Shown piece after piece: positions 1-64,000 of a stretch of DNA of 64,000 bases. A model generated the notes under the pieces. It saw nothing but the letters and a program-made list of their open reading frames with translations, ran no database searches and was not told the origin of the DNA. Each line of letters opens with the position of its first letter. Positions within the stretch are counted from its first letter, which is position 1. The stretch comes from Pyrinomonadaceae bacterium (GTDB lineage Bacteria > Acidobacteriota > Blastocatellia > Pyrinomonadales > Pyrinomonadaceae): assembly GCA_026129865.1 (NCBI GenBank), contig JAHCHG010000003.1:1-64000 (forward strand), in the 5' to 3' direction. Both the position numbers and the translations under genes were made by a program.

Positions 1-76
1 CAACTCATAAAGCGGACGGCAACTCATAAAGCAGACGGCATCTCATAAAGCAGACCGTAATTCATAAATCAGAAGC
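1..76. repeat. 19-bp tandem repeat, about four copies
   Basis: Four consecutive 19-bp units begin at about 1, 20, 39 and 58, each a variant of CAACTCATAAAGCAGACGG. The last is the most diverged. The array touches the window edge, so it may extend further left. No ORF of interest runs through it. The bases up to the operator at 183 hold nothing else I recognise. Confidence 0.8.
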
Positions 77-182
77 TCCAGTTCAAAAGATAGGTGTGAG
101 ATTTATCATGAAAATTTGTCTGAAGGTGCGAAAAGGAATAACCGCTCTCTGACCGGATCAAAAAAACGAAAATCGGATTTGC

Positions 183-227
183 GTAGCCACTTGACTTCAT
201 TTATAGTTTTTGTAGTCAAGTGGCTAC
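183..227 (+). promoter_or_regulatory. 14-bp perfect inverted repeat, likely ArsR operator
   Basis: GTAGCCACTTGACT (183-196) and AGTCAAGTGGCTAC (214-227) are exact reverse complements separated by 17 bp. The right arm ends 4 bp before the ATG at 232. A -35-like TTGACT lies inside the left arm. ArsR-family repressors bind such palindromes over their own promoters, so autoregulation of the downstream three-gene operon is the natural reading. A leader hairpin acting on translation is an alternative. Confidence 0.7.
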
Positions 228-231
228 ATTT

Positions 232-555
232 ATGGATTTACGACGAGACGTTTTTCAGGCGATAGCGGACCCGACGCGGCGGGCGATACTTTTGTTGGTT
301 GCGTCGCAGGCAATGACGGCGGGAGCGATCGCGGCAAACTTTGACACGTCGCGCCCTACGGTTTCAAAACATCTGCAGATACTTACCGAATGCCAACTGC
401 TCGAGCAAGAACAAAACGGCAGAGAGATCTATTATTCACTCAAAATTGAAAAAATGAAGGAGATCGACGAATGGTTGAACCAATTTAGAGATCTTTGGGA
501 AGCCCGATTTAATCAGCTTGACGATCTATTATCAAAAATGGAGAACCAGAACTAA
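232..555 (+). CDS. ArsR-family winged-helix transcriptional regulator
   Basis: The product is a DNA-binding repressor of about 107 aa, normal for the family. Residues near the N-terminus read [16 protein letters not shown], followed by the helix-turn-helix with recognition helix [11 protein letters not shown] and a wing around [11 protein letters not shown]. There is no paired-Cys metal site, so it is not a typical arsenite or metal sensor. It belongs to the ArsR group encoded next to SRPBCC proteins. I chose ATG 232 over the upstream GTG at 220 because the GTG lies inside the palindrome at 214-227. The stop overlaps the next start (TAATG), implying translational coupling. The inducing signal is unknown. 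Confidence 0.9.
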
Positions 556-1055
556 TGACAAATAATCTGCTTTTTGACTTTACCGCTGACAAAGCGACAA
601 AAACGGTATTGATAGTTAAAGAATTTAATGCCGGTCTTTCGCTTGTTTGGGATGCATTTACGAAAAAAGAGCTTCTCGACCAATGGACGGCTCCGAAGCC
701 GTGGACATCGAAAACGAAATATATGAACTTTGAGGTCGGCGGAAAACGATTCTATGCGATGGTCAGCCCGGAAGGAGAGGAGCGTTGGGCAATACAGGAA
801 TATACGTCCATTACGCCAAAGACCAATTTTAAAATGTTCAATGCGTTTGCCGATGAAAATGAAAATCCTCAATTGCCGGGTTCTGAATGGGATTACAGTT
901 TCAGCGAAGAAAACGGAATAACCACAGTGAAAATTTCCATTTACAACGAATCGCTTGAACGCATGGAAAGAATACTCGAAATGGGCTTCGTAGAAGGCTT
1001 TAAGATGACGATCGGCAATTTAGAGGAATTGCTTGCGAAAAATTCGCGGCAATAG
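555..1055 (+). CDS. SRPBCC (AHSA1/START-like) domain protein
   Basis: 166 aa. The pattern is that of AHSA1-type SRPBCC proteins: a first strand followed by [21 protein letters not shown], a central [11 protein letters not shown] segment, and a C-terminal long helix beginning [23 protein letters not shown]. Such proteins form a hydrophobic ligand-binding cavity, and the ligand cannot be predicted here. The start codon overlaps the stop of the ArsR gene by one base. ArsR plus SRPBCC pairs are widespread, usually with the repressor controlling the pair. No signal peptide, so cytoplasmic. Confidence 0.88.
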
Positions 1056-1074
1056 AGAGGTTCGGCGATCCACT

Positions 1075-1467
1075 ATGAAGATGATCAAAAGCATTTTTGC
1101 CGTTATTGCGGGCTTTTTTACGATCGTCGTTCTTTCCGGCGGAATGGATGCGCTGCTTGAAGCGGTCGGATTTTACCCTCTTGATCGCGAGGCATTTACA
1201 ATTGGAATGTTCGCAGTTTCAATTTTCTACCGCATCCTTATCAGCATTTTGGGCGGTTTTGTCGTTGGAAAACTTGCACCTGATAAGCCGGTGAAACATG
1301 TTGTCGTCCTGGCAGTTATCGGGACGATTATCGGTATTCTCGGAGTAATTACCGGCTGGAATCTTCCGGGATATCCGCGTTGGTACGCAATTTCGCTTGC
1401 TGCTCTTACGTTTCCTACCATTTGGTTCGGCGGCAAATTGGCAGTTGGCGGGAAGTCGGCTGGTTAG
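1075..1467 (+). CDS. small polytopic membrane protein, function unknown
   Basis: 130 aa from ATG 1075, which has GAGAGG about 14 bp upstream; an in-frame upstream start at 1033 would overlap the SRPBCC gene. Four hydrophobic segments are visible: residues about 5-25, 42-62, 75-95 and 100-120. The middle contains GGFVVGKLAPDKPVKH, seen in small Acidobacteriota and Bacteroidota membrane proteins that pair with ArsR/SRPBCC genes. It lies 19 bp after the SRPBCC stop and is probably the third gene of the operon. I do not recognise a function. Confidence 0.75.
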   Translation: MKMIKSIFAVIAGFFTIVVLSGGMDALLEAVGFYPLDREAFTIGMFAVSIFYRILISILGGFVVGKLAPDKPVKHVVVLAVIGTIIGILGVITGWNLPGYPRWYAISLAALTFPTIWFGGKLAVGGKSAG

Positions 1468-1501
1468 TTTGGTGCAGAAGAGAAACTTGATATTTTTCCG
1501 T

Positions 1502-1535
1502 CGGATTGCCGAAGGCTTAAGCTGACGGCAATCCG
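1502..1535. terminator. bidirectional hairpin terminator
   Basis: CGGATTGCCG (1502-1511) pairs with CGGCAATCCG (1526-1535) around a 14-nt loop. A short T-rich tail follows on the plus strand. It sits between the convergent genes ending at 1467 (+) and 1554 (-). Confidence 0.65.
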
Positions 1536-1553
1536 TTCTTAATTTAACCTAAC

Positions 1554-2531
1554 CTAAAGACAAGGTGCCGGTGAATAGTCCTGATGTCCGCGACCTTCGC
1601 GGCAGCGTTGTGCCTTTTCGGCTGAGATCACCTGCCAAGCGCCTTGATCGTTTAATGTCAAATGAAATTTATATTGCTCGCCGCGAACCGAGTCATCGGC
1701 AAAGCCCTCATCCGTAACGGTAACGGTCAGTTCGTCGGTTATGTCCGCAATTTCTGCAACAATCTCAATGGTGCGGCTTTTAGTTTCAGAAAATTCTCCG
1801 ACCAGATTCGTAATGACCTGAGTCGGCATTTTTACCCAATCTTCGTTTGCTTTGTAAGCTTTTTCGATCTTGTCATTGAAGCTTTTTACGTCGAGCTTTT
1901 CAAAACTTGGACCTGTTTCTTCGGTCGATTCCGGTTTTTCTTCGTAATCTTCAGGATCAAAATCGGCTATATCGACCTTTCCGTAATCTTTCGGCGGCGT
2001 CAAAACCGTCTCTTCGAGGGTTTCTTCCATCGGGCGAAGCGTGTGGTAGCTTGTCTTTTCAATTTTAACCAGCTGCCAGGTGTCGTCGATCCGGGAATAA
2101 TCGAATTTATAGTCTGCCGACCAACGCCACGCGCTTCCGCCGTAATGATTTACCGTAAACGTATTTTTGCCAACGGTCACGCCGGCAAACGGATCGCCTA
2201 AAATGCCGCCGCATTGGGAACACATTACCATCCGCTCATTGCGTTTTGCTTCGCGCAGCTTGTTATCCGTACCGCGAACTAAGATCAACAGCGGTCGCTG
2301 GTTTGTCGGATAATCGTCGCCGTCCGTTTCGAGAGCGTTGCGCTCGAGAACCAGGACGTAATCCTTCAGAGCGTCGCCGTTCAGGTCGGCAGACTCAAGA
2401 GCGATCGGCTTGGTTCCATTTTCGATGAACGGTTTGACCTCAGCAGGAACCGTTACAGGTTCGCTCGTTTGCGCGCTTGCGCCGATCGCTGCGATGCATA
2501 ATGTTATAGCCAGAATGATGGTTTTTTTCAC
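1554..2531 (-). CDS. secreted hypothetical protein with FG-GAP-like start
   Basis: 325 aa. A clear Sec signal peptide (MKKTIILAITLCIAAIGASA, cut before QTSEP) indicates export. Residues about 45-65 (ESADLNGDALKDYVLVLE) have the D.NGDG.DY form of VCBS/FG-GAP-like repeats. A CSQCGG motif occurs near residue 105, followed by a YGGSAWRWSADYKFDYS region. The segment about 185-215 is acidic, with many E and D residues. I cannot assign an activity; the first half resembles bacterial exported proteins of unknown function that carry one FG-GAP-like motif. It is followed on the same strand by nothing for 86 bp and preceded by another secreted protein gene, with which it may be co-transcribed. Confidence 0.75.
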   Translation of the reverse strand: MKKTIILAITLCIAAIGASAQTSEPVTVPAEVKPFIENGTKPIALESADLNGDALKDYVLVLERNALETDGDDYPTNQRPLLILVRGTDNKLREAKRNERMVMCSQCGGILGDPFAGVTVGKNTFTVNHYGGSAWRWSADYKFDYSRIDDTWQLVKIEKTSYHTLRPMEETLEETVLTPPKDYGKVDIADFDPEDYEEKPESTEETGPSFEKLDVKSFNDKIEKAYKANEDWVKMPTQVITNLVGEFSETKSRTIEIVAEIADITDELTVTVTDEGFADDSVRGEQYKFHLTLNDQGAWQVISAEKAQRCREGRGHQDYSPAPCL

Positions 2532-2565
2532 AACTTCCTCCTTTTTGTTAAAAATTAAACTTGTT

Positions 2566-3366
2566 TTAGAACGTCAAATAATAGGTTTCCTGTTTTACCG
2601 CCGGCGTTTTCAAACTCCGAAATTTGACCAAACCCTCGTTGTCGTCCGTGCATGGATGTCGTTTCCGAACATTCGTTCCGTCCAAAATGAACTGCAGCTT
2701 GGAAAACGCTTTCGCTTTATTGATGCAAAGATCCAGATCGCCTTCGCCGCCACGCCAATACAGCGATTCGTTGCCTTGATACGTTCTTGCGTAATAATAG
2801 GTCCGGGGAAGCGTCCCGTATGGGATATTATGCTTTTCCTTCAGGCGTTTGCTGACCGGAATGTTGATGCATTTACCTTTGTCGACCGACCACCAGCCTT
2901 CGGTCCAAAATCCGCTGTTCGTTTCAAAACCCAGAACGAAATAAACTTTGTCCGGAAATCGGTTGTTGCAAACCTTTAGCGAATATTTGGTCGCAATGTT
3001 CTTAAAGCGGCTGAATCCGAATCTTTTTCCGGCTCCGATAATTATCTTTCCCGTATCCGCCGGCAGATCGCGGGTGTAAAGATATTTGTCTATTAGTTTT
3101 CTCACCTCATACACTTTCACTTTAAAATCGGTGAAAACCCCTTCGCGGTTCCAGTAAATGGATTCGCCGCCGTTCAGTTTGATACAGCCGATCGCAAAAA
3201 GAGTTATCGTCTTCGGTTTATGCATGCAGATCTTTCGCGCTTCGCCGGAATTATTTTTGATCTCAACCGGCGGATTGGACTCAAAACTTTGAGCCGAAGC
3301 CATAGGTGTAAATGACAAAAATAGGCAAGTAACAGCGAGCAGATAAATTATCTTCGTTCGTTTCAT
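2566..3366 (-). CDS. secreted protein with DUF1036-like repeats
   Basis: 266 aa. The signal peptide spans residues 1-25 (hydrophobic core YLLAVTCLFLSFTPMASA). Two segments look like diverged copies of one unit: VEIKNNSGEARKICM near residue 34 and LKVCNNRFPDKVYFVLG near residue 128. The second continues into WTEGWWSVDKGKCINI and later YYYARTYQGNESLYWRG, the pattern of DUF1036 proteins (C.N with GWW.v..G.C and YYYA). DUF1036 proteins are envelope-associated with no established activity. It lies 34 bp upstream of the other secreted gene on the minus strand. Bases 3367-3788 contain only one doubtful ORF (3545-3802), which I leave out. Confidence 0.75.
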   Translation of the reverse strand: MKRTKIIYLLAVTCLFLSFTPMASAQSFESNPPVEIKNNSGEARKICMHKPKTITLFAIGCIKLNGGESIYWNREGVFTDFKVKVYEVRKLIDKYLYTRDLPADTGKIIIGAGKRFGFSRFKNIATKYSLKVCNNRFPDKVYFVLGFETNSGFWTEGWWSVDKGKCINIPVSKRLKEKHNIPYGTLPRTYYYARTYQGNESLYWRGGEGDLDLCINKAKAFSKLQFILDGTNVRKRHPCTDDNEGLVKFRSLKTPAVKQETYYLTF

Positions 3367-3788
3367 ATAAATTTTCCTTATTTAGATGATGATCGCTTCT
3401 TTGAGCGTAGCGACCGGAAGAGTTGTGTTTAGTACGGTGACTTGAAGGTTTTTTTGCAGTAAATACGGCAGCTTCAGCGATGCCGGAGACAAAATTCTGC
3501 AAATTTAACCTGTTGTAAATAACATTTTAAAAGGCGCAGACAACATGATCGAAAAAAATTTAAAAGCGGTTCAAATATTTGTAAAAAAACTGCTTAGATC
3601 TATTTTTCTTATGAAAGAACTAGCCGCGACGGGATATGAACATGCGACCTTCGGGAAACAAAGCGGTCTGACAATTTTTTTTGTACAAAATCGTCGCGCA
3701 CGAAACACTATTTTGAGAAATTATCTGAACGATGTTAAAAATACCGATCGGTCGCCGGGAGCGGCTTTACGACTTGAGGAGAAATTTT

Positions 3789-4142
3789 ATGAGCAGCAAT
3801 GAGAGAGTTTTCAAGATGTCGTTTGCGAGTGTTTACCCGCATTATATTGCGAAAGCGGAAAAGAAGGGACGCACGAAAGCGGAGGTCGATGAGATCATCT
3901 TCTGGCTGACCGGATACGACGCCCAAGGCTTGCAGCGGATAATCGAAGATAAAACCGACTTTCGATCTTTTTTCGATGAGGCTCCGCAGATCAATCCGAA
4001 TGTTTCATTGATAAAGGGCGTGATCTGCGGCTATCGCGTCGAAGAGATCGAAGATCCTCTGATGCAGAAGATTCGTTATCTCGACAAACTTGTGGACGAA
4101 CTGGCAAAAGGCAAGAAGATGGAAAAGATCCTTAGCAAATAA
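3789..4142 (+). CDS. DUF2200 family protein
   Basis: 117 aa from ATG 3789, which has GAGGAG 8 bp upstream; this start gives [19 protein letters not shown], the usual N-terminus of the family. Further conserved blocks are [21 protein letters not shown] and a C-terminal [23 protein letters not shown]2200 proteins are small, cytoplasmic and functionally uncharacterised. The gene is isolated, with a repeat block immediately downstream. Confidence 0.9.
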
Positions 4143-4149
4143 CTCTGTT

Positions 4150-4455
4150 CGCCGGAGAGCGCAGGCTGCCAGCCTGCAGCGGCGAAGAGATCCGCGTTGC
4201 CGGAGCGCAGGCTGCCAGCCTGCAGCGGCGAAGAGATCTGCAATGCCGGAGCGCAGGCTGCCAGCCTGCGTCGCCTCCCGCAGCGGCGAAGAGATCTGCA
4301 ATGCCGGAGCGCAGGCTGCCAGCCTGCGTCGCCGCCCGCAGCGGCGAGGAGGTCTACGCTGAAAGAAGGTTTCTTCGGATCGAACGTTTGTTCGCGCGTT
4401 GCGCTCATTGCGGGCATGCTGTCGGCGCTCCAATGCCGGAGCGAAGGCAGCCTGC
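4150..4455. repeat. REP-like block built on GCAGGCTGCCAGCCTGC
   Basis: Four copies of GCAGGCTGCCAGCCTGC (7-bp arms, 3-nt loop) occur at about 4161, 4206, 4253 and 4311. They are embedded in a longer unit that adds GCGGCGAAGAGATCTGCAATG. A diverged copy (GAAGGCAGCCTGCCTGC) lies near 4443. Unit spacing is about 45-60 bp. ORFs that cross this block on either strand are repeat translations, not genes. The block fills the 367-bp gap before the aminotransferase gene. Confidence 0.8.
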
Positions 4456-4509
4456 CTGCGGTCCAGTTTAGTCGCAAACTTTTCGTGATTTTGCTAATCT
4501 TCCAAACAA

Positions 4510-5643
4510 ATGAGCAATATTCAGATGGTCGACCTGCGCGGTCAATATCAAAAGATAAAAAGCGAGATAGACAAAGCCGTCATCGACGTGATCGAATCGG
4601 GAGCCTTTATCAACGGTCCCGCGGTCAAATCTTTTCAGAAAAATCTTGAAAATTATCTAAACGTGAAACACGTCATTCCATGCGCCAACGGCACGGACGC
4701 GCTGCAGATCGCCCTGATGGCGCTCGACCTGAAACCGGGCGACGAGGTAATAGTTCCGGCATTTACATACGTTGCGACCGCCGAGGTCATCGCGCTTTTG
4801 CGTTTAACGCCCGTCATGGTCGATGTCGATCCCCGTACATTTAACACAACCGCCGAACTGGTCGAACCTGCCATAACCGGAAAAACGAAAGCGATCGTTC
4901 CCGTCCATCTTTTCGGTCAGACGGCTGATATGGAGCCGATCGTAAACTTAGCCGAAAAACACGGGATAAAGATCGTAGAAGACAATGCCCAGGCGATCGG
5001 CGCGGTTTATTCGCTTGAAAACGGTGATAAAAAAAGCGCCGGAACGATCGGCGACATCGGCACGACCAGCTTTTATCCGGCGAAAAACCTCGGCGCGTAC
5101 GGCGACGCCGGCGCGATATTTACCGAAAGCGACGACCTGGCGGAAAAAATGCGTCAGATAGCCAATCACGGACAGACGGAAACCTATTATCACGACCGCG
5201 TCGGCGTAAACAGCCGGCTCGATTCGATCCAGGCGGCGATCTTGGACATAAAACTAAAATATCTCGACGATTACGCCGTAGCCCGAAACCGCTCCGCTGC
5301 CGCCTACGAAGCGGCTTTCGAAGGAATTGACGGAATCGCAGCGCCGAAACGCGCTGCAAACTCGACCCATGTGTTTCACCAATACACGGTCCGCGTAAAA
5401 AACGATAAACGCGATGCTCTGAAACAATTTCTAAACGAAAACGGCGTTCCGGCAAGCATCTTTTACCCGCTGCCGCTTTACCGGCAAAAGGCGTTCGCGC
5501 ATTTCAGCCCGGCGGGATTTGAACTTCCCGCAACCGAACAGCTCTGCCGCGAAGTCCTGTCGCTGCCGGTTCATACGGAGCAGACAGGAAGTGAAATCGA
5601 ACAGATCGCGTCGACCGTAAGTCGATTCTTTGACCGTATCTGA
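4510..5643 (+). CDS. DegT/DnrJ/EryC1/StrS sugar aminotransferase, WbpE/WlbC-like
   Basis: 377 aa, full length. A PLP-dependent aminotransferase that transfers an amino group from glutamate to a keto-sugar nucleotide. The PLP-binding Lys is about residue 192 in FYPAKNLGAYGDAG, with Asp158 in VEDNAQA contacting the pyridine nitrogen. The opening (MVDLRGQYQKIKSEID, then VIESGAFINGPAVKSF and ANGTDALQIALMAL) is closest to the WbpE/WlbC subgroup, which acts on UDP-3-keto-GlcNAc-uronate; this substrate is inference. There is no strong ribosome binding site before ATG 4510. It probably supplies an amino sugar to the polysaccharide locus that starts 5 kb downstream. Confidence 0.93.
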   Translation: MSNIQMVDLRGQYQKIKSEIDKAVIDVIESGAFINGPAVKSFQKNLENYLNVKHVIPCANGTDALQIALMALDLKPGDEVIVPAFTYVATAEVIALLRLTPVMVDVDPRTFNTTAELVEPAITGKTKAIVPVHLFGQTADMEPIVNLAEKHGIKIVEDNAQAIGAVYSLENGDKKSAGTIGDIGTTSFYPAKNLGAYGDAGAIFTESDDLAEKMRQIANHGQTETYYHDRVGVNSRLDSIQAAILDIKLKYLDDYAVARNRSAAAYEAAFEGIDGIAAPKRAANSTHVFHQYTVRVKNDKRDALKQFLNENGVPASIFYPLPLYRQKAFAHFSPAGFELPATEQLCREVLSLPVHTEQTGSEIEQIASTVSRFFDRI

Positions 5644-5658
5644 GCTAAAAAAAATTTG

Positions 5659-5688
5659 TTGACTTAAAATAACGGTCGTTGGTATTAT
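5659..5688 (+). promoter_or_regulatory. sigma70-like promoter
   Basis: TTGACT (5659-5664) and TATTAT (5683-5688) are separated by 18 bp, downstream of the aminotransferase stop and 174 bp upstream of the next start. The spacing and sequences fit a housekeeping promoter. The long leader holds no structure I recognise. Confidence 0.5.
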
Positions 5689-5861
5689 TCGCCTTACTAA
5701 ATTGAGTACTTTTGATTTCTGGGAGATTTTTGCAACATCTCTTTACCCCTTATCTAATTTTGTAATGGTTTAGTGTGAAACCGTCTTCACACGTTTTTAA
5801 TCAACGTCCGGCAATTTTGCCTTTGCAAAACGCCGTGCTCTAACTCATTCGGACGGTTCTT

Positions 5862-6533
5862 TTGATCAAACCTCTTTCTCGCGAGCGTTTTCAAGTTATA
5901 TCTATCCGAATGCCTTACAAGAAGATGTCAATACCCGGCAACCCTGTCGCTCAAACCATTCGCCGCGCGATAGCTTTTATCGATGTCAACTGTCCGCAGC
6001 TTCACCGTGAAGCCGAGCTTACCGAGCTTCTTGCCGAGCTTTTGTTTTACCTTAAATGGACAGATCCGGCGTCGTCGTATGGACCGGGCGATGAGTCTTT
6101 TGACCAGAGTTTCGCAGCTCTCAGGCATAGCATTTTGACCGAACTTGCCGCGCTCGAAGGCGGATTGGAAGGAGTTGGGAAACGAAAGCCTGTGCGAAAA
6201 CTTTTTGCTCCGGAAACAGAAAGCGACGAAAATCTGGCGGCGAAAGGCGAAGAGCTGATCAAGCATTCGCGCACCATTGAAACCGCTTCGCTGCTTGCCA
6301 CCAAAGGGATCACACTAAAATTTTTAGAAAATCTCGCCGCCGACCTCAGTCTTTTACGACGCGCTTTAGCGACTCCGCGCGCGGGAATGCACGAAGCTGG
6401 TTCGACCGGGATTCTCTACGGCGTCCGAATCCGCCGCGCCGCCGCTGCGATCTCGGTTTTGGACCAATATATGATCGGATATTTAGCGAAAGATCCCAAA
6501 CTCCTTTCCGAATGGCGTCAGATCGTCAAATAA
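5862..6533 (+). CDS. hypothetical helical protein, paralogue of the 9010 gene
   Basis: 223 aa at most; an ATG 48 bp further in (MPYKKMSIPG) is an alternative start. The protein is predicted mostly alpha-helical, without signal peptide or membrane segment. Its C-terminal 80 residues align by eye with those of the protein at 9010-9717: A.KGI...FL.NL near the start of the segment, a shared L.RA block, a G...G..G turn, a basic RRAAAAI helix and a closing DPKLLSEW (NPQKLAEW in the other). The two are therefore diverged paralogues lying either side of the RAYT/repeat region. No function is recognised. Confidence 0.7.
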   Translation: MIKPLSRERFQVISIRMPYKKMSIPGNPVAQTIRRAIAFIDVNCPQLHREAELTELLAELLFYLKWTDPASSYGPGDESFDQSFAALRHSILTELAALEGGLEGVGKRKPVRKLFAPETESDENLAAKGEELIKHSRTIETASLLATKGITLKFLENLAADLSLLRRALATPRAGMHEAGSTGILYGVRIRRAAAAISVLDQYMIGYLAKDPKLLSEWRQIVK

Positions 6534-6554
6534 TCGCGATACTAGTTTTATGAG

Positions 6555-6785
6555 CGTTGATAGTTGATAAGTGAAAGTGGATAGTTGATAGATGAAAGTG
6601 GATAGTTGATAGGTGAAAGTGGATAGTTGATAGATGAAAGTGGATAGTTGATAGATGAAAGCGGACAGTTGATAGGTGAAAGTGAATAGTTGATAGATGA
6701 AAGTGGATAGTTGATAAGTGAAAGTGGATAGTTGATAGGTGAAAGTGGATAGTTGATGAATGAAAGTGAATAGTTGATAGTTCTC
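6555..6785. repeat. 21-bp minisatellite, about 10-11 copies
   Basis: Near-identical 21-bp units of the form GTGGATAGTTGATAGATGAAA run from about 6555 to 6785, differing mostly at one or two positions (AGATG/AGGTG/AAGTG). Because 21 is a multiple of 3, long ORFs run through on the minus strand and would encode a repeated INYPLS peptide; nothing supports translation. It lies directly after the helical-protein gene. Confidence 0.93.
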
Positions 6786-6813
6786 ACTTAGCAGTGAACT
6801 CCATTTCCGCCGG

Positions 6814-7045
6814 CGGTAACGCGACCAAAAGGAAGCGTCCCAAATCGAGGGCAGAAACGCGACCACAAGGGAGCGTGCCGAATCAAGGGCAGAAACGCGA
6901 CCGCTAGGGAGCGTGCAAATCTCCCGCACCCAAACAATAGCGCCGAACGCACGGCAGAAACGCGACCGCTAGGGAGCGTGCAAATCTCACGCGCCCAAAC
7001 AATAACGCCCAACGCACGGCAGAAACGCGACCGCTAGGGAGCGTT
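6814..7045. repeat. R1 repeat cluster a (half-elements)
   Basis: Five copies of the R1 half-element in the orientation GGCAGAAACGCGACCGCTAG followed by GGAGCGTGC, starting near 6814 (degenerate), 6849, 6888, 6953 and 7019. The last three are spaced 66 bp apart with conserved linkers (CAAATCTC.CGC.CCCAAAC), so this part is a 66-bp tandem repeat. It lies 300 bp upstream of the RAYT gene. Confidence 0.85.
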
Positions 7046-7046
7046 C

Positions 7047-7290
7047 AAAAACTAACTAATACCGCAGCTAGAATTCAACCAACATATCGATCACATTTCT
7101 TTCACCGCAAAGGACGCAAAGTTTTAAGACGCAAAGACCGCAAAGGCAATAACGCAGGCTGCACACCAAGGGCAGAAACGGGACCGCAACGGATCGTTCA
7201 AAAACTCAATAAAACCGCAGCCAGAATTCAACCCAACTCCGGCGATCTTCGCTTCGTACATATTTCCTTCACCGCAAAGCGCGCAAACAA
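7047..7290. repeat. duplicated 80-90 bp segment with CGCAAAG repeats
   Basis: Bases 7047-7125 and 7200-7290 are diverged copies of one segment. Both begin with AAAAACT, share ACCGCAG.(C)AGAATTCAACC and end in TTCACCGCAAAG. The first continues into a string of CGCAAAG units to about 7146, and one more R1-like half-element lies at about 7161-7190. The function is unknown. Confidence 0.6.
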
Positions 7291-7347
7291 ACTCACATTC
7301 ATCAACCTCTTTATGCTAAAATCCGCAAAAAGACTTTCTTCATCATC

Positions 7348-7872
7348 ATGACAATCGAACCCTGGGACGACAACGACAGCCCGCTTGCATATCTCATCAC
7401 CTTTCGCACCTACGGCTCTTGGCTGCACGGCGACAAGCGTTTTTCCGTAGACACTCATGAAAACAAGAACATCTACGGATTGCCGAAAAGAGAGCCAAAT
7501 CCAAACCTCGAAGCACGGATGAAGCAAAATTTTCGACATCCGCCGGTCGTCTTAACCGAAGCTCAGATCGCCGTCGTTTACGAAGCCGTCGCCGAACATT
7601 GCCGCTTCAAAGGCTACACGCTGCATGCCGTAAATGTCCTCTCAAATCACGTGCACGCCGTCATTTCCGCAGACAAAAAACCTGACAAATTGATAAACGA
7701 ACTAAAATCCTATTCCACCCGCGCACTTCGCGCCGCACGTCTGTCCTTCAGCGATGAAAAGATCTGGTCGCGCGGCGGCAGCACGAAATATCTCTGGAAA
7801 GAACGCAGCCTGGCGCAGGCAATAGAATACGTCCTCTACGGACAAGGCAACATAAAGATCGAAGACGATTAA
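7348..7872 (+). CDS. REP-associated tyrosine transposase (RAYT, Y1_Tnp/HUH family)
   Basis: 174 aa. A single-strand-specific HUH endonuclease related to IS200/IS605 TnpA. The N-terminus has the family block AYLITFRTYGSWLHGDKR. The metal-binding HUH pair is His101 and His103 in LSNHVHAVI. The likely nucleophilic Tyr is Tyr122 in ELKSYSTRALR, and the C-terminus carries WSRGGSTKYLW and EYVLYGQG, typical of RAYTs. RAYTs are single-copy enzymes thought to spread REP palindromes. Here the gene is flanked on both sides by R1 clusters (6814-7045 and 7908-8417), the arrangement expected of a RAYT with its substrates. There is no accessory TnpB and no mobile-element boundary. The reading frame is intact, so the enzyme may be functional. 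Confidence 0.93.
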   Translation: MTIEPWDDNDSPLAYLITFRTYGSWLHGDKRFSVDTHENKNIYGLPKREPNPNLEARMKQNFRHPPVVLTEAQIAVVYEAVAEHCRFKGYTLHAVNVLSNHVHAVISADKKPDKLINELKSYSTRALRAARLSFSDEKIWSRGGSTKYLWKERSLAQAIEYVLYGQGNIKIEDD

Positions 7873-7907
7873 AATCCGCAGACGAAAATCATCGCAACGC
7901 AAGGCGG

Positions 7908-8417
7908 AAACGCGCAACCCAAGGGCAGAAACGCGCGCGCAAGCAAGCGTGCCGGTCGCTCGCCGTAAAGAGAGTCTGAGAATGCGCACTGGTCGGCACG
8001 CTCCCTAGCGGTTGAAATGTGGGGCAGAAACGCGCGCGCAAGCAAGCGTGCCACCCGCTCGCTGTCAAGAGAGTCTGAGAATGCGCACGTTGGCACGCTC
8101 CCTAGCGGTCGCGTTTCTGCCCTTGAAATGCGGGGCAGAAACGCGCGCGCAAGCAAGCGTGCCACCCGCTCGCCGTCAGGAGAGTCTGAGAATGCGCGCA
8201 GCTTGGCACGCTCCCTAGCGGTCGCGTGTCAGCCCTTGAAACGCGGGGCAGAAACGCGCGCGCAAGCAAGCGTGCCACCCGCTCGCCGTCAAGAGAATCT
8301 GAGAATGCGCACTGGTCTGCACGCTCCCTGGCGGTCGCGTTTCTGCCCTCGGGGCGCGGAGTTGATCGATGCGGGAGTTGTTTGCACGCTCCCTGGCGGT
8401 CGCGTTTCAGCCTTTGA
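7908..8417. repeat. R1 repeat cluster b, four tandem palindromic modules
   Basis: Four modules of about 99-113 bp begin at about 7923, 8023, 8134 and 8247. The best one (8023-8121) has left arm 8023-8052, a 39-nt apical part and right arm 8092-8121. The outer 12 bp (GGCAGAAACGCG with CGCGTTTCTGCC) and inner 8 bp (AGCGTGCC with GGCACGCT) pair perfectly, and the 10 bases between do not (CGCGCAAGCA against CCCTAGCGGT). The apical parts share TCGC.GTCA.GAGAGTCTGAGAATGCGC. The first module is shortened at its right arm. Two extra right arms lie at 8316-8345 and 8385-8417. ORFs through this DNA are not genes. Confidence 0.93.
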
Positions 8418-8505
8418 TTAGGGCGATTTTTTTGCGATGATAATCAGTAAAACGAGTCGCATTTATAACAAAAATTCCATCAGACCCGACTTAAAAACTT
8501 TCGTT

Positions 8506-8741
8506 CCCAATCCAAAATCTTCCGGCACCAATCCAAAATCTGACGCGACCGGTACAAAAACACGTGACACCAATCCAAAATCTTCCGGCACCAATCCAAA
8601 ATCTGACGCGACCAGTGCAAAAACACATGACACCAATCCAAAATCTCCCGTCACCAATCCAAAATCTCCCGTCACCAGTCCAAGATCACCCGTCACCAAC
8701 ACAAAAACACCCGGCACCAACACAAAATCTCCCGTCACCGA
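8506..8741. repeat. 21-bp minisatellite with 63-bp higher-order unit
   Basis: About eleven 21-bp units based on CACCAATCCAAAATCTCCCGT. The first six form two copies of a 63-bp super-unit (three different 21-mers each); the rest are more uniform. The plus strand is open from 8437 to 8781 and would encode a 7-residue repeat (NPKSPVT). The lack of a family, a clear ribosome binding site or normal composition makes me treat it as non-coding. Bases 8742-9009 hold nothing further that I recognise. Confidence 0.9.
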
Positions 8742-9009
8742 CCAAACTTCCCATTGCAATTTTCAAAAAACCGGTGCATAATGCCGTCATTAAATGCAGG
8801 CGTCCAAACGATTTGGACAATTCTCTTAAATTTCACAAACAAGCGAAACAGCCGCTTGACCCCTTAAACAGCTGTTAAATTCACAATTTTTATATTTTTT
8901 CTGTAACGTTTGGCTTCATCTTTACATAACAAATACGAAGCATAAAAAAAATCACAAAAAACGCCCGTGGATGTGAATTTCACCATATACATGGAGTCCA
9001 GAAATTAAT

Positions 9010-9717
9010 ATGGAAGACAGGATCAGACGCCTTTACGAAATGTTTCTCAGAGTGCTCAGCTTTATGAACTCAAACGCCGCCGATTTTGCCGGCATTCCTT
9101 TTGTTACAGACACCGTCGCCGCTATTCAAGCGGAAACGGACAGACTTCGCGACCTCGGCGCGGCAAAGATCTCAAAAACAGCCGATTCGAGAAGCTCGAC
9201 GGTCGCCCGCGGCGATGCCCGCGACGATCTGCGCGACGACCTCGATTATATTTCAGCTGTCTGGCGGACAATGCCGGATGAGACCGCCGGAATGGAAAAT
9301 AAATTTCGCCGCGTTCGTTCGCCAAACGACCAAACATTGGTCGCCGCGGCAAACAGCTTTGCCGATGAAGCCTTAAAACCCGACATCGCGCCGATATTTG
9401 CCTCGCGCGGCATCGACGCAGATTTTTTCAACGCGCTCCGCGAAAAAGGCGCAGCGCTCGCCCGGGCGATCGACGTTTCCGCATCAAAACGCGGCGAACG
9501 AGTCGGCACAAATGCTGCTTTCACGGAACCCGCGCGAAGAGCCAAACGCGCGGTGGACAAATTGTCGCCGATAGTTAAACATAAATATCGAACCAACCCG
9601 CAAAAGCTTGCGGAATGGACCGTGGCAAGCCACGTGGAACGCGCGCCCCGTCGCCGCGACCCGCCACCGCCGCCGCCACCCGCTCAGCCAACCGGGACTG
9701 AGCCAAACGAAGATTAA
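9010..9717 (+). CDS. hypothetical helical protein with Pro-rich tail
   Basis: 235 aa, mostly helical and very rich in charged residues, with no signal peptide. The C-terminal half is homologous by eye to the protein at 5862-6533 (shared ASRGI...FF..L, L.RAI, G..VG, ARRAKRAVDKL and NPQKLAEW). It ends in a low-complexity tail, RRRDPPPPPPPAQP, absent from the paralogue. A weak GGAG lies about 12 bp before ATG 9010. A strong terminator follows. The function is unknown. Confidence 0.75.
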   Translation: MEDRIRRLYEMFLRVLSFMNSNAADFAGIPFVTDTVAAIQAETDRLRDLGAAKISKTADSRSSTVARGDARDDLRDDLDYISAVWRTMPDETAGMENKFRRVRSPNDQTLVAAANSFADEALKPDIAPIFASRGIDADFFNALREKGAALARAIDVSASKRGERVGTNAAFTEPARRAKRAVDKLSPIVKHKYRTNPQKLAEWTVASHVERAPRRRDPPPPPPPAQPTGTEPNED

Positions 9718-9762
9718 TTTCCTCTAGACGTTCAGGTGAAATTTACGTCTCTGGTATAAACT

Positions 9763-9795
9763 CGGTTTCGGCAAATGCCGGAACCGGTTTTTATT
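9763..9795 (+). terminator. Rho-independent terminator
   Basis: CGGTTTCGGC (9763-9772), loop AAAT, then GCCGGAACCG (9777-9786) forms a 10-bp stem with one G-T pair, followed by GTTTTTATT. It ends the transcript of the 9010 gene. Confidence 0.85.
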
Positions 9796-9885
9796 ACAAA
9801 ATCTCAAAACACTTACTCGATTTGACGCCCTGCGGCTGTCATTCTAAAATTCAGCTTTATTGGAACAAGGGGTTTTTCTTCACAA

Positions 9886-10098
9886 ATGGATTCAGCGGTA
9901 ACCAATTCAGATAAAATGCTCATTGATCCGACCGCCGGAAAAGGATTGGACGATCAAACGCAAAATTCGGCTCATCATATCGAGCTGCCGGAAAAACCGG
10001 TCGTCGTAATAGAACCGTCCAAAGGCTGGATTCTGCTAAAACGTCGCAATAAATGGATGACAATTTTCCCCCTCTATTGCTTCAACCTAGCCAAATAG
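9886..10098 (+). pseudogene. truncated ABC-2 polysaccharide-export permease, N-terminus only
   Basis: 70 codons. Residues about 36-50 (PEKPVVVIEPSKGWILL) match the conserved N-terminus of polysaccharide/O-antigen ABC-2 permeases of the Wzm type, which normally read PVVVIEPS.GW..L.LRELW.YRELL and continue for about 270 residues with six membrane segments. Here the similarity ends around KRRNKW and the frame stops 13 codons later, with no membrane domain or Wzt ATPase after it. The break coincides with the start of the AT-rich Wzx cassette at about 10.05-10.11 kb. I read it as the remnant of a former ABC-type export operon, although a short expressed peptide cannot be excluded. Confidence 0.7.
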
Positions 10099-10110
10099 GA
10101 AAACTAACTT

Positions 10111-11691
10111 TTGAAGAGAATCCTCGTGGCAAATCTCAATAAATTCTATAACTTCTTTAGCGGGAAAAGAGACTTTTCGCTGAAGATAAATACGTTTTCC
10201 AACTTTTTCGGAAACGCTTGGTCAGCATTGATCAGCATAATTTTTGTTCCTATAAATCTATACTATTTAGGAGTTGAAGCTTATGGAATCATTGGGATAT
10301 TTAACTCCTTGCAGTCGTTCGTTTGGCTATTAGATTTGGGCTTATCCGGAATAATTGCTCGCGAACTGCCCCAGCTTGCTGCACTCCCTCATAAAGCACG
10401 AGAAATCCTTGAACTAACCCGTACCGCCAGCATAATAAATTTTGTTGGTGGAATTTTGATATCAATTTTTTTAGTAGGAATATCCCCTATAATCGCTCGT
10501 TATTGGTTAACTGGAACTGAGTATTCGATAGACACAATAAGTCAAGCCTTAATGATAATGAGTAGTGGTTTCATTGTTCAATGGGCTCTTAATTTTTACA
10601 ATCAAGGATTAGCGGGGCTACAAAAGCAAGCGGTTCTCAATATAATAAGTGTGATTTTCACATCCATCAGAAGTGTCGGTGGTGTTTTAGTTCTCGCTTT
10701 AATATCTCCAACTATTCAGGCGTTCTTGATATGGCAAATACTGATCGGAAGCATTCAGCTATTGATGACGGTCGTGTTATTTAAGTCGAGTATGCCTGCC
10801 GCTTACTCCAATTCGCACTTTAATTGGAGGACCTTACACGCCAGATTTAAATTTGCAGCTGGATTGACAGTAATGTCTGTTCTGGGTTTAATTCTACATC
10901 AGCTCGACAAAATCATACTCAGCAGGTTCCTGTCTTTAGAGTTATTTGGTTACTACTCATTGGCGACGACGATTACCAGTTTGGGGTTAGGGATGATTCC
11001 GCGGTCGATTACTAACGCAGTGTATCCACGATTTTCTTATTTCGTTGGTTCTAACGATGAAAGCGGCTTGAGGACTTTGTTTCACCGAAGTACGCAAGCA
11101 ATGTCAGTATTGATGCTTCCTGCAGCCGCATTGATGATAGTTTTTCCACGTGATATTTTATATCTTTGGACACAAAACCAAGAGATTGCCAATAACACGT
11201 GGGTTTTGTTGATGATTTTGACCCTCGCAACCGTATTGAACGGATTCTTGACTATCCCCTTTTACGTCCAGCTCGCATACGGCTGGACTCGAATAGTAAT
11301 AATTACTGCGATTATTGCATTATTTACGATTACACCGATGATGGTGTTTACGGTGAAACAATATGGAGCCATAGCGGGTGCTTTGAATTGGCTGGCGCTA
11401 AATCTCATCCAAATTCTGATTAGTGTGACCGTAATGCACCGCTATACACTGGTTGGGGAGCAATGGAAATGGTATTTTACGGATATTCTAAAGCCATTTT
11501 CAATTGCGTTATTTGTTACGTATTTTTGTGGATTTGTTTATGCCCCAAACGGTTCAAATATCGAAGTTATTGTCTTACTGGCTTTGACATCCACATTGAC
11601 GTATCTATGTACAGCAATGGCAATGAATTTCACTCGCAACTGGATAATTCAACTTTACAAAAATTATTTTCATAGAAACTTAGCAAGTTAG
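10111..11691 (+). CDS. Wzx-type O-antigen/polysaccharide flippase
   Basis: 526 aa, polytopic, with about 12-14 membrane segments from residue 30 to 515. The N-terminus shows the polysaccharide-transport pattern FSNFFGNAWSALISIIFVPINLYYLGVEAYGI followed by a second helix ending LDLGLSGIIARELP. This family (MOP superfamily) flips undecaprenol-linked repeat units across the inner membrane. A TTG start is required at 10111 (AGGA about 12 bp upstream), since no ATG lies nearby. Composition is clearly AT-richer than the genes left of 9.7 kb. It is the first gene of the cassette and confirms a Wzx-dependent export route. Confidence 0.9.
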   Translation: MKRILVANLNKFYNFFSGKRDFSLKINTFSNFFGNAWSALISIIFVPINLYYLGVEAYGIIGIFNSLQSFVWLLDLGLSGIIARELPQLAALPHKAREILELTRTASIINFVGGILISIFLVGISPIIARYWLTGTEYSIDTISQALMIMSSGFIVQWALNFYNQGLAGLQKQAVLNIISVIFTSIRSVGGVLVLALISPTIQAFLIWQILIGSIQLLMTVVLFKSSMPAAYSNSHFNWRTLHARFKFAAGLTVMSVLGLILHQLDKIILSRFLSLELFGYYSLATTITSLGLGMIPRSITNAVYPRFSYFVGSNDESGLRTLFHRSTQAMSVLMLPAAALMIVFPRDILYLWTQNQEIANNTWVLLMILTLATVLNGFLTIPFYVQLAYGWTRIVIITAIIALFTITPMMVFTVKQYGAIAGALNWLALNLIQILISVTVMHRYTLVGEQWKWYFTDILKPFSIALFVTYFCGFVYAPNGSNIEVIVLLALTSTLTYLCTAMAMNFTRNWIIQLYKNYFHRNLAS

Positions 11692-11706
11692 AGATTCTCT
11701 TTAGAT

Positions 11707-12786
11707 ATGAAGGACCATCCTGAATTAGACCTAATTATGGAGGACGTTGAAGTTTGCCCTTTGTGTAAGGGCACTAAAAGGACCCTCCTGTTCAATACTT
11801 ACGACCGTCTATACCGATTTCCTGAGACTTTTGGAGCATTTTCGTGTGATCAGTGCGAGCTTATCAGGATTTCGCCACGCCCGACTGCAAAATCGATGGA
11901 TCGTTATTATCCTGATGAATATGGCGCATACGTAGAAATTAATGCAAATGAGGTCAATCAATATTCTTCCAATGAACGCGTTTTCAGTGGTTTGCGTGAC
12001 GGAATCAGGAATTCCGTGCTTTCTTCACTAAATTATTATGAGGGAGAGCTTAAACCCTGGCAGAAAGTCCTACGTCCGATTTTTACTAAGTTATTCCTAA
12101 ACCACGCGACTTATGGCTACGGCGATTTATTCCCATCGTTTGTGCTGGGAGGCAAAGCTCTAGAAGTCGGCTGTGGTAACGGAAACTATTTACGTTATTT
12201 AAAACGCCATGGGTGGGAGGTTAATGGGGTGGATTTGAGTCCGCATGCGGTAACAGCGGCAAAAAAAAATTTCGATATCGAGGTTTTCAATGGTCAGTTG
12301 GAAGAATGTTCCTTTCCGGATGAAAGCTTTGATTATGTACATTTGAGTCATGTTCTCGAGCATTTCTTTGATCCGCTGGAATCAATGAGAAAAATTTACA
12401 GGTTGTTAAAGAAGGACGGAATTGTTTTTATAGATGTGCCGAATGCAGACGGGACAGGCGCCAAACTCAGTGCCAATTACTGGTACGGATGGGATGCCCC
12501 GCGACATCTTTTTACGTTCACACCGCGAACCCTTTCCCTACTTGTAAATGAAGCGGGCTTTAAAATTAGCAAACTTAGAACTGATGTATGGAACTCCTTT
12601 GACTGGGCTGAGGTGTTTAAACAAGAAGAGCTTCACGACAAAAAACTGGAGAATCGACCCCCGGAGTTTAAAGGTGCCAAGCTAAAAATTTTTGCCCAGG
12701 GTATGTTGTCCCTAGCTATTCACAAATTTAAACCGGAATCTGGAGATTTTATTCGGTGCTGGGTCACAAAAGGTTTCTTGCCATAA
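11707..12786 (+). CDS. class I SAM-dependent methyltransferase with N-terminal zinc ribbon
   Basis: 359 aa. Residues 17-50 hold two CxxC pairs (Cys17/20 and Cys47/50) that should bind zinc, a feature of sugar C-methyltransferase-like proteins. The Rossmann SAM motif ALEVGCGNGNYL is at about 151-161, the acidic post-I motif at GVDLSP, and motif II/III at YVHLSHVLEHF...LKKDGIVFIDVPN. The acceptor is probably a sugar in the polysaccharide or its nucleotide precursor. It follows the flippase by 15 bp and is co-directional with the whole cassette. Confidence 0.9.
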   Translation: MKDHPELDLIMEDVEVCPLCKGTKRTLLFNTYDRLYRFPETFGAFSCDQCELIRISPRPTAKSMDRYYPDEYGAYVEINANEVNQYSSNERVFSGLRDGIRNSVLSSLNYYEGELKPWQKVLRPIFTKLFLNHATYGYGDLFPSFVLGGKALEVGCGNGNYLRYLKRHGWEVNGVDLSPHAVTAAKKNFDIEVFNGQLEECSFPDESFDYVHLSHVLEHFFDPLESMRKIYRLLKKDGIVFIDVPNADGTGAKLSANYWYGWDAPRHLFTFTPRTLSLLVNEAGFKISKLRTDVWNSFDWAEVFKQEELHDKKLENRPPEFKGAKLKIFAQGMLSLAIHKFKPESGDFIRCWVTKGFLP

Positions 12787-12794
12787 AATCTATT

Positions 12795-14024
12795 ATGCCT
12801 TTAAAAAATCCGTATTTTTCGGTTGTAATGCCGACGTACAATCGCGCTCAATTCCTGCCTTTAGCGATCAAAAGTGTCTTAAAGCAAACCTTTGATGATT
12901 TTGAATTAATCGTGTCTAATGGCGGTTCTACGGACAACACAAAAAATGTCGTTGCGGACTTTAACGATCCGCGGATTCGCTATATCGAATCAAAAGTAAA
13001 ACTCGATATTGGGGACAATTATCAAATTGCTCTAAATGAAGCCAAGGGGGAATACATAACCTTTTTAGGCGACGACGATGCTTTTATTTCAACAATGTTA
13101 GATCGGGTCTATCAAATCATTAAATCAAGTAAAGCTGAAATTGTAAGTTTCAAGTTTTGTAACTATTATCAGGAAGACTATGTTGAAACGGATGGAACGA
13201 CCATCTCTCCTAATAGTTTATTTATTCCATCTCATACGGGCGAGTTAAATGAATTTAATGCAAAGCGTGCTATGGAGCTTTTGTATAATGTCCACGGGCT
13301 TAATAAGGCAAATTGGGCGAGGAAGTTTTCTTTCCCCGTTCTTGCAAACGCGGTTTATCATCACGAAATTTTCTCTCGAATAAAGAGAATAAAGGAACAT
13401 TTATTTGCTTCGACTCCAGCTGATATGTATCTAGCGTCAGCAGTTTTTTATGTTGTTGACTCGTATTTCTGTTTGGACGAACCAATGCTTGTCTGGACCA
13501 GGTGGAGCGGCAATTCGACTGCTTCCCCGCAAAAAAAAGGTAATGGTCTCAGGCGACACTACGAGAATCTACTGAACGGTAATACTCTGAAGGCTACTCC
13601 ATTGAAATTTGCTCTCCCCCTTAATTGCAGCATAAATGCTATATTGCAAGCAAAAGAGGATTTCAAGGATGAATCACGAGTAGATTGGGTTCTGTATTTC
13701 AAAGCAATTCATTTTGATTTGATGTCGCTACGAGAAATCGGAGTAAATGTAACTCGAGAATTTGAAGAGTTCGAATCAGTTTTAGCTAGTTATTCACCTG
13801 AATTTCAAACTGAAGTAAGACGGGAAATTCTGGATTATTCGGGTACTTTGAAACAGCGTTTAAAAACTAAGCTGCCTTCGGTAGTTAATTTTTTAAGAAG
13901 AATATCGAAATTTCGTTCAACTCATGATTCGAAAATTATTAGTGGGTGCAATGTTGGTTTCAATAATGTCTTAGAAGCAGCGGGGTATATTAATCAACAC
14001 AAAACGAATAATCATGAAAGTTAG
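12795..14024 (+). CDS. family 2 glycosyltransferase
   Basis: 409 aa from ATG 12795; an earlier in-frame start at 12756 would overlap the methyltransferase gene and lengthen the N-terminus beyond the family norm. GT-A fold: SVVMPTYNRAQFL at 9-21, FELIVSNGGSTDNT around 37-50 and the metal/sugar-nucleotide site GDDDAF (Asp93-95). The C-terminal third is a helical extension without a recognised domain. Donor and acceptor sugars are unknown. Its last codons overlap the next gene by 11 bp. Confidence 0.9.
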   Translation: MPLKNPYFSVVMPTYNRAQFLPLAIKSVLKQTFDDFELIVSNGGSTDNTKNVVADFNDPRIRYIESKVKLDIGDNYQIALNEAKGEYITFLGDDDAFISTMLDRVYQIIKSSKAEIVSFKFCNYYQEDYVETDGTTISPNSLFIPSHTGELNEFNAKRAMELLYNVHGLNKANWARKFSFPVLANAVYHHEIFSRIKRIKEHLFASTPADMYLASAVFYVVDSYFCLDEPMLVWTRWSGNSTASPQKKGNGLRRHYENLLNGNTLKATPLKFALPLNCSINAILQAKEDFKDESRVDWVLYFKAIHFDLMSLREIGVNVTREFEEFESVLASYSPEFQTEVRREILDYSGTLKQRLKTKLPSVVNFLRRISKFRSTHDSKIISGCNVGFNNVLEAAGYINQHKTNNHES

Positions 14025-14976
14025 CGTCGTTATCCCAACTCATAACCGGTCCGATGCGCTTACTGAAACGCTCCAAAAATTAAGCCTTCAAAAATTCAGT
14101 GAGGAATGGGAGCTATTTGTAGTTAACAATAACTGCACTGACGATACGGACGAAATAGTTGGGCAACAAAATTTACCCGTTAAGGTCAATTTGATTTACG
14201 AGAAAACTCCGGGAGCGGCTGCGTCCCGTAATGCCGGCGCACGCGTGGCTAGGGGGAAATATTTAGTTTTCCTTGATAATGATATTTTGGTAGAACCGGA
14301 TTTTTTAGAACGTCATCTACACGCTTTGCAAATGAATCCAAGTTGCTGGATTGTGGGCAAAGTCAATAATTTGCCTGAACAAGAGAGAACTGCTTTTGGA
14401 ACTTTTCGTAAATCGTTAGCGGCGCTTGATTCTTCGTTAGAAATTAAGGAGATTTCAGGGTTTACTGGAGCGAACAGTTCAATGCCCCGACGCGATTTTG
14501 AAGCGTTAGGCGGGTTTGACAAAAGATTTTACGATGCGAGTAGCGAGGATCACGAGCTTGCGATGCGAGCGCGTAAACAGCTTGGTATTAAAGTTCTGTA
14601 TTTTCCTAGCATTGTTGCGGTTCATAACGATTGGGCAGGTTGGACTTTTTCAGATTTCTGTCTGCGACAAGAGATTTACGCTCGCTTTGAATACTTGTTG
14701 TGGAAAAAGTACGGCAGAGAACATCCGCGCTTGAAACTCGTTGAAGAAAATCTTCCGCCCAATTGGAGCAATGATTCTTCAACCTTGTTGTTTCGCAAAG
14801 TTGTTAAACGAATTTTGGCTGCTTCAGTTACTCAAACTTCTTTAAAGGGCAGTTGTTCAATACTGGAAAAATTCGCGCCATCTCGTCCATTTCTTCATCG
14901 TTTGTATAAACTCGCAATAGCCGGCGCGATCAACAAAGGTTTCCGAGAAGGAATGCAGACTTATGAAAAAGAGTAA
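14014..14976 (+). CDS. family 2 glycosyltransferase
   Basis: 320 aa. The GT-A nucleotide-binding start is MKVSVVIPTHNRSDALTETL, with VVNNNCTDDT at 37-46, GAAASRNAGA at 67-76 and the DxD-type motif FLDNDI (Asp88, Asp90). A later block, GGFDKRFY...EDHELAMRAR, is the second conserved region of the family. The acceptor is unknown. It overlaps both neighbours (11 bp before, 14 bp after), indicating a tightly packed operon. Confidence 0.92.
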   Translation: MKVSVVIPTHNRSDALTETLQKLSLQKFSEEWELFVVNNNCTDDTDEIVGQQNLPVKVNLIYEKTPGAAASRNAGARVARGKYLVFLDNDILVEPDFLERHLHALQMNPSCWIVGKVNNLPEQERTAFGTFRKSLAALDSSLEIKEISGFTGANSSMPRRDFEALGGFDKRFYDASSEDHELAMRARKQLGIKVLYFPSIVAVHNDWAGWTFSDFCLRQEIYARFEYLLWKKYGREHPRLKLVEENLPPNWSNDSSTLLFRKVVKRILAASVTQTSLKGSCSILEKFAPSRPFLHRLYKLAIAGAINKGFREGMQTYEKE

Positions 14977-16081
14977 GATCTGTTTTATAGTATCCGACGT
15001 TAATAAAAGTCATCAACTGGAGGCTCTTTTTAATGGCGTTCGAGACACCGGTTATGAGGTGAGTCTGGTATTTATTTCCGACAGTCTCCCCGAACTTTTT
15101 TTAACTTTTAGGAAAAGTGGGTTTTTAGTCAAGTTTATTGAATGTCACGGAAAGACCGACATGCTACGAGCGGCATTGCAGCTATACAGAATTCTAGCTG
15201 AAATTAAACCCGACATCGTTCACACACACCTTTTCAAAGCCGCCTTTCTCGGTCTGCCAATTGCAAAGCTTCAAAAAATCAAAAAGCGTGTGCAAACCAG
15301 ACATCACGCCGACGAGGCACACCTATATTATCCGCACGCCGTACGTTACGATCGTTTTAGCAATTGGCTATCTTCAACTATTGTAGCCGTTAGCAACAAT
15401 GTATCTAAGATTTTGGTGGAAATAGAAGGTGTTCGACCAGATAAGATAAAAGTTGTCCATCACGGCTTCAACTTGGAGGACTTTGTAGCTGAGCCATCGA
15501 AAATTTTAGCTCTCAAAGAAAAGTATCAACTGAATGGTTGTTATCCTGTCATAGGTGCCGTGAGTCGATTTACCCATTGGAAAGGTGTTCAACATATTAT
15601 TCCTGCCTTCAAAGCGTTGTTGAAAAAATATCCGAAAGCGATATTGGTATTGGCGAATGCAACGGGTGATTACAAGGACGAAATTTTAGACCTCCTAAAA
15701 GAAATCGACGAATCTAGGTATATTATGATTGAATTTGAAAGCAATATTTTAGCTCTTTTTAAGACTTTTGATGTCTTCATTCACGTCCCAGTCAACGAGA
15801 GATCTGAAGCTTTTGGACAAATTTATGTGGAAGCTCTAGCCATGGGAATTCCGTCTGTTTTTACGCTTTCGGGTGTCGCGTCGGACTTTATTAAAGACAA
15901 AGAAAATGCCCTGGTTGTATCTCATTGTAATTCGCAGGAAATTACTGAAGCTGTCGCGCGAATTTTGGAGGATTCTTCTCTTAGTGAAAAAATAATTGTG
16001 CAAGGCAGAAGAGATGTCAAGAAATTTTTTCACATAGATGAAATGATAAAATCTCTCGATTCCATTTACTCAGATGTATAA
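14963..16081 (+). CDS. family 4 glycosyltransferase (GT-B)
   Basis: 372 aa. N-terminal Rossmann domain with IVHTHLFKAAFLGLPIA near residue 85, then the linker and C-terminal domain beginning IGAVSRFTHWKGVQHII. The retaining GT4 donor-site motif EX7E is seen as ERSEAFGQIYVEAL near residue 275. It transfers a sugar from a nucleotide donor to a lipid-linked acceptor, with specificity unknown. The start overlaps the preceding GT2 gene by 14 bp. The stop lies 9 bp before the left end of an insertion sequence. Confidence 0.9.
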   Translation: MKKSKICFIVSDVNKSHQLEALFNGVRDTGYEVSLVFISDSLPELFLTFRKSGFLVKFIECHGKTDMLRAALQLYRILAEIKPDIVHTHLFKAAFLGLPIAKLQKIKKRVQTRHHADEAHLYYPHAVRYDRFSNWLSSTIVAVSNNVSKILVEIEGVRPDKIKVVHHGFNLEDFVAEPSKILALKEKYQLNGCYPVIGAVSRFTHWKGVQHIIPAFKALLKKYPKAILVLANATGDYKDEILDLLKEIDESRYIMIEFESNILALFKTFDVFIHVPVNERSEAFGQIYVEALAMGIPSVFTLSGVASDFIKDKENALVVSHCNSQEITEAVARILEDSSLSEKIIVQGRRDVKKFFHIDEMIKSLDSIYSDV

Positions 16082-16164
16082 GAGCCTAGTTGTAACCATC
16101 CCCTAAAATAGTACCGGTGAAAATTGGAGATTCCGGCTAGAATGATAGAACGGGAGGCTGGGAA

Positions 16165-16434
16165 ATGAAAAGGAGTAAGTTTAGTGAGAATCAGGTGCTG
16201 GGGATATTGAAAGAGGTAGAGAACGGACGGAAGGTGGCGGAGGTTTGCCGGGAGCATTCGATATCTGAGTCGACATATTTCAATTGGAAGGCGAAATACG
16301 GGGGGATGACGGCGTCGGACATCAAGCGTTTGCGGGAGCTTGAGGAAGAGAACCGGCAGCTGAAAAGGATGTATGCGGACATGGCTCTGCAGAATCGGGC
16401 ATTGAAGGATCTGATCGAAAAAAAGCATTGGTGA
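16165..16434 (+). CDS. IS3-family transposase OrfA (helix-turn-helix)
   Basis: 89 aa. The N-terminus MKRSKFSENQVLGILKE and the AEVCREHSISESTYFNWKAKYGG helix-turn-helix are those of IS3/IS407 OrfA. A leucine-zipper-like helix follows (LRELEEENRQLKRMY). It binds the element's ends and is fused to OrfB by ribosomal frameshifting in active copies. A canonical slippery site lies three codons before its stop. Confidence 0.95.
   Translation: MKRSKFSENQVLGILKEVENGRKVAEVCREHSISESTYFNWKAKYGGMTASDIKRLRELEEENRQLKRMYADMALQNRALKDLIEKKHW
16419..16425 (+). promoter_or_regulatory. programmed -1 frameshift heptamer A AAA AAG
   Basis: AAAAAAG at 16419-16425 sits in the OrfA frame exactly as A_AAA_AAG, the standard -1 slippery heptamer of IS3 elements. 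After slipping, translation enters the frame beginning ALVTAEKREAVGYLKIAH, the usual OrfB N-terminus. Confidence 0.85.
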
Positions 16435-17263
16435 CGGCGGAAAAGCGAGAAGCCGTCGGATATTTGAAAATAGCGCATGTGATAAGCGAGCGGAATGCGT
16501 GCGAAGCGATCGATATTTCGCGAACGGTTTATCGTTACGAGCCGTTGCCAAGCCGGGACGGGAGATCGGAGAGCGATTAAAGGAGCTTGCGGCGAAGCAT
16601 CCGGAGATGGGATTCGGGAAGTTTTTCGGGATGATACGGCGAGACGGCAACGGCTGGAATCACAAGCGAGTGCACCGTATCTACTGCTCTTTGAAGCTAA
16701 ACAAGCGGCGGAAACATAGGCGGCGGCTGCCAACGAGAAACCCGCGACCATTGGCGGTGCCGGCGCTTGCAAACGAATGCTGGTCGGCGGATTTTATGTC
16801 GGACGCGCTCGAAAGCGGCAGAAGATTCAGGACATTCAATCTGGTCGATGATTTTAACCGCGAGGCTTTGAAGATCGAAGTCGATTTGAGTTTGGGATCG
16901 AGAAGAGTCGTCAGAATTCTCGATCAAGTCGCCGAATGGCGCGGGTTTCCAAACCGTCTGAGGTTTGATAACGGACCGGAATTCACCAGAGTTGCGGTCG
17001 CCGAATGGGCGGAAAGAAACGGCGTCGAACTGGAATTTATCCAGCCGGGACGCCCAATGCAAAACGGCTTTATCGAACGATTTAACCGAACCTATCGCGA
17101 AGCCGTGCTCGATATGTTTATTTTTGAAAACCTGGAACAAGTCAGAGAACAAACGGACGATTGGTTGGAAATCTATAACCACAAACGTCCGCACGATTCG
17201 CTGGGAGGCATGCCTCCCAGCGAATACTTAACAAAACACAACCCGGAAATACTCCATTTATGA
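16428..17263 (+). pseudogene. IS3-family transposase OrfB, DDE integrase, frame-disrupted
   Basis: The C-terminal part (from about 16550) is a normal rve-type integrase core: first Asp in CWSADFMSDAL, second in LRFDNGPEF, and Glu in GFIERFNRTYREA, ending with HKRPHDSLGGMPPSEYL. The N-terminal part (VTAEKREAV to about YRYEPLPSRD) lies in a different frame, one base off, and runs into a stop at about 16578. A one-base change between about 16545 and 16575 therefore splits OrfB. The copy should be inactive unless this is a sequencing error or rescued in trans. Confidence 0.85.
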
Positions 17264-17291
17264 TTGGTACTAATCAGGGGAGGTTTACATA

Positions 17292-18155
17292 GTGACTTTA
17301 CTTACAAAATTTTTACGAGCTTACTTTAAGACGGGATGGCGTGGCAGTTTCCGTTTAACTGATATATTGTCAAAGAGATTTGAGTCACTGCAGTCCATTC
17401 TGATTGAAACGGAAAGTGGAAGCATCTTTGGTGACCTTAGAATTTCTAGTTGTCGCGGGCTTCTGGCTTACCCGAAAAGCACAAGTGGTGAAGACCTAGT
17501 AATGCGAAAGTTTGTGAAGAGAGGGGATATAGTTTTTGACGTCGGGGCTCACCTTGGATTTTATACGGTCTTATTGTCTGAATTGGTTGGAGAAAGTGGA
17601 GAGGTCTATGCCGTTGAACCAAACCGTGAATTGTTAAATTGTTTGACAAAGACAGTTCATTTGCGCAGTAACATAAAGCTTTTTCCTGTTGCGCTTTCAA
17701 AAAATTCAGGGAAAGTAAAGCTTTATGTGCCGGAAGACTATTCAATGGCGAGTTTACACAATTGGACCGAAGGAATTGCTGGAGAGGTTCACGAGGTAGA
17801 TTGTAAAGCGCAAAAATTGGACGATCTAATCAAGGAAGAGAAAATACCTCACCCGAATTTCATCAAATGCGATGTCGAGGGTGCCGAATTATCTGTTTTC
17901 GGAGGTGCAATTGAAACTTTGAATTGTGTTGATGCGCCAGTCCTTTTATTTGAAATCAATTCAAGCGCAGCCAAGGCATTCAACAAGACATCTGATTGTT
18001 ATTTTGAATTTCTGAGTAATCTTGAGAAACCAGGTTATAATTTTTTTGAAGTTCTTCCTGATAGATTGAAAGAAGTGGAATCCACAAGTTTAAATTATGC
18101 GAATATTCTTGCAATTCCCACCTCAAAACTAAACTCATGTAAAGAGATCTCATAA
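17292..18155 (+). CDS. FkbM-family methyltransferase
   Basis: 287 aa from GTG 17292. SAM-binding motif VFDVGAHLGFYTVLL near residue 84, acidic VYAVEPN, then FIKCDVEGAELSVF near residue 190, the FkbM signature. These enzymes O-methylate sugars in polysaccharides and antibiotics. The start codon overlaps the IS target duplication, and the strong GGGGAGG Shine-Dalgarno (17277-17283, 8 nt before GTG) lies inside the right end of the IS. In the uninterrupted sequence the GTG would follow the GT4 stop by only about 10 bp. Confidence 0.9.
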   Translation: MTLLTKFLRAYFKTGWRGSFRLTDILSKRFESLQSILIETESGSIFGDLRISSCRGLLAYPKSTSGEDLVMRKFVKRGDIVFDVGAHLGFYTVLLSELVGESGEVYAVEPNRELLNCLTKTVHLRSNIKLFPVALSKNSGKVKLYVPEDYSMASLHNWTEGIAGEVHEVDCKAQKLDDLIKEEKIPHPNFIKCDVEGAELSVFGGAIETLNCVDAPVLLFEINSSAAKAFNKTSDCYFEFLSNLEKPGYNFFEVLPDRLKEVESTSLNYANILAIPTSKLNSCKEIS

Positions 18156-18161
18156 ATTATA

Positions 18162-19055
18162 GTGAATTTAAAACTCATGATTTCAGTAATCATTCCCAAC
18201 TACAATTACGGAAGGTTTCTCGGCGACGCGATCCAAAGTGTGTTAGACCAAACCCTTCAACCGATCGAAATTATAATTGTTGATGATGGCTCGACAGATA
18301 ACTCGGTTGAAATCGTAAAGTCGTTTGGAACCAAAGTTAAGCTTATACAACAAAAAAATGGTGGAGTTGGCAAAGCGCGAAATACGGGCGCAAGATTTTC
18401 GACGGGGAACTTGTTGGCGTTTCTCGACGCTGATGATATATGGTTCCCTCACAAATTAGAAAAACAAGTTGAATTGTTTCAAGCTCAGCCCGAATTAGAC
18501 TATGTTAGTTGCGGTATGCGGGAATTCGACCTTGAAGGCAAAGCGATTCGCGAGTATATTCCGGCAACAAAACAATGGCAGACGGAAGGCATTTTACTTT
18601 TTACTGAATCGATTGTTGCTTCAGGAAGTGCGATCATTGTTAAAAGAAAGGCATTTGAAAAAATCGGCGGCTTTGACGACCAAAGAGATTTGCATCCGTC
18701 AGAAGATTGGGACTTCGCACGGCGCATTTCTGAGGTTTGTGCCATAGGCGCGGTCGCCGACATTTTAGTAAATTACCGCATTCACGGTAATAATGGGCAT
18801 CTTCAAATATCGCGGTTCGCTCGTTCTATGACTTTAGCATTTGAAAAAGCCTTTAATGAAACCAATGAAAGCCATCAAAATGTAAAAACACAATCGTACG
18901 GAAATTTGCATAAAGTGTTAGCCGGTTCCTATTTCAATGCTGGACAATACCAACAGTTCATTAAACACTCGCTAAGAAGTCTTACGATGACACCAAAGAA
19001 TATTAGCTACTTTGCACGATTTCCTTACCGAAGGTTAAAGAGAATATTTAGCTAA
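18162..19055 (+). CDS. family 2 glycosyltransferase
   Basis: Up to 297 aa; the GTG at 18162 is 6 bp after the FkbM stop, and ATG 18177 gives the more usual N-terminus MISVIIPNYNYGRFL. Motifs: IIIVDDGSTDNSVEIV, GGVGKARNTGA and the metal site FLDADDIWF, then a conserved GGFDDQRDLHPSEDWDFARR, all GT-A family 2. The C-terminal 60 residues resemble a helical repeat seen after many such GTs. Specificity unknown. Confidence 0.92.
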   Translation: MNLKLMISVIIPNYNYGRFLGDAIQSVLDQTLQPIEIIIVDDGSTDNSVEIVKSFGTKVKLIQQKNGGVGKARNTGARFSTGNLLAFLDADDIWFPHKLEKQVELFQAQPELDYVSCGMREFDLEGKAIREYIPATKQWQTEGILLFTESIVASGSAIIVKRKAFEKIGGFDDQRDLHPSEDWDFARRISEVCAIGAVADILVNYRIHGNNGHLQISRFARSMTLAFEKAFNETNESHQNVKTQSYGNLHKVLAGSYFNAGQYQQFIKHSLRSLTMTPKNISYFARFPYRRLKRIFS

Positions 19056-19067
19056 AAGGAGCATTAA

Positions 19068-20324
19068 ATGCAACCTGGTCATACCCTCTACCTGTGCTAC
19101 TTCGGTTTACTTGAACCACTTGTGCAAACCCAAGTTTTGCCATATTTGAGGGAAATCAAAAAGCTAGATGGATTGCAGATCAGCTTCCTTACTTTTGAGC
19201 CACACTTTAAGGAGAAGTGGGGTAGTGCAAAGATTGAGAAGGAGAAAAGGAAACTTGCTTCAGAAGGTATAAATTGGCATGCACTGCCATACCATAAGAG
19301 CCCCTCTGTTCCAGCTACGTTATTTGATATTATTAACGGGACGCGTTTTGTCCGTAAACTAATAAAGGAACAAGAGATAAATGTTCTTCACGCCCGGGTT
19401 CATGTTCCGGCGCTAATGGGTGCATTAGCAGCTACAATGAGCAGAAAGAAAATCAAGCTTATATTTGATATTCGTGGCTTTTTCCCTGAAGAATATACGG
19501 ATGCTGGGAATTGGAAAAAAAACGGCTTAATTTATAAATCGGTAAAACGAGCTGAAAGATGGCTCTTGAGAAAGAGTGATGGTTTTGTCGTACTAACTGA
19601 AAAAGCGCGCGAGATTCTTTTTCCCGAGAGCCGCAACACTGGTTTCGACAAATTCGGTAGACCGGTTGAGGTTATTCCGTGCTGTGTCGATTTGAATAGA
19701 TTTGAAATTCCCAATAATATTTCTAGACAGGAAATTCGGCAAAAATACAATCTATATGACCGGAATGTTATAGCTTATGTTGGTTCGCTGGGAACGTGGT
19801 ACTTGGCTGACGAGATGGCGGATTTAATGCAGACAGCCCGGGAAGGGGACGATTCGACTTTTGCACTTATTCTAACGCAGAGTTCACCCAAAATTATGTT
19901 TGATAAATTAATAGAGCGCGGATTTTCGGACCGAGATTTTCTTATAAAGAATGTGTCTCACGAAGAGATTCCAAACTTTTTGACAGCAACAGATATTGCT
20001 GTTTCGTTTATAAAGCCGTGTTTTTCTAAATTGTCATCCTCACCAACAAAAATTGCCGAATATCTAGCAAGCGGCGTTCCAATAATTACAAACCGCGGCG
20101 TTGGTGACGTTGCTGAGCATATTGAAGAAGATAGAACTGGCGCAGTCGTCGATAACTTTAACAGAGAAAGCTATCGACGAGCTTTACGGGAAATTGGAGA
20201 TTTAAAGAAAAGGACCGAATTGTCTGTGGCATGCCGTCTTAGTGCTCGCAAAAGATTTGACCTTGAGCAGATAGGAGGTTCAAAATACCGCTTAATCTAT
20301 GAAAAAATGCTCGAAAGGATATAG
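19068..20324 (+). CDS. family 4 glycosyltransferase (GT-B)
   Basis: 418 aa with a good ribosome binding site (AAAGGAG, 7 nt before ATG). N-terminal domain: LYLCYFGLLEPLVQTQVLPYL, INVLHARVHVPALMGALAA and FDIRGFFPEEY. C-terminal donor domain: VEVIPCCVDLNRF, IAYVGSLGTWYL and a weak EX7E region around IAEYLASGVPII. The subfamily recurs in Acidobacteriota and Proteobacteria O-antigen loci. Specificity unknown. Confidence 0.88.
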   Translation: MQPGHTLYLCYFGLLEPLVQTQVLPYLREIKKLDGLQISFLTFEPHFKEKWGSAKIEKEKRKLASEGINWHALPYHKSPSVPATLFDIINGTRFVRKLIKEQEINVLHARVHVPALMGALAATMSRKKIKLIFDIRGFFPEEYTDAGNWKKNGLIYKSVKRAERWLLRKSDGFVVLTEKAREILFPESRNTGFDKFGRPVEVIPCCVDLNRFEIPNNISRQEIRQKYNLYDRNVIAYVGSLGTWYLADEMADLMQTAREGDDSTFALILTQSSPKIMFDKLIERGFSDRDFLIKNVSHEEIPNFLTATDIAVSFIKPCFSKLSSSPTKIAEYLASGVPIITNRGVGDVAEHIEEDRTGAVVDNFNRESYRRALREIGDLKKRTELSVACRLSARKRFDLEQIGGSKYRLIYEKMLERI

Positions 20325-20573
20325 TTGCGTACGCCAAATGAAATTGAAGGTCCTCTTGGCTTTTTTTCTTTGAAAATAGTATATACCAGACCGACGAGCT
20401 GTGAAGATTATAATAAAAACGTTTGGCGTCGTGGAACTCTATTAAACGATTTTGCGAAAGCATCTAGAAACAAAGACAAATTCAAAGTGCTTCATTGCCC
20501 AGTTTCCGTTCTTGATATATCAAAGGGAGAACTCTTGATCTCAGCCTCAAATCGCTGGATTCCTCTGCCGTGA
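20325..20573 (+). CDS. doubtful 82-codon ORF in an otherwise empty gap
   Basis: A TTG start directly follows the GT4 stop. The translation (82 aa) has no hydrophobic segment and no family that I recognise, and there is no ribosome binding site beyond GAAAGG. It occupies a gap of about 350 bp before the next ATG at 20671. It could be a decayed gene or spacer DNA; listed so the gap is accounted for. Confidence 0.2.
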   Translation: MRTPNEIEGPLGFFSLKIVYTRPTSCEDYNKNVWRRGTLLNDFAKASRNKDKFKVLHCPVSVLDISKGELLISASNRWIPLP

Positions 20574-20670
20574 AAAGTGAATTACAGTCCGGCAAAGCTG
20601 ATTCTACCTGGTGTTATCCTGTAACAACAGAAAAGTGTTTAAGCGTTCTACCTCAGTTTTGGGTAAAAAT

Positions 20671-21735
20671 ATGCGAGTCTTAACTCTTATTCCAAATCAA
20701 AAAGGCTATTCGCCCGGTCAGCGCGGTAGTATCGAACTTTGGGAGAAAATCCTTAGGCGTGAGGGCATCCTCTTAGATTTCGTTTCTTTTGAGACCGATG
20801 AAATGCGCAAGGTTCTCTATAGTAGCGGAAACTACACTAAGAAGTTATTTGAGATGGTTCGTGCTTACGCCCGTCGAATCAAGATGCTAGAAGAAATTGA
20901 TACGTACGACGCGGTTTTTGTTTATCGCGAAGCCGCTTTGATTGGTCCCGCTTTTCTGGAAAAATATATAGCAAAACGAAAACCGATCATTTATCAGCTT
21001 GACGATCCGCTTTTTGTTCCCTATAAGAGTCCGCACAGCGGATATTTCTCGTATTTAAAGTTTTTTGGGAAAATTAAGGAAATAATTCGAATGAGTACTG
21101 TGGTAATGGTTAACTCGAGCCACATTCGCGATTACGCCTCGCAGTTTAATAAAAATATCTGGCAGGTTCCGAGTGTTGTTGATACAGATATATTTCGCTA
21201 TCAGCCCTTTCCGGAACACTCAATTGGGACCATTGGATGGAGCGGAAGTCCTACGACATTAAAGAATTTGAAATTGATAGAGGGTCCCTTAAGCACTTTG
21301 TCTGCAAAGGGGCACACATTTCATTTTATTGGCGGAGATAACTTTGACCTGACGGATGTAAATTATTCTGCCCAGAAATGGAATGCCGAAACTGAGGTTG
21401 ATGACCTTCGCAAAATGCAAATTGGTCTTGTCCCGCTTCCTGATAACGGTTGGAATAAACATAAGTTTATCATGAAAACAGCCCAATACATGGCACTGGG
21501 AATCGTTCCTGTCGGAACGCCGATGGCATCAAATCTGGAAGTGATACGCCACGGTGTGAATGGATTTCTTGCAGCAAATGATGCCGAATGGGTAGAGTAT
21601 CTTTCGCTTCTTTCAGACGACGAAAAGCTTCGTAAACAGTTGTCTCAAACATCGGCAGATGATGCTGAGAAGTTTTACAGCCTTAAGGCTAACACGGGGA
21701 AAATTGTTGAGGCGTTCCGCAATGCTGTTTCCTAA
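20671..21735 (+). CDS. GT4-like glycosyltransferase
   Basis: 354 aa from ATG 20671, chosen because MRVLTLIPNQKGYSPGQRGSI is the family-like N-terminus; an upstream ATG at 20611 adds 20 unlike residues. Later blocks: YRYREAA-like FVYREAALIGP, YQLDDPLF near residue 108, VVDTDIF, IGTIGWSGSPTTLKNL (a UDP-sugar-binding loop in GT4), and MKTAQYMALGIVPVGTPMA in place of the usual E..ALA..G.PV. The EX7E motif is degenerate. Probably a sugar transferase of unknown specificity. Confidence 0.8.
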   Translation: MRVLTLIPNQKGYSPGQRGSIELWEKILRREGILLDFVSFETDEMRKVLYSSGNYTKKLFEMVRAYARRIKMLEEIDTYDAVFVYREAALIGPAFLEKYIAKRKPIIYQLDDPLFVPYKSPHSGYFSYLKFFGKIKEIIRMSTVVMVNSSHIRDYASQFNKNIWQVPSVVDTDIFRYQPFPEHSIGTIGWSGSPTTLKNLKLIEGPLSTLSAKGHTFHFIGGDNFDLTDVNYSAQKWNAETEVDDLRKMQIGLVPLPDNGWNKHKFIMKTAQYMALGIVPVGTPMASNLEVIRHGVNGFLAANDAEWVEYLSLLSDDEKLRKQLSQTSADDAEKFYSLKANTGKIVEAFRNAVS

Positions 21736-21761
21736 CAAGGATCTCAGTTAGCAATCATTGT

Positions 21762-23120
21762 ATGGACAAAAGGTTAGTAGTTTTAACATCTTTGCTGTTT
21801 GGAATCATGGCGTTAATTTCGTTTCCAAATGGAGCGCTGTCAGTATTACTAGCCATTTCCGTCTGTGTTCCTGCGATTTTTATTATTGAAAAGTATGCGG
21901 AAGAAAATTCTTTCCTCATAAATGTTTTCTTGATCGGACTTATACTTCGACTTGGACTTGGAACCTTGATCCATTTTTTCAATCTGCGAGATATTTTCGG
22001 ACCGGATGCGCATTTCTATGATGCCGTGGGCGCTAGACTTGTGGAACTTTGGCAAGGTTTAATAGTTCCGCCCGACGAACTTACAGAACTTGCAAATAAC
22101 CCGTCGCCTTCAGGATGGGGTATGTTCTATCTAGTTGCGGTCATTTATTGGATTTTTACGCCCTCGATCTTCGTCGCACAAACATTTTGTGGCATAGTCG
22201 GGGCATTGACCGCACCGCTTGTGTTCATTTGCGCACGAAAGATCTTCTCGAACAGAAGAGTGGCTGTTTTATCGGCTATTTTGGTGGCGGTTTTTCCTTC
22301 CTCCGTAATTTGGTCATCTCAACTGCTAAAGGATGGCTTGATCATTTTTTTGCTCGTTTGCTCGGTTACTGCAGTCCTGTATCTTCACGACAAGTTCAGC
22401 TATGGACTAGTTTTCTTACTTGTCGCGAGCATCTTCGGCATTCTCGCTCTCAGGTTTTACATATTCTTCATGGTTGCAGTTACTATTGTCGGGACTTTTA
22501 TGATCCCCGCTAAGGCATCGGTAAATTCTATCGTGAGAAACACGCTTGTTGTCGTGCTGGTGGGGCTTTCGCTAACTTATCTCGGGGTAATTCGAAATGC
22601 CTCAAGCAATCTTGAGCGTTTTGGGAATCTCCGTCAGGTGCAGAACAGTCGCCTTGACCTAGCGCAGTCTGCAGACTCGGGGTTCGGAGCGGAGATTGAT
22701 GTTTCGACTCCGGTCGGAGCAATCTCTGCCGTGCCTTTCGGTTTAATGTACCTTTATTTCGCACCATTCCCTTGGGAAGTTGCCAAGCTACAGCAAGTTC
22801 TTGTACTTCCAGAAACTTTGCTTTGGTGGATGTTATTTCCGCTAATGATAAGCGGATTATTGTATTCCCTGAAGAACAGACTACGAAAATCGATGCCCGT
22901 TATTCTCTTCATTTTGATGCTTAGCCTTTCATATGCAATTTTTCAGGGCAACGTTGGAATGATTTATCGACAGCGTACACAGATTCAGGTTTTTCTATTT
23001 ATGTTGGCAGCGGTCGGTTGGACCCTCCGTCAGGAAAAAAAAGAAAATAGAATGCTTGAAACGCGCGCGGAGATAGATGGGAAGATTCTAATTTTAGAAA
23101 ATCAGTTTAAAAAAAGATGA
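21762..23120 (+). CDS. polytopic membrane protein, GT-C/GT39-like or Wzy-like
   Basis: 452 aa with about 10-11 membrane helices. The first periplasmic loop has FGPDAHFYDAVGARL, resembling the acidic motif of GT-C (PMT/ArnT) enzymes. A later block, FPSSVIWSSQLLKDGLIIFLL, is conserved in bacterial GT39-like proteins, and GNVGMIYRQRTQIQVFLFML near the end is common in O-antigen locus proteins of this type. No separate Wzy polymerase is visible elsewhere in the cassette, so this protein is the best candidate for polymerisation; equally it may add a side sugar from a lipid-linked donor. It overlaps the next gene by 4 bp (ATGA). Confidence 0.7.
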   Translation: MDKRLVVLTSLLFGIMALISFPNGALSVLLAISVCVPAIFIIEKYAEENSFLINVFLIGLILRLGLGTLIHFFNLRDIFGPDAHFYDAVGARLVELWQGLIVPPDELTELANNPSPSGWGMFYLVAVIYWIFTPSIFVAQTFCGIVGALTAPLVFICARKIFSNRRVAVLSAILVAVFPSSVIWSSQLLKDGLIIFLLVCSVTAVLYLHDKFSYGLVFLLVASIFGILALRFYIFFMVAVTIVGTFMIPAKASVNSIVRNTLVVVLVGLSLTYLGVIRNASSNLERFGNLRQVQNSRLDLAQSADSGFGAEIDVSTPVGAISAVPFGLMYLYFAPFPWEVAKLQQVLVLPETLLWWMLFPLMISGLLYSLKNRLRKSMPVILFILMLSLSYAIFQGNVGMIYRQRTQIQVFLFMLAAVGWTLRQEKKENRMLETRAEIDGKILILENQFKKR

Positions 23121-23866
23121 ATATCAATAGTCGCCAATTCGCATTAATGGCTTCGATAAATACAAATGGCTTTTGGGAAACAGCGAAGTACATTTTTGGT
23201 TATGTGCTTCATAAAGCAAAATTAAAGAGCTTTTTGAAATACAAAGGAACCCGGATCAATTTAAGATATAACTCCTCCGATTTCACTGTCTTTAGAGAAA
23301 TTTTTTTGGTTTCAGAGTACGATTTGATATACCCCAAAGGTGTCGAGGTCGTAGTCGATGCAGGAGCAAATATCGGCGCCTCAACAATTTGGTTTGCTAA
23401 AAAATTTCCTCACGCAAAAATTATTGCTATCGAACCCGATAAGAATAACTTCAGTGTTCTTCGCAGCAACGTCAAAGATCTTGATAATGTAATTCCGTTG
23501 AACAAGGGACTTTGGAGTACCAACCAGAAACTGAACGTGAATAGTCGAAAAAATTTTGGCGAATGGGCAAAGTTTACGAGTCCCGATGCTGGCGGTGATG
23601 AAAATTCCATAGATGGAATTTCAATTGACCAGTTAATCGAAGATTTTGCAATTGAAAAGATTGATGTTTTTAAAATCGACATCGAGGGTGCTGAAAAGGA
23701 AATATTTAAGGAAAGTAAGTGGGTGGAAAAGGTTAATTTGCTCATAATTGAAACTCACGACTGGCTGGAAAAAGGGTGTTCGAAGGCTGTCTTTGATGCT
23801 TTAAGAGAAAGAAAATTTAGTACATCTTTCGCTGGCGAAAAATTTGTAATCCAAATTGAGGAATAA
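23117..23866 (+). CDS. FkbM-family methyltransferase
   Basis: 249 aa. The SAM motif VVVDAGANIGASTIWFA is near residue 75, with IIAIEPDKNNFSVL next and IDVFKIDIEGAEKEIF near residue 180, the FkbM signature. It is shorter than and quite different from the FkbM protein at 17292, so the two are not recent duplicates. Likely role: O-methylation of a repeat-unit sugar. The start overlaps the GT-C gene stop (ATGA). Confidence 0.9.
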   Translation: MNINSRQFALMASINTNGFWETAKYIFGYVLHKAKLKSFLKYKGTRINLRYNSSDFTVFREIFLVSEYDLIYPKGVEVVVDAGANIGASTIWFAKKFPHAKIIAIEPDKNNFSVLRSNVKDLDNVIPLNKGLWSTNQKLNVNSRKNFGEWAKFTSPDAGGDENSIDGISIDQLIEDFAIEKIDVFKIDIEGAEKEIFKESKWVEKVNLLIIETHDWLEKGCSKAVFDALRERKFSTSFAGEKFVIQIEE

Positions 23867-23871
23867 ACACC

Positions 23872-24678
23872 ATGAAAACATTCCTAATTAGTCTTGAACG
23901 AGCAAAAGAACGAAGGCAAAAAATGACTCAAACTTTGGATGCATTTTCAATGGATTATGAGATCTTTGATGCGGTCGATGGAATGGCGATGTCTGATTCC
24001 GAGATTGCAAACTATTGCGATTTGGAGTTCCTCCAGGAAAACGAATATTGGTTTCCCAGAGGAATGATTGGATGTTGCCTATCTCATTACAGCGTTTATG
24101 TTGAAATCGTAAAGAGGAACCTAGACTACGCATTCATAATTGAAGACGATGCGAAAATCAACCATGAGATACCGGCTTTGATTGAAAAGTGTAAAAATGA
24201 AATTCGTTCTAATGAAATTATTCTACTTTACTATCAGACTTCCGCCAAAACACTTAGAATCTCCAATAATGATAAAATTGCTCTTACTAATAGTCATTTT
24301 CTTCAGTATCCGTTTGATCCAAAACCTTTAACTTCGACAGGGGCATACATCATCACTCAGGACGCTTGTAAGAATCTAATCGACTATATTCTTCCAGTAA
24401 GCCAACCGCCGGATGCGTGGGGTGAATTTTATGAAAATTGCTTAGATTCAATTCGAATAGTCTACCCTCGACCAATGGTTACGTATGATTATCGAAGTAC
24501 AATTACAAATCTTTCTGATATGAATGCAGGTAGTTTTACTCGAGTAATTGATCTCATTGACAAGTATAACCTCCCTATTCTCAGTCAAGCACTTGCGTTA
24601 AGAAGGAGATTTAATAAATGCCAAAGGGATAGTAGGTTTGAACTTACGGACGAATCATCTTTAATTACACGCAATTAA
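23872..24678 (+). CDS. family 25 glycosyltransferase (LPS biosynthesis type)
   Basis: 268 aa. Begins with MKTFLISLERAKERRQKM, the GT25 start, followed by IFDAVDGMAM and RGMIGCCLSHYSVY. The catalytic acidic motif IIEDDA is at residues 90-95, and TGAYIITQDACKNLI comes later. GT25 enzymes commonly add galactose in LPS or O-antigen. This is the last AT-rich gene of the cassette; the next gene has much higher GC. Confidence 0.9.
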   Translation: MKTFLISLERAKERRQKMTQTLDAFSMDYEIFDAVDGMAMSDSEIANYCDLEFLQENEYWFPRGMIGCCLSHYSVYVEIVKRNLDYAFIIEDDAKINHEIPALIEKCKNEIRSNEIILLYYQTSAKTLRISNNDKIALTNSHFLQYPFDPKPLTSTGAYIITQDACKNLIDYILPVSQPPDAWGEFYENCLDSIRIVYPRPMVTYDYRSTITNLSDMNAGSFTRVIDLIDKYNLPILSQALALRRRFNKCQRDSRFELTDESSLITRN

Positions 24679-24689
24679 TTTATCAGCTC

Positions 24690-26573
24690 ATGTGCGGCAT
24701 TACCGGGTTTGTACAAAATAATAATAGATCAGCCGATCTTGAGATACTCGAGCGGATGAACCGTTGTATTGTGCACCGGGGTCCGGATGATGACGGGTTT
24801 TATCTGAAGGGCAATGCGGCGCTGGCTATGAGGCGGCTTTCTATTATTGATGTCGCGCATGGGAAACAGCCGATGTTTAGCGAGGACGGGTCGAAGGCGA
24901 TAGTTTACAACGGCGAGATCTATAATTTTCAGGAATTGAGGGCGGATCTGGAAAAGCTCGGCGACCGGTTTTTGACGAATTCGGATACTGAGGTAATCGT
25001 GCATCTTTACGACCGCTACGGCGCGGACTGCGTCGATCACATGCGCGGGATGTTTGCCTTTGCCATCTGGGACGAGCGCGAAAAGTCGCTTTTTCTGGCG
25101 CGCGACCGGGTCGGCAAAAAGCCTCTGCTCTATTCGCACCAGGCGAACGGCGATCTGATTTTCGGTTCGGAATTTACGGCGCTGCTTGCGCACCCGCAAG
25201 TCGGGCGCGAGGTTGATAATGAGGCGATCGACGCTTATCTTTCATTCCTATGCGTGCCCGCGCCGCTGACCGCTTTTAAGCAGATCCGAAAACTCGAGCC
25301 CGGGCATTGGATGCGCTGGAAGGACGGCGAGATAAAAACGCATCGATACTGGCTGCCGGATTTTTCGAAGAAGATAAAGATCTCGGAAGAAGAGGCGATA
25401 GAGGAAACCACGCGGATACTGAGGGAATCGACAAAGCTGCGGATGATATCGGAGGTTCCGCTGGGAGCGTTTCTTTCTGGCGGGGTCGATTCGTCGGCGG
25501 TCGTCGCGCTGATGGCTCAAGAGAGCTCGACGCCGGTGAAGACGTTTTCGATCGGGTTTGAGGAACAGGATTTCAGCGAACTGAAATATGCCAAGATCGT
25601 TGCGGATCATGTCGGCGCGGAATATAACGAATTTATTGTTAAGCCGGACGCGCTCGAGGTTTTGCCGGCGCTGGTCGAGCATTATGGCGAGCCTTATGCG
25701 GATTCGAGCGCAATTCCCACGTATTACGTTTCAAAGGAAACTCGTAAACATGTTACGGTTGCGCTGAACGGCGACGGCGGCGATGAATCGTTTGCGGGTT
25801 ATGAGCGATACGCGGCAATGAAGATCGCCGGGCTTTACAACCGCGTGCCTGAGTTTGCTCGGAAACATCTGGTTGAACGTCTGGTTGAAATGGTTCCGAC
25901 ATCGGAGCTGAAACGCAGCCGCGCGCGCGATGCTAAAAGGTTTTTTAAGGGCGCAGCGCTGCCGCGTTCCGAAAGATATTTTCGCTGGATGACGACGTTT
26001 GACCGAGCGGCTCGGGAAGAGCTTTTGACGGCGGAGTTTCGGGCTTTGCTGAAAGGGCACGAACCGATCGGGCATTTGGATAAATGGTTTGCAAACGGGA
26101 ACGGTTCGGGAACGCTGGATGCGGCGCTGCTGACGGATCAGATGACGTATCTGCCGAACGATCTGCTGGTAAAGGTAGATATTGCGTCGATGGCGAATTC
26201 TTTGGAGGCTCGGTCGCCGTTTTTGGATCATAATGTGATCGAATTTGCCGCTTCGCTGCCGGAAAATTTGAAGATGCGGCGGTTTGAAACGAAATCTCTG
26301 TTGAAAAAGGTCGCCGCGCGACTGGTCCCGCGCGAGGTCATTTACCGGCGAAAGATGGGTTTCGGCGTCCCGGTAGGAAACTGGTTCCGCGGTGAGATGA
26401 AGGAATTTGTCCGCGGGGTTTTGTTGTCGGAAAAGTCGCTTAACCGGGGAATCTTAAAGCCGGAAATTTTGCAAAGATATGTCGATGAGCATACCGCCGG
26501 GGAAAAGGATCATGCCTATCCGATATGGACTTTGCTGATGCTGGAGCTGTGGTTTCAGAGGTTCATTGATTAG
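24690..26573 (+). CDS. asnB: asparagine synthase (glutamine-hydrolysing), AsnB type
   Basis: 627 aa. The N-terminal amidotransferase (class II glutaminase) domain starts MCGITGF, so Cys2 becomes the nucleophile; RGPDDDG and LSIIDVAHGKQPM follow. The C-terminal synthetase domain has the PP-loop SGGVDSS at about 262-268 and a GDGGDESFAGYERY block. It ligates ammonia from glutamine to a carboxylate using ATP. In polysaccharide loci such proteins often amidate uronic acids rather than make free asparagine. The gene sits 11 bp after the GT25 gene, but its base composition changes abruptly to the GC-rich style of the surrounding chromosome. Confidence 0.93.
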   Translation: MCGITGFVQNNNRSADLEILERMNRCIVHRGPDDDGFYLKGNAALAMRRLSIIDVAHGKQPMFSEDGSKAIVYNGEIYNFQELRADLEKLGDRFLTNSDTEVIVHLYDRYGADCVDHMRGMFAFAIWDEREKSLFLARDRVGKKPLLYSHQANGDLIFGSEFTALLAHPQVGREVDNEAIDAYLSFLCVPAPLTAFKQIRKLEPGHWMRWKDGEIKTHRYWLPDFSKKIKISEEEAIEETTRILRESTKLRMISEVPLGAFLSGGVDSSAVVALMAQESSTPVKTFSIGFEEQDFSELKYAKIVADHVGAEYNEFIVKPDALEVLPALVEHYGEPYADSSAIPTYYVSKETRKHVTVALNGDGGDESFAGYERYAAMKIAGLYNRVPEFARKHLVERLVEMVPTSELKRSRARDAKRFFKGAALPRSERYFRWMTTFDRAAREELLTAEFRALLKGHEPIGHLDKWFANGNGSGTLDAALLTDQMTYLPNDLLVKVDIASMANSLEARSPFLDHNVIEFAASLPENLKMRRFETKSLLKKVAARLVPREVIYRRKMGFGVPVGNWFRGEMKEFVRGVLLSEKSLNRGILKPEILQRYVDEHTAGEKDHAYPIWTLLMLELWFQRFID

Positions 26574-26611
26574 GGTTTTTGCTGCGTTCTTCCTGCGGGC
26601 GGAGTTGGTTT

Positions 26612-26660
26612 TTACCGCAAAGAACGCAAAGGTTAGGACGCAAAGGGCGCTGAGGGGTTG
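26612..26660. repeat. CGCAAAG-type short repeat
   Basis: TTTACCGCAAAGAACGCAAAGGTTAGGACGCAAAGG-like stretch: three CGCAAAG units at 6-13 bp spacing. The same motif recurs at 7108-7146, 31128-31180 (complement) and 31229-31277. Confidence 0.6.
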
Positions 26661-26700
26661 AAACGCTGGTATTTGAATTTAACGGGGCGGTATCGTAAAA

Positions 26701-26824
26701 AATTCCCCTCCTGAGATTAGGAGGGGTGCCCGAGGGGCGGGGTGGTTGAGCGCGTTTAGGGTTCTTAAGTTTTAGCGGGAAGATCGAACCACCCCCAACC
26801 CCTCCTTATCCAAGGAGTTGAGTT
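26701..26824. repeat. R2 multi-hairpin repeat, solitary copy
   Basis: One copy of the R2 element, detailed at 34531-34651. The left hairpin (CCCCTCCT with AGGAGGGG), the GGGGTGGTT / AACCACCCC long-range stem and the right-hand CCTCCTTATCCAAGGAG hairpin are all present. The right end is slightly eroded (AGTTGAG instead of AGGGGAG). Confidence 0.85.
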
Positions 26825-26881
26825 TGGAGGTTTTATGCGCGGCGGTTTAAACGGTGCGGATGTTGAGAGTTGTGGAGTCGC

Positions 26882-27171
26882 GGCACGCTCCCTAGCGGTC
26901 GCGTTTCTGCCTTTGAAGAGGAGGGCTGAAACGCGCGCGCCAGCAAGCGTGCAAAAGGTTCGCTGTCAGCCGAGTTTGGGAATGCGGTGGGGTGGCACGC
27001 TCCCTTGCGGTCGCGTTTCTGCCTTTGAAATGGAGGGCTGAAACGCGCGCGCTAGCAAGCGTGCAAAGGGTGCGCGGTCAGCCGGGTAGAGCCTATCGAG
27101 GATGCTGATTTACGTCAGCCGGGTTTGGGAATGCGGAGGGGTGGCACGCTCCCTTGCGGTCGCGTTTCTGC
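26882..27171. repeat. R1 repeat cluster c
   Basis: About two and a half R1 modules in forward orientation, with right arms at 26882, 26993 and 27143 and left arms near 26925 and 27036 (here GGCTGAAACGCGCGCGC). The second apical part is lengthened by about 45 bp containing a duplicated GTCAGCCGGGT. Lies between asnB and the nucleotidyltransferase gene. Confidence 0.88.
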
Positions 27172-27237
27172 CTTTGATTTCCGCGATTTCCGCGTGTTCC
27201 GCGGGCAATAAAAATATTAGGATCTGATTAAATATTT

Positions 27238-27966
27238 ATGAAAGGTGTAGTTTTAGCGGGCGGGTTGGGTTCACGGCTCAAGCCTTTGACGAAGGTTACT
27301 AACAAGCATTTGCTGCCGGTTTATGATCAGCCGATGATCTATTATCCGATCAAGACGCTGATAAATGCCGGGATCGACGATATTATGATCGTTACCGGCG
27401 GAAATTCGGCGGGCGATTTTTTGAAGCTTTTGGGCAACGGTAAGGATTTCGGCTTAAAGCATGTCAATTACACTTACCAGGAAGGCGAAGGCGGCATTGC
27501 CGACGCGCTCAGCTTGGTCGAACATTTTGCGGACGACGAACCGGTCTGCGTTGTTCTGGGCGACAATATAATTGAAAACAACATCCGCGCGGCGGCGGAC
27601 GATTACAGAAAACAGGGCGGCGGCGCGAAGATACTTTTGAAAAAAGTGCACGATCCGCAGCGCTTCGGCGTGCCGGAGCTCGAAGGAGACCGCGTTTTAA
27701 GGATCGAAGAAAAGCCGTCGGAGCCGAAATCGGACTTCGCCGTTATCGGGATATATTTCTACGACAACACGGTCTTTGACATTATCAAAACGCTGAAACC
27801 TTCGGACCGCGGCGAGCTTGAGATCACCGATGTAAACAACCATTACATCGACCGCAACGAAATGACCTGGGCAGAACTAGACGGCTGGTGGACCGACGCG
27901 GGGACATTTGAAAGCCTGCTTCATGCGACGAATCTTGTGGCGAAGTCAGGGGCTAATAAGGTCTAG
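27238..27966 (+). CDS. sugar-1-phosphate nucleotidyltransferase, RmlA-like
   Basis: 242 aa. The nucleotide-binding start MKGVVLAGGLGSRLKPLTKV and KHLLPVYDQPMIYYPI are those of glucose-1-phosphate thymidylyltransferases; VVLGDNI near residue 104 carries the metal-binding Asp. At 242 aa it is of the short RmlA-like type (long RmlA proteins have about 290 residues and an allosteric C-terminus). It forms NDP-sugars, most likely dTDP-glucose, for the adjacent epimerase and GTs. The stop codon TAG lies within the first unit of a 9-bp repeat array. Confidence 0.9.
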   Translation: MKGVVLAGGLGSRLKPLTKVTNKHLLPVYDQPMIYYPIKTLINAGIDDIMIVTGGNSAGDFLKLLGNGKDFGLKHVNYTYQEGEGGIADALSLVEHFADDEPVCVVLGDNIIENNIRAAADDYRKQGGGAKILLKKVHDPQRFGVPELEGDRVLRIEEKPSEPKSDFAVIGIYFYDNTVFDIIKTLKPSDRGELEITDVNNHYIDRNEMTWAELDGWWTDAGTFESLLHATNLVAKSGANKV

Positions 27967-28046
27967 CGAGTCTCGTTAGTCTGGCGAGTCTAGCGAGTCT
28001 GGAGAGTCTGGCGAGTCTAGCGAGTCTGGCGAGTCTGGAGAGTCTG
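27961..28046. repeat. 9-bp repeat array 1 (GCGAGTCTA family)
   Basis: About nine units of a 9-bp sequence (TCTAGCGAG / TCTGGCGAG / TCTGGAGAG). The array begins at the last codons of the nucleotidyltransferase, whose final Val-stop is GTC TAG inside the first unit. Confidence 0.9.
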
Positions 28047-28133
28047 AAATTGTTTAAAAGCGGACGAACTTTTTAAGAATAGTTGAGCAACGGGAAGTTT
28101 CAATTTATCTCATAAAATTGGAGGTGCATGCTG

Positions 28134-28511
28134 ATGGCTACGATAAGGAGATTTGAGGATATTGGGGCATGGCAAAAGGCGCGAAAGCTTACATTTTCGG
28201 TTTACAAATTGACTAGGGAAGGTGAGTTTTCCCGAGATTTTGGACTTCGCGACCAAATTCGGAGGGCGAGCGTTTCGATTATGGCAAATATCGCTGAAGG
28301 ATTTGCGAGGAAGTCTGATCGAGACTTTGCGCATTTTCTAACGATTTCTCGGAGCTCCGCGGCTGAAGTTCAATCGCATCTTTATATCGCGAATGATCTA
28401 GATTATATCAGCAAACAAGACTTTCAGCTTTTGTATGACGAACTCGAGCAGCTTTCGAAAATGATCTTTTCACTAACAAATCATCTTCGAAAATCTATCG
28501 AAAAGCGCTAA
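28134..28511 (+). CDS. four-helix-bundle protein (S23/IVP family)
   Basis: About 125 aa. The sequence RRFEDIGAWQKARKLTFSVY, then FSRDFGLRDQIRRASVSIMANIAEGFAR, matches the four-helix-bundle family first found in 23S rRNA intervening sequences (TIGR02436 type). Members are common as free-standing genes in many phyla and their role is unknown. ATG 28134 is 9 nt from GGAGG (28120-28124), better spaced than the ATG at 28128. It interrupts the sugar-nucleotide genes on the same strand and looks like an insertion between them. Confidence 0.9.
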   Translation: MATIRRFEDIGAWQKARKLTFSVYKLTREGEFSRDFGLRDQIRRASVSIMANIAEGFARKSDRDFAHFLTISRSSAAEVQSHLYIANDLDYISKQDFQLLYDELEQLSKMIFSLTNHLRKSIEKR

Positions 28512-28590
28512 TCTTAGGTTGAAGGCAACATCGAATCGCGCCCAAATTAAACCTTAGATTGGATTGTATTTATAAGGAATTATTAGAAAA

Positions 28591-29184
28591 ATGAAACCAT
28601 TCGAATCAAAAGACCCGCAAGACTCGCAAGACTCGCTAGACCCGCAAGACTCGCAAGACTCGATAGACTCGCAAGACCCGCAAGACTCGCAAGACTCGAT
28701 AGACTCGCCAGACTTCATCCGAGCAAAGATCAATGACGTCGTCGTTTACCCGCTTCGCAAATTCGTTGACGAGCGCGGGTGGCTGGCGGAGTTGTTTCGC
28801 CATGATGAGCTGGACGAGCAATTCTATCCGGCGATGGCTTATATTTCTTTGACGGAGCCGGGCGTAACGCGCGGTCCGCATGAGCATGTCGATCAGGCTG
28901 ATCTTTTTTGTTTTCTCGGTCCGGGCAACTTTAAGCTAAGGCTGTGGGATAACCGCGAAGATTCTTCCACCTACCGGCATGTGATGACGATGTTCGTCGG
29001 CGAAGACAACCCGCAGGCGGTGATCATCCCGAAAGGCGTTGTTCATGCATATAAAAACGTCAGCGCGCTGCAGAAAGGAATGGTCATAAACTGCCCGAAC
29101 CGCCTGTTCATGGGCGAAGGGAAAAAAGAAGAGATAGACGAAATAAGACACGAAGACGATCCGGAGACCTTGTTTAAAGTCTAG
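28591..29184 (+). CDS. dTDP-4-dehydrorhamnose 3,5-epimerase-like protein with repeat-derived N-terminus
   Basis: 197 aa. Residues 50-190 are an RmlC-type cupin: VVYPLRKFVDERGWLAELFR, PGVTRGPHEHVDQADLFCFL (His pair) and IIPKGVVHAYKNVSA. It likely epimerises a dTDP-keto sugar for the locus. Residues about 8-41 are built of D-S/P-Q/I triplets encoded by in-frame 9-bp repeats (28611-28713), and no alternative start codon lies between the repeat and the cupin, so the extension is probably translated. The final KV-stop again reads GTC TAG at the edge of another 9-bp array. A ribosome binding site (AAGGAA) lies upstream of ATG 28591. Confidence 0.85.
   Translation: MKPFESKDPQDSQDSLDPQDSQDSIDSQDPQDSQDSIDSPDFIRAKINDVVVYPLRKFVDERGWLAELFRHDELDEQFYPAMAYISLTEPGVTRGPHEHVDQADLFCFLGPGNFKLRLWDNREDSSTYRHVMTMFVGEDNPQAVIIPKGVVHAYKNVSALQKGMVINCPNRLFMGEGKKEEIDEIRHEDDPETLFKV
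28611..28713. repeat. 9-bp repeat array 2, inside the epimerase coding sequence
   Basis: About 11 in-frame copies of GACTCGCAA-type units (also GACCCGCAA, GACTCGATA, GACTCGCCA), the reverse complement of array 1. Codon triplets read Asp-Ser/Pro-Gln/Ile/Leu. Confidence 0.92.
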
Positions 29185-29403
29185 CGAGTCGGGGGATAGT
29201 CTAGCGAGTCAGTTAGTCTAGCGAGTCTGACGAGTCAATTAGTCTAGCGAGTCAGTTAGTCTAGCGAGTCGGAAGATAGTCTAGCGAGTCTGGCGAGTCA
29301 ATTAGTCTAGCGAGTCCTAATACTTTGTTAAGCAAGACTCGCAAGACTCAACAGACTCGCCAGACTCGCAAGACTCAATAGACTCGCCAGACTCGCCAGA
29401 CTC
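29179..29403. repeat. 9-bp repeat array 3, inverted halves
   Basis: The left half (29179-29316) carries GTCTAGCGAGTC-type units with short variable joints. The right half (29333-29403) carries the complement, GACTCGCAAGACTCGCCA. The halves could fold into a large hairpin. The array starts at the epimerase stop codon and ends 6 bp before the next gene's ATG. Confidence 0.9.
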
Positions 29404-29409
29404 AAACCC

Positions 29410-30597
29410 ATGAAAATAATCCGAATAATCGCAAGGCTGAATGTTGGCGGACCGGCGCGGCATGTGGTTTGGCTGTCAAAGGAATTTCAGAACGAAGCAG
29501 ACCAGACCGTTTTGATCGCCGGGACGGTTCCGCCGGGCGAAGAGGACATGCGCTGGTTTGCTGAGGAAAACGGCGTTTCGCCCGTGTTTGTCGAATCTTT
29601 AAGCCGCGAACTTTCACCGAAAGACGCGGTTTCGCTGTGGAATATCCTAAAGATCATCTTTCGCGAAAAGCCCGATGTTATCCACACGCACACCGCCAAA
29701 GCCGGGACGATCGGTCGGGTAGCCGCGATTATCTATCGAACATTCAGCCGGCGGCGCATTTTTATCGTTCACACCTTTCACGGTCATATTTTTCATAACT
29801 ATTACGGCAGCGGAAAGACAAAGATCTTTCTTGCGATCGAACGCTTTCTTGCGCGTTTTGCTTCCGACCGCATCGTAGTCATCAGCGATCAGCAGTTTTC
29901 GGAAATACATGAAAAATTCGGTGTCGGGCGGCGCGAACAATTTCGTGTTATCCCGCTCGGTATCGATCTGGAAAAATTTGCGCCCGGAAACGCCGATGAG
30001 AACTTGCTCAGGGATCAATTAAAAACCGGCGAAGATGAGATGTTGATCGGATTTGTCGGACGGCTGACCGAGATAAAGAATCTGCCGATGCTGATGCGCG
30101 CGGCAGAGATCCTGAAAAATAATGTTCAAAATAGCCGCTTTGTCATTTGTGGCGACGGAAATGTGCGGACGCAGCTCGAAGATATGGCTCGTGAAAAAGA
30201 TCTGGACGGTTTTCTGGAATTTATCGGAAACCGCGAAGACATCGAAAATATCTACGCCGGGCTAGACATCGTGGCGCTGACGTCTTTGAACGAGGGAACA
30301 CCGCTTTCGCTGATCGAAGCAATGGCGGGCGGAAAGGCGGTCATCTCGACAGCGGTCGGCGGCGTGGTCGATCTGTTGGGAGAAATCGTGTCGGAGCATG
30401 ACGGGTTTCAGGTCCGTGTGCGCGGAGTTTCGGTTGAGTCGAAAGATTTTCAAGGATTCGCTGCCGGGTTGAGATTTCTCATTGAAAATTCGGAATTGCG
30501 GAAAGATCTCGGCAAATCAGGTTTGAGGTTTGTCCAGGAAAACTATTCAAAAGAAAGGCTTTTTCAGGACATCCGCGAATTGTATAAGACATCGTAA
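29410..30597 (+). CDS. family 4 glycosyltransferase (GT-B)
   Basis: 395 aa. N-terminal: MKIIRIIARLNVGGPARHVV, the usual GT4 glycine-rich opening, then PDVIHTHTAKAGTIGRVAA. C-terminal: VIPLGIDLEKF, IGFVGRLTEIKNLPMLM and the EX7E motif as EGTPLSLIEAMAGGKAVI. A standard retaining glycosyltransferase, probably adding a sugar to undecaprenol-linked intermediates; such genes are frequent at ends of O-antigen loci. GC-rich, so native to this chromosome rather than part of the AT-rich cassette. Confidence 0.92.
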   Translation: MKIIRIIARLNVGGPARHVVWLSKEFQNEADQTVLIAGTVPPGEEDMRWFAEENGVSPVFVESLSRELSPKDAVSLWNILKIIFREKPDVIHTHTAKAGTIGRVAAIIYRTFSRRRIFIVHTFHGHIFHNYYGSGKTKIFLAIERFLARFASDRIVVISDQQFSEIHEKFGVGRREQFRVIPLGIDLEKFAPGNADENLLRDQLKTGEDEMLIGFVGRLTEIKNLPMLMRAAEILKNNVQNSRFVICGDGNVRTQLEDMAREKDLDGFLEFIGNREDIENIYAGLDIVALTSLNEGTPLSLIEAMAGGKAVISTAVGGVVDLLGEIVSEHDGFQVRVRGVSVESKDFQGFAAGLRFLIENSELRKDLGKSGLRFVQENYSKERLFQDIRELYKTS

Positions 30598-30627
30598 AAC
30601 TCGGTAACCGCCCCTGGGTCTTTTGAA

Positions 30628-31456
30628 ACGGAGCGCAGAAACGCGCGCGCCAGCAAGCGTGCACACTCGGGGCAGAAACGCGCGCGCCAGCAAGCGTGCA
30701 CACTCGAGGGCAGAAACGCGCGCGCCAGCAAGCGTGCAGCAAGTCAAGGGCAGAAACGCGCGCGCCAGCAAGCGTGCAGGTAGTTCGCCGTCAGCGGAGT
30801 CCGACAATGCGTAGAGGTTGGCACGCTCCCTGGCGGTCGCGTTTCTGCCTTTGAAATGAGGGGCAGAAACGCGCGCGCAAGCAAGCGTGCGGAATGGTCG
30901 CTGTCGTAATAGTTCGAGAACGCGCACAGGTTGGCACGCTCCCTAGCGGTCGCGTTTCTGCCTCTGAAATGGAGGGCTGAAACGCGCGCGCAAGCAAGCG
31001 TGCGGAGTGTTCGCTGTCGAAATAGTCCGAGAATGCGCACATGTTGGCACGCTGCCTATCAAGCAAATTCCGGGAATGCGCACAGGTTGGCACGCTCCCT
31101 AGCGGTCGCGTTTCTGCCTTCGGGCGTCGCGCTTTTGCCTTTGCGCTCTTTGCGTCTTTTGCTTTGCGACCTTTGCGGTTAAGAAAGTATTTCTCCGATC
31201 TGACCCGATGCGCGGCGCGGACAAAGATTTTTACCGCAAAGGACGCAAAGGGCAGAACGCAAAGGTCGCCAAGGGGTAATTCGCTCTCAAATATTAATCT
31301 CTGCGAAGTTCGGCACGCTCCCTAGCGGTCGCGTTTCTGCCTTTGAAATGAGGGGCAGAAACGCGCGCGCAAGCAAGCGTGCAGGTAGTTCGCCGTCAGC
31401 GGAGTCCGACAATGCGTAGGGGTCGGCACGCTCCCTAGCGGTCGCGTTTCTGCCCT
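30628..31456. repeat. R1 repeat cluster d, with CGCAAAG repeats
   Basis: Four successive R1 left arms (about 30640, 30673, 30712 and 30750) precede a right arm at 30822, then further left/right modules to 31113 and one more at 31311-31456. Between them (31128-31180 and 31229-31277) are two oppositely oriented CGCAAAG repeat stretches. The cluster fills the whole 920-bp gap to the convergent S2P gene. Repeat-derived ORFs on both strands are not genes. Confidence 0.9.
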
Positions 31457-31518
31457 GAAGCGCGCTCGCTAATGCTTTCGTCGCTACTTTTTTTTGTGAG
31501 TTTCGCGGGCAAAAAAAA

Positions 31519-32544
31519 CTAAAGAACCTGGACCGGGAACGGGACGAACGAGAGCGCGAAGATCACTAAGGTCAAAAATGCGATGACAAGTCTTTTGCGA
31601 TCGAGCGGCGTGTTGTCGAGCGGTTCGGGGTGGCGGACGCGCATCATTACGAATAGCAGAACCGCGAAAAGAAGTCCGCTCGGGCTGCTGTAAAAGTACA
31701 TTCCTAAGATCGACAGAACGATCATCACGATAAATGCTATCCTGCCGGTCCAGAAATGTATTTTCTCGCCGAAAACCGAATAGACCGCATGCCCGCCGTC
31801 GAGCTGCCCGCTCGGTATCAAATTTAAGCTCGTTATCAGCAGACCGAGCCACGCCGCGGCGGAAAATGCATTAAACGCTGTAAATGTCGGGTCGATCCCC
31901 AAAAAATATCCAAGAATTCTTGTAAATAAAGGCTCGCTGAAATGCAGCCCCGCCTGAATCGAATCCGGGGAATGTGCGGCGGGTTTCGCGGTCAACAATC
32001 CCAATACCGCGATCGGGATCAACGCAATAAATCCGGCGATCGGTCCTGCAACGCCTATATCGAACGTCGCCCGCCGCGAAGGCATCGGCGAAACTATCTT
32101 GATAAACGCACCGAGCGTCCCCGCCGGACCGAGCAGCGGCGGCAGCGGAATAAAGAACGGCAAAGTAGCGTCTACGCCGTAAAGACGGCATGCGATATAG
32201 TGCCCGAACTCATGCGCCGTCAGAATAAAAAGCAAAGAGATCGAAAAAGTCAGACCATATTGGAGTACCGCCGGGTCGGAGAACATCGAAATGATCGACG
32301 CAATGATCAATGTCAGATAATGCGAAGGGAAGTTCGCGAGAAAATCGACGATTTCGGTTGTCGTCTGCGGATCGACACCGGGGAAAATTTCCAGCGGACC
32401 GAACGGCTGCAGGCTGCCGGCGACCGTTATCGTGCAGAACGCAAACAGAAACAGTGCCGCATGACGCAGCCATGTCCGCCACGTCGGTCGCATTGCCGTC
32501 CGGCGGTCGAAAAACTGTCTGGTAAGGGAATCGATGTCCTGCAT
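31519..32544 (-). CDS. site-2-protease-family zinc metalloprotease (M50)
   Basis: 341 aa, about seven membrane helices. Zinc site HEFGH at residues 111-115 and the second motif NLIPSGQLDGGHAVY with Asp249. The insert LPFFIPLPPLLGPAGTLGAFI after HExxH is typical of the EGY1-like / archaeal S2P branch, which cleaves membrane-embedded substrates. No PDZ domain. The N-terminal 25 residues are soluble. It lies 90 bp downstream of the HU gene, from which it is separated by a hairpin. Substrate unknown; a link to the ECF sigma operon 22 kb away would be speculation. Confidence 0.9.
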   Translation of the reverse strand: MQDIDSLTRQFFDRRTAMRPTWRTWLRHAALFLFAFCTITVAGSLQPFGPLEIFPGVDPQTTTEIVDFLANFPSHYLTLIIASIISMFSDPAVLQYGLTFSISLLFILTAHEFGHYIACRLYGVDATLPFFIPLPPLLGPAGTLGAFIKIVSPMPSRRATFDIGVAGPIAGFIALIPIAVLGLLTAKPAAHSPDSIQAGLHFSEPLFTRILGYFLGIDPTFTAFNAFSAAAWLGLLITSLNLIPSGQLDGGHAVYSVFGEKIHFWTGRIAFIVMIVLSILGMYFYSSPSGLLFAVLLFVMMRVRHPEPLDNTPLDRKRLVIAFLTLVIFALSFVPFPVQVL

Positions 32545-32564
32545 AAGTCTGTTCAGAGACGAAA

Positions 32565-32613
32565 AGATCGTAAATCGATGTAAATTATTAAATATACAAA
32601 CGATTTACGATCT
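32565..32613 (-). terminator. 13-bp stem hairpin between HU and S2P genes
   Basis: AGATCGTAAATCG (32565-32577) pairs with CGATTTACGATCT (32601-32613) around a 23-nt loop. On the minus strand it is followed by TTTTC, so it could terminate the HU transcript; it could also be an operator for the S2P gene. Confidence 0.55.
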
Positions 32614-32634
32614 ATGAAAATTGATGAGGGAATT

Positions 32635-32910
32635 TTATTTAATTGTTTTTGCCTGCAGATCCTTGCCCGGTTTGAAACGAATGGTCTTTCCGGCGGGAAT
32701 CGGAACTTCCTTGCCGGTTCGCGGGTTTCGCCCGATGCCGCGCTTTCGCGGTTTTACTACAAAAACTCCAAATCCGCGCAGTTCTATCCGTTTGCCTTTG
32801 GCGAGAGCGTCCTTCATAGCGTTAAAAAGAGCGTCAACCACCTGCTCTGCCTTTTGCTTCGGTACACCGGTCTGGTCTGCCACCTGATTCACGATGTCTA
32901 ACTTAATCAT
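32635..32910 (-). CDS. HU-family DNA-binding protein
   Basis: 91 aa from ATG 32910, which has GAGGA 9 nt upstream; a more distant in-frame ATG (32943) adds 11 unlike residues. Body: MIKLDIVNQVADQTGVPKQ, VVDALFNAMKDALAKGKRIE, GFGVFVVKPRKRGIGRNPRT (the flexible DNA-binding arm) and IRFKPGKDL. It forms dimers that bend DNA and compact the nucleoid. Driven by a strong promoter at 32978-33007. Confidence 0.96.
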   Translation of the reverse strand: MIKLDIVNQVADQTGVPKQKAEQVVDALFNAMKDALAKGKRIELRGFGVFVVKPRKRGIGRNPRTGKEVPIPAGKTIRFKPGKDLQAKTIK

Positions 32911-32977
32911 ATAATTTTCCTCTAAAGAATTAGTTGAAACCAAAAACTTGGGATGCGTGTTACCGTTGTGTAAATGA

Positions 32978-33007
32978 ATAATAGTGACCTAAGTCCACTT
33001 ATGTCAA
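32978..33007 (-). promoter_or_regulatory. strong sigma70 promoter of the HU gene
   Basis: On the minus strand TTGACA (33002-33007) and TATTAT (32978-32983) are separated by 18 bp, about 68 bp before the HU start codon. The -35 is a consensus hexamer. Confidence 0.8.
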
Positions 33008-33099
33008 GATTTTGCGGAAAATAATACGATAAATGGTCTGTTTTGCCAGTTTCATGGCACAAATCGGCTATCTGCAACGTGAAAATAGACTTATGCGTC

Positions 33100-33606
33100 A
33101 ACGGGCAGAAACGTGCGCGCCAGCAAGCGTGCAGCAAGTCGAGGGCAGAAACGCGCGCGCCAGCAAGCGTGCCGATCGCCCGCCGTCAGCGGTGTCCCAC
33201 AACGCGCGCCGGTTGGCACGCTCCCTAGCGGTCGCGTTTCTGCTTTGTAGGGCAGAAACGCGCGCGCCAGCAAGCGTGCAGGTAGTTCGCCGTCAGCCGA
33301 GTTTGGGAATGCGGTGGGGTGGCACGCTCCCTAGCGGTCGCGTTTCTGCCCTAAATCAGGCAGAAACGCGCGCGCAAGCAAGCGTGCCGATCGCCCGCCG
33401 TCAGCGGTGTCCGAGAATGCGCGCCTGTTGGCACGCTCCCTAGCGGTCGCGTTTCTGCCCTATATCAGGCAGAAACGCGCGCGCCAGCAAGCGTGCCGAT
33501 CGCCCGCCGTCAGCGGTGTCCGAGAACACGCGCCTGTTGGCACGCTCCCTAGCGGTCGCGTTTCTGCCCTCTTGCGCACGCTCCCTGGCGGTCGCATTTC
33601 TGCCTT
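33100..33606. repeat. R1 repeat cluster e
   Basis: Five left arms (about 33101, 33142, 33250, 33359 and 33468) and six right arms (about 33214, 33320, 33429, 33539, plus a short-spaced extra at 33576). Apical parts show GCCCGCCGTCAGCGGTGTCC, a variant of the sequence in cluster b. The cluster lies between HU and the YpfJ-like gene, ending 55 bp before the latter's start. Confidence 0.9.
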
Positions 33607-33659
33607 TTTGCCCGAGAGTGATACCATTTACAAAATTAAATTTGGGAGAATGATCATTT

Positions 33660-34439
33660 ATGCGTTGGAGAAACCAGCGGCAGAGCACAAACGTCGAAGA
33701 CCGGCGCGGCATGGGCGGAAAGTCGATCGCAATCGGCGGCGGAAGCCTCGGGACACTTCTTTTAATACTCGTCATATATCTCTGCGGCGGCGGCGATCTG
33801 ACGCAGTTTTTGAACCAATTGCCCGCGCAGCAGCAGGAAGCGCCGCGGCAAACTCAACCGGGAGCCGATGCGCCGCAAAATGACGAACAGGCACAGTTTG
33901 CCCGAGCGGTTCTCGGCAGCACGGAAGACGTCTGGAATCAGATACTTCCCGAACAGGCACGGATGAATTACCGCGCTCCGACGCTCGTTTTATTTACCGA
34001 TCAGGTTAGATCGGCATGCGGCGTTGCCGGCTCTTCGACCGGACCGTTTTATTGTCCCGGCGATCAAAAACTCTATCTCGATTTCGGTTTCTTCCGCGAG
34101 CTGAAGACCGAATTCAAAGCGCCGGGCGATTTCGCCGAAGCGTATGTCATTGCGCATGAGGTCGGGCACCATATCCAAAATCTTCTGGGTACGATGAGCA
34201 AGGTTCATCAGGCTGGAAATTCAAACGCATTGTCCGTCCGGCTCGAGCTTCAAGCCGATTGTTACGCGGGCGTCTGGGCACATTATGCCGACCGGAAAGG
34301 TCTGGTCGAAGCCGGCGATGCCGAAGAAGCTCTGCGCGCCGCCTCAGCGGTCGGCGACGACGCAATTCAAAAAAGGACCCGCGGCTATACCGCGCCGGAA
34401 TCGTTTACCCACGGCAGTTCAAAAGAACGAATGAACTGA
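33660..34439 (+). CDS. neutral zinc metallopeptidase, YpfJ family, ending at an in-frame TGA
   Basis: 259 aa. N-terminus MRWRNQRQSTNVEDRRG, one membrane helix (about 23-42), a Gln/Pro-rich linker, then the peptidase domain with HEVGHHIQN (His166, Glu167, His170) and a downstream ELQADCYAGVWAH. Family members normally continue past THGSS..R...W to a conserved QCDTF end. Here the frame stops at TGA (34437-34439), but the next 18 codons in the same frame read FARGFKSGDMRQCDTFGR, then TAG (34494-34496). The TGA falls exactly where the family has Trp. Either a nonsense mutation, a base error (TGG to TGA), or readthrough. Confidence 0.88.
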   Translation: MRWRNQRQSTNVEDRRGMGGKSIAIGGGSLGTLLLILVIYLCGGGDLTQFLNQLPAQQQEAPRQTQPGADAPQNDEQAQFARAVLGSTEDVWNQILPEQARMNYRAPTLVLFTDQVRSACGVAGSSTGPFYCPGDQKLYLDFGFFRELKTEFKAPGDFAEAYVIAHEVGHHIQNLLGTMSKVHQAGNSNALSVRLELQADCYAGVWAHYADRKGLVEAGDAEEALRAASAVGDDAIQKRTRGYTAPESFTHGSSKERMN

Positions 34440-34496
34440 TTCGCCCGGGGATTTAAATCGGGCGACATGCGGCAGTGCGATACATTTGGTCGTTAG
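34437..34496 (+). other. in-frame continuation of the YpfJ-like gene beyond TGA
   Basis: TGA at 34437-34439 is followed without frame change by codons for FARGFKSGDMRQCDTFGR and a TAG at 34494-34496. This is the expected conserved C-terminus of the family, including the Cys in QCDTF. Confidence 0.8.
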
Positions 34497-34530
34497 AATT
34501 TGGTTTTTGGGAGAAAACGCGTGATCTACA

Positions 34531-34651
34531 AACTCCCCTCCTGAGATCAGGAGGGGTGCCCGAAGGGCGGGGTGGTTGAAAATCTCTGCCGTATAGGATT
34601 TCGCGGGAAGATCAAACCACCCCCAGCCCCTCCTTATCCAAGGAGGGGAGC
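34531..34651. repeat. R2 multi-hairpin repeat, upstream of the DUF559 gene
   Basis: About 121 bp. Structure in order: CTCCCCTCCT/AGGAGGGG hairpin, GCCCgaaGGGC hairpin, a long stem GGGGTGGTT with AACCACCCC over about 38 nt of variable apical sequence, then CCCCTCCTT/AAGGAGGGG hairpin. Both ends therefore carry the same CCCCTCCT palindrome. Bases 34652-34802 are otherwise unremarkable. Confidence 0.92.
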
Positions 34652-34802
34652 CTAGTATTTGAAATCGTAGACTTTAAAATTGAAGATAGTTGTCCGACCA
34701 ACGTCACAACTTAAAAGAAGATTTTTATAAAATAGGCTTTGATTGGCATCACGGATTTGGTAAACCAAGCTCACACTTGAAATTTTTGATCGGAGGAATG
34801 AT

Positions 34803-35213
34803 ATGCGATCGAACAACTCTCAACAAATTCACAACCGAAAGCGGCTGAAAACCTTCAGAAAAGCACTTCGAAACAATCTGACACCCGCCGAAGCCGGATT
34901 TTGGAACCTGGTAAAGAATAAAAAGTTGGACGGGCGAAAGTTCAGAAGACAGCACAGCGTCGGAAATTATATTTTGGATTTTTACTGCCCGGCTGAAAGA
35001 ATCGCCATCGAACTCGACGGCGAAGGACATTATCAGGATGATAAACGCGTGTATGATTTCGCAAGACGCAAGTATTTGGAGAGTTTGGAAATTCGCGTGT
35101 TGAGATTCCAGAATCGGCTGGTGTTTGAAGATCCTGAATGGGTGCTCGGTGTTATTCGGCTAAATTTCGGATGGCGTGCGACGCAGAATGCTGATTTTAC
35201 GGACAAGGAATAA
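34803..35213 (+). CDS. DUF559 endonuclease-domain protein (VSR-like fold)
   Basis: 136 aa. The domain is clear: LRNNLTPAEAGFWNLVKNKKLDG, FRRQHSVGNYILDFYCPAERIAIELDGEGHY and the tail VLRFQNRLVFEDPEWVL. The Asp of ILDFYC and the Glu-x-Asp of IELDG are the PD-(D/E)xK-like catalytic residues of this Vsr-related fold. The cellular role of DUF559 proteins is unknown. The gene is bracketed by R2 repeats, one copy 152 bp upstream and a tandem array starting 37 bp downstream, which suggests association with the repeat. Confidence 0.9.
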   Translation: MRSNNSQQIHNRKRLKTFRKALRNNLTPAEAGFWNLVKNKKLDGRKFRRQHSVGNYILDFYCPAERIAIELDGEGHYQDDKRVYDFARRKYLESLEIRVLRFQNRLVFEDPEWVLGVIRLNFGWRATQNADFTDKE

Positions 35214-35249
35214 TCTTTTAACTCCTCTATGAAAAATCGGATATTCCAA

Positions 35250-35586
35250 AACTCCCCTCCTGAGATCAGGAGGGGTGCCCGAAGGGCGGGGTGGTTGAAA
35301 ATCTCCGCCTTATCAGATTTCACACGAGGATCAAACCACCCCCAACCCCTCCTTATCCAACGAGGGGAGCTGGAGAGGTCGAATGATTACGTGATAAAAA
35401 AACTCCCCTCCTAAGATTAGGAGGGGTGCCCAAAGGGCGGGGTGGTTGAACACGTTCGCAAAATTTAATGTCCGCCGGATAATCGAACCACCCCCAGCCC
35501 CTCCTTATCCAAGGAGGGGAGCCGGAGAGTTTGAATGCGTACGTGATAAAAGATTCCCCTCCTAAAATCAGGAGGGGAGCCGGAGA
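35250..35586. repeat. R2 tandem array, 151-bp period
   Basis: Two full R2 copies (35250-35370 and 35401-35522) and a collapsed copy (35552-35586) in which the left hairpin joins straight to the right end GGGGAGCCGGAGA. Start-to-start distance is 151 bp both times, and the linkers are also repeated (GAATG..TACGTGATAAAA). The first copy has one base change in its right stem (AACGAGGGG). Confidence 0.93.
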
Positions 35587-35590
35587 TTTA

Positions 35591-36124
35591 TTAACCCGGC
35601 TGGAACGGTTTTCCGTACAGCTCCTGATATATCCAGCCGAGAATTCTCGCTTCGGCGGTGCAAAGCGCTTCGACCCAGCAGCTTGTTAGATAAAGACGGC
35701 GTTCGGTGGTTGTACCGATCTTTTCCGACTCCGAAACATGCGACTTTCCCTGCGGCGTTTCAAGCTGATAACTATCTGTAATCTGTTGATTTGTTTCTTT
35801 TGCCTCGCCGAGTGCCTGGACGACGTCCGTCAGCCAGGACTGCAGCGCTACTTCCGTTTTATTTTCGGCAAGCGCCTGAAAAATACCGATGGCAAATCTT
35901 GCTTCTGCATTTTCAAACGGGTACGGAGGATTTCCGTGAAGTTCGTCGTCGATCTGTTTCCATTGAAACAATTCTTCGACGTTCGGATTCCGCACTATCG
36001 CGACCTTTTGATCGTAATTTAAGAACCACTCGACCAGATCGGCAAGTGAATTTGCGTTGACGTCGCCGTCCGGCGTTTTCTCTAGCTTTGGCGGATAAAT
36101 TTGTTGTGTTTTTGGATCAGACAT
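35591..36124 (-). CDS. hypothetical cytoplasmic protein
   Basis: 177 aa, no signal peptide or membrane segment; Trp- and acid-rich. Readable landmarks are NSLADLVEWFLNYDQKVAIV, PYPFENAEARFAIGIFQAL and a C-terminal RRLYLTSCWVEALCTAEARILG. I do not recognise a family. It begins 40 bp downstream of the asparaginase gene on the same strand and is probably co-transcribed with it. Confidence 0.7.
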   Translation of the reverse strand: MSDPKTQQIYPPKLEKTPDGDVNANSLADLVEWFLNYDQKVAIVRNPNVEELFQWKQIDDELHGNPPYPFENAEARFAIGIFQALAENKTEVALQSWLTDVVQALGEAKETNQQITDSYQLETPQGKSHVSESEKIGTTTERRLYLTSCWVEALCTAEARILGWIYQELYGKPFQPG

Positions 36125-36164
36125 AATGAATTTATAAGATTATCACGCCGAATTTCGATTTTCC

Positions 36165-37190
36165 TTAAGCGATTTTGAAAAGTTTCGAATTTGGAACAAC
36201 TTTTCCGACAATATCGCCGCGGCGGCTTTTTATCTCCATCGGCGAATACCGGGTCAGATCGTCCGGCTGCAAAACACCCAGACGACGCAGCAGTTCGATC
36301 GCAACTACCGGTCGGGCGCGTTTGTCGTCGCCGTCTTCGATCTTAAATGCGATGCCGAGCCCGGTTTTCCAGCGCTCTGACGGCAAAACTCCGGCAACAT
36401 AAACGCCGTCCGCGCCCACTTTTGAAATGACACGCCCGCTGCCTGCTTTGATTATTTCGGTATCAAGACGCTCGGTTCCGCCGATATATTCGGGATAATT
36501 TAGCATTGCGGAAACCACGCGGCGGCACGCGTCGCGAATCTTTTGATCAGTGTCCGGCGGGGGATTTACGAGATTCGCAAACGACCGTGCCATTGCAGAA
36601 ACCGGAACGGCAAAATTCGGCGCGGCGCAGCCGTCGACGGCGATCGCAATTTTTTCTTCAGGAGTTTCGGTAAATTCGGAAACACATCGCAGAATTGCCC
36701 GCTGGATGGGATTGTCATTATGTTCATAGGTCTCAATATCCGCGCCGGTATGTCTTGCAAAAGCGAGCATCGCGGCATGTTTTCCCGAACAATTGTTATG
36801 CAGCTGAGAGGGCTTTTCTCCGGCACGGATCATTTCGTCGGCAGTTTCATCGTGAAACGGAAGGTGCGCACCGCAGCGGAGATCGGATTCCGACAAACCG
36901 ATCTTTTCGAGCATTCCGCGCGCGGTTTCCGTGTGAAATTTTTCGCCGGAATGGGAAGCGCATGCAAGCGCAATCTCCTTTTCGTTGAAATTATATCTAT
37001 CTGCGCCGCCGCTCGTGATAAACGGGATCGCCTGAAATGCCTTTGCGGATGAGCGAAAAAAAGTTACGGTTTCCGGATCTCCGATCGACAAAACGACGGA
37101 ACCGTCACCTTCCAGCACGATCAAATGTCCGCGGTGAAGCGACTCAAGCGTATCGCCGCGGAAAACTCTTGCAAGGATCTCAGAATTCAT
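36165..37190 (-). CDS. asparaginase, type II-like (Asparaginase_II family, PF06089)
   Basis: 341 aa, family length. Begins LARVFRGDTLESLHRGHLIVL; contains FFRSSAKAFQAIP, ACASHSGEKFH, LHNNCSGKHAAMLA and AVDGCAAPNFAVP, the family's Ser-X-X-Lys, Ser/Thr and Cys blocks. This family is the Rhizobium ReAII-like asparaginase, unrelated to the classic EcAII fold. It hydrolyses L-asparagine to aspartate and ammonia. Cytoplasmic, no signal peptide. An R1 cluster lies upstream. Confidence 0.9.
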   Translation of the reverse strand: MNSEILARVFRGDTLESLHRGHLIVLEGDGSVVLSIGDPETVTFFRSSAKAFQAIPFITSGGADRYNFNEKEIALACASHSGEKFHTETARGMLEKIGLSESDLRCGAHLPFHDETADEMIRAGEKPSQLHNNCSGKHAAMLAFARHTGADIETYEHNDNPIQRAILRCVSEFTETPEEKIAIAVDGCAAPNFAVPVSAMARSFANLVNPPPDTDQKIRDACRRVVSAMLNYPEYIGGTERLDTEIIKAGSGRVISKVGADGVYVAGVLPSERWKTGLGIAFKIEDGDDKRARPVVAIELLRRLGVLQPDDLTRYSPMEIKSRRGDIVGKVVPNSKLFKIA

Positions 37191-37224
37191 ATGATTTTTA
37201 TTCGACTATTCGCGAATCGAGTGA

Positions 37225-37776
37225 ACTAATCCTTAAAGGCTGAAACGCGACCGCGAGGGAGCGTGCTTCCACTACGCATTCGCAAACTCGGATGACGGCG
37301 AACTGGTGGCACGCTTGCTAGCGCGCGCGTTTCAGCCCTCATTTCAAAGGCAGAAATGCGACCGCTAGGGAGCGTTCCAACCTGTGCGCATCCTCGGACA
37401 CGGCTGACGGCAGGCGATCAGCACGCTTGCTTGCGCGCGCGTTTCTGCCCTACAAAGCAGAAACGCGACCGCTAGGGAGCGTGCCAACTCGCGCGCATCC
37501 TCGGACTCCGCTGACGGCGAGCTGTCTGCACGCTTGCTGGCGCGCGCGTTTCTGCGTGATATACGGCAGAAACGCGACCGCTAGGGAGCGTGCCAACCCG
37601 TGCGCATTGTCGGACACGGCTGACGGCGAACTGTCTGCACGCTTGCTGGCGCGCGCGTTTCTGCCCTCATCGCAAAGGCAGAAACGCGACCGCTAGGGAG
37701 CGTGCCAACCTGTGCGCATTGTCGGACACGGCTGACGGCGAGCTGTCTGCACGCTTGCTGGCGCGCGCGTTTCTGT
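37225..37776. repeat. R1 repeat cluster f, reverse orientation
   Basis: Five modules in the order right-arm complement (GGCAGAAACGCGACCGCTAG...), apical complement (...GACACGGCTGACGGCGAACTG...), left-arm complement (GCACGCTTGCTGGCGCGCGC...). Module starts near 37230, 37349, 37455, 37565 and 37677, so about 105-120 bp apart. Orientation is opposite to clusters b-e. Confidence 0.9.
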
Positions 37777-37790
37777 CGTCGAGTTGCGCG

Positions 37791-39497
37791 TTAGCTGTTC
37801 GCCGACAGCATTTCCCGGGCATGTGTCCGCGCGGAATCGCTGATCGTTTCGCCGGCTAGCATTCGGGCGATCTCTTCGACCTTTTCGGCGTCGTCCAATT
37901 TTCGCACGGCGACGATGGTTTTCTTGCCCGAAAAGCGCTTTTCAACGACAAAATGCTGGTCTGCGAGCGACGCAACCTGCGGCTGGTGCGTTACGCAAAG
38001 AACCTGCTGCGTTTTGGCGAGTTCTTTTAATTTCAAACCGACCGATTCAGCCACGCGCCCGCCGATGCCTGCGTCGACTTCGTCAAAAACCATCGCTTTT
38101 TCGCGCTCGACAAGCTTGGCGGCGGTCTTTAAAACCAGCATCAACCGCGATGCTTCGCCGCCCGACGCGACCTTTGCGATCGGCTTTGGCGATTCGCCGA
38201 TATTCGCAGAAAAATAAAATTCCACGCGGTCAAAACCGTTGGCTGAAAGATCGTTCAGATCGTCAGATCCCATGAGCTGTTCATCGGAAGGCGAATCTAT
38301 ACGAACCTCAAACCGCGCCTTTTCGAGCGCGACCGTCTTCAGATTCGCTTCAACATCCTTTTCAAACTTTTTCGCCGTCTTCCGGCGCTTTTCGCTCAAA
38401 AGCCGCGCTTTTTCGACGTATTCGGCGCGAACTTTTAAAAGCTTTGTCCGCAGTTCCTTTTCGCGCAGATCGGCGGTTTCGATATTTTTCAAACGCTCGT
38501 CCGATTCTTGAAAATGCTCTAATGCGGATTCGATCGTTCCGCCGTATTTACGTTTGATCCGAGCGATCTCAGCGAGACGATTTTCGATCTCTTCGAGACG
38601 TTCGGGCGAATATTCCAGCCCGGAACTGAAACTTCGGAGCGAAAACGCAAGGTCTTCCAAAACCGCCTGAGCCGTGTTTAAATTTTCAAGATATTCGCCA
38701 AATGTCGATTCATATTGGGCGAGCTCGGTAATTCTTCTGATCGCCTTTTCAAGCGTTGAAACCGCCGCTTTTTCATCTTCATATAAAAAAGCATAGGCTT
38801 CGTCGCTCAGCGTCGACAGCTTTTCGACATTGTTCAGCCGTCGTTTTTCTTCTTCGAGCGCGTCGTCTTCGCCGGTCTCGAGTTTAGCCTTACCGATCTC
38901 GTCTACCTGAAACTGCAGAATATCGATCAACTGGAGCTTTTGCGCTTCATCGGATCTCAGATCTCGGATTTCCTTGTCTATCAGCGATAACTCACGAAAT
39001 TTTTCCCGGACATCCGATAAAAGCGGCTCGGTTTCGGCAAACTCATCGAGCATCGCAAGATGCGAAGCCGGATCGAACAGCGCGGTTTGGTCGCCCTGAC
39101 CATGAATATCCACGAGAAATTGACCGATCTTTTTCAGGAACGACTGCGTTACCATTTGATCGTTGACGAAAATCCGGTTGCGCCCGCTTGCGGAAAGTTC
39201 ACGCCGGACGATCAGTTCGACCTCTCCGGAATTCTCGAGTTCGACGCCGCTCTCAAAAAATTCCTTAAGCAATTCCGGATTTGTCCGAACGCTGAAAAGC
39301 CCTTCGATCCGCGCGCTTTCTTCGCCCTCTTTGATCAGTTCCGAATACACGCGATCGCCGGTCAAAGCCCCCAGACTGTCGACGATTATAGATTTCCCCG
39401 AACCGGTTTCGCCTGTTAAAAGATTCAATCCACGGGCAAATTCGAGCTGAAGTTCATCGATCAATGCAATGTTTTTGATCTTGAGAAATGTAAGCAT
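37791..39497 (-). CDS. recN: DNA repair protein RecN
   Basis: 568 aa from ATG 39497 (MLTFLKIKNIALIDELQLEF), which has GGAAG 7 nt upstream; an ATG 12 bp earlier is less likely. SMC-like ATPase: Walker A GETGSGKS at 29-36, a long coiled coil in the middle (residues about 150-380), signature region VASGGEASRLMLVLKT and Walker B VFDEVDAGIGG, followed by VLCVTHQPQVAS. It acts at double-strand breaks with RecA. Soluble. The stop codon is close to R1 cluster f. Confidence 0.95.
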   Translation of the reverse strand: MLTFLKIKNIALIDELQLEFARGLNLLTGETGSGKSIIVDSLGALTGDRVYSELIKEGEESARIEGLFSVRTNPELLKEFFESGVELENSGEVELIVRRELSASGRNRIFVNDQMVTQSFLKKIGQFLVDIHGQGDQTALFDPASHLAMLDEFAETEPLLSDVREKFRELSLIDKEIRDLRSDEAQKLQLIDILQFQVDEIGKAKLETGEDDALEEEKRRLNNVEKLSTLSDEAYAFLYEDEKAAVSTLEKAIRRITELAQYESTFGEYLENLNTAQAVLEDLAFSLRSFSSGLEYSPERLEEIENRLAEIARIKRKYGGTIESALEHFQESDERLKNIETADLREKELRTKLLKVRAEYVEKARLLSEKRRKTAKKFEKDVEANLKTVALEKARFEVRIDSPSDEQLMGSDDLNDLSANGFDRVEFYFSANIGESPKPIAKVASGGEASRLMLVLKTAAKLVEREKAMVFDEVDAGIGGRVAESVGLKLKELAKTQQVLCVTHQPQVASLADQHFVVEKRFSGKKTIVAVRKLDDAEKVEEIARMLAGETISDSARTHAREMLSANS

Positions 39498-39639
39498 TTG
39501 AACTTCCAATTTTCAGGTCTCAGACCGAAATTGTAAAGCGATTGGTCGAGGAATTTGAAAAGCGGGAACGATAAAACGAAATTGTTGGACGCGCACGTGT
39601 GACTTTAATTCCCTTCGGACAATTCAATAGTCAAATCTT

Positions 39640-39975
39640 CAACGCGCTGGCGTGTCAATCCTGTGCGGGTTGTCGGACTCCTCTGACGGCAAACTATCTG
39701 CAAGCTTGCTAGCGCGCGCTTCAAAGGCAGAAACGCGACCGCAAGGGAGCGTGCTACCACTTCGCTATCGCAGACTCTCGCCGCGGCGAACTTTTTGCAT
39801 TCTAGCTAGCGCCCGCGTTTCAGCCCTCGATTTCAAAGGCAGAAACGCGACCGCAAGGGAGCGTGCTACCACTTCGCATTCGCAGACTCTCGCCGCGGCG
39901 AACTTCTTGAATCTAGCTAGCGCGCGCGTTTCAGCCCTCGACTTGTTGCACGTTTGCGTACACGCGCGTTTCAAC
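39640..39975. repeat. R1 repeat cluster g, degenerate, reverse orientation
   Basis: Two clear modules (39727-39826 and 39838-39935) with right-arm complement CAGAAACGCGACCGCAAGGG, apical CAGACTCTCGCCGCGGCGAAC and left-arm complement CTAGCTAGCGC.CGCGTTTCAGCC, plus flanking fragments. More diverged than clusters b-f. Bases 39976-40087 hold no other feature. Confidence 0.8.
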
Positions 39976-40087
39976 CTTCCATATTTTACGAGAATCGACC
40001 CCATCAGACCGATGTCGGCAGTTAGGTTCCTTGCCGATAAACCGCGTACCGAGGACCAAATAACATCGCTCACATTTGGGGAATTCT

Positions 40088-41434
40088 TCACTTTAGTGAC
40101 TTTGAAAATTTCCCGTTTGCGAATACTGAATCGGGTTTATTTTTCGTCGGAAACGCAGGGTCGGTCCAATCGATCTTGCGCGATTTTTTGTAGAAGTGAA
40201 GTTCATTACGCGATCCGAGATTTAGTTCGCCGTCTTTTTCGATTACGTAATAATTCGCGGCGTCAAATTCTTCAAAGCCGCCATAATTGGAAAGATCGCC
40301 GATCTCGCGGATGAAAGTAGATTCGATCGCGCCGGTGCGCCGCCGTTCGAAATTGATCCCGATATCGGCTGTAAACGGCTGCGAAAATTTCAGCGGCGTT
40401 TCAATCCCGGTCGCGCCCTCGCCGTTTTCAGCGCGTGGTTTGTTCAAATTTATTATCGACGCGTTTTTTACCAGAACATTAAAAAGACGTCCGGACGAAT
40501 TCAGCGGAATATTTTCATATACGGCTTCATTTCCGTTTTTTTCCGTTCCGTCTGCAAGCGCGTTCAGCGCAGTTAAATAGGCGATGAAATTCATCCGCAC
40601 CAGATACATTTCGTCTTTTCCGTGCAGCCCGCCGGTTTCGATCAAAATCGTCGGAGTGCCCCATGCGCTGAAATTATCTCCGAATGCGACCGGATTATAA
40701 CTTTCGTCGTATCGCCCGATATTTCCCTTGATATATTCGTTCAGCGCCCCGATCATCAACCCGCAAAGGCGTTTGTTGCGCTCGTGCGCGCGGCTCGAAA
40801 GCCCGTCTTCGTTGCCCAAAACGACGAGGAAGGATATGGAAGCCTGCTTTTTCGTGTCGCCGACGCTTGTCCAGATATTTTGATTGTGAAGATTAAAACC
40901 GATCTCCGGCTGCCATTCGTCGCGGAGCTTTTTCAGGAGTCGTCCTTCGGGAGTTTCAAGCGCAACGGCATCGCGATTGATGTCGATCTGCTGCGCATTT
41001 CGCCGCGTGAAGATCTCGGCACCGTCAGGATTTAACATTGGAACGGCACGGATCGTTATTTTTTCTTCAATTCGTTTTACCCAATCTTTGTCTTTGTTTT
41101 TTTGCAGAAACGCCAGCATGTCGACAAGCGCGCTGGTCGCGGTCGGTTCATTTCCGTGCATTTGCGACCAAAGAAAGATCTTCATCGCGCCCGTGCCGAA
41201 TTCGACCTGATAGATCTCGCGATTTTCAAAGCTCCGCCCGACCTCTTCGACCTTTAGCCCGAGCTGTTTTAATCCTTCCAAATAACGCTTGACCTGTTCG
41301 TGTTTGACCTGCGAAGGCTGGATAGTAGAAATGCGGTTCTTATCCCAGACTTCAAAAAGCTCTTTCGGCGTTTGACCTAAAAGTGACATGGCAAAAAGAA
41401 GAAATGACAGCGGCAAAAACAATGCAAACTTCAT
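40088..41434 (-). CDS. M14-family zinc carboxypeptidase, secreted
   Basis: 448 aa. Signal peptide MKFALFLPLSFLLFAMSLLG. Metal ligands: His93 and Glu96 in SQMHGNEPTAT, with the third His in the FNLHNQNIWT region; INRDAV and LIETGG are further M14 marks. It removes C-terminal residues or acts on peptidoglycan peptides in the periplasm; the substrate is not predictable. A C-terminal 150 residues form an extra domain after the peptidase core. Gene 45 bp downstream of the Yip1/TPR gene, same strand. Confidence 0.9.
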   Translation of the reverse strand: MKFALFLPLSFLLFAMSLLGQTPKELFEVWDKNRISTIQPSQVKHEQVKRYLEGLKQLGLKVEEVGRSFENREIYQVEFGTGAMKIFLWSQMHGNEPTATSALVDMLAFLQKNKDKDWVKRIEEKITIRAVPMLNPDGAEIFTRRNAQQIDINRDAVALETPEGRLLKKLRDEWQPEIGFNLHNQNIWTSVGDTKKQASISFLVVLGNEDGLSSRAHERNKRLCGLMIGALNEYIKGNIGRYDESYNPVAFGDNFSAWGTPTILIETGGLHGKDEMYLVRMNFIAYLTALNALADGTEKNGNEAVYENIPLNSSGRLFNVLVKNASIINLNKPRAENGEGATGIETPLKFSQPFTADIGINFERRRTGAIESTFIREIGDLSNYGGFEEFDAANYYVIEKDGELNLGSRNELHFYKKSRKIDWTDPAFPTKNKPDSVFANGKFSKSLK

Positions 41435-41479
41435 AGTTTCAATAAAATAAAGCGAATTTCCGCGAAGTTCAAATCAATA

Positions 41480-42817
41480 TTAAAGCTCTTTCTGTGCGAG
41501 CTTGCTCCAATGACGGAGTTCGCCGCGGCGAAAATCGGGCGATGTACGCGCGGCTTCGACCGCCTGTTCGAACATTTCACGCGCTTTTTCGGGTTTGTTC
41601 TGCAGCTTAAACGTTTTCCCGAGATAATAAAGTCCTTCGGAATCGACCGGACGGCGCTCGACGAATTTTTCGAGCGCGTCGGCGGCTTCCGCGAGCATGT
41701 CGGCTTCAAGATATGTCGCGCCTATTTCGCGCCAAATTTCGCTCAAACGGTGTTTGTCGTTCTGCTCGACGACCGTCGCAAAATGATCGAGCGCTTTTTG
41801 CAATTCGCCGCTTTTTCTCGCCAGCTTCCCGAGTTCGTAATTTGCATCGATCTCTTCATTGTCGATTGCAAACGCCCGCTCAAAATGTTCTTTTGCTTTC
41901 GCGTCCTGGCGTCGTTCCAGATAGATCAGACCCAGCTGAATATGCGCGTCGGCATCTTTCGGATTGACGGTCGCATTTTGAAGAAACCGCTTGAAATCTT
42001 GCCGCTGGCGAAACGAATTTCCGAGCCCGCGCACCTCGCCGCCGAGAAATCCGCCGAAATAAAGAATCACGAAAAACAGCAAAAACGGCGAAAATGCCCA
42101 GGGCGACACGAACTGCGATATAAAATTACCGAAACTTATCGCCAGCCAAGCCAGTGAAACGATCAGAACGGCAATAGAATAATTGACGCCGAGCACCGTT
42201 CGCAGCGCAAAGATCATAAACACGCCGAATAAAAGTCCGCTCAACAGCCAGAAGCTGAAATAAATTTCCGGTAAAATGGTCGATCCGAAAACGAGAATTC
42301 CGAGAATCGCGAACGGAAGATGAGCCGCCGTCCAAGCCATCAGCGTACAGGTTGCAAGCGCGCCGTAATCGCGCCGGAGAATTGTCCCAAATCGCGATCC
42401 GGTGCCGGTAAATATCGAAAAAAGAAGGATCAACGCGGGAATGTAAAATATCGAAAGCGATAAAAGCGGTGCGATAAAGCTCGAATTGAACGAAAACAGC
42501 CGGAAAAATGAATCGCCGAGTAAAGGTATTTTCGGACGCGAGTCCATTGCGTTTTTAAATGCTATCTCGGCGTTTCGAAATTCCGCGTCCATTGCCGGCG
42601 TCCATTCGTCATCGGAAAATCGGTCCGGCTGGTAAAATTCGTAGAACTGCGGAACCGAATAGATCGCGTTAAGTTTACTGTTTACAGTAAAAGCAAACGC
42701 AAACGAGACGATCAAAACGGCAATTCCGGCTGCGAGCCAACTCCCCCGGTCGAGGATCTCGCTCATGGCAAATGCCGGACGAAAGTATATTTGAAAAAGG
42801 AGTTTAAGATTTTCCAT
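41480..42817 (-). CDS. Yip1-like membrane domain with C-terminal TPR repeats
   Basis: 445 aa. The first about 270 residues contain six membrane helices arranged as in Yip1-family proteins (helix from residue 29, then after a loop with YSVPQFYEFYQPDRF a run of five). Residues about 285-430 are TPR repeats: DADAHIQLGLIYLERRQDAKAKEHF, DANYELGKLARKSGELQKAL and EGLYYLGKTFKLQNKPEKAREMF. Role unknown, presumably a scaffold at the inner membrane. The 339 bp upstream (to fumC, divergent) hold no feature I can support. Confidence 0.85.
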   Translation of the reverse strand: MENLKLLFQIYFRPAFAMSEILDRGSWLAAGIAVLIVSFAFAFTVNSKLNAIYSVPQFYEFYQPDRFSDDEWTPAMDAEFRNAEIAFKNAMDSRPKIPLLGDSFFRLFSFNSSFIAPLLSLSIFYIPALILLFSIFTGTGSRFGTILRRDYGALATCTLMAWTAAHLPFAILGILVFGSTILPEIYFSFWLLSGLLFGVFMIFALRTVLGVNYSIAVLIVSLAWLAISFGNFISQFVSPWAFSPFLLFFVILYFGGFLGGEVRGLGNSFRQRQDFKRFLQNATVNPKDADAHIQLGLIYLERRQDAKAKEHFERAFAIDNEEIDANYELGKLARKSGELQKALDHFATVVEQNDKHRLSEIWREIGATYLEADMLAEAADALEKFVERRPVDSEGLYYLGKTFKLQNKPEKAREMFEQAVEAARTSPDFRRGELRHWSKLAQKEL

Positions 42818-43156
42818 CCGTATTCGGGCGATGTCAGCGGTTCATTGTGCGAGATTTTACCGCAGTTTGACGATTAAAGACAGCGCGCACCAATTTGCGG
42901 TTCTCATCCTGTTTACGAATTCTTGCGCTGATGAAAGAACATTTGCCGGGCAGCAAGCCTTTGCGCGGCGATACACGGCGGGAAACCGATACTTTTTCCG
43001 CGCACTCGCTTTCGAAGGGCGAGACGCGATGAAAATAGATATGTAATTCGCGTTGGTTGAATTTCAGCACGAATAAGTATTTTAGTTGCGAAATTTTCTT
43101 ATCTGCGACTTTCGGTTAAAATTTTCAGAGAAGCTAAATTAAAAGAACAAAATGAT

Positions 43157-44539
43157 ATGAATACAAGGATCGAAACGGATTCGATGGGCGAGATCGCGGT
43201 CGAATCGGATAAATATTGGGGAGCGCAGACGGAACGAAGTCTGCATCATTTTAACATCGGATTTGATACGATGCCGCGCGAGATGATTCGCGCGCTCGGG
43301 ATTCTGAAAAAGGCGGCGGCGATCACGAATTTTGACCTCGGCAAACTTTCCGAAGACAAAAAAGATTTGATCGTGAAAGCGGCGGATGAAGTCATCGAAG
43401 GAAAATTGGACGCGCATTTTCCGCTTCGGGTTTGGCAGACAGGTTCGGGAACGCAGACGAATATGAACGCCAACGAAGTCATTTCAAACCGCGCCATCGA
43501 AATGGCTGGCGGCGAAATGGGTTCGAAAAAACCGATTCATCCGAATGACGACGTAAATAAATCGCAAAGCTCGAACGACACTTTTCCGACCGCGATGTAT
43601 ATTGCGGCGGCAGAGCAGATGAACGCTTTGATTCCCGAAGTTCAAAACTTAGCGGACGCGATAAATGCAAAAGCCAAAGAGTTTGCCGACGTTGTAAAGA
43701 TCGGCAGAACGCATTTGCAGGACGCAACGCCGCTCACGGTCGGGCAGGAATTCGGCGGTTGGGCGAATCTGATCGAGCGCGATGTCGAGCGTTTGAAAAT
43801 GGTTTTAAGCGGACTTTATGATCTGGCGATCGGCGGAACTGCGGTCGGAACGGGTTTGAATTCTCATCCCGATTTTGCCGAGCTCGCCGCCGCGAAAATT
43901 GCGGAACTAACAGGATTGCCGTTCAAATCGCACCCGAATAAATTTGCCGCACTTTCGGCGCATGATGAAATTGTTTTTGCCAGCGGCGCTTTGAAAACAC
44001 TCGCTGCGAGTTTGATGAAAGTTGCCAATGACATTCGCTGGCTCGGTTCGGGACCGCGCTGCGGAATCGGTGAGCTCGTTTTGCCGGAGAACGAACCGGG
44101 CAGTTCGATCATGCCGGGCAAGGTGAATCCTACGCAGTCTGAAGCGATGACGATGGTCGCCGCGCAAGTTTTGGGAAATGATGCGGCGATCGGTTTTGCC
44201 GGTTCGCAAGGAAATTTTGAACTCAATGTTTTCAAACCCGTGATGATCCATAATTTTCTGCATTCTGTTCGCTTGATAAAAGACGCTTCACGCGGATTCG
44301 TCGAATTTTGCGTTGAAGGAATCGAACTGAATCGCTCTCAAATTGATGAATATGTCAACGATTCGCTGATGCTCGTAACGGCTTTGAATCACCATATCGG
44401 TTATGACAATGCGTCAAAGATCGCGAAAAACGCGCATAAAAAAGGAACTACCTTGCGCGAATCAGCGATCGAGCTTGGAATTTTAGACGGCGAGAAGTTT
44501 GACGAACTCGTCAAAGCCGAAGAGATGACACATCCCTGA
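43157..44539 (+). CDS. fumC: fumarate hydratase, class II
   Basis: 460 aa, full length. Interconverts fumarate and malate in the TCA cycle. Blocks: [74 protein letters not shown] and the lyase signature [11 protein letters not shown] near residue 315. Forms a cytoplasmic homotetramer without an iron-sulphur cluster. Single gene; a double hairpin follows its stop. Confidence 0.97.
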
Positions 44540-44542
44540 TCT

Positions 44543-44627
44543 ATCGCCTAAAGGCGATACTCTGTCCTGTCGCCTAAAGGCGATACTCTGAACGAATCGC
44601 TCCGCTCAGAGTATCGCCTTTAGGCGA
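44543..44627. terminator. repeated 22-bp hairpin after fumC
   Basis: TCGCCTAAAGGCGATACTCTG occurs at 44543-44563 and again at 44570-44590. The second copy pairs perfectly over 22 bp (44570-44591) with 44606-44627 across a 14-nt loop. Each copy also contains the small palindrome TCGCCT-AA-AGGCGA. No T-tract follows, so it may be a REP-like element that also ends fumC transcription. Confidence 0.7.
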
Positions 44628-44708
44628 TAAATCGCTTCCGCAGCGAACAGTTTACTAACGCGTTTGACTTAATCGAGTGCGTAATCTAAACTCTGAAAGT
44701 TAGTTTGT

Positions 44709-44785
44709 CGGGGCGTGGCTCAGCCTGGTAGAGCGCACCGTTCGGGACGGTGAGGTCGGATGTTCAAATCATCTCGCCCCGACCA
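44709..44785 (+). tRNA. tRNA-Pro (anticodon CGG)
   Basis: Acceptor arms CGGGGCG and CGCCCCG pair perfectly; the D arm has GGCTCAGCCTGGTAGAGC, and the anticodon stem CACCG/CGGTG encloses TTCGGGA with anticodon CGG at 44743-44745. T arm and an encoded 3' ACCA end complete it at 77 nt. Confidence 0.97.
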
Positions 44786-44943
44786 TTTAAGATCAGGGGA
44801 AAGCAGTTTGGTATGATAAGCCGAACTGCTTTTTTTGTATTTAGGCGCAAAGTTTTGATAAATGAACGGATTCCGGTTGACGTTCGTATATGATAACGTG
44901 AACCGGTCAAACATTTCTCCCGGCTGAAATTTCCCCCAATTTT

Positions 44944-45705
44944 ATGTGGTATTGGACAAAAGTTCTGTTTTTGATATTCGTCGGCGCGGTTGTTGTATGG
45001 CTCGCCTATGAATTTTTTACGTTTCCGAGCATATCGAAGCTGCGAACCGAGAATCCCGCGACGACCTCGATGATCGAATATCGTTTGAGCCAGGCGGTCG
45101 ATGAAGGCAAAGAACCAAAAAAATTTCAGATCTGGATGCCGATCGAACAAATATCGCCAAATTTGCAGCGGGCTGTTTTGGCGGGCGAAGACGGACGTTT
45201 TTTCGAGCACAACGGCTTCGATTGGGAAGCGATCGAAAAAGCCTGGGACGAAGCGGTAAAGGAAGGCGAAAAAGAGGCAAAAGCGGAAGGCGATTACAAT
45301 CCCGAAGATTGGATTCCGCCGATGCCGAGCTTCAAACGCGGCGCTTCAACCGTAACGCAGCAGCTTGCCAAAAATCTCTATTTAAGTGAAGACCGGAATT
45401 TTTTGCGAAAAGGTCGTGAAGCTATCATCACTTATTTTCTTGAACAAAAACTTTCGAAAAAACGAATTCTGGAAATTTACCTCAACGTCATCGAATGGGG
45501 CGACGGCATTTACGGCGCGGAAGCCGCTTCACGATATTATTTCAAAAAATCCGCGTCAGGTTTGTCAGAAAACGAAGCCGCGTATCTTTCGGCGATGATC
45601 CCGTCTCCGCTCAATGTTTTCAATCCTAAAAAGAATCTGAAACGCGTCGTCAGACGTCAAAAGGCGATACTTCGTGGGATGAGATCTATTCGGTTGAAGT
45701 ACTAA
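44944..45705 (+). CDS. mtgA: monofunctional biosynthetic peptidoglycan glycosyltransferase
   Basis: 253 aa. A single N-terminal membrane anchor (residues 5-23) and a GT51 domain: catalytic Glu82 in LAGEDGRFFEHNGFDW, GASTVTQQLAKNLYL near residue 133 and YLNVIEWGDGIYGAEAA with the second Glu. It polymerises lipid II into glycan strands on the periplasmic side; no transpeptidase domain is attached. An insert of about 25 acidic residues (EAVKEGEKEAKAEGDYNPED) separates the first motifs, longer than in E. coli MtgA. The 382 bp downstream are AT-rich and without a visible gene. Confidence 0.93.
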   Translation: MWYWTKVLFLIFVGAVVVWLAYEFFTFPSISKLRTENPATTSMIEYRLSQAVDEGKEPKKFQIWMPIEQISPNLQRAVLAGEDGRFFEHNGFDWEAIEKAWDEAVKEGEKEAKAEGDYNPEDWIPPMPSFKRGASTVTQQLAKNLYLSEDRNFLRKGREAIITYFLEQKLSKKRILEIYLNVIEWGDGIYGAEAASRYYFKKSASGLSENEAAYLSAMIPSPLNVFNPKKNLKRVVRRQKAILRGMRSIRLKY

Positions 45706-46087
45706 ATGGATTTGTAAATTAAAAACCCCTTTTCAAAAATGCTTTAAACGCTTCACTATTAAATATGAAAAATTGATTACCAATTCGTCAAGATCAAGAC
45801 GTCCGTTAATTTCTATTGGACTGCAATTTTGCAAAAAACTCTTGCTATTTGTTTTTTTTGTGATAATCGTTTTGTGCAGAACAAAAATTTAGGAATTTAG
45901 GGGCTATTTGTAAATCAAAGTTGTGTTTTCAAAATCGCAGAGTGTGCTGCATTGTAAATGAACCGTTTGAATCACTTTGGTAGAATTTTTTGGCTTAAGA
46001 CTCGACAATTTTGTTAAAGCAATTTAATGATTCTTTCGAATTTTAGTTGATGTAAAAAACAAAAAGTTAAATAGAGGAGGAAAAGCT

Positions 46088-47116
46088 ATGTTAAAAATTG
46101 TTAATGTGACATTGGTTCTCGTTTTGATTCTGCTCGTAATCATTGTATCTAGTTTTGTTTGGGGACAACATACAGATACGACAAAAGTTTCATATGGCAA
46201 AAACGACTCTATAAAAAAAATGGGAAATCTAGTAGTTAAAAACGATCTGCAAAAGTATGGTATCGAGATTATTGCCTCAACCGATCCAAACTTCGAAAGT
46301 GAGCTAACACAGTATATTGGCAGTGAAAATTCACTTATATCTCTGGTTGAGTCAGCAAAACCGTTTACTTTCTTTATTAAAAACAATTCCTCTAAAGAAA
46401 TTGTTGGTGTTAGTCTGCGATGGAAGTTTAGTGACCTTAAAGGTCAAAACCATGAAATCCCTCAAAGTGAAGCTAACCCCGGAGTATTAATGGGAATCAA
46501 ACCACTAGATCCGAAAATGAAAGGGAAAACAGGATTAATAAATAGCAAAGCCACGAAATTTTTTACCTATTTCAAGGATATGATAGGTCCACAAATTACT
46601 ATTGCCAATATCCGTATCAATAATCCGTCGAATCAAAACGATCACAGTATTGATTCCAATCAAAAAGGGCATTTAATCCTAAATTCTCAAAAAGAGCGAC
46701 TTTTGAGCGAGAATAATGATTTCTCAGTATCTATAGATGGAATAGTTTTTGATGATGGGTCATTTGTAGGCGCTGATCAAAACTTGTTTTTCAATATGTT
46801 AAGTGCGCAAATACAGGCGAGGAAAGATATTTTGAACTCACTGAATGAAGCCAGTTTAACCGGGAAAGAAAGCACGGAAATTCTCGATGATATTTTGTCT
46901 CGCACCTATAATGTATCTGCGAATTTTGCTGAGATAAAGTCTGGCAACTTAACCCCGGAGCAAGTAACTGATTATAGTTATAGAACTTATCTAAAGAATT
47001 TAAGAAGCGAACTGGTCATGAAGAGATCAGTGTTGTCTGATGATTCTATAATCAAGCAACTCCAATCTATCAGCGTTTCTGACATTATAACACTGTGCAA
47101 AAAAGATGGTTTTTAA
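46088..47116 (+). CDS. exported or membrane-anchored hypothetical protein, AT-rich
   Basis: 342 aa. A strong ribosome binding site (AGAGGAGG) precedes ATG 46088. One hydrophobic N-terminal segment (residues 5-24) ends SSFVWGQ, so it is anchored or cleaved. Middle region contains KPFTFFIKNNSSKEIVGVSLRW, a beta-rich look; the C-terminal 120 residues are helical (AQIQARKDILNSLNEASLTG). No family recognised. Composition is AT-richer than surrounding housekeeping genes, suggesting transfer. Confidence 0.75.
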   Translation: MLKIVNVTLVLVLILLVIIVSSFVWGQHTDTTKVSYGKNDSIKKMGNLVVKNDLQKYGIEIIASTDPNFESELTQYIGSENSLISLVESAKPFTFFIKNNSSKEIVGVSLRWKFSDLKGQNHEIPQSEANPGVLMGIKPLDPKMKGKTGLINSKATKFFTYFKDMIGPQITIANIRINNPSNQNDHSIDSNQKGHLILNSQKERLLSENNDFSVSIDGIVFDDGSFVGADQNLFFNMLSAQIQARKDILNSLNEASLTGKESTEILDDILSRTYNVSANFAEIKSGNLTPEQVTDYSYRTYLKNLRSELVMKRSVLSDDSIIKQLQSISVSDIITLCKKDGF

Positions 47117-47246
47117 TTGCAACATTTCGTTGTTAAGGCTCTGAAAAGAAATCCTTTTAAAGAGATTTGCTTTTCACGATAATTCGCAAATGCTGAATCA
47201 ATTTCGTTTAGCCAATGTTTTCCGTTGATTAAGTGAGGCTAAATTT

Positions 47247-48407
47247 ATGAAAAATAAATCTTGGTTTTTGAGTGCGAAGAGTCTTCAAATTTTGATTAGA
47301 AAAACTATCAAGCCGTTACAATTGCTGACTTCGATCGTAGTTGCGTTGTTTGTTATGCAGGTTTCTGCAATATACGGACAATGGTTCGTTTGGAATTTAA
47401 CTTGCACACCAAATACCATTGGTTGTTGGGATCAGGCGAATGGTGCAGCGGCGAATGTGAATTTCGAAGTCACTTTCACGAATGTGTTTATATATTCTTA
47501 TGGAGTTGGATGGGCAGGTACGCTGGCAACCTGTCCGAATGGCACACTTGTTCAAAATAATGCCGTAGCATCTAACGATTTTTTTTGGGTTGGCTATGAC
47601 CACTATTCATTTGAGTTAACCAGCTTTAATAGCATTTTTACAACTATTAGCCCTGGCTCACTGCAACCAATTGGGTTAACAGGGACTCCCGTATATACTC
47701 CAGCGGTTACATTGTATTTTCCGGAACTTTGTCCGCCGATTATCCCGCCGGGAAACGGCGGTCATTGGGAGTGCGATCCCTTTTGCCAAGGTAATGGACT
47801 TTCCAATAAGAAGGAATTGGATTTCAATACTTCAAATAGTGTTGATCCCTGTTGTGTTTGGACACCAATCGTGGTTGATATAAATGGCGATGGTTACGCA
47901 ATGACCAGCGCGGCAAACGGCGTGATGTTTGACTTTAACGGCGACGGCATTCCGCATCGGATTTCCTGGACTTCGGCGGGTTCTGATGATGCCTGGCTCG
48001 CGCTTGACCGCAATAACAACGGCACCATTGATGATTCGACCGAGTTGTTTGGAAATATGACGCCGCAGCCCGCTTCAAGTGAGAAAAACGGTTTTCTTGC
48101 TTTGGCGGAATATGATAAAGCGGAAAACGGCGGTAACGGCGATAACGACATAAATAGTCAAGATTCGATTTTCAGCAATTTGCGTTTGTGGCAGGATATT
48201 AACCACAACGGGATATCGGAAGCAAGTGAACTTTTTACATTGCCTGCATTAAATATCGTGAAATTGGAATTGAAATTTAAGAAGTCAAAGAAAACCGATC
48301 CGTTTGGAAATGAATTTCGCTATCGCGCAAAAGTGTGGGATTCACACGGAGCGCAGGTCGGACGTTGGGCTTGGGATGTGTTTCTCAAATTGGATGAAGA
48401 ACAATAA
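47247..48407 (+). CDS. secreted protein with C-terminal calcium-binding repeat domain
   Basis: 386 aa. The signal region extends to about residue 50 ([20 protein letters not shown]), with an unusually long basic N-region. Residues about 70-185 are a Cys-containing variable part. From about residue 210 the protein carries a domain common in Acidobacteriota: [64 protein letters not shown] and [19 protein letters not shown]. The D-x-N/D-x-D/N-G loops resemble EF-hand/dockerin Ca sites. GC content rises sharply from about 47.86 kb, at the start of this domain, so the gene looks like a mosaic. Confidence 0.82.
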
Positions 48408-48431
48408 ATTTGCGATTTGTGCAAAGTTAAG

Positions 48432-48472
48432 CGTAAAAAATGTGAGCCAAAATTTAACTCACATTTTTTACG
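48432..48472. terminator. bidirectional terminator
   Basis: CGTAAAAAATGTGAG (48432-48446) pairs over 15 bp with CTCACATTTTTTACG (48458-48472), with A/T runs on both strands. It lies between convergent genes ending at 48407 (+) and 48490 (-). Confidence 0.9.
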
Positions 48473-48489
48473 TTTGAATGGCAAAAAGA

Positions 48490-50700
48490 TCATTCGACTT
48501 TCGCAGCCTTGGCTTGGTTTCCTTTAATTGTCATTTCGTCCAAAATCCATCCGGCATCGCCGAATTTTTCTGTTACGAAAAGCACATAACGAATATCGAC
48601 TGCTATCGTCCGACCGTAATTCGGATTAAAGAAAATATCGTTTCCCAAACCCTCGTAATTTCCGTCAAAAACTATTCCGACCTGTTCGCCTTTTCCGTTA
48701 AGAATCGGGCTTCCGCTGTTTCCGCCGATAATATCGGTCGTCGCGAGGAAATTTACGGGAACCGTACCGCCCGAGCCGTATTTTCCGAAATCTCCAGATC
48801 GCTGCAGATCTTTTAATTTCTGCGGAACATCGAACGGAAAGACACCTGTGTCCTTATCGATCGTCCCGCGCAGCGTGGTGAACGGGGTGTAAGTTACAGC
48901 CTCGCGCGGGCTGTAGCCCTTGACCTCGCCGTAAGTGAATCGAAGACTCGCGTTTGCATCCGGATAAGGAGTCGTGCCGGTCATTTCAGCCATTCCCTGC
49001 TGATATCGAAGGCGTAGATCTTCGATCTCCGAATTAAATTTCGCGGTCGCAGCATTGATATCGGCACGTGCTTTTGCGAGTCCGGTAACGAGTTCGACGA
49101 TCTTAGGATGTTTGTTTTTCAATTCGTCAAGATTCATGGAATAAAGTCCGAAGATCTTTTCGGCTGAATTAAATTGATCTCCGGCAGCAATTTTTTCAGC
49201 CATTTCAGCTTCGGCTTTCCGGCGCTCTGCGTCGCTCATTCCCTTGAAAAGATCTTCAGCTGTTTGAAATTTTTGTCCGTCAGGAAGATCGGCTGCGGCT
49301 TTGAAGAAAAACTTCAACATTGAGGACTCGACCACCGGCTCGGCGCTGTTCAGTGTGTCTTCGATCTCTTTTTTCTTTTCAGAACGGTCTTCTTCCGCTG
49401 CAGGAACTTTTCCGCTTGCGACCGCCTGTATCGCATTGTAGATCAGTTGAAATTTCGGTGTCGTTCCGCCGCTCGGGAACGTGCGAAGAACACGGTCGCG
49501 GGCAGAAGAAGCATAAAAATCTTTCGAAATTCGCTCAAGATTTTGCAAGACATTTCCATATTTTGCCTCGCGCTGCGGATTGCCTTTTATCCATTCGGCG
49601 AAAAGCGCTTCCTGCGCTTTCCGCCGGCTGACGAAATCCGCGCGATTGATCGCATACACATTTCCCTCGTAAACCTTTATCGAATTATTTAAACTAAACA
49701 CCAGATCCTGAAGCTTGATCCGTTTCTCTTCGCTTTCTTCACCGGCTTTTTGCAGCGCGGATGACCACGCCGTCAAATATCTGCTGAGAAAAGGGAAATT
49801 TACGTTCTGAGAATAATCGACAGACTGACTTTCGCGGTAACGCGTCGTGCCGCCGGGATAGCCGAGCACGAAGACAAATTCGTTCGCGTCGACTCCACCG
49901 AGCGAAATGGTCAGATGCTTTTTGGGTTTGTACGGCACGTTATCGGGCGAATACTCGGCGAAACTGCCGTCAGGCGCCACGTATGCGCGGAGAAATGTAA
50001 AATCGCCCGTATGCCGCGTCCATTCAAAATTGTCCGGGTCGCCGCCAAAGAATCCGATGTTCTGCGGCGGCGCGTAAACTACGCGAACGTCGTTGATCGT
50101 TTGAGTTTCGTAAAGATAGTAAAAGAAACCATTGTTCAACGATTGAACGCGGACCGTCGAACCTTTTCCGGCTTTTTCGCCTTCGGTCTTTTCAAGTTCA
50201 GCCAAATTCTTAGCGATCAGATCGCTGCGTTCCTTACCGGACAGACTTTCAGTTCCTGCAAGTATTTTTGCCGTAACGTCTTCAACGCGTCTGGTTAACA
50301 GAAGATTGTATCCTTTCGCCGGAAGTTCGTTCGCCAAAGAATCGGCTTTGTAACCGTTCTTTGCGTAATCTTTTTCCGGTGTCGATGCGCTGACCAGCGC
50401 ATCGAAGCCGACATGGTGATTGGTCAGGATCAAACCGTTCGAGGAAACAAATTCTCCGGTTCCAAAGCCTCCGCTTGCAATGTTAACGCGCATTATCGCA
50501 TCTGCGATCGCGACACCGTTCGGATTGTAAATATCGATCGGTTTGATCTTGAGCCCTTTTTTCTTCAATGGCAGACGGCTGATCTGATCGGGCGTGTACA
50601 TGCCTTCGTCCGGAACAGCAACGGCGATCGAGACAGAACTAAGCGCGAACATCGCGATAAGCAGGAACGTTGAAAAGAAATGTAGTTTTATGCGCATCAT
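48490..50700 (-). CDS. S46-family dipeptidyl-peptidase, DPP7-like
   Basis: 736 aa, family length. Signal peptide to about residue 29. Catalytic triad blocks: TNHHVGFD (His95/96), GGDPDNFEWTRHTGDF (Asp) and GGNSGSPILN (Ser near 660). These periplasmic exopeptidases remove dipeptides from N-termini and serve peptide-based nutrition. The specificity position is in FDGNYEGL: Gly as in DPP7 (hydrophobic P1), whereas DPP11 has Arg there (acidic P1); that assignment is inference. Helical domain about 310-580 as in the family. Confidence 0.93.
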   Translation of the reverse strand: MMRIKLHFFSTFLLIAMFALSSVSIAVAVPDEGMYTPDQISRLPLKKKGLKIKPIDIYNPNGVAIADAIMRVNIASGGFGTGEFVSSNGLILTNHHVGFDALVSASTPEKDYAKNGYKADSLANELPAKGYNLLLTRRVEDVTAKILAGTESLSGKERSDLIAKNLAELEKTEGEKAGKGSTVRVQSLNNGFFYYLYETQTINDVRVVYAPPQNIGFFGGDPDNFEWTRHTGDFTFLRAYVAPDGSFAEYSPDNVPYKPKKHLTISLGGVDANEFVFVLGYPGGTTRYRESQSVDYSQNVNFPFLSRYLTAWSSALQKAGEESEEKRIKLQDLVFSLNNSIKVYEGNVYAINRADFVSRRKAQEALFAEWIKGNPQREAKYGNVLQNLERISKDFYASSARDRVLRTFPSGGTTPKFQLIYNAIQAVASGKVPAAEEDRSEKKKEIEDTLNSAEPVVESSMLKFFFKAAADLPDGQKFQTAEDLFKGMSDAERRKAEAEMAEKIAAGDQFNSAEKIFGLYSMNLDELKNKHPKIVELVTGLAKARADINAATAKFNSEIEDLRLRYQQGMAEMTGTTPYPDANASLRFTYGEVKGYSPREAVTYTPFTTLRGTIDKDTGVFPFDVPQKLKDLQRSGDFGKYGSGGTVPVNFLATTDIIGGNSGSPILNGKGEQVGIVFDGNYEGLGNDIFFNPNYGRTIAVDIRYVLFVTEKFGDAGWILDEMTIKGNQAKAAKVE

Positions 50701-50789
50701 TTTTTTTGTGATTTGTTATCCAGAATTTTCTCCGATTATGAATTTTACAGAAAAAATCGCGAATTGTCTTTTTGAGCGGTTTCGCACAA

Positions 50790-50822
50790 AAAAAGCGAGC
50801 CTGCAAATTGGACTCGCTTTTT
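50790..50822. terminator. hairpin terminator downstream of the M23 gene
   Basis: AAAAAGCGAG (50790-50799) pairs with CTCGCTTTTT (50813-50822). On the minus strand it lies 20 bp after the M23 gene's end and upstream of S46. Confidence 0.75.
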
Positions 50823-50841
50823 AGTAACTAAAAAAGAATTT

Positions 50842-51654
50842 TTATCCTTTGATTTCCGTCGGTTCCGGCGGAAGAAAACGCCGCGGATTGATCGATTTTT
50901 CTCCGAGACGCAGTTCGTAATGAAGATGCGGTCCTGTCGAACGTCCGGTCGAACCGATCTGTCCGATCATCTGACCGCGCTGAAGCGAGTCGCCGACCTG
51001 AACTTCGATCTTCGAAAGATGTCCGTACCGAGTAGTTAAACCGTTGCCGTGGTCGATCTCGATCAAATTTCCATAGCCGCCTTGCCAACCCGCGGTTACA
51101 ACTGTGCCGTTCGCGGGCGCAACGATGATGTCGCCGCGGTCGCCGTCAATATCCATGCCGGCGTGAAATTCATAAGAACGTCCGCCAAACGGATTTCTGC
51201 GAAAGCCGTATTCGTTATTGATCTTACCGAGATGCGACCACATGGTCGGCAAAAACGAAGGATCGCTGGTCGTTTCAATCACTTTAAGCTGCTGTTCCAT
51301 CTCGCTTTCTTCAGATTCCGATTCGATCGTCAGCTGAAAATCGGACGAAGGTCCACCGCTATTTACTGTGTAAATATCGGATGAATCCGGTCTGTCATAA
51401 TTAAATGTCTGCGATTGGGAATTTTGCGGTTGGTTTTCCGATAGGAACTGTTTCTGTGCGGTTTGCTTGGCGGATAAATTATGATTGCCGTTGAAGAATG
51501 ATGTAAATCCGAAAGAAAACAATCCGATCACTAAAACCAAACCGGCGGCACCGGTATGAACCACGTTCTTTGAAACTTCGAATCTTCGAATGAAGAGTTT
51601 TGATTTTGTTGTATAAGACAACAAAAAACCGTATTTACGGTTAGATTTTTGCAT
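50842..51654 (-). CDS. M23-family metallopeptidase, membrane-anchored
   Basis: 270 aa. One membrane segment (about 34-52). The lysostaphin-type domain is residues 160-260: His164 and Asp168 in FHAGMDIDGD, and His243/His245 in GPHLHYEL, all ligands present, so enzymatically competent. It cleaves peptidoglycan cross-links, or acts as a regulator of amidases. The linker (about 55-130) is low-complexity, rich in S, Q and E. A strong AAGGAG precedes ATG 51654. The 270 bp upstream contain an 8-bp inverted repeat (51750-51757/51766-51773). Confidence 0.92.
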   Translation of the reverse strand: MQKSNRKYGFLLSYTTKSKLFIRRFEVSKNVVHTGAAGLVLVIGLFSFGFTSFFNGNHNLSAKQTAQKQFLSENQPQNSQSQTFNYDRPDSSDIYTVNSGGPSSDFQLTIESESEESEMEQQLKVIETTSDPSFLPTMWSHLGKINNEYGFRRNPFGGRSYEFHAGMDIDGDRGDIIVAPANGTVVTAGWQGGYGNLIEIDHGNGLTTRYGHLSKIEVQVGDSLQRGQMIGQIGSTGRSTGPHLHYELRLGEKSINPRRFLPPEPTEIKG

Positions 51655-51749
51655 TGTTACTCCTTAAATTTCGTGACCTTCGATAAATGCCCGCGGCAAA
51701 CTCGATCACGTCTTTCGCGTTTCAGCAAAACTGACGCGTACTTCAAAAA

Positions 51750-51773
51750 TGTCTAAATTCTCAGCTTTAGACA
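51750..51773. promoter_or_regulatory. 8-bp perfect inverted repeat upstream of the M23 gene
   Basis: TGTCTAAA (51750-51757) and TTTAGACA (51766-51773), spacer 8 bp, about 100 bp before the M23 start codon. Possible operator or leader hairpin; nothing else supports a function. Confidence 0.4.
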
Positions 51774-51924
51774 CTCTTATCCAAATACTAAATTTTCTTG
51801 ATTTTACTTGTTGCTATTTAATTTAAAGCAGGACACTAACACAACCCAAATCATTTATCAAGCAATGGGAACAAGCCGGAAAGCTCAAAACTCGATTTAG
51901 TTCAAAGGGTTTTGGTCGTTTTGA

Positions 51925-52194
51925 TCAGTCATTTTTCTTCTTACGATCGGCAAACGCGCGGAACGCGAGCAAACCGACTGCAATAAAGATCGCTGCGAAA
52001 GCAAAGATGATCAAGAACTTGATCGCCGTGGTCAAAAAACCAATGAATGCGATCACTTGTTTTAATAATGAGATTATCAACGCCAGAATAACAAATACGC
52101 TGCCCCATTTGTCAGCGATCGTCATATATCCGACCGATCCGATAAGGGTAGTCAAACCACCGATAATTCCTAGTGCTTTTAACCAAACTGGCAT
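51925..52194 (-). CDS. small two- to three-helix membrane protein
   Basis: 89 aa. Hydrophobic stretches at about 5-25, 32-52 and 58-80, finishing in a positively charged tail (FADRKKKND). No family recognised. It lies 95 bp downstream of the zinc-finger membrane protein gene, same strand, so may be the last gene of the sigma-factor operon. Confidence 0.6.
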   Translation of the reverse strand: MPVWLKALGIIGGLTTLIGSVGYMTIADKWGSVFVILALIISLLKQVIAFIGFLTTAIKFLIIFAFAAIFIAVGLLAFRAFADRKKKND

Positions 52195-52289
52195 AACTCA
52201 AAACCTCTCATTAATGCTAAAGAGCCGGGAACGAACTGAAGATCTTAAATCAGATCGAACCGAAACCCGTGACAATGATACTAGATAAC

Positions 52290-53057
52290 CTACCTGCTTT
52301 TCCAGTTTTTAACGCGGATTTGCGTTTCGTAATCTGAATCAGCATCAAAACTGCTTGATCTAAAGTCTTCTTCGCCCAGTCCGTTTATGAACAGCGGCTG
52401 CCCCGTACGGCTGTCAAAATCGACCGAATTTGCTAATGATTTTCCCGGTCGCATAAAAAAATCGCGGATCAGATAAAGACCGAGACCGATCAGCAAGATC
52501 GGAAGAATTCCGCGCATCAAAAATCTGAAATCGAGAAACGCCTGAAGGAAAAATGAAATTCCCAAAAGGGTCAGAACAACGCCCCACGCCTTCGGATTAT
52601 TTGAAAACCTCCGGACGAGAATATCTTCAGCACCGTCAACATTCACGCCGGAACGAATCAGGCGTGCTGTTCTGAACGCATCGACTGCGGAAAAAAGCCA
52701 CATTCCGATGAATCCCAAAACGAATAGCGGCATTCCGCTGGTCAAAAAAGCCATTTGAAGCAAACCGGCAAATACCGCGAAATGGATCAAAGCTTTTGTT
52801 GTCTGCGCGTTATACGCAGCGCCCAATCCGGGGCAAAACAGCGACAAAACGGTTGCGATGAACGGAGAAGTTCGGCGTTTTGCGCCAGCCGATGCCGGAC
52901 GTGAACGGTCGTCGCGCAGCATCTGGATACCGGCAACGATACAATCCTGACAAAACGGAAAGCCTTTTATTCGATGATCGCAGCCCGAACACAGCGAGCG
53001 CCCGCAACCATTACAGTTGACGACCGCCGCGTTGTGATTGTGATAGGAACAATTCAT
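52290..53057 (-). CDS. B-box-type zinc-finger membrane protein
   Basis: 255 aa. Residues 1-40 form a zinc-binding module: C.YH....V..C..CGRSLCSGCDHRI...PFCQDC. Residues about 65-205 have five membrane helices (PFIATVLSLFCPGLGAAYNAQ, then FAVFAGLLQMAFL and others), and the tail is soluble. Such proteins follow ECF sigma/anti-sigma pairs in Acidobacteriota and are of unknown role. It lies 3 bp downstream of the anti-sigma gene, so is translated from the same transcript. Confidence 0.82.
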   Translation of the reverse strand: MNCSYHNHNAAVVNCNGCGRSLCSGCDHRIKGFPFCQDCIVAGIQMLRDDRSRPASAGAKRRTSPFIATVLSLFCPGLGAAYNAQTTKALIHFAVFAGLLQMAFLTSGMPLFVLGFIGMWLFSAVDAFRTARLIRSGVNVDGAEDILVRRFSNNPKAWGVVLTLLGISFFLQAFLDFRFLMRGILPILLIGLGLYLIRDFFMRPGKSLANSVDFDSRTGQPLFINGLGEEDFRSSSFDADSDYETQIRVKNWKSR

Positions 53058-53060
53058 TAC

Positions 53061-53843
53061 TTACTTGTCCTCATTATTAACGAAAGTACCCTCGACCGGT
53101 TCCTGAACATTCTCACGCGAGATGTTCTGTTCGCCGCGGATCATATCAGCCGATTGCTGATATGTTTGACCCGCAAGCTGAAAGCTTTTTTGATAAATTC
53201 CGCTGATCGAACCGTCGGCGGAAACTGTTTGATTGATAAACAAAAACGCGACAAGGATTAGCATTGCCACCGGCGCAAGCTGCGGAAGCGGGATCGGGTT
53301 TTCAAATCCGCGGATCCATTCACCGATCTGCGAGATCCACGAAGCGCGAACTTCCTTCGCATGAATCGTTCCGATCGTCGCCTGCAAAATTCGATCATGG
53401 AGTCCTTCAGGGACCGGCAGTTCTTCTGCTTTGTATGTGTAGCAAGCCGCGATCGAACGAACCACTTCGCCCGGAAGATCCGTGCATTTTTCGCAAAGAA
53501 CAGCGTGGCGTTCCCAGCGGTGGAAAATCTGTGCGGGGAGAAAACCGTCCAAATAATCAGTTAAATGATCTTCGAACTTATCGCACGACATCGCCGTTTC
53601 GGGCGCCGTCATTGAAATGATCCGAGCTTCAAGATGCGTCATCGACACTTTCGGGACCGAGATCTCATGACAGACTTCGAGCGCGTCTTTAACTTCATTC
53701 AACAACGAATGACACAACGGACATTTCAGCGCGTGGGACGCAACGGCTTTATGGTCGGCTCGCTCGAGTGTTCCGTCCAAATATTCCGACAGATTTTCCT
53801 CAAACTCCGAACAGCCAATAATTTTTTCTTCATGGTTATTCAT
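53061..53843 (-). CDS. anti-sigma factor with two zf-HC2 domains
   Basis: 260 aa from ATG 53843 (MNNHEEKIIG); a TTG 42 bp upstream would add 14 residues. Two zinc-binding anti-sigma domains: Cys11...His37-x3-Cys41-x2-Cys44 and Cys87...His113-x3-Cys117-x2-Cys120, both with complete ligands. A membrane helix (about 188-207) and a periplasmic domain of 50 residues follow. It should bind and inhibit the sigma factor encoded just upstream, releasing it on an envelope or redox signal. Tandem HC2 domains are less common than one. Confidence 0.88.
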   Translation of the reverse strand: MNNHEEKIIGCSEFEENLSEYLDGTLERADHKAVASHALKCPLCHSLLNEVKDALEVCHEISVPKVSMTHLEARIISMTAPETAMSCDKFEDHLTDYLDGFLPAQIFHRWERHAVLCEKCTDLPGEVVRSIAACYTYKAEELPVPEGLHDRILQATIGTIHAKEVRASWISQIGEWIRGFENPIPLPQLAPVAMLILVAFLFINQTVSADGSISGIYQKSFQLAGQTYQQSADMIRGEQNISRENVQEPVEGTFVNNEDK

Positions 53844-53939
53844 AAAACTAAACCCCTGATCAATATTTTCCGAAAACTTTCTCAACGATGACGTTAATCT
53901 TCATAATTTTGCCCTTTTAACTCTTTTCGGTAACTTTTA

Positions 53940-54566
53940 TCAAACTCCTACTACTTTCATCCGGCGAAGTATTTTCGCCAATTCAATTCTTCCGCGATTA
54001 ATGCGCGATTTCACCGTTCCTTCGGGAATCTCAAGCGCATCGACGATCTCCTTATAGCTCAATTCTTCAATGTCCCGTAAAATGACGCAGGTTCGCAGAT
54101 CCGGGGGAAGTTTATCAATTCCTTCCTGAACCTGATGTCGAAGTTCGCGCCGCTCGATCTCTTTATGCGCCGAAGTTCCGACGGCTCTAAGATGAAACGT
54201 GTGATTTTCTACATCGTCGGCGTAAGCATTCTGCGGATTCCTTTGCCGGTGCCTGTAATCGTCAATTATCAAATTTCGCGCAAGACGCATCAGCCAGCTT
54301 GGTAAGTTTCCCTGCTTTGGATCGAACTGCTCGAGCGTTTTGTAAATTCGTATAAACACTTCCTGAGTCAGATCGTCCGCCGCCTCGACACTCGAGGTAA
54401 ACCGGTATGCCAGATTAAAGATGCGGCGCGAATAAAGCGATACGATCTCTTCCCAAGCCGCCCCGTCGCCGGCACGACATCGCCGCACCAGGTCGGCGCC
54501 GTTATTCTCAGCTGCTTTCAATGCCTCCAAATTAATTTCTCCAAAGCTATACGAAAAAATTTTCAA
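53940..54566 (-). CDS. ECF-family RNA polymerase sigma factor
   Basis: Up to 208 aa. Sigma2: YRFTSSVEAADDLTQEVFIRIYK with the -10-binding segment NLPSWLMRLARNLIIDDYR. Sigma4: LPPDLRTCVILRDIEELSYKEIVDALEIPEGTVKSRINRGR. No C-terminal extension, so a RpoE/SigW-like ECF. The annotated start is TTG; a second TTG 45 bp later is possible and no ATG is available. The anti-sigma gene follows after about 97 bp. A hairpin with a T-tract (54571-54598) lies in the leader. Confidence 0.9.
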   Translation of the reverse strand: MKIFSYSFGEINLEALKAAENNGADLVRRCRAGDGAAWEEIVSLYSRRIFNLAYRFTSSVEAADDLTQEVFIRIYKTLEQFDPKQGNLPSWLMRLARNLIIDDYRHRQRNPQNAYADDVENHTFHLRAVGTSAHKEIERRELRHQVQEGIDKLPPDLRTCVILRDIEELSYKEIVDALEIPEGTVKSRINRGRIELAKILRRMKVVGV

Positions 54567-54570
54567 TAAA

Positions 54571-54598
54571 ACCGGAACAATGTTCGTCCGGCTTTTTT
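54571..54598 (-). terminator. possible leader hairpin before the sigma gene
   Basis: CCGGAAC (54572-54578) with GTTCgtCCGG (54582-54591) forms a bulged stem, with a T-run on either strand. It might attenuate sigma-factor transcription. Weak evidence. Confidence 0.3.
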
Positions 54599-54798
54599 TA
54601 CGAATTGCAATTTACAAAAGTTCCATTAAAAACTTTAGCCTAGCGGCGGCGGAATATGAATTTTGCGACGGTGAACTTTCCGCCGTCGCGGCTCACGCGC
54701 TTTGAACAAATTGCGGAAAATACGGTATCTTGATTTTCTTACCCGCGAAATCGGGTTTGCTTCAACTAAATTTAAGATAGATCACCCGGGAAATCATT

Positions 54799-55878
54799 TT
54801 GGGAAAATATTTAAAGTTTGCGATCTTTTTTCTGCTCGCCATATTTCTTTTGTGGTTCTTCGGCAGAAATCTGGATTGGCGTCAGGTCAGTGCGAGTCTG
54901 CAGGAAGCGCGTGCGTTTTACGTTACGCTTGCCGTAATCGGGATATGTCTCGGCTATTTCCTCCGTGCTGTTCGCTGGAAGGTCTTGCTCGCACCGATCA
55001 CCGAAACGTCAATGAAAGAACTTTTCGCGACGACCACGGTTGGTTTCGCGGCGGTTTTCTTTGTCGGTCGGATGGGCGAGATCGTTCGTCCCATGTGGCT
55101 GCCGATGCGCGACAAACGCGTGCGCCCGAGCGCTGCGCTGGTAACGCTCGGAGTCGAACGAATTTTCGATATGGCGGCGCTTGTCTCGTTCTTTGCGCTC
55201 AATCTTTTATGGATGGATGCACCGCCGGGACATTCAACCGAGTTTGAGAACGTAAAATTTGTCGGCATTTTGTTGCTTGCTGGAGCCATCGCCGGTTTCA
55301 TCGGTCTATTTGTTTATCAGAGATTTTCAATTCCGATCATCAATTTTCTCGAAGCGCGCAGCGATCGACTTTTTATTTCAGGCAAGATAAAGCGGGTCGT
55401 CATCAGTCTTGCGAAACATCTTGCTACGTCGCTTTTGATCTTAAAGGACTGGCGCGAATTTCTGCTCGTATCGTTTTGGACGCTTACGCTTTGGCTAGCG
55501 ATCGCTTTGCCGACATGGTTCGTTTTGCTTGCATTCGATCTTCCGCTCAATTTTAGTCATTCGCTCTTTATCATGGGTTTCGCCGCAGTAAGTTCTGTCA
55601 TTCCGACGCCGGGCGGCGCCGCCGGCGCGTTTCATGCAGCAACCGCCGGCGGATTATTATTCTTGCTCGGCGAAGGTCAGGGTATGATCGAAAAGGCGGC
55701 GGCAGTTTCGATCGTCATGCATTTGGTTTACTTCGCGCCTGCGGTATTCTTCGGTATATACTATTTTATTCACGGAGATATCAGTCTAGAACGTTTGAAG
55801 AGATTATTAACCAGCGAAACAGAGATCGACGACGAAATGGATGAAGTTCTGCCGTCAGACCCGAATGGATCATCGTAA
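54799..55878 (+). CDS. flippase-like membrane protein, LPG_synthase_TM / UPF0104 family
   Basis: 359 aa, eight membrane helices. TTG start at 54799 (no ATG nearby). Family landmarks: AIGICLGYFLRAVRWKVLL-like ICLGYFLRAVRWKVLLAP, VGRMGEIVRPMWL, VERIFDMAALVSFF and VIPTPGGAAGAFHAA (the latter three strongly conserved). These proteins are the membrane part of lysyl-PG synthase or act in lipid-linked sugar transport; no synthase domain is attached here. Acidic C-terminal tail. Followed by nrdR 42 bp later. Confidence 0.9.
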   Translation: MGKYLKFAIFFLLAIFLLWFFGRNLDWRQVSASLQEARAFYVTLAVIGICLGYFLRAVRWKVLLAPITETSMKELFATTTVGFAAVFFVGRMGEIVRPMWLPMRDKRVRPSAALVTLGVERIFDMAALVSFFALNLLWMDAPPGHSTEFENVKFVGILLLAGAIAGFIGLFVYQRFSIPIINFLEARSDRLFISGKIKRVVISLAKHLATSLLILKDWREFLLVSFWTLTLWLAIALPTWFVLLAFDLPLNFSHSLFIMGFAAVSSVIPTPGGAAGAFHAATAGGLLFLLGEGQGMIEKAAAVSIVMHLVYFAPAVFFGIYYFIHGDISLERLKRLLTSETEIDDEMDEVLPSDPNGSS

Positions 55879-55920
55879 TCGAGCAATAGACGTCCGTGAA
55901 AAATTTTAACGGTAAAGCTT

Positions 55921-56415
55921 ATGAAATGTCCTTTTTGCGCGCATTTGGAAGACAAGGTAGTTGATTCCCGCGAATCGAAAGACGGCGATTCGATTCGCCG
56001 GCGCCGCGAATGTCTGGAATGCGGAAAGCGATTTACGTCATACGAGCGGATCGACGAAATTCCGTACATGGTCGTAAAAAAGGACGGCAAACGCGAAGCT
56101 TTCGACCGGAACAAGATCATGGCGGGCTTGCTCAGAGCCTGCGAAAAGCGTCCGATATCGGCAAACCAGCTTGAATCTATCGTTGATTCGGTCGAGCATT
56201 TTGTGCAGGAATCAGCAGATCGTGAACGTCCGACGAGCGAGCTCGGGAAGATAATAATGGCGCGTCTGAAAGAACTCGACAAAGTTGCTTATGTCCGGTT
56301 CGCGTCGGTTTATCTCGAGTTCGAAGATGTTTCCGAATTTATGACCGAGCTAAAATATCTCGTCCGGTCGCGCGATAAGTCGCCGTCTAAAGAGAAGAAA
56401 TCAAAACTAAAATGA
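55921..56415 (+). CDS. nrdR: transcriptional repressor NrdR
   Basis: 164 aa. N-terminal zinc ribbon Cys3, Cys6, Cys31, Cys34 (MKCPFC...CLECG), then an ATP-cone (residues about 46-136: [17 protein letters not shown] and [18 protein letters not shown]). It senses dNTP/ATP and represses ribonucleotide reductase genes; none is present in this window. A Lys-rich tail extends beyond the usual length by about 10 residues. The stop overlaps the hsp20 start (ATGA). Confidence 0.96.
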
Positions 56416-56906
56416 AACGTCATCAAATGGTTCCGTTCGGATTTGAACGCCCCGAGATCGAACGGCTGAGACAAAAGTTTGAACGCTTATTTTCGGTTCT
56501 ACAGGAAGCCGCAGAAGCGGAAACGCTGGAATCTTACGGTGCATTTCATCCATCGGTCGATCTTCGCGAAACCATTGACGCGATCAAGATCGACGCAGAG
56601 CTTGCCGGAGTTGATCCGAAAAAACTGTATGTTTCCGCAAATTCGCGTGAAGTTGTCATCGAAGGCGTCCGAAACCGGTCGACTGAAACCGAATCGGGCG
56701 TTTCGCATTTTTGCTGCGAACGGCAATACGGCAATTTTCGCCGCGTAATTCCCATTCGATGGGCGATCGATCTCTCAAAATCTTCCGCCACGCTCGAAAA
56801 TGGACTGCTGAAGATCGTTCTTCCAAAACTCGCCGACCGCCGCGGCAGATCCGTCAAGATTCCAGTTAAAGTCATTCAAAACGAATTGCCGAAAAAGAAA
56901 AACTAG
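56412..56906 (+). CDS. small heat-shock protein, Hsp20/alpha-crystallin family
   Basis: 164 aa. The alpha-crystallin domain covers about residues 45-145: [41 protein letters not shown] and [14 protein letters not shown]. The C-terminal I-x-I/V type motif is seen as KIPVKVI. An ATP-independent holdase in the cytoplasm. Start overlaps nrdR by 4 bp, implying coupling; lon follows after 92 bp, so chaperone and protease may be co-regulated. Confidence 0.93.
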
Positions 56907-56998
56907 CGTAACTTTCAGCATCTCGCTCCTTTGGTCAGGCACGTCTTTTCAATATTGCTGATTTCCACTTTACCCTTTTTTTTTCTAACATTAATTGT

Positions 56999-59413
56999 AT
57001 GGTCGAACTTGAAGATTTTTCAGAAAAAATAAATGACGCCGAGATCGGCGACCCTCAACTGCAGATCCCATCCGAGCTCCCGGTACTGCCGCTTCGCGAC
57101 ATCGTAATCTATCCGTTCATGATCGTTCCGTTGTTCGTGTCGCGCGACAAATCGATTCGCGCGGTGGACGAAGCGCTCAGCCAAAACCGTATGATCATGC
57201 TTGTATCGCAAAAAGATCTGGACAAGGAAGATCCGGAACAGGCTGATCTTTACAAGGTGGGAACGGTTGCGGTGATCATGCGAATGCTAAAACTTCCGGA
57301 CGGTCGAATTCGGATCTTGATTCAAGGGCTTTCGCGGGCAAAGGTTGAATCGGTTGATTCTTCCGGAAACTATGTAAAGGCGGGTTTAACGCCGATTTCG
57401 GAGCCGCTTGCTCCGGCAAATTCGCTCGAGGTCGAGGCGCTGGTGAGAAATGTTCGCGGATCGATGGAACGTTCGGCGAATCTCGGCAAAAATATTTCTC
57501 CTGAAGTACTTGCGATCATCGCCAATCTTGAAGAAGCCGGAAGGCTGGCGGATCTTTCCGCGTCAAATTTAGAGCTAAAGGTCGAAGATGCTCAGAGCGT
57601 TTTGGATATTTCCGATCCGGTGAAACGGCTTCGCCGCGTGAATGATCTTTTAAGTAAAGAGATCGACGTGTTGACCGTCCAGCAAGAGATCAATACTCAG
57701 GCGCGCGCAGATATCGACAGATCACAGCGGGAATATTTTCTCCGCCAGCAGCTAAAGGCGATCCAATCGGAACTCGGCGAAGGAAACGAACTGTTTGAGG
57801 AGATCGAACAATACCGGGAAAAGATCTTTAAGGCAAAAATGCCGGAAGCCGCCGAAGACGAAGCGCTTCGGCAATTGAAAAAGCTCGAACGGATGCATCC
57901 CGACACCGCAGAAACGGCGACTTTGCGAAACTGGCTCGACATAATGACCGAGCTTCCATGGTCAAAATCTTCAAAAGACAATCTGAATTTAAAGAAAGCC
58001 GAGCGCATTTTAGATGAAGATCATTACGGTTTGGAGCGTGTTAAGGAACGAATGATCGAAGCTCTAGCCGTTCGTAAACTTCGCGAAAAACCGAAAGGTT
58101 CGATCCTTTGTCTTGTCGGACCTCCGGGAGTCGGAAAAACCTCGCTTGGACGATCGGTCGCGCGTGCTCTGAATCGAAAATTTGTCCGTTTGAGTTTAGG
58201 CGGGCTTCACGACGAAGCCGAGATCCGCGGACATCGCAGAACCTATGTGGGCGCGATGCCTGGACGTTTGATCCATGCGATTCAACAGGCGGAAACGAAT
58301 AACCCGCTGATCATGCTTGATGAGATCGATAAGGTCGGCGCCGATTTTCGCGGCGATCCGAGTTCGGCACTTCTTGAGGTTCTCGATCCGGAACAAAACA
58401 GTACTTTTCGCGACAACTATCTCGGCGTAACTTTCGATCTTTCGAACGTGATGTTCATGACAACTGCAAATGTTTTGGACACTATTCAGCCTGCGCTGCG
58501 CGATCGAATGGAGATAATTTCGCTTTCCGGATACACGGAAGAAGAGAAGCTCGAGATCGCAAAGCGCCACTTGCTTCCGAAGCAAATTGAGGAGAATGGA
58601 CTCGAAAAAGGCGATATAAAATTTGCAAAATCGGCGCTGATGACGATCATTAGCCAGTACACTCAGGAAGCCGGTCTGCGGCAGCTCGAACGCGAGATCG
58701 GAAAGGTCTGTCGAAAGGTCGCGCGAAAAAAAGCGGAACTTGACGACGACTTTGAACGTGTGAACATTACAGCGGCAAACGTAAAAGACTTTTTACGCGC
58801 GCCGAAGATCTTTCCGGAAGAAGCGCTTAAGCAAGACGCGATCGGCATTGCGACCGGTTTGGCATGGACTGCGGTCGGCGGCGATATATTATTTATCGAG
58901 GCTATTAAGACCAAGGGGAAAGGCAAACTGCAGTTGACCGGTCAACTCGGCGAAGTAATGCAGGAATCGGCTCAAGCTGCGTTTTCATACGCCAAAGCGC
59001 GAGCCGGTGAGCTCGGAATTAACGATGAAGATTTTGAGAATTTCGACGTTCATGTCCATATTCCCGAAGGCGCGATTCCGAAAGACGGACCCAGCGCCGG
59101 AATTACAATGGCATCGGCGATTGTTTCGTCATTATCGCATCGCGCGATTCGAAAAGATGTCGCGATGACGGGCGAGATCACATTGCGAGGCAACGTGCTT
59201 CCGGTCGGCGGAGTCAAAGAAAAGATCCTGGCGGCAAGACGTGCAAAGATCAAAAAAGTGATCTTACCTGCTCCGAACGAGCGGGATCTTGAGGATCTGC
59301 CTCAGGAAGTTATGACCGATTTGACGTTTGTATTTGTAGAGAATGTCAGAGAAGTTTTCGCCGAAGCGCTGCTTGATCGAAAGCAGCCGAAATCCAGCAA
59401 GGCTAAAGGATGA
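56999..59413 (+). CDS. lon: ATP-dependent protease Lon (LonA)
   Basis: 804 aa, normal length. N-terminal LON domain ([20 protein letters not shown]), coiled coil, AAA module with Walker A GPPGVGKT near residue 373 and Walker B MLDEIDKV, and the serine-lysine protease domain: Ser about 698 in DGPSAGI, Lys about 741 in [10 protein letters not shown]. It degrades misfolded and regulatory proteins in the cytosol. The gap before the start holds TTTTTTTTC but no clear heat-shock element. Confidence 0.97.
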
Positions 59414-59525
59414 TAAGGGATTGTTATTAACATTATAAATTCCTTATAAAAAATCGGTTTTTGTTAGGTTTTATCGGCACTTATACTGATTGACACGGTA
59501 TTTTTAGTGTGTTAGTTTGAAAAAG

Positions 59526-59550
59526 CTTGCGCATTCCTGCGCGAGTTTTT
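59526..59550 (+). terminator. hairpin terminator after lon
   Basis: CTTGCGCA (59526-59533), loop TTCC, TGCGCGAG (59538-59545), then TTTTT: an 8-bp stem with one mismatched/wobble pair. A TTGACA (59490-59495) with TAGTTT 17 bp later precedes it, so it could also be an attenuator for the following gene. Confidence 0.6.
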
Positions 59551-59639
59551 GGTTTTATTTATTTTTAATAAGAAAAAGCGTCGATGGACGCAATAGTTTT
59601 AGGTCGTTTTATTCATTCGCCCTAACCCCAGAATAAAGT

Positions 59640-61490
59640 ATGTGGAGTATAGACGAAAACCCCCGATCGCCCAAGTCATTTATTTTTACAGCAGTTTTAA
59701 CGCTTTTATTTTCCGTCAGCATGTTTGGACAGATCACGAGTTCAACTGCGAACGGTCGGAACAGCAATTATAAGCCGCGCGAAGTTCAGCAATCAGAAGC
59801 GATAATTAATCAGGTAACGGATAAGGTCGGAATTCTTTTCAAAGAAGGAATGATCGCGCTTAAAGATCAAAAACGATCCGATGCCGGTGAAAAATTTAAC
59901 AAATCGGTTGAAGTTTTTCTTCTTTCGGCGTTGAACGTTCAAAGCAATCCGAAGCTTGCCGGCTGCTATAACCAGCTGATCGAAACGGTTTACCGGATGG
60001 AATTTCCGGAAACGCAGGCACCGAACATCAGAAGTCTTGCTTCGACGTGCGAATGGAATTGGAATAACAACGACTTTCTGCTAGCTGATGAGATCGCTGT
60101 AATCGTCCAGAAAATGCCGGTTCCGACCGACGTTGCGACGAACACCACGCTGATAACTTCAGCCGACGGCAGCACGTCAATGCCGGATGAAGCCCTGATC
60201 GGATTTAACGAACAGCGTTTTGAGCCGTCGCCGCTTGACGAACTTGCGAAGCTTCAGTTGACCTCGGATGAGATCAACATCGACACGCCGGAAGCACAGC
60301 AGCAATACCAATATATTCAATACGCCGTTGCGAACAGATCGCTCGGATTTTCATTTCAGGTTTCACCGCTGATCCAGCAGTTTCTGAACTATTACCAGGG
60401 TCGCGGGCGAAAGACGATGGAAGTCGGGCTTTACCGTTCGGGAATGTTTATGCAGATGGCGCGCCGGATCTTCAGAGAAGAAGGTGTTCCGGAAAACGTT
60501 GCATGGCTCGGTCAGGTTGAAAGTGCCTGGAAACCGACGGCGATGTCATGGGCTGCCGCTTCGGGTCTTTGGCAATTTATTCCCGGAACGGGCGCTCGTT
60601 TCGGGCTTCGCAGAACGGCGCATCTCGACGAAAGAAACAGTTTCGAACAGGCGACACGCGCTTCAGCTAAATATCTGAAATTCCTTGCGAACCGTTACAA
60701 CGGCAACTGGGAATTGGCGATGGGCGCGTATAACTGCGGTGAAGGAAATGTTGACAAAGCGATTCGCCGCGCCGGCAGTTCAAATTTCTGGGCGGCTTAT
60801 CCATATTTGCCGCAGGAAACCAGAAATTACGTTCCGAACATTTTGGCGACGATCTTGATAGCAAACAATCCGCAGAAATACGGATTCGGACATATTCGCC
60901 CGGCGGCTCCGCTTCGTTACGATCAGATCCGTGTTCCGTCATCGACAAATCTGGCAATTCTAGCTCAGGCTTCGGACACATCGGTTGAATATCTCCGCTA
61001 TTTGAATCCCGAACTTCGTACGAATATGACACCGCCGGAACCCTACATTGTTCGCGTTCCTGCCGGAAAGGCGAACGAAGTGGTTGCATTGTTTAGAAAG
61101 ATGCCGGTAACGCAGCCGGTTAACAACACGGCGGTCGCGAAAGCTAATAAGGGTGAGACTTGGGATTCGCTTGCGCGAAAATTGAGTATGGACGCCAAAG
61201 AACTGCGGGCGATGAATCCGGGAATGGCGGTTCCCCAGGGTAAAGTGTTGATTCCGGACCGCGGAAACCTGATAACCAAAACCACTTATGCACGACCGAC
61301 GACCACTCCGCCGCCGGCTGCAGCTAAAACACAAAGTTCGATTCAGGTTGTAAAAGTTAAATCGGGCGACTCTTTAACAAGAATTGCGAAATCCAATTCA
61401 GTCACTGTTTCCGAACTTGCTAAGTTTAACGGTCTTGCAATAGATGCGCGGCTGCGACCGGGACAGGAGATCAAGATCCCTGCGAAATAG
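59640..61490 (+). CDS. lytic transglycosylase, MltD-like, with two LysM domains
   Basis: 616 aa. N-terminal signal/anchor after a basic leader (SFIFTAVLTLLFSVSMFGQ). The SLT domain is at about 285-430: catalytic Glu about 294 in GQVESAWKPTAMSWAAASGLWQ, NWELAMGAYNCGEGNV and NFWAAYPYLPQETRNYVPNI. Two C-terminal LysM repeats bind glycan: NKGETWDSLARKLSMD and VKSGDSLTRIAKSNSVT. It cuts peptidoglycan glycan strands in the periplasm. Long Asn-rich N-terminal region (residues 40-270) without domain assignment. Confidence 0.92.
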   Translation: MWSIDENPRSPKSFIFTAVLTLLFSVSMFGQITSSTANGRNSNYKPREVQQSEAIINQVTDKVGILFKEGMIALKDQKRSDAGEKFNKSVEVFLLSALNVQSNPKLAGCYNQLIETVYRMEFPETQAPNIRSLASTCEWNWNNNDFLLADEIAVIVQKMPVPTDVATNTTLITSADGSTSMPDEALIGFNEQRFEPSPLDELAKLQLTSDEINIDTPEAQQQYQYIQYAVANRSLGFSFQVSPLIQQFLNYYQGRGRKTMEVGLYRSGMFMQMARRIFREEGVPENVAWLGQVESAWKPTAMSWAAASGLWQFIPGTGARFGLRRTAHLDERNSFEQATRASAKYLKFLANRYNGNWELAMGAYNCGEGNVDKAIRRAGSSNFWAAYPYLPQETRNYVPNILATILIANNPQKYGFGHIRPAAPLRYDQIRVPSSTNLAILAQASDTSVEYLRYLNPELRTNMTPPEPYIVRVPAGKANEVVALFRKMPVTQPVNNTAVAKANKGETWDSLARKLSMDAKELRAMNPGMAVPQGKVLIPDRGNLITKTTYARPTTTPPPAAAKTQSSIQVVKVKSGDSLTRIAKSNSVTVSELAKFNGLAIDARLRPGQEIKIPAK

Positions 61491-61514
61491 TTCGGATCAT
61501 TGGACTTTTAGATC

Positions 61515-61552
61515 AAAGCCGGTCGCAGTTTTACTGCGGACGGCTTTTTTTC
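61515..61552 (+). terminator. Rho-independent terminator
   Basis: AAAGCCG ... CGGCTTT outer stem with inner CGCAG/CTGCG stem and TTTTTTT tail, 25 bp after the transglycosylase stop. Confidence 0.9.
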
Positions 61553-61576
61553 CGAATCGGGACTCTACGAATTAAA

Positions 61577-62002
61577 ATGTTTGAACTGAGTTTAGTAAAG
61601 GATTCTCGAAAACGATTGGTCGCCTACTTTGCCGCGACCGTCCTCGCAATTGGATCGTTTTTCTACTTACTCGAAACAATTATCCTTGTTGTTTTCAGCG
61701 GCGGCAGCATTCTTTTCTGGAATGTCGAACATGCAGTCATATCCCCGGACGGCAAATATCGCGTTGAGATCTCGCGTAAATTGGATATTTCCGCGGGTTC
61801 GCTGTTTAGCCCGGCAGGAAACGTAGATATTTCGTTAATTTCAAATTCAACCGGAGCACGCTACATGTCCGGAAGGTTCGATATTCACGAATATAGCGAG
61901 CTGTCAGTTCCTGAGCTTGATTGGCGTTCAGATTCCGTAACGATTTCAAATGTTGAAGCGCACAGGGAGTTCGCCCTAACGTTGAAACTCCCAACCGAAT
62001 AA
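61577..62002 (+). CDS. membrane-anchored hypothetical protein
   Basis: 141 aa. One N-terminal membrane segment (about 14-40: VAYFAATVLAIGSFFYLLET), then a beta-rich region with AVISPDGKYRVEISRKLD and DISLISNSTGARYMSGRF. No family recognised. No obvious ribosome binding site. It lies between a terminator and a convergent RND adaptor gene. Confidence 0.6.
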   Translation: MFELSLVKDSRKRLVAYFAATVLAIGSFFYLLETIILVVFSGGSILFWNVEHAVISPDGKYRVEISRKLDISAGSLFSPAGNVDISLISNSTGARYMSGRFDIHEYSELSVPELDWRSDSVTISNVEAHREFALTLKLPTE

Positions 62003-62029
62003 TCTGCGGTTCAAGTTTTATAAAGCGCG

Positions 62030-63562
62030 CTAACGTACCGAGTTCGGGTTTAGTTTCTGCCACTCCGCCCGCAGGAGAAAGCTTCCGTCCGTCACAATTT
62101 TATCGCCGACGAACAAACCTTCGAGGACAGGAAGCATTCCGTCCGATTCGATTCCTAAACGAACCGGTTTTAATAAAAACACATTCGGATCTTCCGTTGC
62201 GGCGAAGACGATTTGTTGTCCGTTTATGTTCTGCACCGCTTCCTTTGGGATCATCGGAACCGTGTTTTCAGAACCGCCGAGCGTCGCAAACGCTATGTTG
62301 ACATACATTCCGATCTTTAATTTTTCGCCCGCGTTCGGCAATTCTATCCTGACCTGAGCGGTGCGCGTATTTTGGTCGAGATTCGGGTCAATATACGAAA
62401 CATTTCCACGAAAGATCTCGCCCGGAAATGCGTCGCTTGTAATACTTGCGCCGCTTCCGATTCTCAAATTCGCCAAATCTTTTTCATAAACCTGTCCGAT
62501 CACCCAAACGGTTGAAAGATTTGTTACCTTTAATAATTCCGTGTTCGCCATGATCGTTTCCCCGGCGTTGATCTGACGCATGGTAACAGTGCCGGAAACA
62601 GGCGAAACAAGCGGTAATTCCGCACTTATCTGACTTGATGAGGTTAAGGAATTCACTCTTTGAAGCGGCAATCCTAAGACCAGCAATCTTTGTTTCATCG
62701 AAGCGAGTTCGGCTCGCGCAGATTGAAGTTGTCGAAGCGCTGCATCTTGTTCGGCGCGCCGTGCGGGATTGATGTCGAGGAGTTTCTTAGCGCGTTCCAG
62801 GCGATTTTTTGCCTCGATAACCTTCGCTTCGGCGGTTCTGAGATCGGTCGTCGCAATTTCAAACGCTTCACGGCTGACAGCTCCGATTCCGACAAGTTTT
62901 TTCATTCGGTCAAATTCGCTTTTATCTTCTGCAAGCTTGGCTTCGGCGATCTTTAATTCCGCCGCAGCATTATCGTTCTCGTTTCGGCTTTCCGAAGCAA
63001 TACCGGTCAATTTCAAGGCGCGATCGTAAGCCTTTTCGGCTTCACTTACCGCAGCGCGTTTTGCCAGATAATCCGATTCCGCGCTCGCCAGTTCGTTGCT
63101 TCTCACGACGGCAATCGTCTGACCGGCGCGGACAAATTGACCGAGCTCGGCATTGACGCGCTGAACAACGCCGCCGACTTGCGAAATGACAGGCGTTTCC
63201 CTGTAATCGTTCGGCTGAACTACGCCGGTCGCACTTGTTTCCTTTGAAACTTTACTCAAACCTTCGCCGACGGTTACGATCTTCAAATTCGCGGCTTCAA
63301 GCTGCGCGTCGGTCAGTTCGATCTTTTGCTCGCCGGAACTAAAAGCATTGCTGGCATCGGTCGGTTCATTAAAAGAAACATCGCGCGGTGCGGGAACAGG
63401 TTTGCCGCCTGAACCTTTGCTGACGTAAAGCCAGATCAATAGACCGGCGATCATTACCAAGATCAAACCGCCGATGATATACGGCAATTTCGTTTTTGCG
63501 GGCGGACGAATCTTTTCGGATTCATCGACTATTTCAGGATTTTCGTAATTTTCTTCGTTCAT
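62030..63562 (-). CDS. RND efflux periplasmic adaptor (HlyD/CusB type)
   Basis: 510 aa. A 26-residue cytoplasmic N-terminus rich in Glu, one membrane segment (about 27-47), then the adaptor: lipoyl part GGVVQRVNAELGQFVRAGQTI, a long helical hairpin (about 165-300) and ELPLVSPVSGTVTMRQINAGET with the beta-barrel. It bridges an inner-membrane RND pump and an outer-membrane channel in tripartite efflux. No Met-rich copper site is evident, so the substrate could be metal or drug. The pump gene should lie further right (minus-strand operon partner not in the window). Confidence 0.92.
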   Translation of the reverse strand: MNEENYENPEIVDESEKIRPPAKTKLPYIIGGLILVMIAGLLIWLYVSKGSGGKPVPAPRDVSFNEPTDASNAFSSGEQKIELTDAQLEAANLKIVTVGEGLSKVSKETSATGVVQPNDYRETPVISQVGGVVQRVNAELGQFVRAGQTIAVVRSNELASAESDYLAKRAAVSEAEKAYDRALKLTGIASESRNENDNAAAELKIAEAKLAEDKSEFDRMKKLVGIGAVSREAFEIATTDLRTAEAKVIEAKNRLERAKKLLDINPARRAEQDAALRQLQSARAELASMKQRLLVLGLPLQRVNSLTSSSQISAELPLVSPVSGTVTMRQINAGETIMANTELLKVTNLSTVWVIGQVYEKDLANLRIGSGASITSDAFPGEIFRGNVSYIDPNLDQNTRTAQVRIELPNAGEKLKIGMYVNIAFATLGGSENTVPMIPKEAVQNINGQQIVFAATEDPNVFLLKPVRLGIESDGMLPVLEGLFVGDKIVTDGSFLLRAEWQKLNPNSVR

Positions 63563-63648
63563 TTTGTTATTTTTCGTTCGGGAAAATCAACCGGCTGCTA
63601 ATTCAAAATAATTATTAATTGATAATTGATAATTAACGAGAGTTCGAG

Positions 63649-63828
63649 TAAAGCCGTCGAAGACGGCATCATATTTATAGCCCATAACGCAGTTATGGGA
63701 ACAGTTTAGATAATTATTTCAAGCGGTTGAACAACCGCGACATACAATTTATGTTATGTCGCCATTTTCAATGGCTTTATCAAATCTTTTCTTTTATTCC
63801 CACAGTTTGCACTGTGGACTATAAATAT
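63649..63828. repeat. cluster of five short palindromes with matching ends (R4)
   Basis: ATATTTATAG (63671-63680) and CTATAAATAT (63819-63828) are perfect 10-bp inverted repeats closing a region that contains CCCATAAC/GTTATGGG (63681-63699), GCGGTTG/CAACCGC (63723-63738), CGACATA/TATGTCG (63738-63761) and CCACAGT/ACTGTGG (63800-63817). GCCGTC/GACGGC lies just outside on the left (63652-63667). Non-coding and of unknown function. Bases 63829-64000 show nothing more. Confidence 0.75.
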
Positions 63829-64000
63829 ATCGCCGATTTCATCCGCTAAGTTCTGATTTTTCAACTCAAACAGACTCGTTCTTATCTCGAACTTTATTTA
63901 TCAATATTTAAAAATCTTTTCTGTTAAGAATCACTTTCCCACCTTCAGTTCCGGCGCGGAAATCGCGCTTAAAATCGCTACCCGCGCCAGATACGTTTCA

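Follow-up and report, generated by a model that had tools for sequence, protein, structure and literature searches.

Hairpin-tag repeats flank Vsr-like DUF559 nuclease genes in many bacteria: a likely REP-like mobile system

The association between DUF559 nuclease genes and flanking hairpin repeats is real and far from chance. It was met first in the window, that is, the whole stretch of 64,000 nucleotides of Pyrinomonadaceae DNA analysed here, where copies of a repeat named R2 lie on both sides of a DUF559 gene. On present evidence, R2 and DUF559 are likely to form a REP-like mobile system in which a Vsr-type, homing-endonuclease-like enzyme stands in the place of RAYT, cleavage by this enzyme being inferred. 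The shown basis comprises the association itself, its spread, covariation of protein and repeat across phyla, in-frame units in conserved genes together with an intein-like insert, one dispersed pair ending at hairpins, and conserved active-site residues that are intact; the homing-endonuclease fold is a model prediction. The features of the window are as follows.

about 26700..26823, plus strand: solo R2 copy, 7.7 kb from the locus, right arm slightly decayed
34530..34651, plus strand: R2 copy 1, complete
34533-34579: left arm of R2 copy 1, with hairpin CCCCTCCT..AGGAGGGG, small hairpin GCCCGAAGGGC and tag GGGGTGGTTGA
34580-34611: spacer of R2 copy 1
34612-34650: right arm of R2 copy 1, TCAAACCACCCC tag and hairpin
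34612..35297, plus strand: 'tags-out' unit, by inference, running from the right arm of copy 1 through DUF559 to the left arm of copy 2
34803..35213, plus strand: DUF559 (PF04480) gene, Vsr-like PD-(D/E)XK nuclease of 136 aa
35249..35370, plus strand: R2 copy 2, complete, 92% identity with copy 1
35400..35521, plus strand: complete R2 copy 3, forming a tandem pair with copy 2 (period 151 bp)
about 35550..35584, plus strand: lone hairpin unit, about half an R2
about 7300-7869, plus strand: RAYT-like Y1 protein, HVHAVI motif
6856-7046 (plus strand) and 8093-8406 (minus strand): R1 repeat arrays flanking RAYT, inverted

An earlier note, made from sequence alone, had placed one R2 copy upstream of the DUF559 gene, an R2 array downstream and only one other copy in the window (near 26.7 kb). 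All of this held: copy 1 ends 151 bases upstream of the open reading frame (ORF) and copy 2 starts 35 bases downstream. The R2 core pattern was matched four times in the window and not once in 100 dinucleotide shuffles, and single-stranded folding of the three copies beside the gene gave z values of -5.8 to -7.2 against shuffles. Two anatomical claims held in part. The palindromes at both ends were said to be identical; the outer hairpins share their stems but not their loops (GAGATC versus TATCCA). The 'long internal stem' surrounds a spacer of 32-34 nt that is different in each copy. Short-period tandem arrays, mainly of 9-bp and 21-bp units, were also observed in the window (6559-6780, 27961-28046, 28610-28714 and 29197-29405); they are unrelated to R1 or R2.

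The home genome (4.40 Mb) has six R2 sites with ten cores in all, and three of these cores flank the DUF559 gene. All ten copies follow one plan: a left arm with the hairpin CCCCTCCT..AGGAGGGG, the small hairpin GCCCGAAGGGC and the tag GGGGTGGTTGA, and opposite it, in inverted orientation, a right arm of AACCACCCC tag plus hairpin. The arms read GGGGTGGTT/AACCACCCC, and GTAG is absent. Mean identity of the left arms was 93%, and that of the 32-34 nt spacers was 0.53 versus 0.47 after shuffling, showing that in this genome the spacer sequence is nearly random between copies although its length is kept. Both a structural ruler and captured sequence are conceivable for a spacer of such constant length (L002, L004, L008, L009 and the window). 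A fixed-length guide (CRISPR- or TIGR-like) was considered and rejected: the tag-to-tag gap ranges from 13 to 92 between genomes, so that there is no universal ruler. In our reading, the building block would be a hairpin (CCCCTCC..GGAGGGG or a variant) with a G-rich tag (GGGGTGGTT, GGGGTGAGG or similar). A variable spacer enclosed by two inverted blocks would give the solo, REPIN-like element R2, and a DUF559 gene enclosed by the same blocks would give the autonomous element. By inference, the layout of 34612..35297 equals that of units seen in frame within host genes elsewhere.

The assignment of the enzyme is firm at the level of family (E 7e-29 and 100.3 bits against PF04480, curated cut-off 20.6), and this ORF is the sole DUF559 gene of the home genome. 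The residues E30, W34, Q50, D59, F60, E70, D72, G73 and H76, invariant among 44 homologues, are all kept in this protein. Its AF2 model (pLDDT 91.7) was matched by Foldseek first to 3hrl, a DUF559 protein of Neisseria, then to I-Bth0305I (3r3p, E 1.8e-4) and more weakly to Vsr (1vsr, E 0.03). The claim of a Vsr-like nuclease thus held, and the protein is better described as having a predicted Vsr-like, homing-endonuclease-like (EDxHD) fold; cleavage of a long specific target is an inference. The adjoining genes at the locus are that of a Zn-peptidase and an unassigned ORF. A reading as a defence system was set aside, only weak PADLOC matches (E 0.005 and 0.02) being found.

Enrichment of R2-like repeats beside DUF559 genes of other genomes had been named beforehand as the check, and its absence as the refuting outcome. 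We compared the 450 bp upstream with the 450 bp downstream of each DUF559 gene, counted a match at 29 bits or more, and used size-matched genes of the same genomes as controls. Matching flank repeats were found for 77 of 95 stand-alone DUF559 genes versus 3 of 216 controls (Mann-Whitney p=1e-33). It should be noted that this set came partly from genomes picked for R2. In unbiased subsets, matching repeats lay on both sides of 20/20 stand-alone DUF559 genes in Acidobacteriota and 21/29 in Bacteroidota (12/12 and 17/23 after dereplication at 60% identity). An independent class that had not been used in forming the hypothesis gave 18 of 24 versus 4 of 104 controls (Fisher p=2e-13). Enrichment was therefore very strong in three separate samples as well as in named isolates, the refuting outcome did not occur, and the comparisons with control genes exclude a chance neighbourhood of R2 and DUF559. 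Two further centres labelled Proteobacteria (G336 and G337) drew genomes overlapping the Bacteroidota sample and are not independent phyla.

The named isolates with flanking repeats comprise Neisseria, Azospirillum lipoferum, Deinococcus, Sphingobium, Novosphingobium, Sphingomonas, Sinorhizobium and cyanobacterial plasmids, that is, Cyanobacteriota, Deinococcota and Alpha- and Betaproteobacteria. Plasmid loci of Azospirillum brasilense and Methylobacterium had hairpins on the upstream side only, and the flanks examined of the E. coli DUF559 gene had no repeats. Sequences of the hairpins vary, with a common plan of a C-rich/G-rich stem and often a GGGGTG-type tag. On a Sphingomonas plasmid (L364), a DUF559 gene with inverted hairpins is placed between sufB and sufC. 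In a Neisseria gonorrhoeae record (L480), the gene lies between 114-nt direct repeats with CGTC at the hairpin foot, and dRS3-like sites occur about 2 kb from the locus.

These data bear on a first alternative, that DUF559 is a domesticated host mismatch-repair nuclease of Vsr type and the hairpins act as ordinary terminators or in mRNA stability. In its favour, a role in mismatch repair at methylated sites has been proposed for the Caulobacter DUF559 protein VsrA (PMC12907096), and the E. coli gene has no repeats; both points also count against our own reading. Against it, matching repeats are present upstream too, a situation seen for only 1-4% of control genes; solo copies are dispersed; and DUF559 is patchily distributed (63/297 and 61/118 genomes in the two phylum samples). 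We consider this explanation very improbable. Because of the hairpin association it is untenable as a general account, and it may hold for single domesticated lineages.

The association was also recovered starting from the repeat. Records matched in an exact search of genome contigs for the R2 core carry labels from several phyla, at least Bacteroidota, Nitrospirota, Acidobacteriota, Chlamydiota and Patescibacteria among them; the titles of metagenome-assembled genomes may be wrong. About a tenth of 80 fetched R2-core loci carry DUF559, nearly always less than 200 bp from the repeat (eight by the total and nine as listed, the list including one edge fragment and one gene 663 bp away). Among genomes reached by R2 alone, 47 of 50 encode DUF559. 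The R2-like pattern occurred in 9 of 297 Acidobacteriota genomes, all nine with DUF559 (63 overall), and in 8 of 118 Bacteroidota genomes, all eight with DUF559 (61 overall), with one-sided probabilities of 5e-7 and 0.004, respectively. Restriction to the window's own family, which reduces shared ancestry, gave 0.02. R2 directly adjoined DUF559 in G173, G181, G300, G405 and G452; an adjacency in G157 (contig C27) was left out of the count, its DUF559 match being weak (E 5.9e-4).

A second alternative is that the repeats are only landing sites: REP-like repeats would be made by RAYTs or host processes, and DUF559 genes would insert or home there without spreading them. Consistent with this, 15 of 17 R2-bearing genomes have a Y1/RAYT match, the majority of R2 copies lie away from DUF559, and some IS elements target REPs, ISPpu9 lying within them (PMC8450116). 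However, no RAYT (PF01797) match was present in G300, which has 16 R2 copies and one DUF559 gene, or in G452, in which R2 lies on both sides of DUF559, and none of the RAYT matches of the home genome is near an R2 site. Production of R2 by a local RAYT was rejected on these two grounds. Also against landing sites, the units within leuS, metH and recG have hairpins on both sides of DUF559 while homologous proteins are without the insert, and across phyla DUF559 sequence and type of repeat vary together. We regard this alternative as unlikely. Two of its supports count against our reading as well. One is the usual presence of RAYTs in R2-bearing genomes. The other, that most R2 copies are not beside DUF559, would be expected for non-autonomous copies and is also compatible with other movers.

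The window itself contains the RAYT-like gene listed above with its own repeat, R1 (AACGCGACCGCTAGGGAGCGTGC; 28 near matches in the window). This RAYT is flanked by R1, and no RAYT match of the home genome is near an R2 site; the window therefore contains two families of repeats, and each surrounds a different type of enzyme. The analogy with RAYT and REP drawn in the earlier note thus held, given this RAYT with its own repeat and the two R2-bearing genomes that lack RAYT, whereas action of the nuclease on R2 DNA is still an inference, for binding as for cutting. Near the R2/DUF559 locus, R1 was also observed at many sites as tandem arrays of about 110 bp period (26882-27166, 30635-31448, 33144-33611 and 37235-37775).

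Protein and repeat appeared to be matched. Comparing 17 Acidobacteriota with 55 Bacteroidota DUF559 domains after dereplication, protein identity correlated with flank-repeat similarity (rho 0.262, p=0.0005; 2000 permutations, null sd 0.048 and null maximum 0.160). Such a cross-phylum correlation cannot arise by descent within one phylum, whereas it can through transfer of whole units or through co-evolution.

Further evidence comes from units inside host genes. DUF559 domains were found within long frames for leucyl-tRNA synthetase (two sites), methionine synthase, RecG, HsdR, HsdM and HsdS. Relative to solved structures, there are about 150-160 extra residues between positions 236 and 240 of T. 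thermophilus LeuS and between 515 and 519 of RecG (1gm5), and the insert is absent from homologous proteins of the interrupted leuS, metH and recG. In most in-gene units, DUF559 lies between two hairpins that continue the reading frame; in some, a hairpin is seen on one side only or is degraded. In-frame interruptions were seen in leuS (L218, L220, L241 and L238) and metH (L229 and L234), with one site common to three leuS cases and one common to both metH cases. In two FAD-monooxygenase genes (L020 and L031), DUF559 lies between hairpin repeats, with a Hint match N-terminal to it (E 1e-6 in one of the two genes) and a weak intein match C-terminal to it. In these intein-like inserts, subject to that weak match, DUF559 occupies the slot of an intein's homing endonuclease.

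Signs of movement were also obtained. Two DUF559 loci of G424 (Bacteroidota), at unrelated positions, have 490 bp in common at 85% identity, a similarity bounded on either side by the outer margins of the inverted hairpins. Between two closely related Acidobacteriota, there are indels of hairpin size in the vicinity of DUF559. One stretch of the interrupted leuS region has short matches at five further places in its own genome. No nucleotide-level empty site was obtained for the leuS insertion, the genus being represented by one genome. Inverted hairpins are present at unit ends, and the only pair examined showed no duplication of the target site. Both 'tags-in' and 'tags-out' pairs occur, and therefore the ends of the unit are not uniquely defined. 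The missing empty site, the missing duplication and the two arrangements count against our reading.

The third alternative is pure homing, in which specific alleles (leuS, metH, hsd, inteins) would be cut by DUF559 and homologous repair would copy the gene into them, while the hairpins serve only to limit damage, for example as barriers to transcription or resection or as in-frame linkers. It is supported by I-Bth0305I being the closest fold after 3hrl, by the position of DUF559 in the endonuclease slot of the intein-like insert and by the use of identical leuS and metH sites in different genomes. It is opposed by solo repeats that are dispersed and conserved without the gene, by the two copies at unrelated sites in G424 and by the mostly intergenic position of DUF559-hairpin units. 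We hold it to be very unlikely.

The best reading remains that of a selfish element in which hairpin-tag repeats serve the DUF559 nuclease as ends or targets; each of the steps of recognition, cleavage and copying is inferred, without biochemistry. In this reading, DUF559 would recognise the tag or the extruded hairpin and nick or break DNA, either there or in a target sequence. Repair or replication would then place a copy of the unit, or in trans of a solo repeat, at a new location. Solo R2s would be non-autonomous relatives of the DUF559 element, and read-through of both hairpins may let some host proteins tolerate the insert. A bolder version, towards which the evidence leans only slightly, is that this is an undescribed class of mobile element in many phyla, in which hairpin-tag repeats are the ends or targets of a Vsr-like nuclease that seeds REP-like families in trans and can insert in frame in essential genes, leaving the host protein readable. 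For many palindromic repeats of bacteria, no mover is known. If the proposal is true, a dedicated nuclease other than RAYT would be a direct, testable candidate for this role in one large set of hairpin repeats rich in GC, and would also account for the common unexplained annotation 'DUF559' or 'endonuclease domain-containing protein', as well as the presence of DUF559 within leuS, metH, recG and hsd genes and of palindromic DNA within proteins.

Several known systems resemble parts of this arrangement. No paper tying DUF559, COG2852 or Vsr-like nucleases to REP-like repeats was found in the open-licence PMC literature searched, and within that scope the earlier statement that no description was known held. 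Vsr mismatch endonuclease has a similar fold, but it is linked to a cytosine methyltransferase, whereas DUF559 has a repeat context instead. The EDxHD homing endonuclease I-Bth0305I shares the predicted fold and the conserved E/D/H residues, and DUF559 also occurs in an intein-like insert; however, rather than residing in introns or split inteins, DUF559 genes mostly stand free between hairpin repeats. IS200/IS605 elements and MITEs have subterminal hairpins and short non-autonomous relatives as well, but the R2/DUF559 system is without an HUH or DDE transposase, and the pair examined showed no target-site duplication. CGTC-tagged REPs (dRS3 and rickettsial RPE-4 and RPE-6) are, like the DUF559-flanking repeats, tagged palindromes that are in frame in some genes, reportedly without a dedicated transposase (PMC3733652). 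The Neisseria DUF559 locus does have CGTC beside its hairpin; as a general signature this tag was rejected, CGTC/GACG lying near the stem foot in only 13 of 261 DUF559-flanking hairpins.

The closest likeness is to REP/REPIN-RAYT systems, which also consist of short tagged hairpins with dispersed copies and a cluster flanking one enzyme gene. REPINs have inverted conserved ends with a less conserved spacer between them (PMC3116915), an architecture that R2 meets with ten dispersed copies, inverted conserved arms and a less conserved spacer, and their intragenic copies are known (PMC3733652), as for DUF559 units. On the other hand, the REP-RAYT enzyme is a Y1/HUH tyrosine transposase and its tag is GTAG, whereas the neighbour of R2 is a PD-(D/E)XK Vsr-like DUF559 protein and its tag is G-rich (GGGGTGGTT, GGGGTGAGG). 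Thus, the DUF559-hairpin system appears to be REP-RAYT-like in its working but fails on the defining enzyme and tag, and it places a predicted homing-endonuclease fold in a different genetic context.
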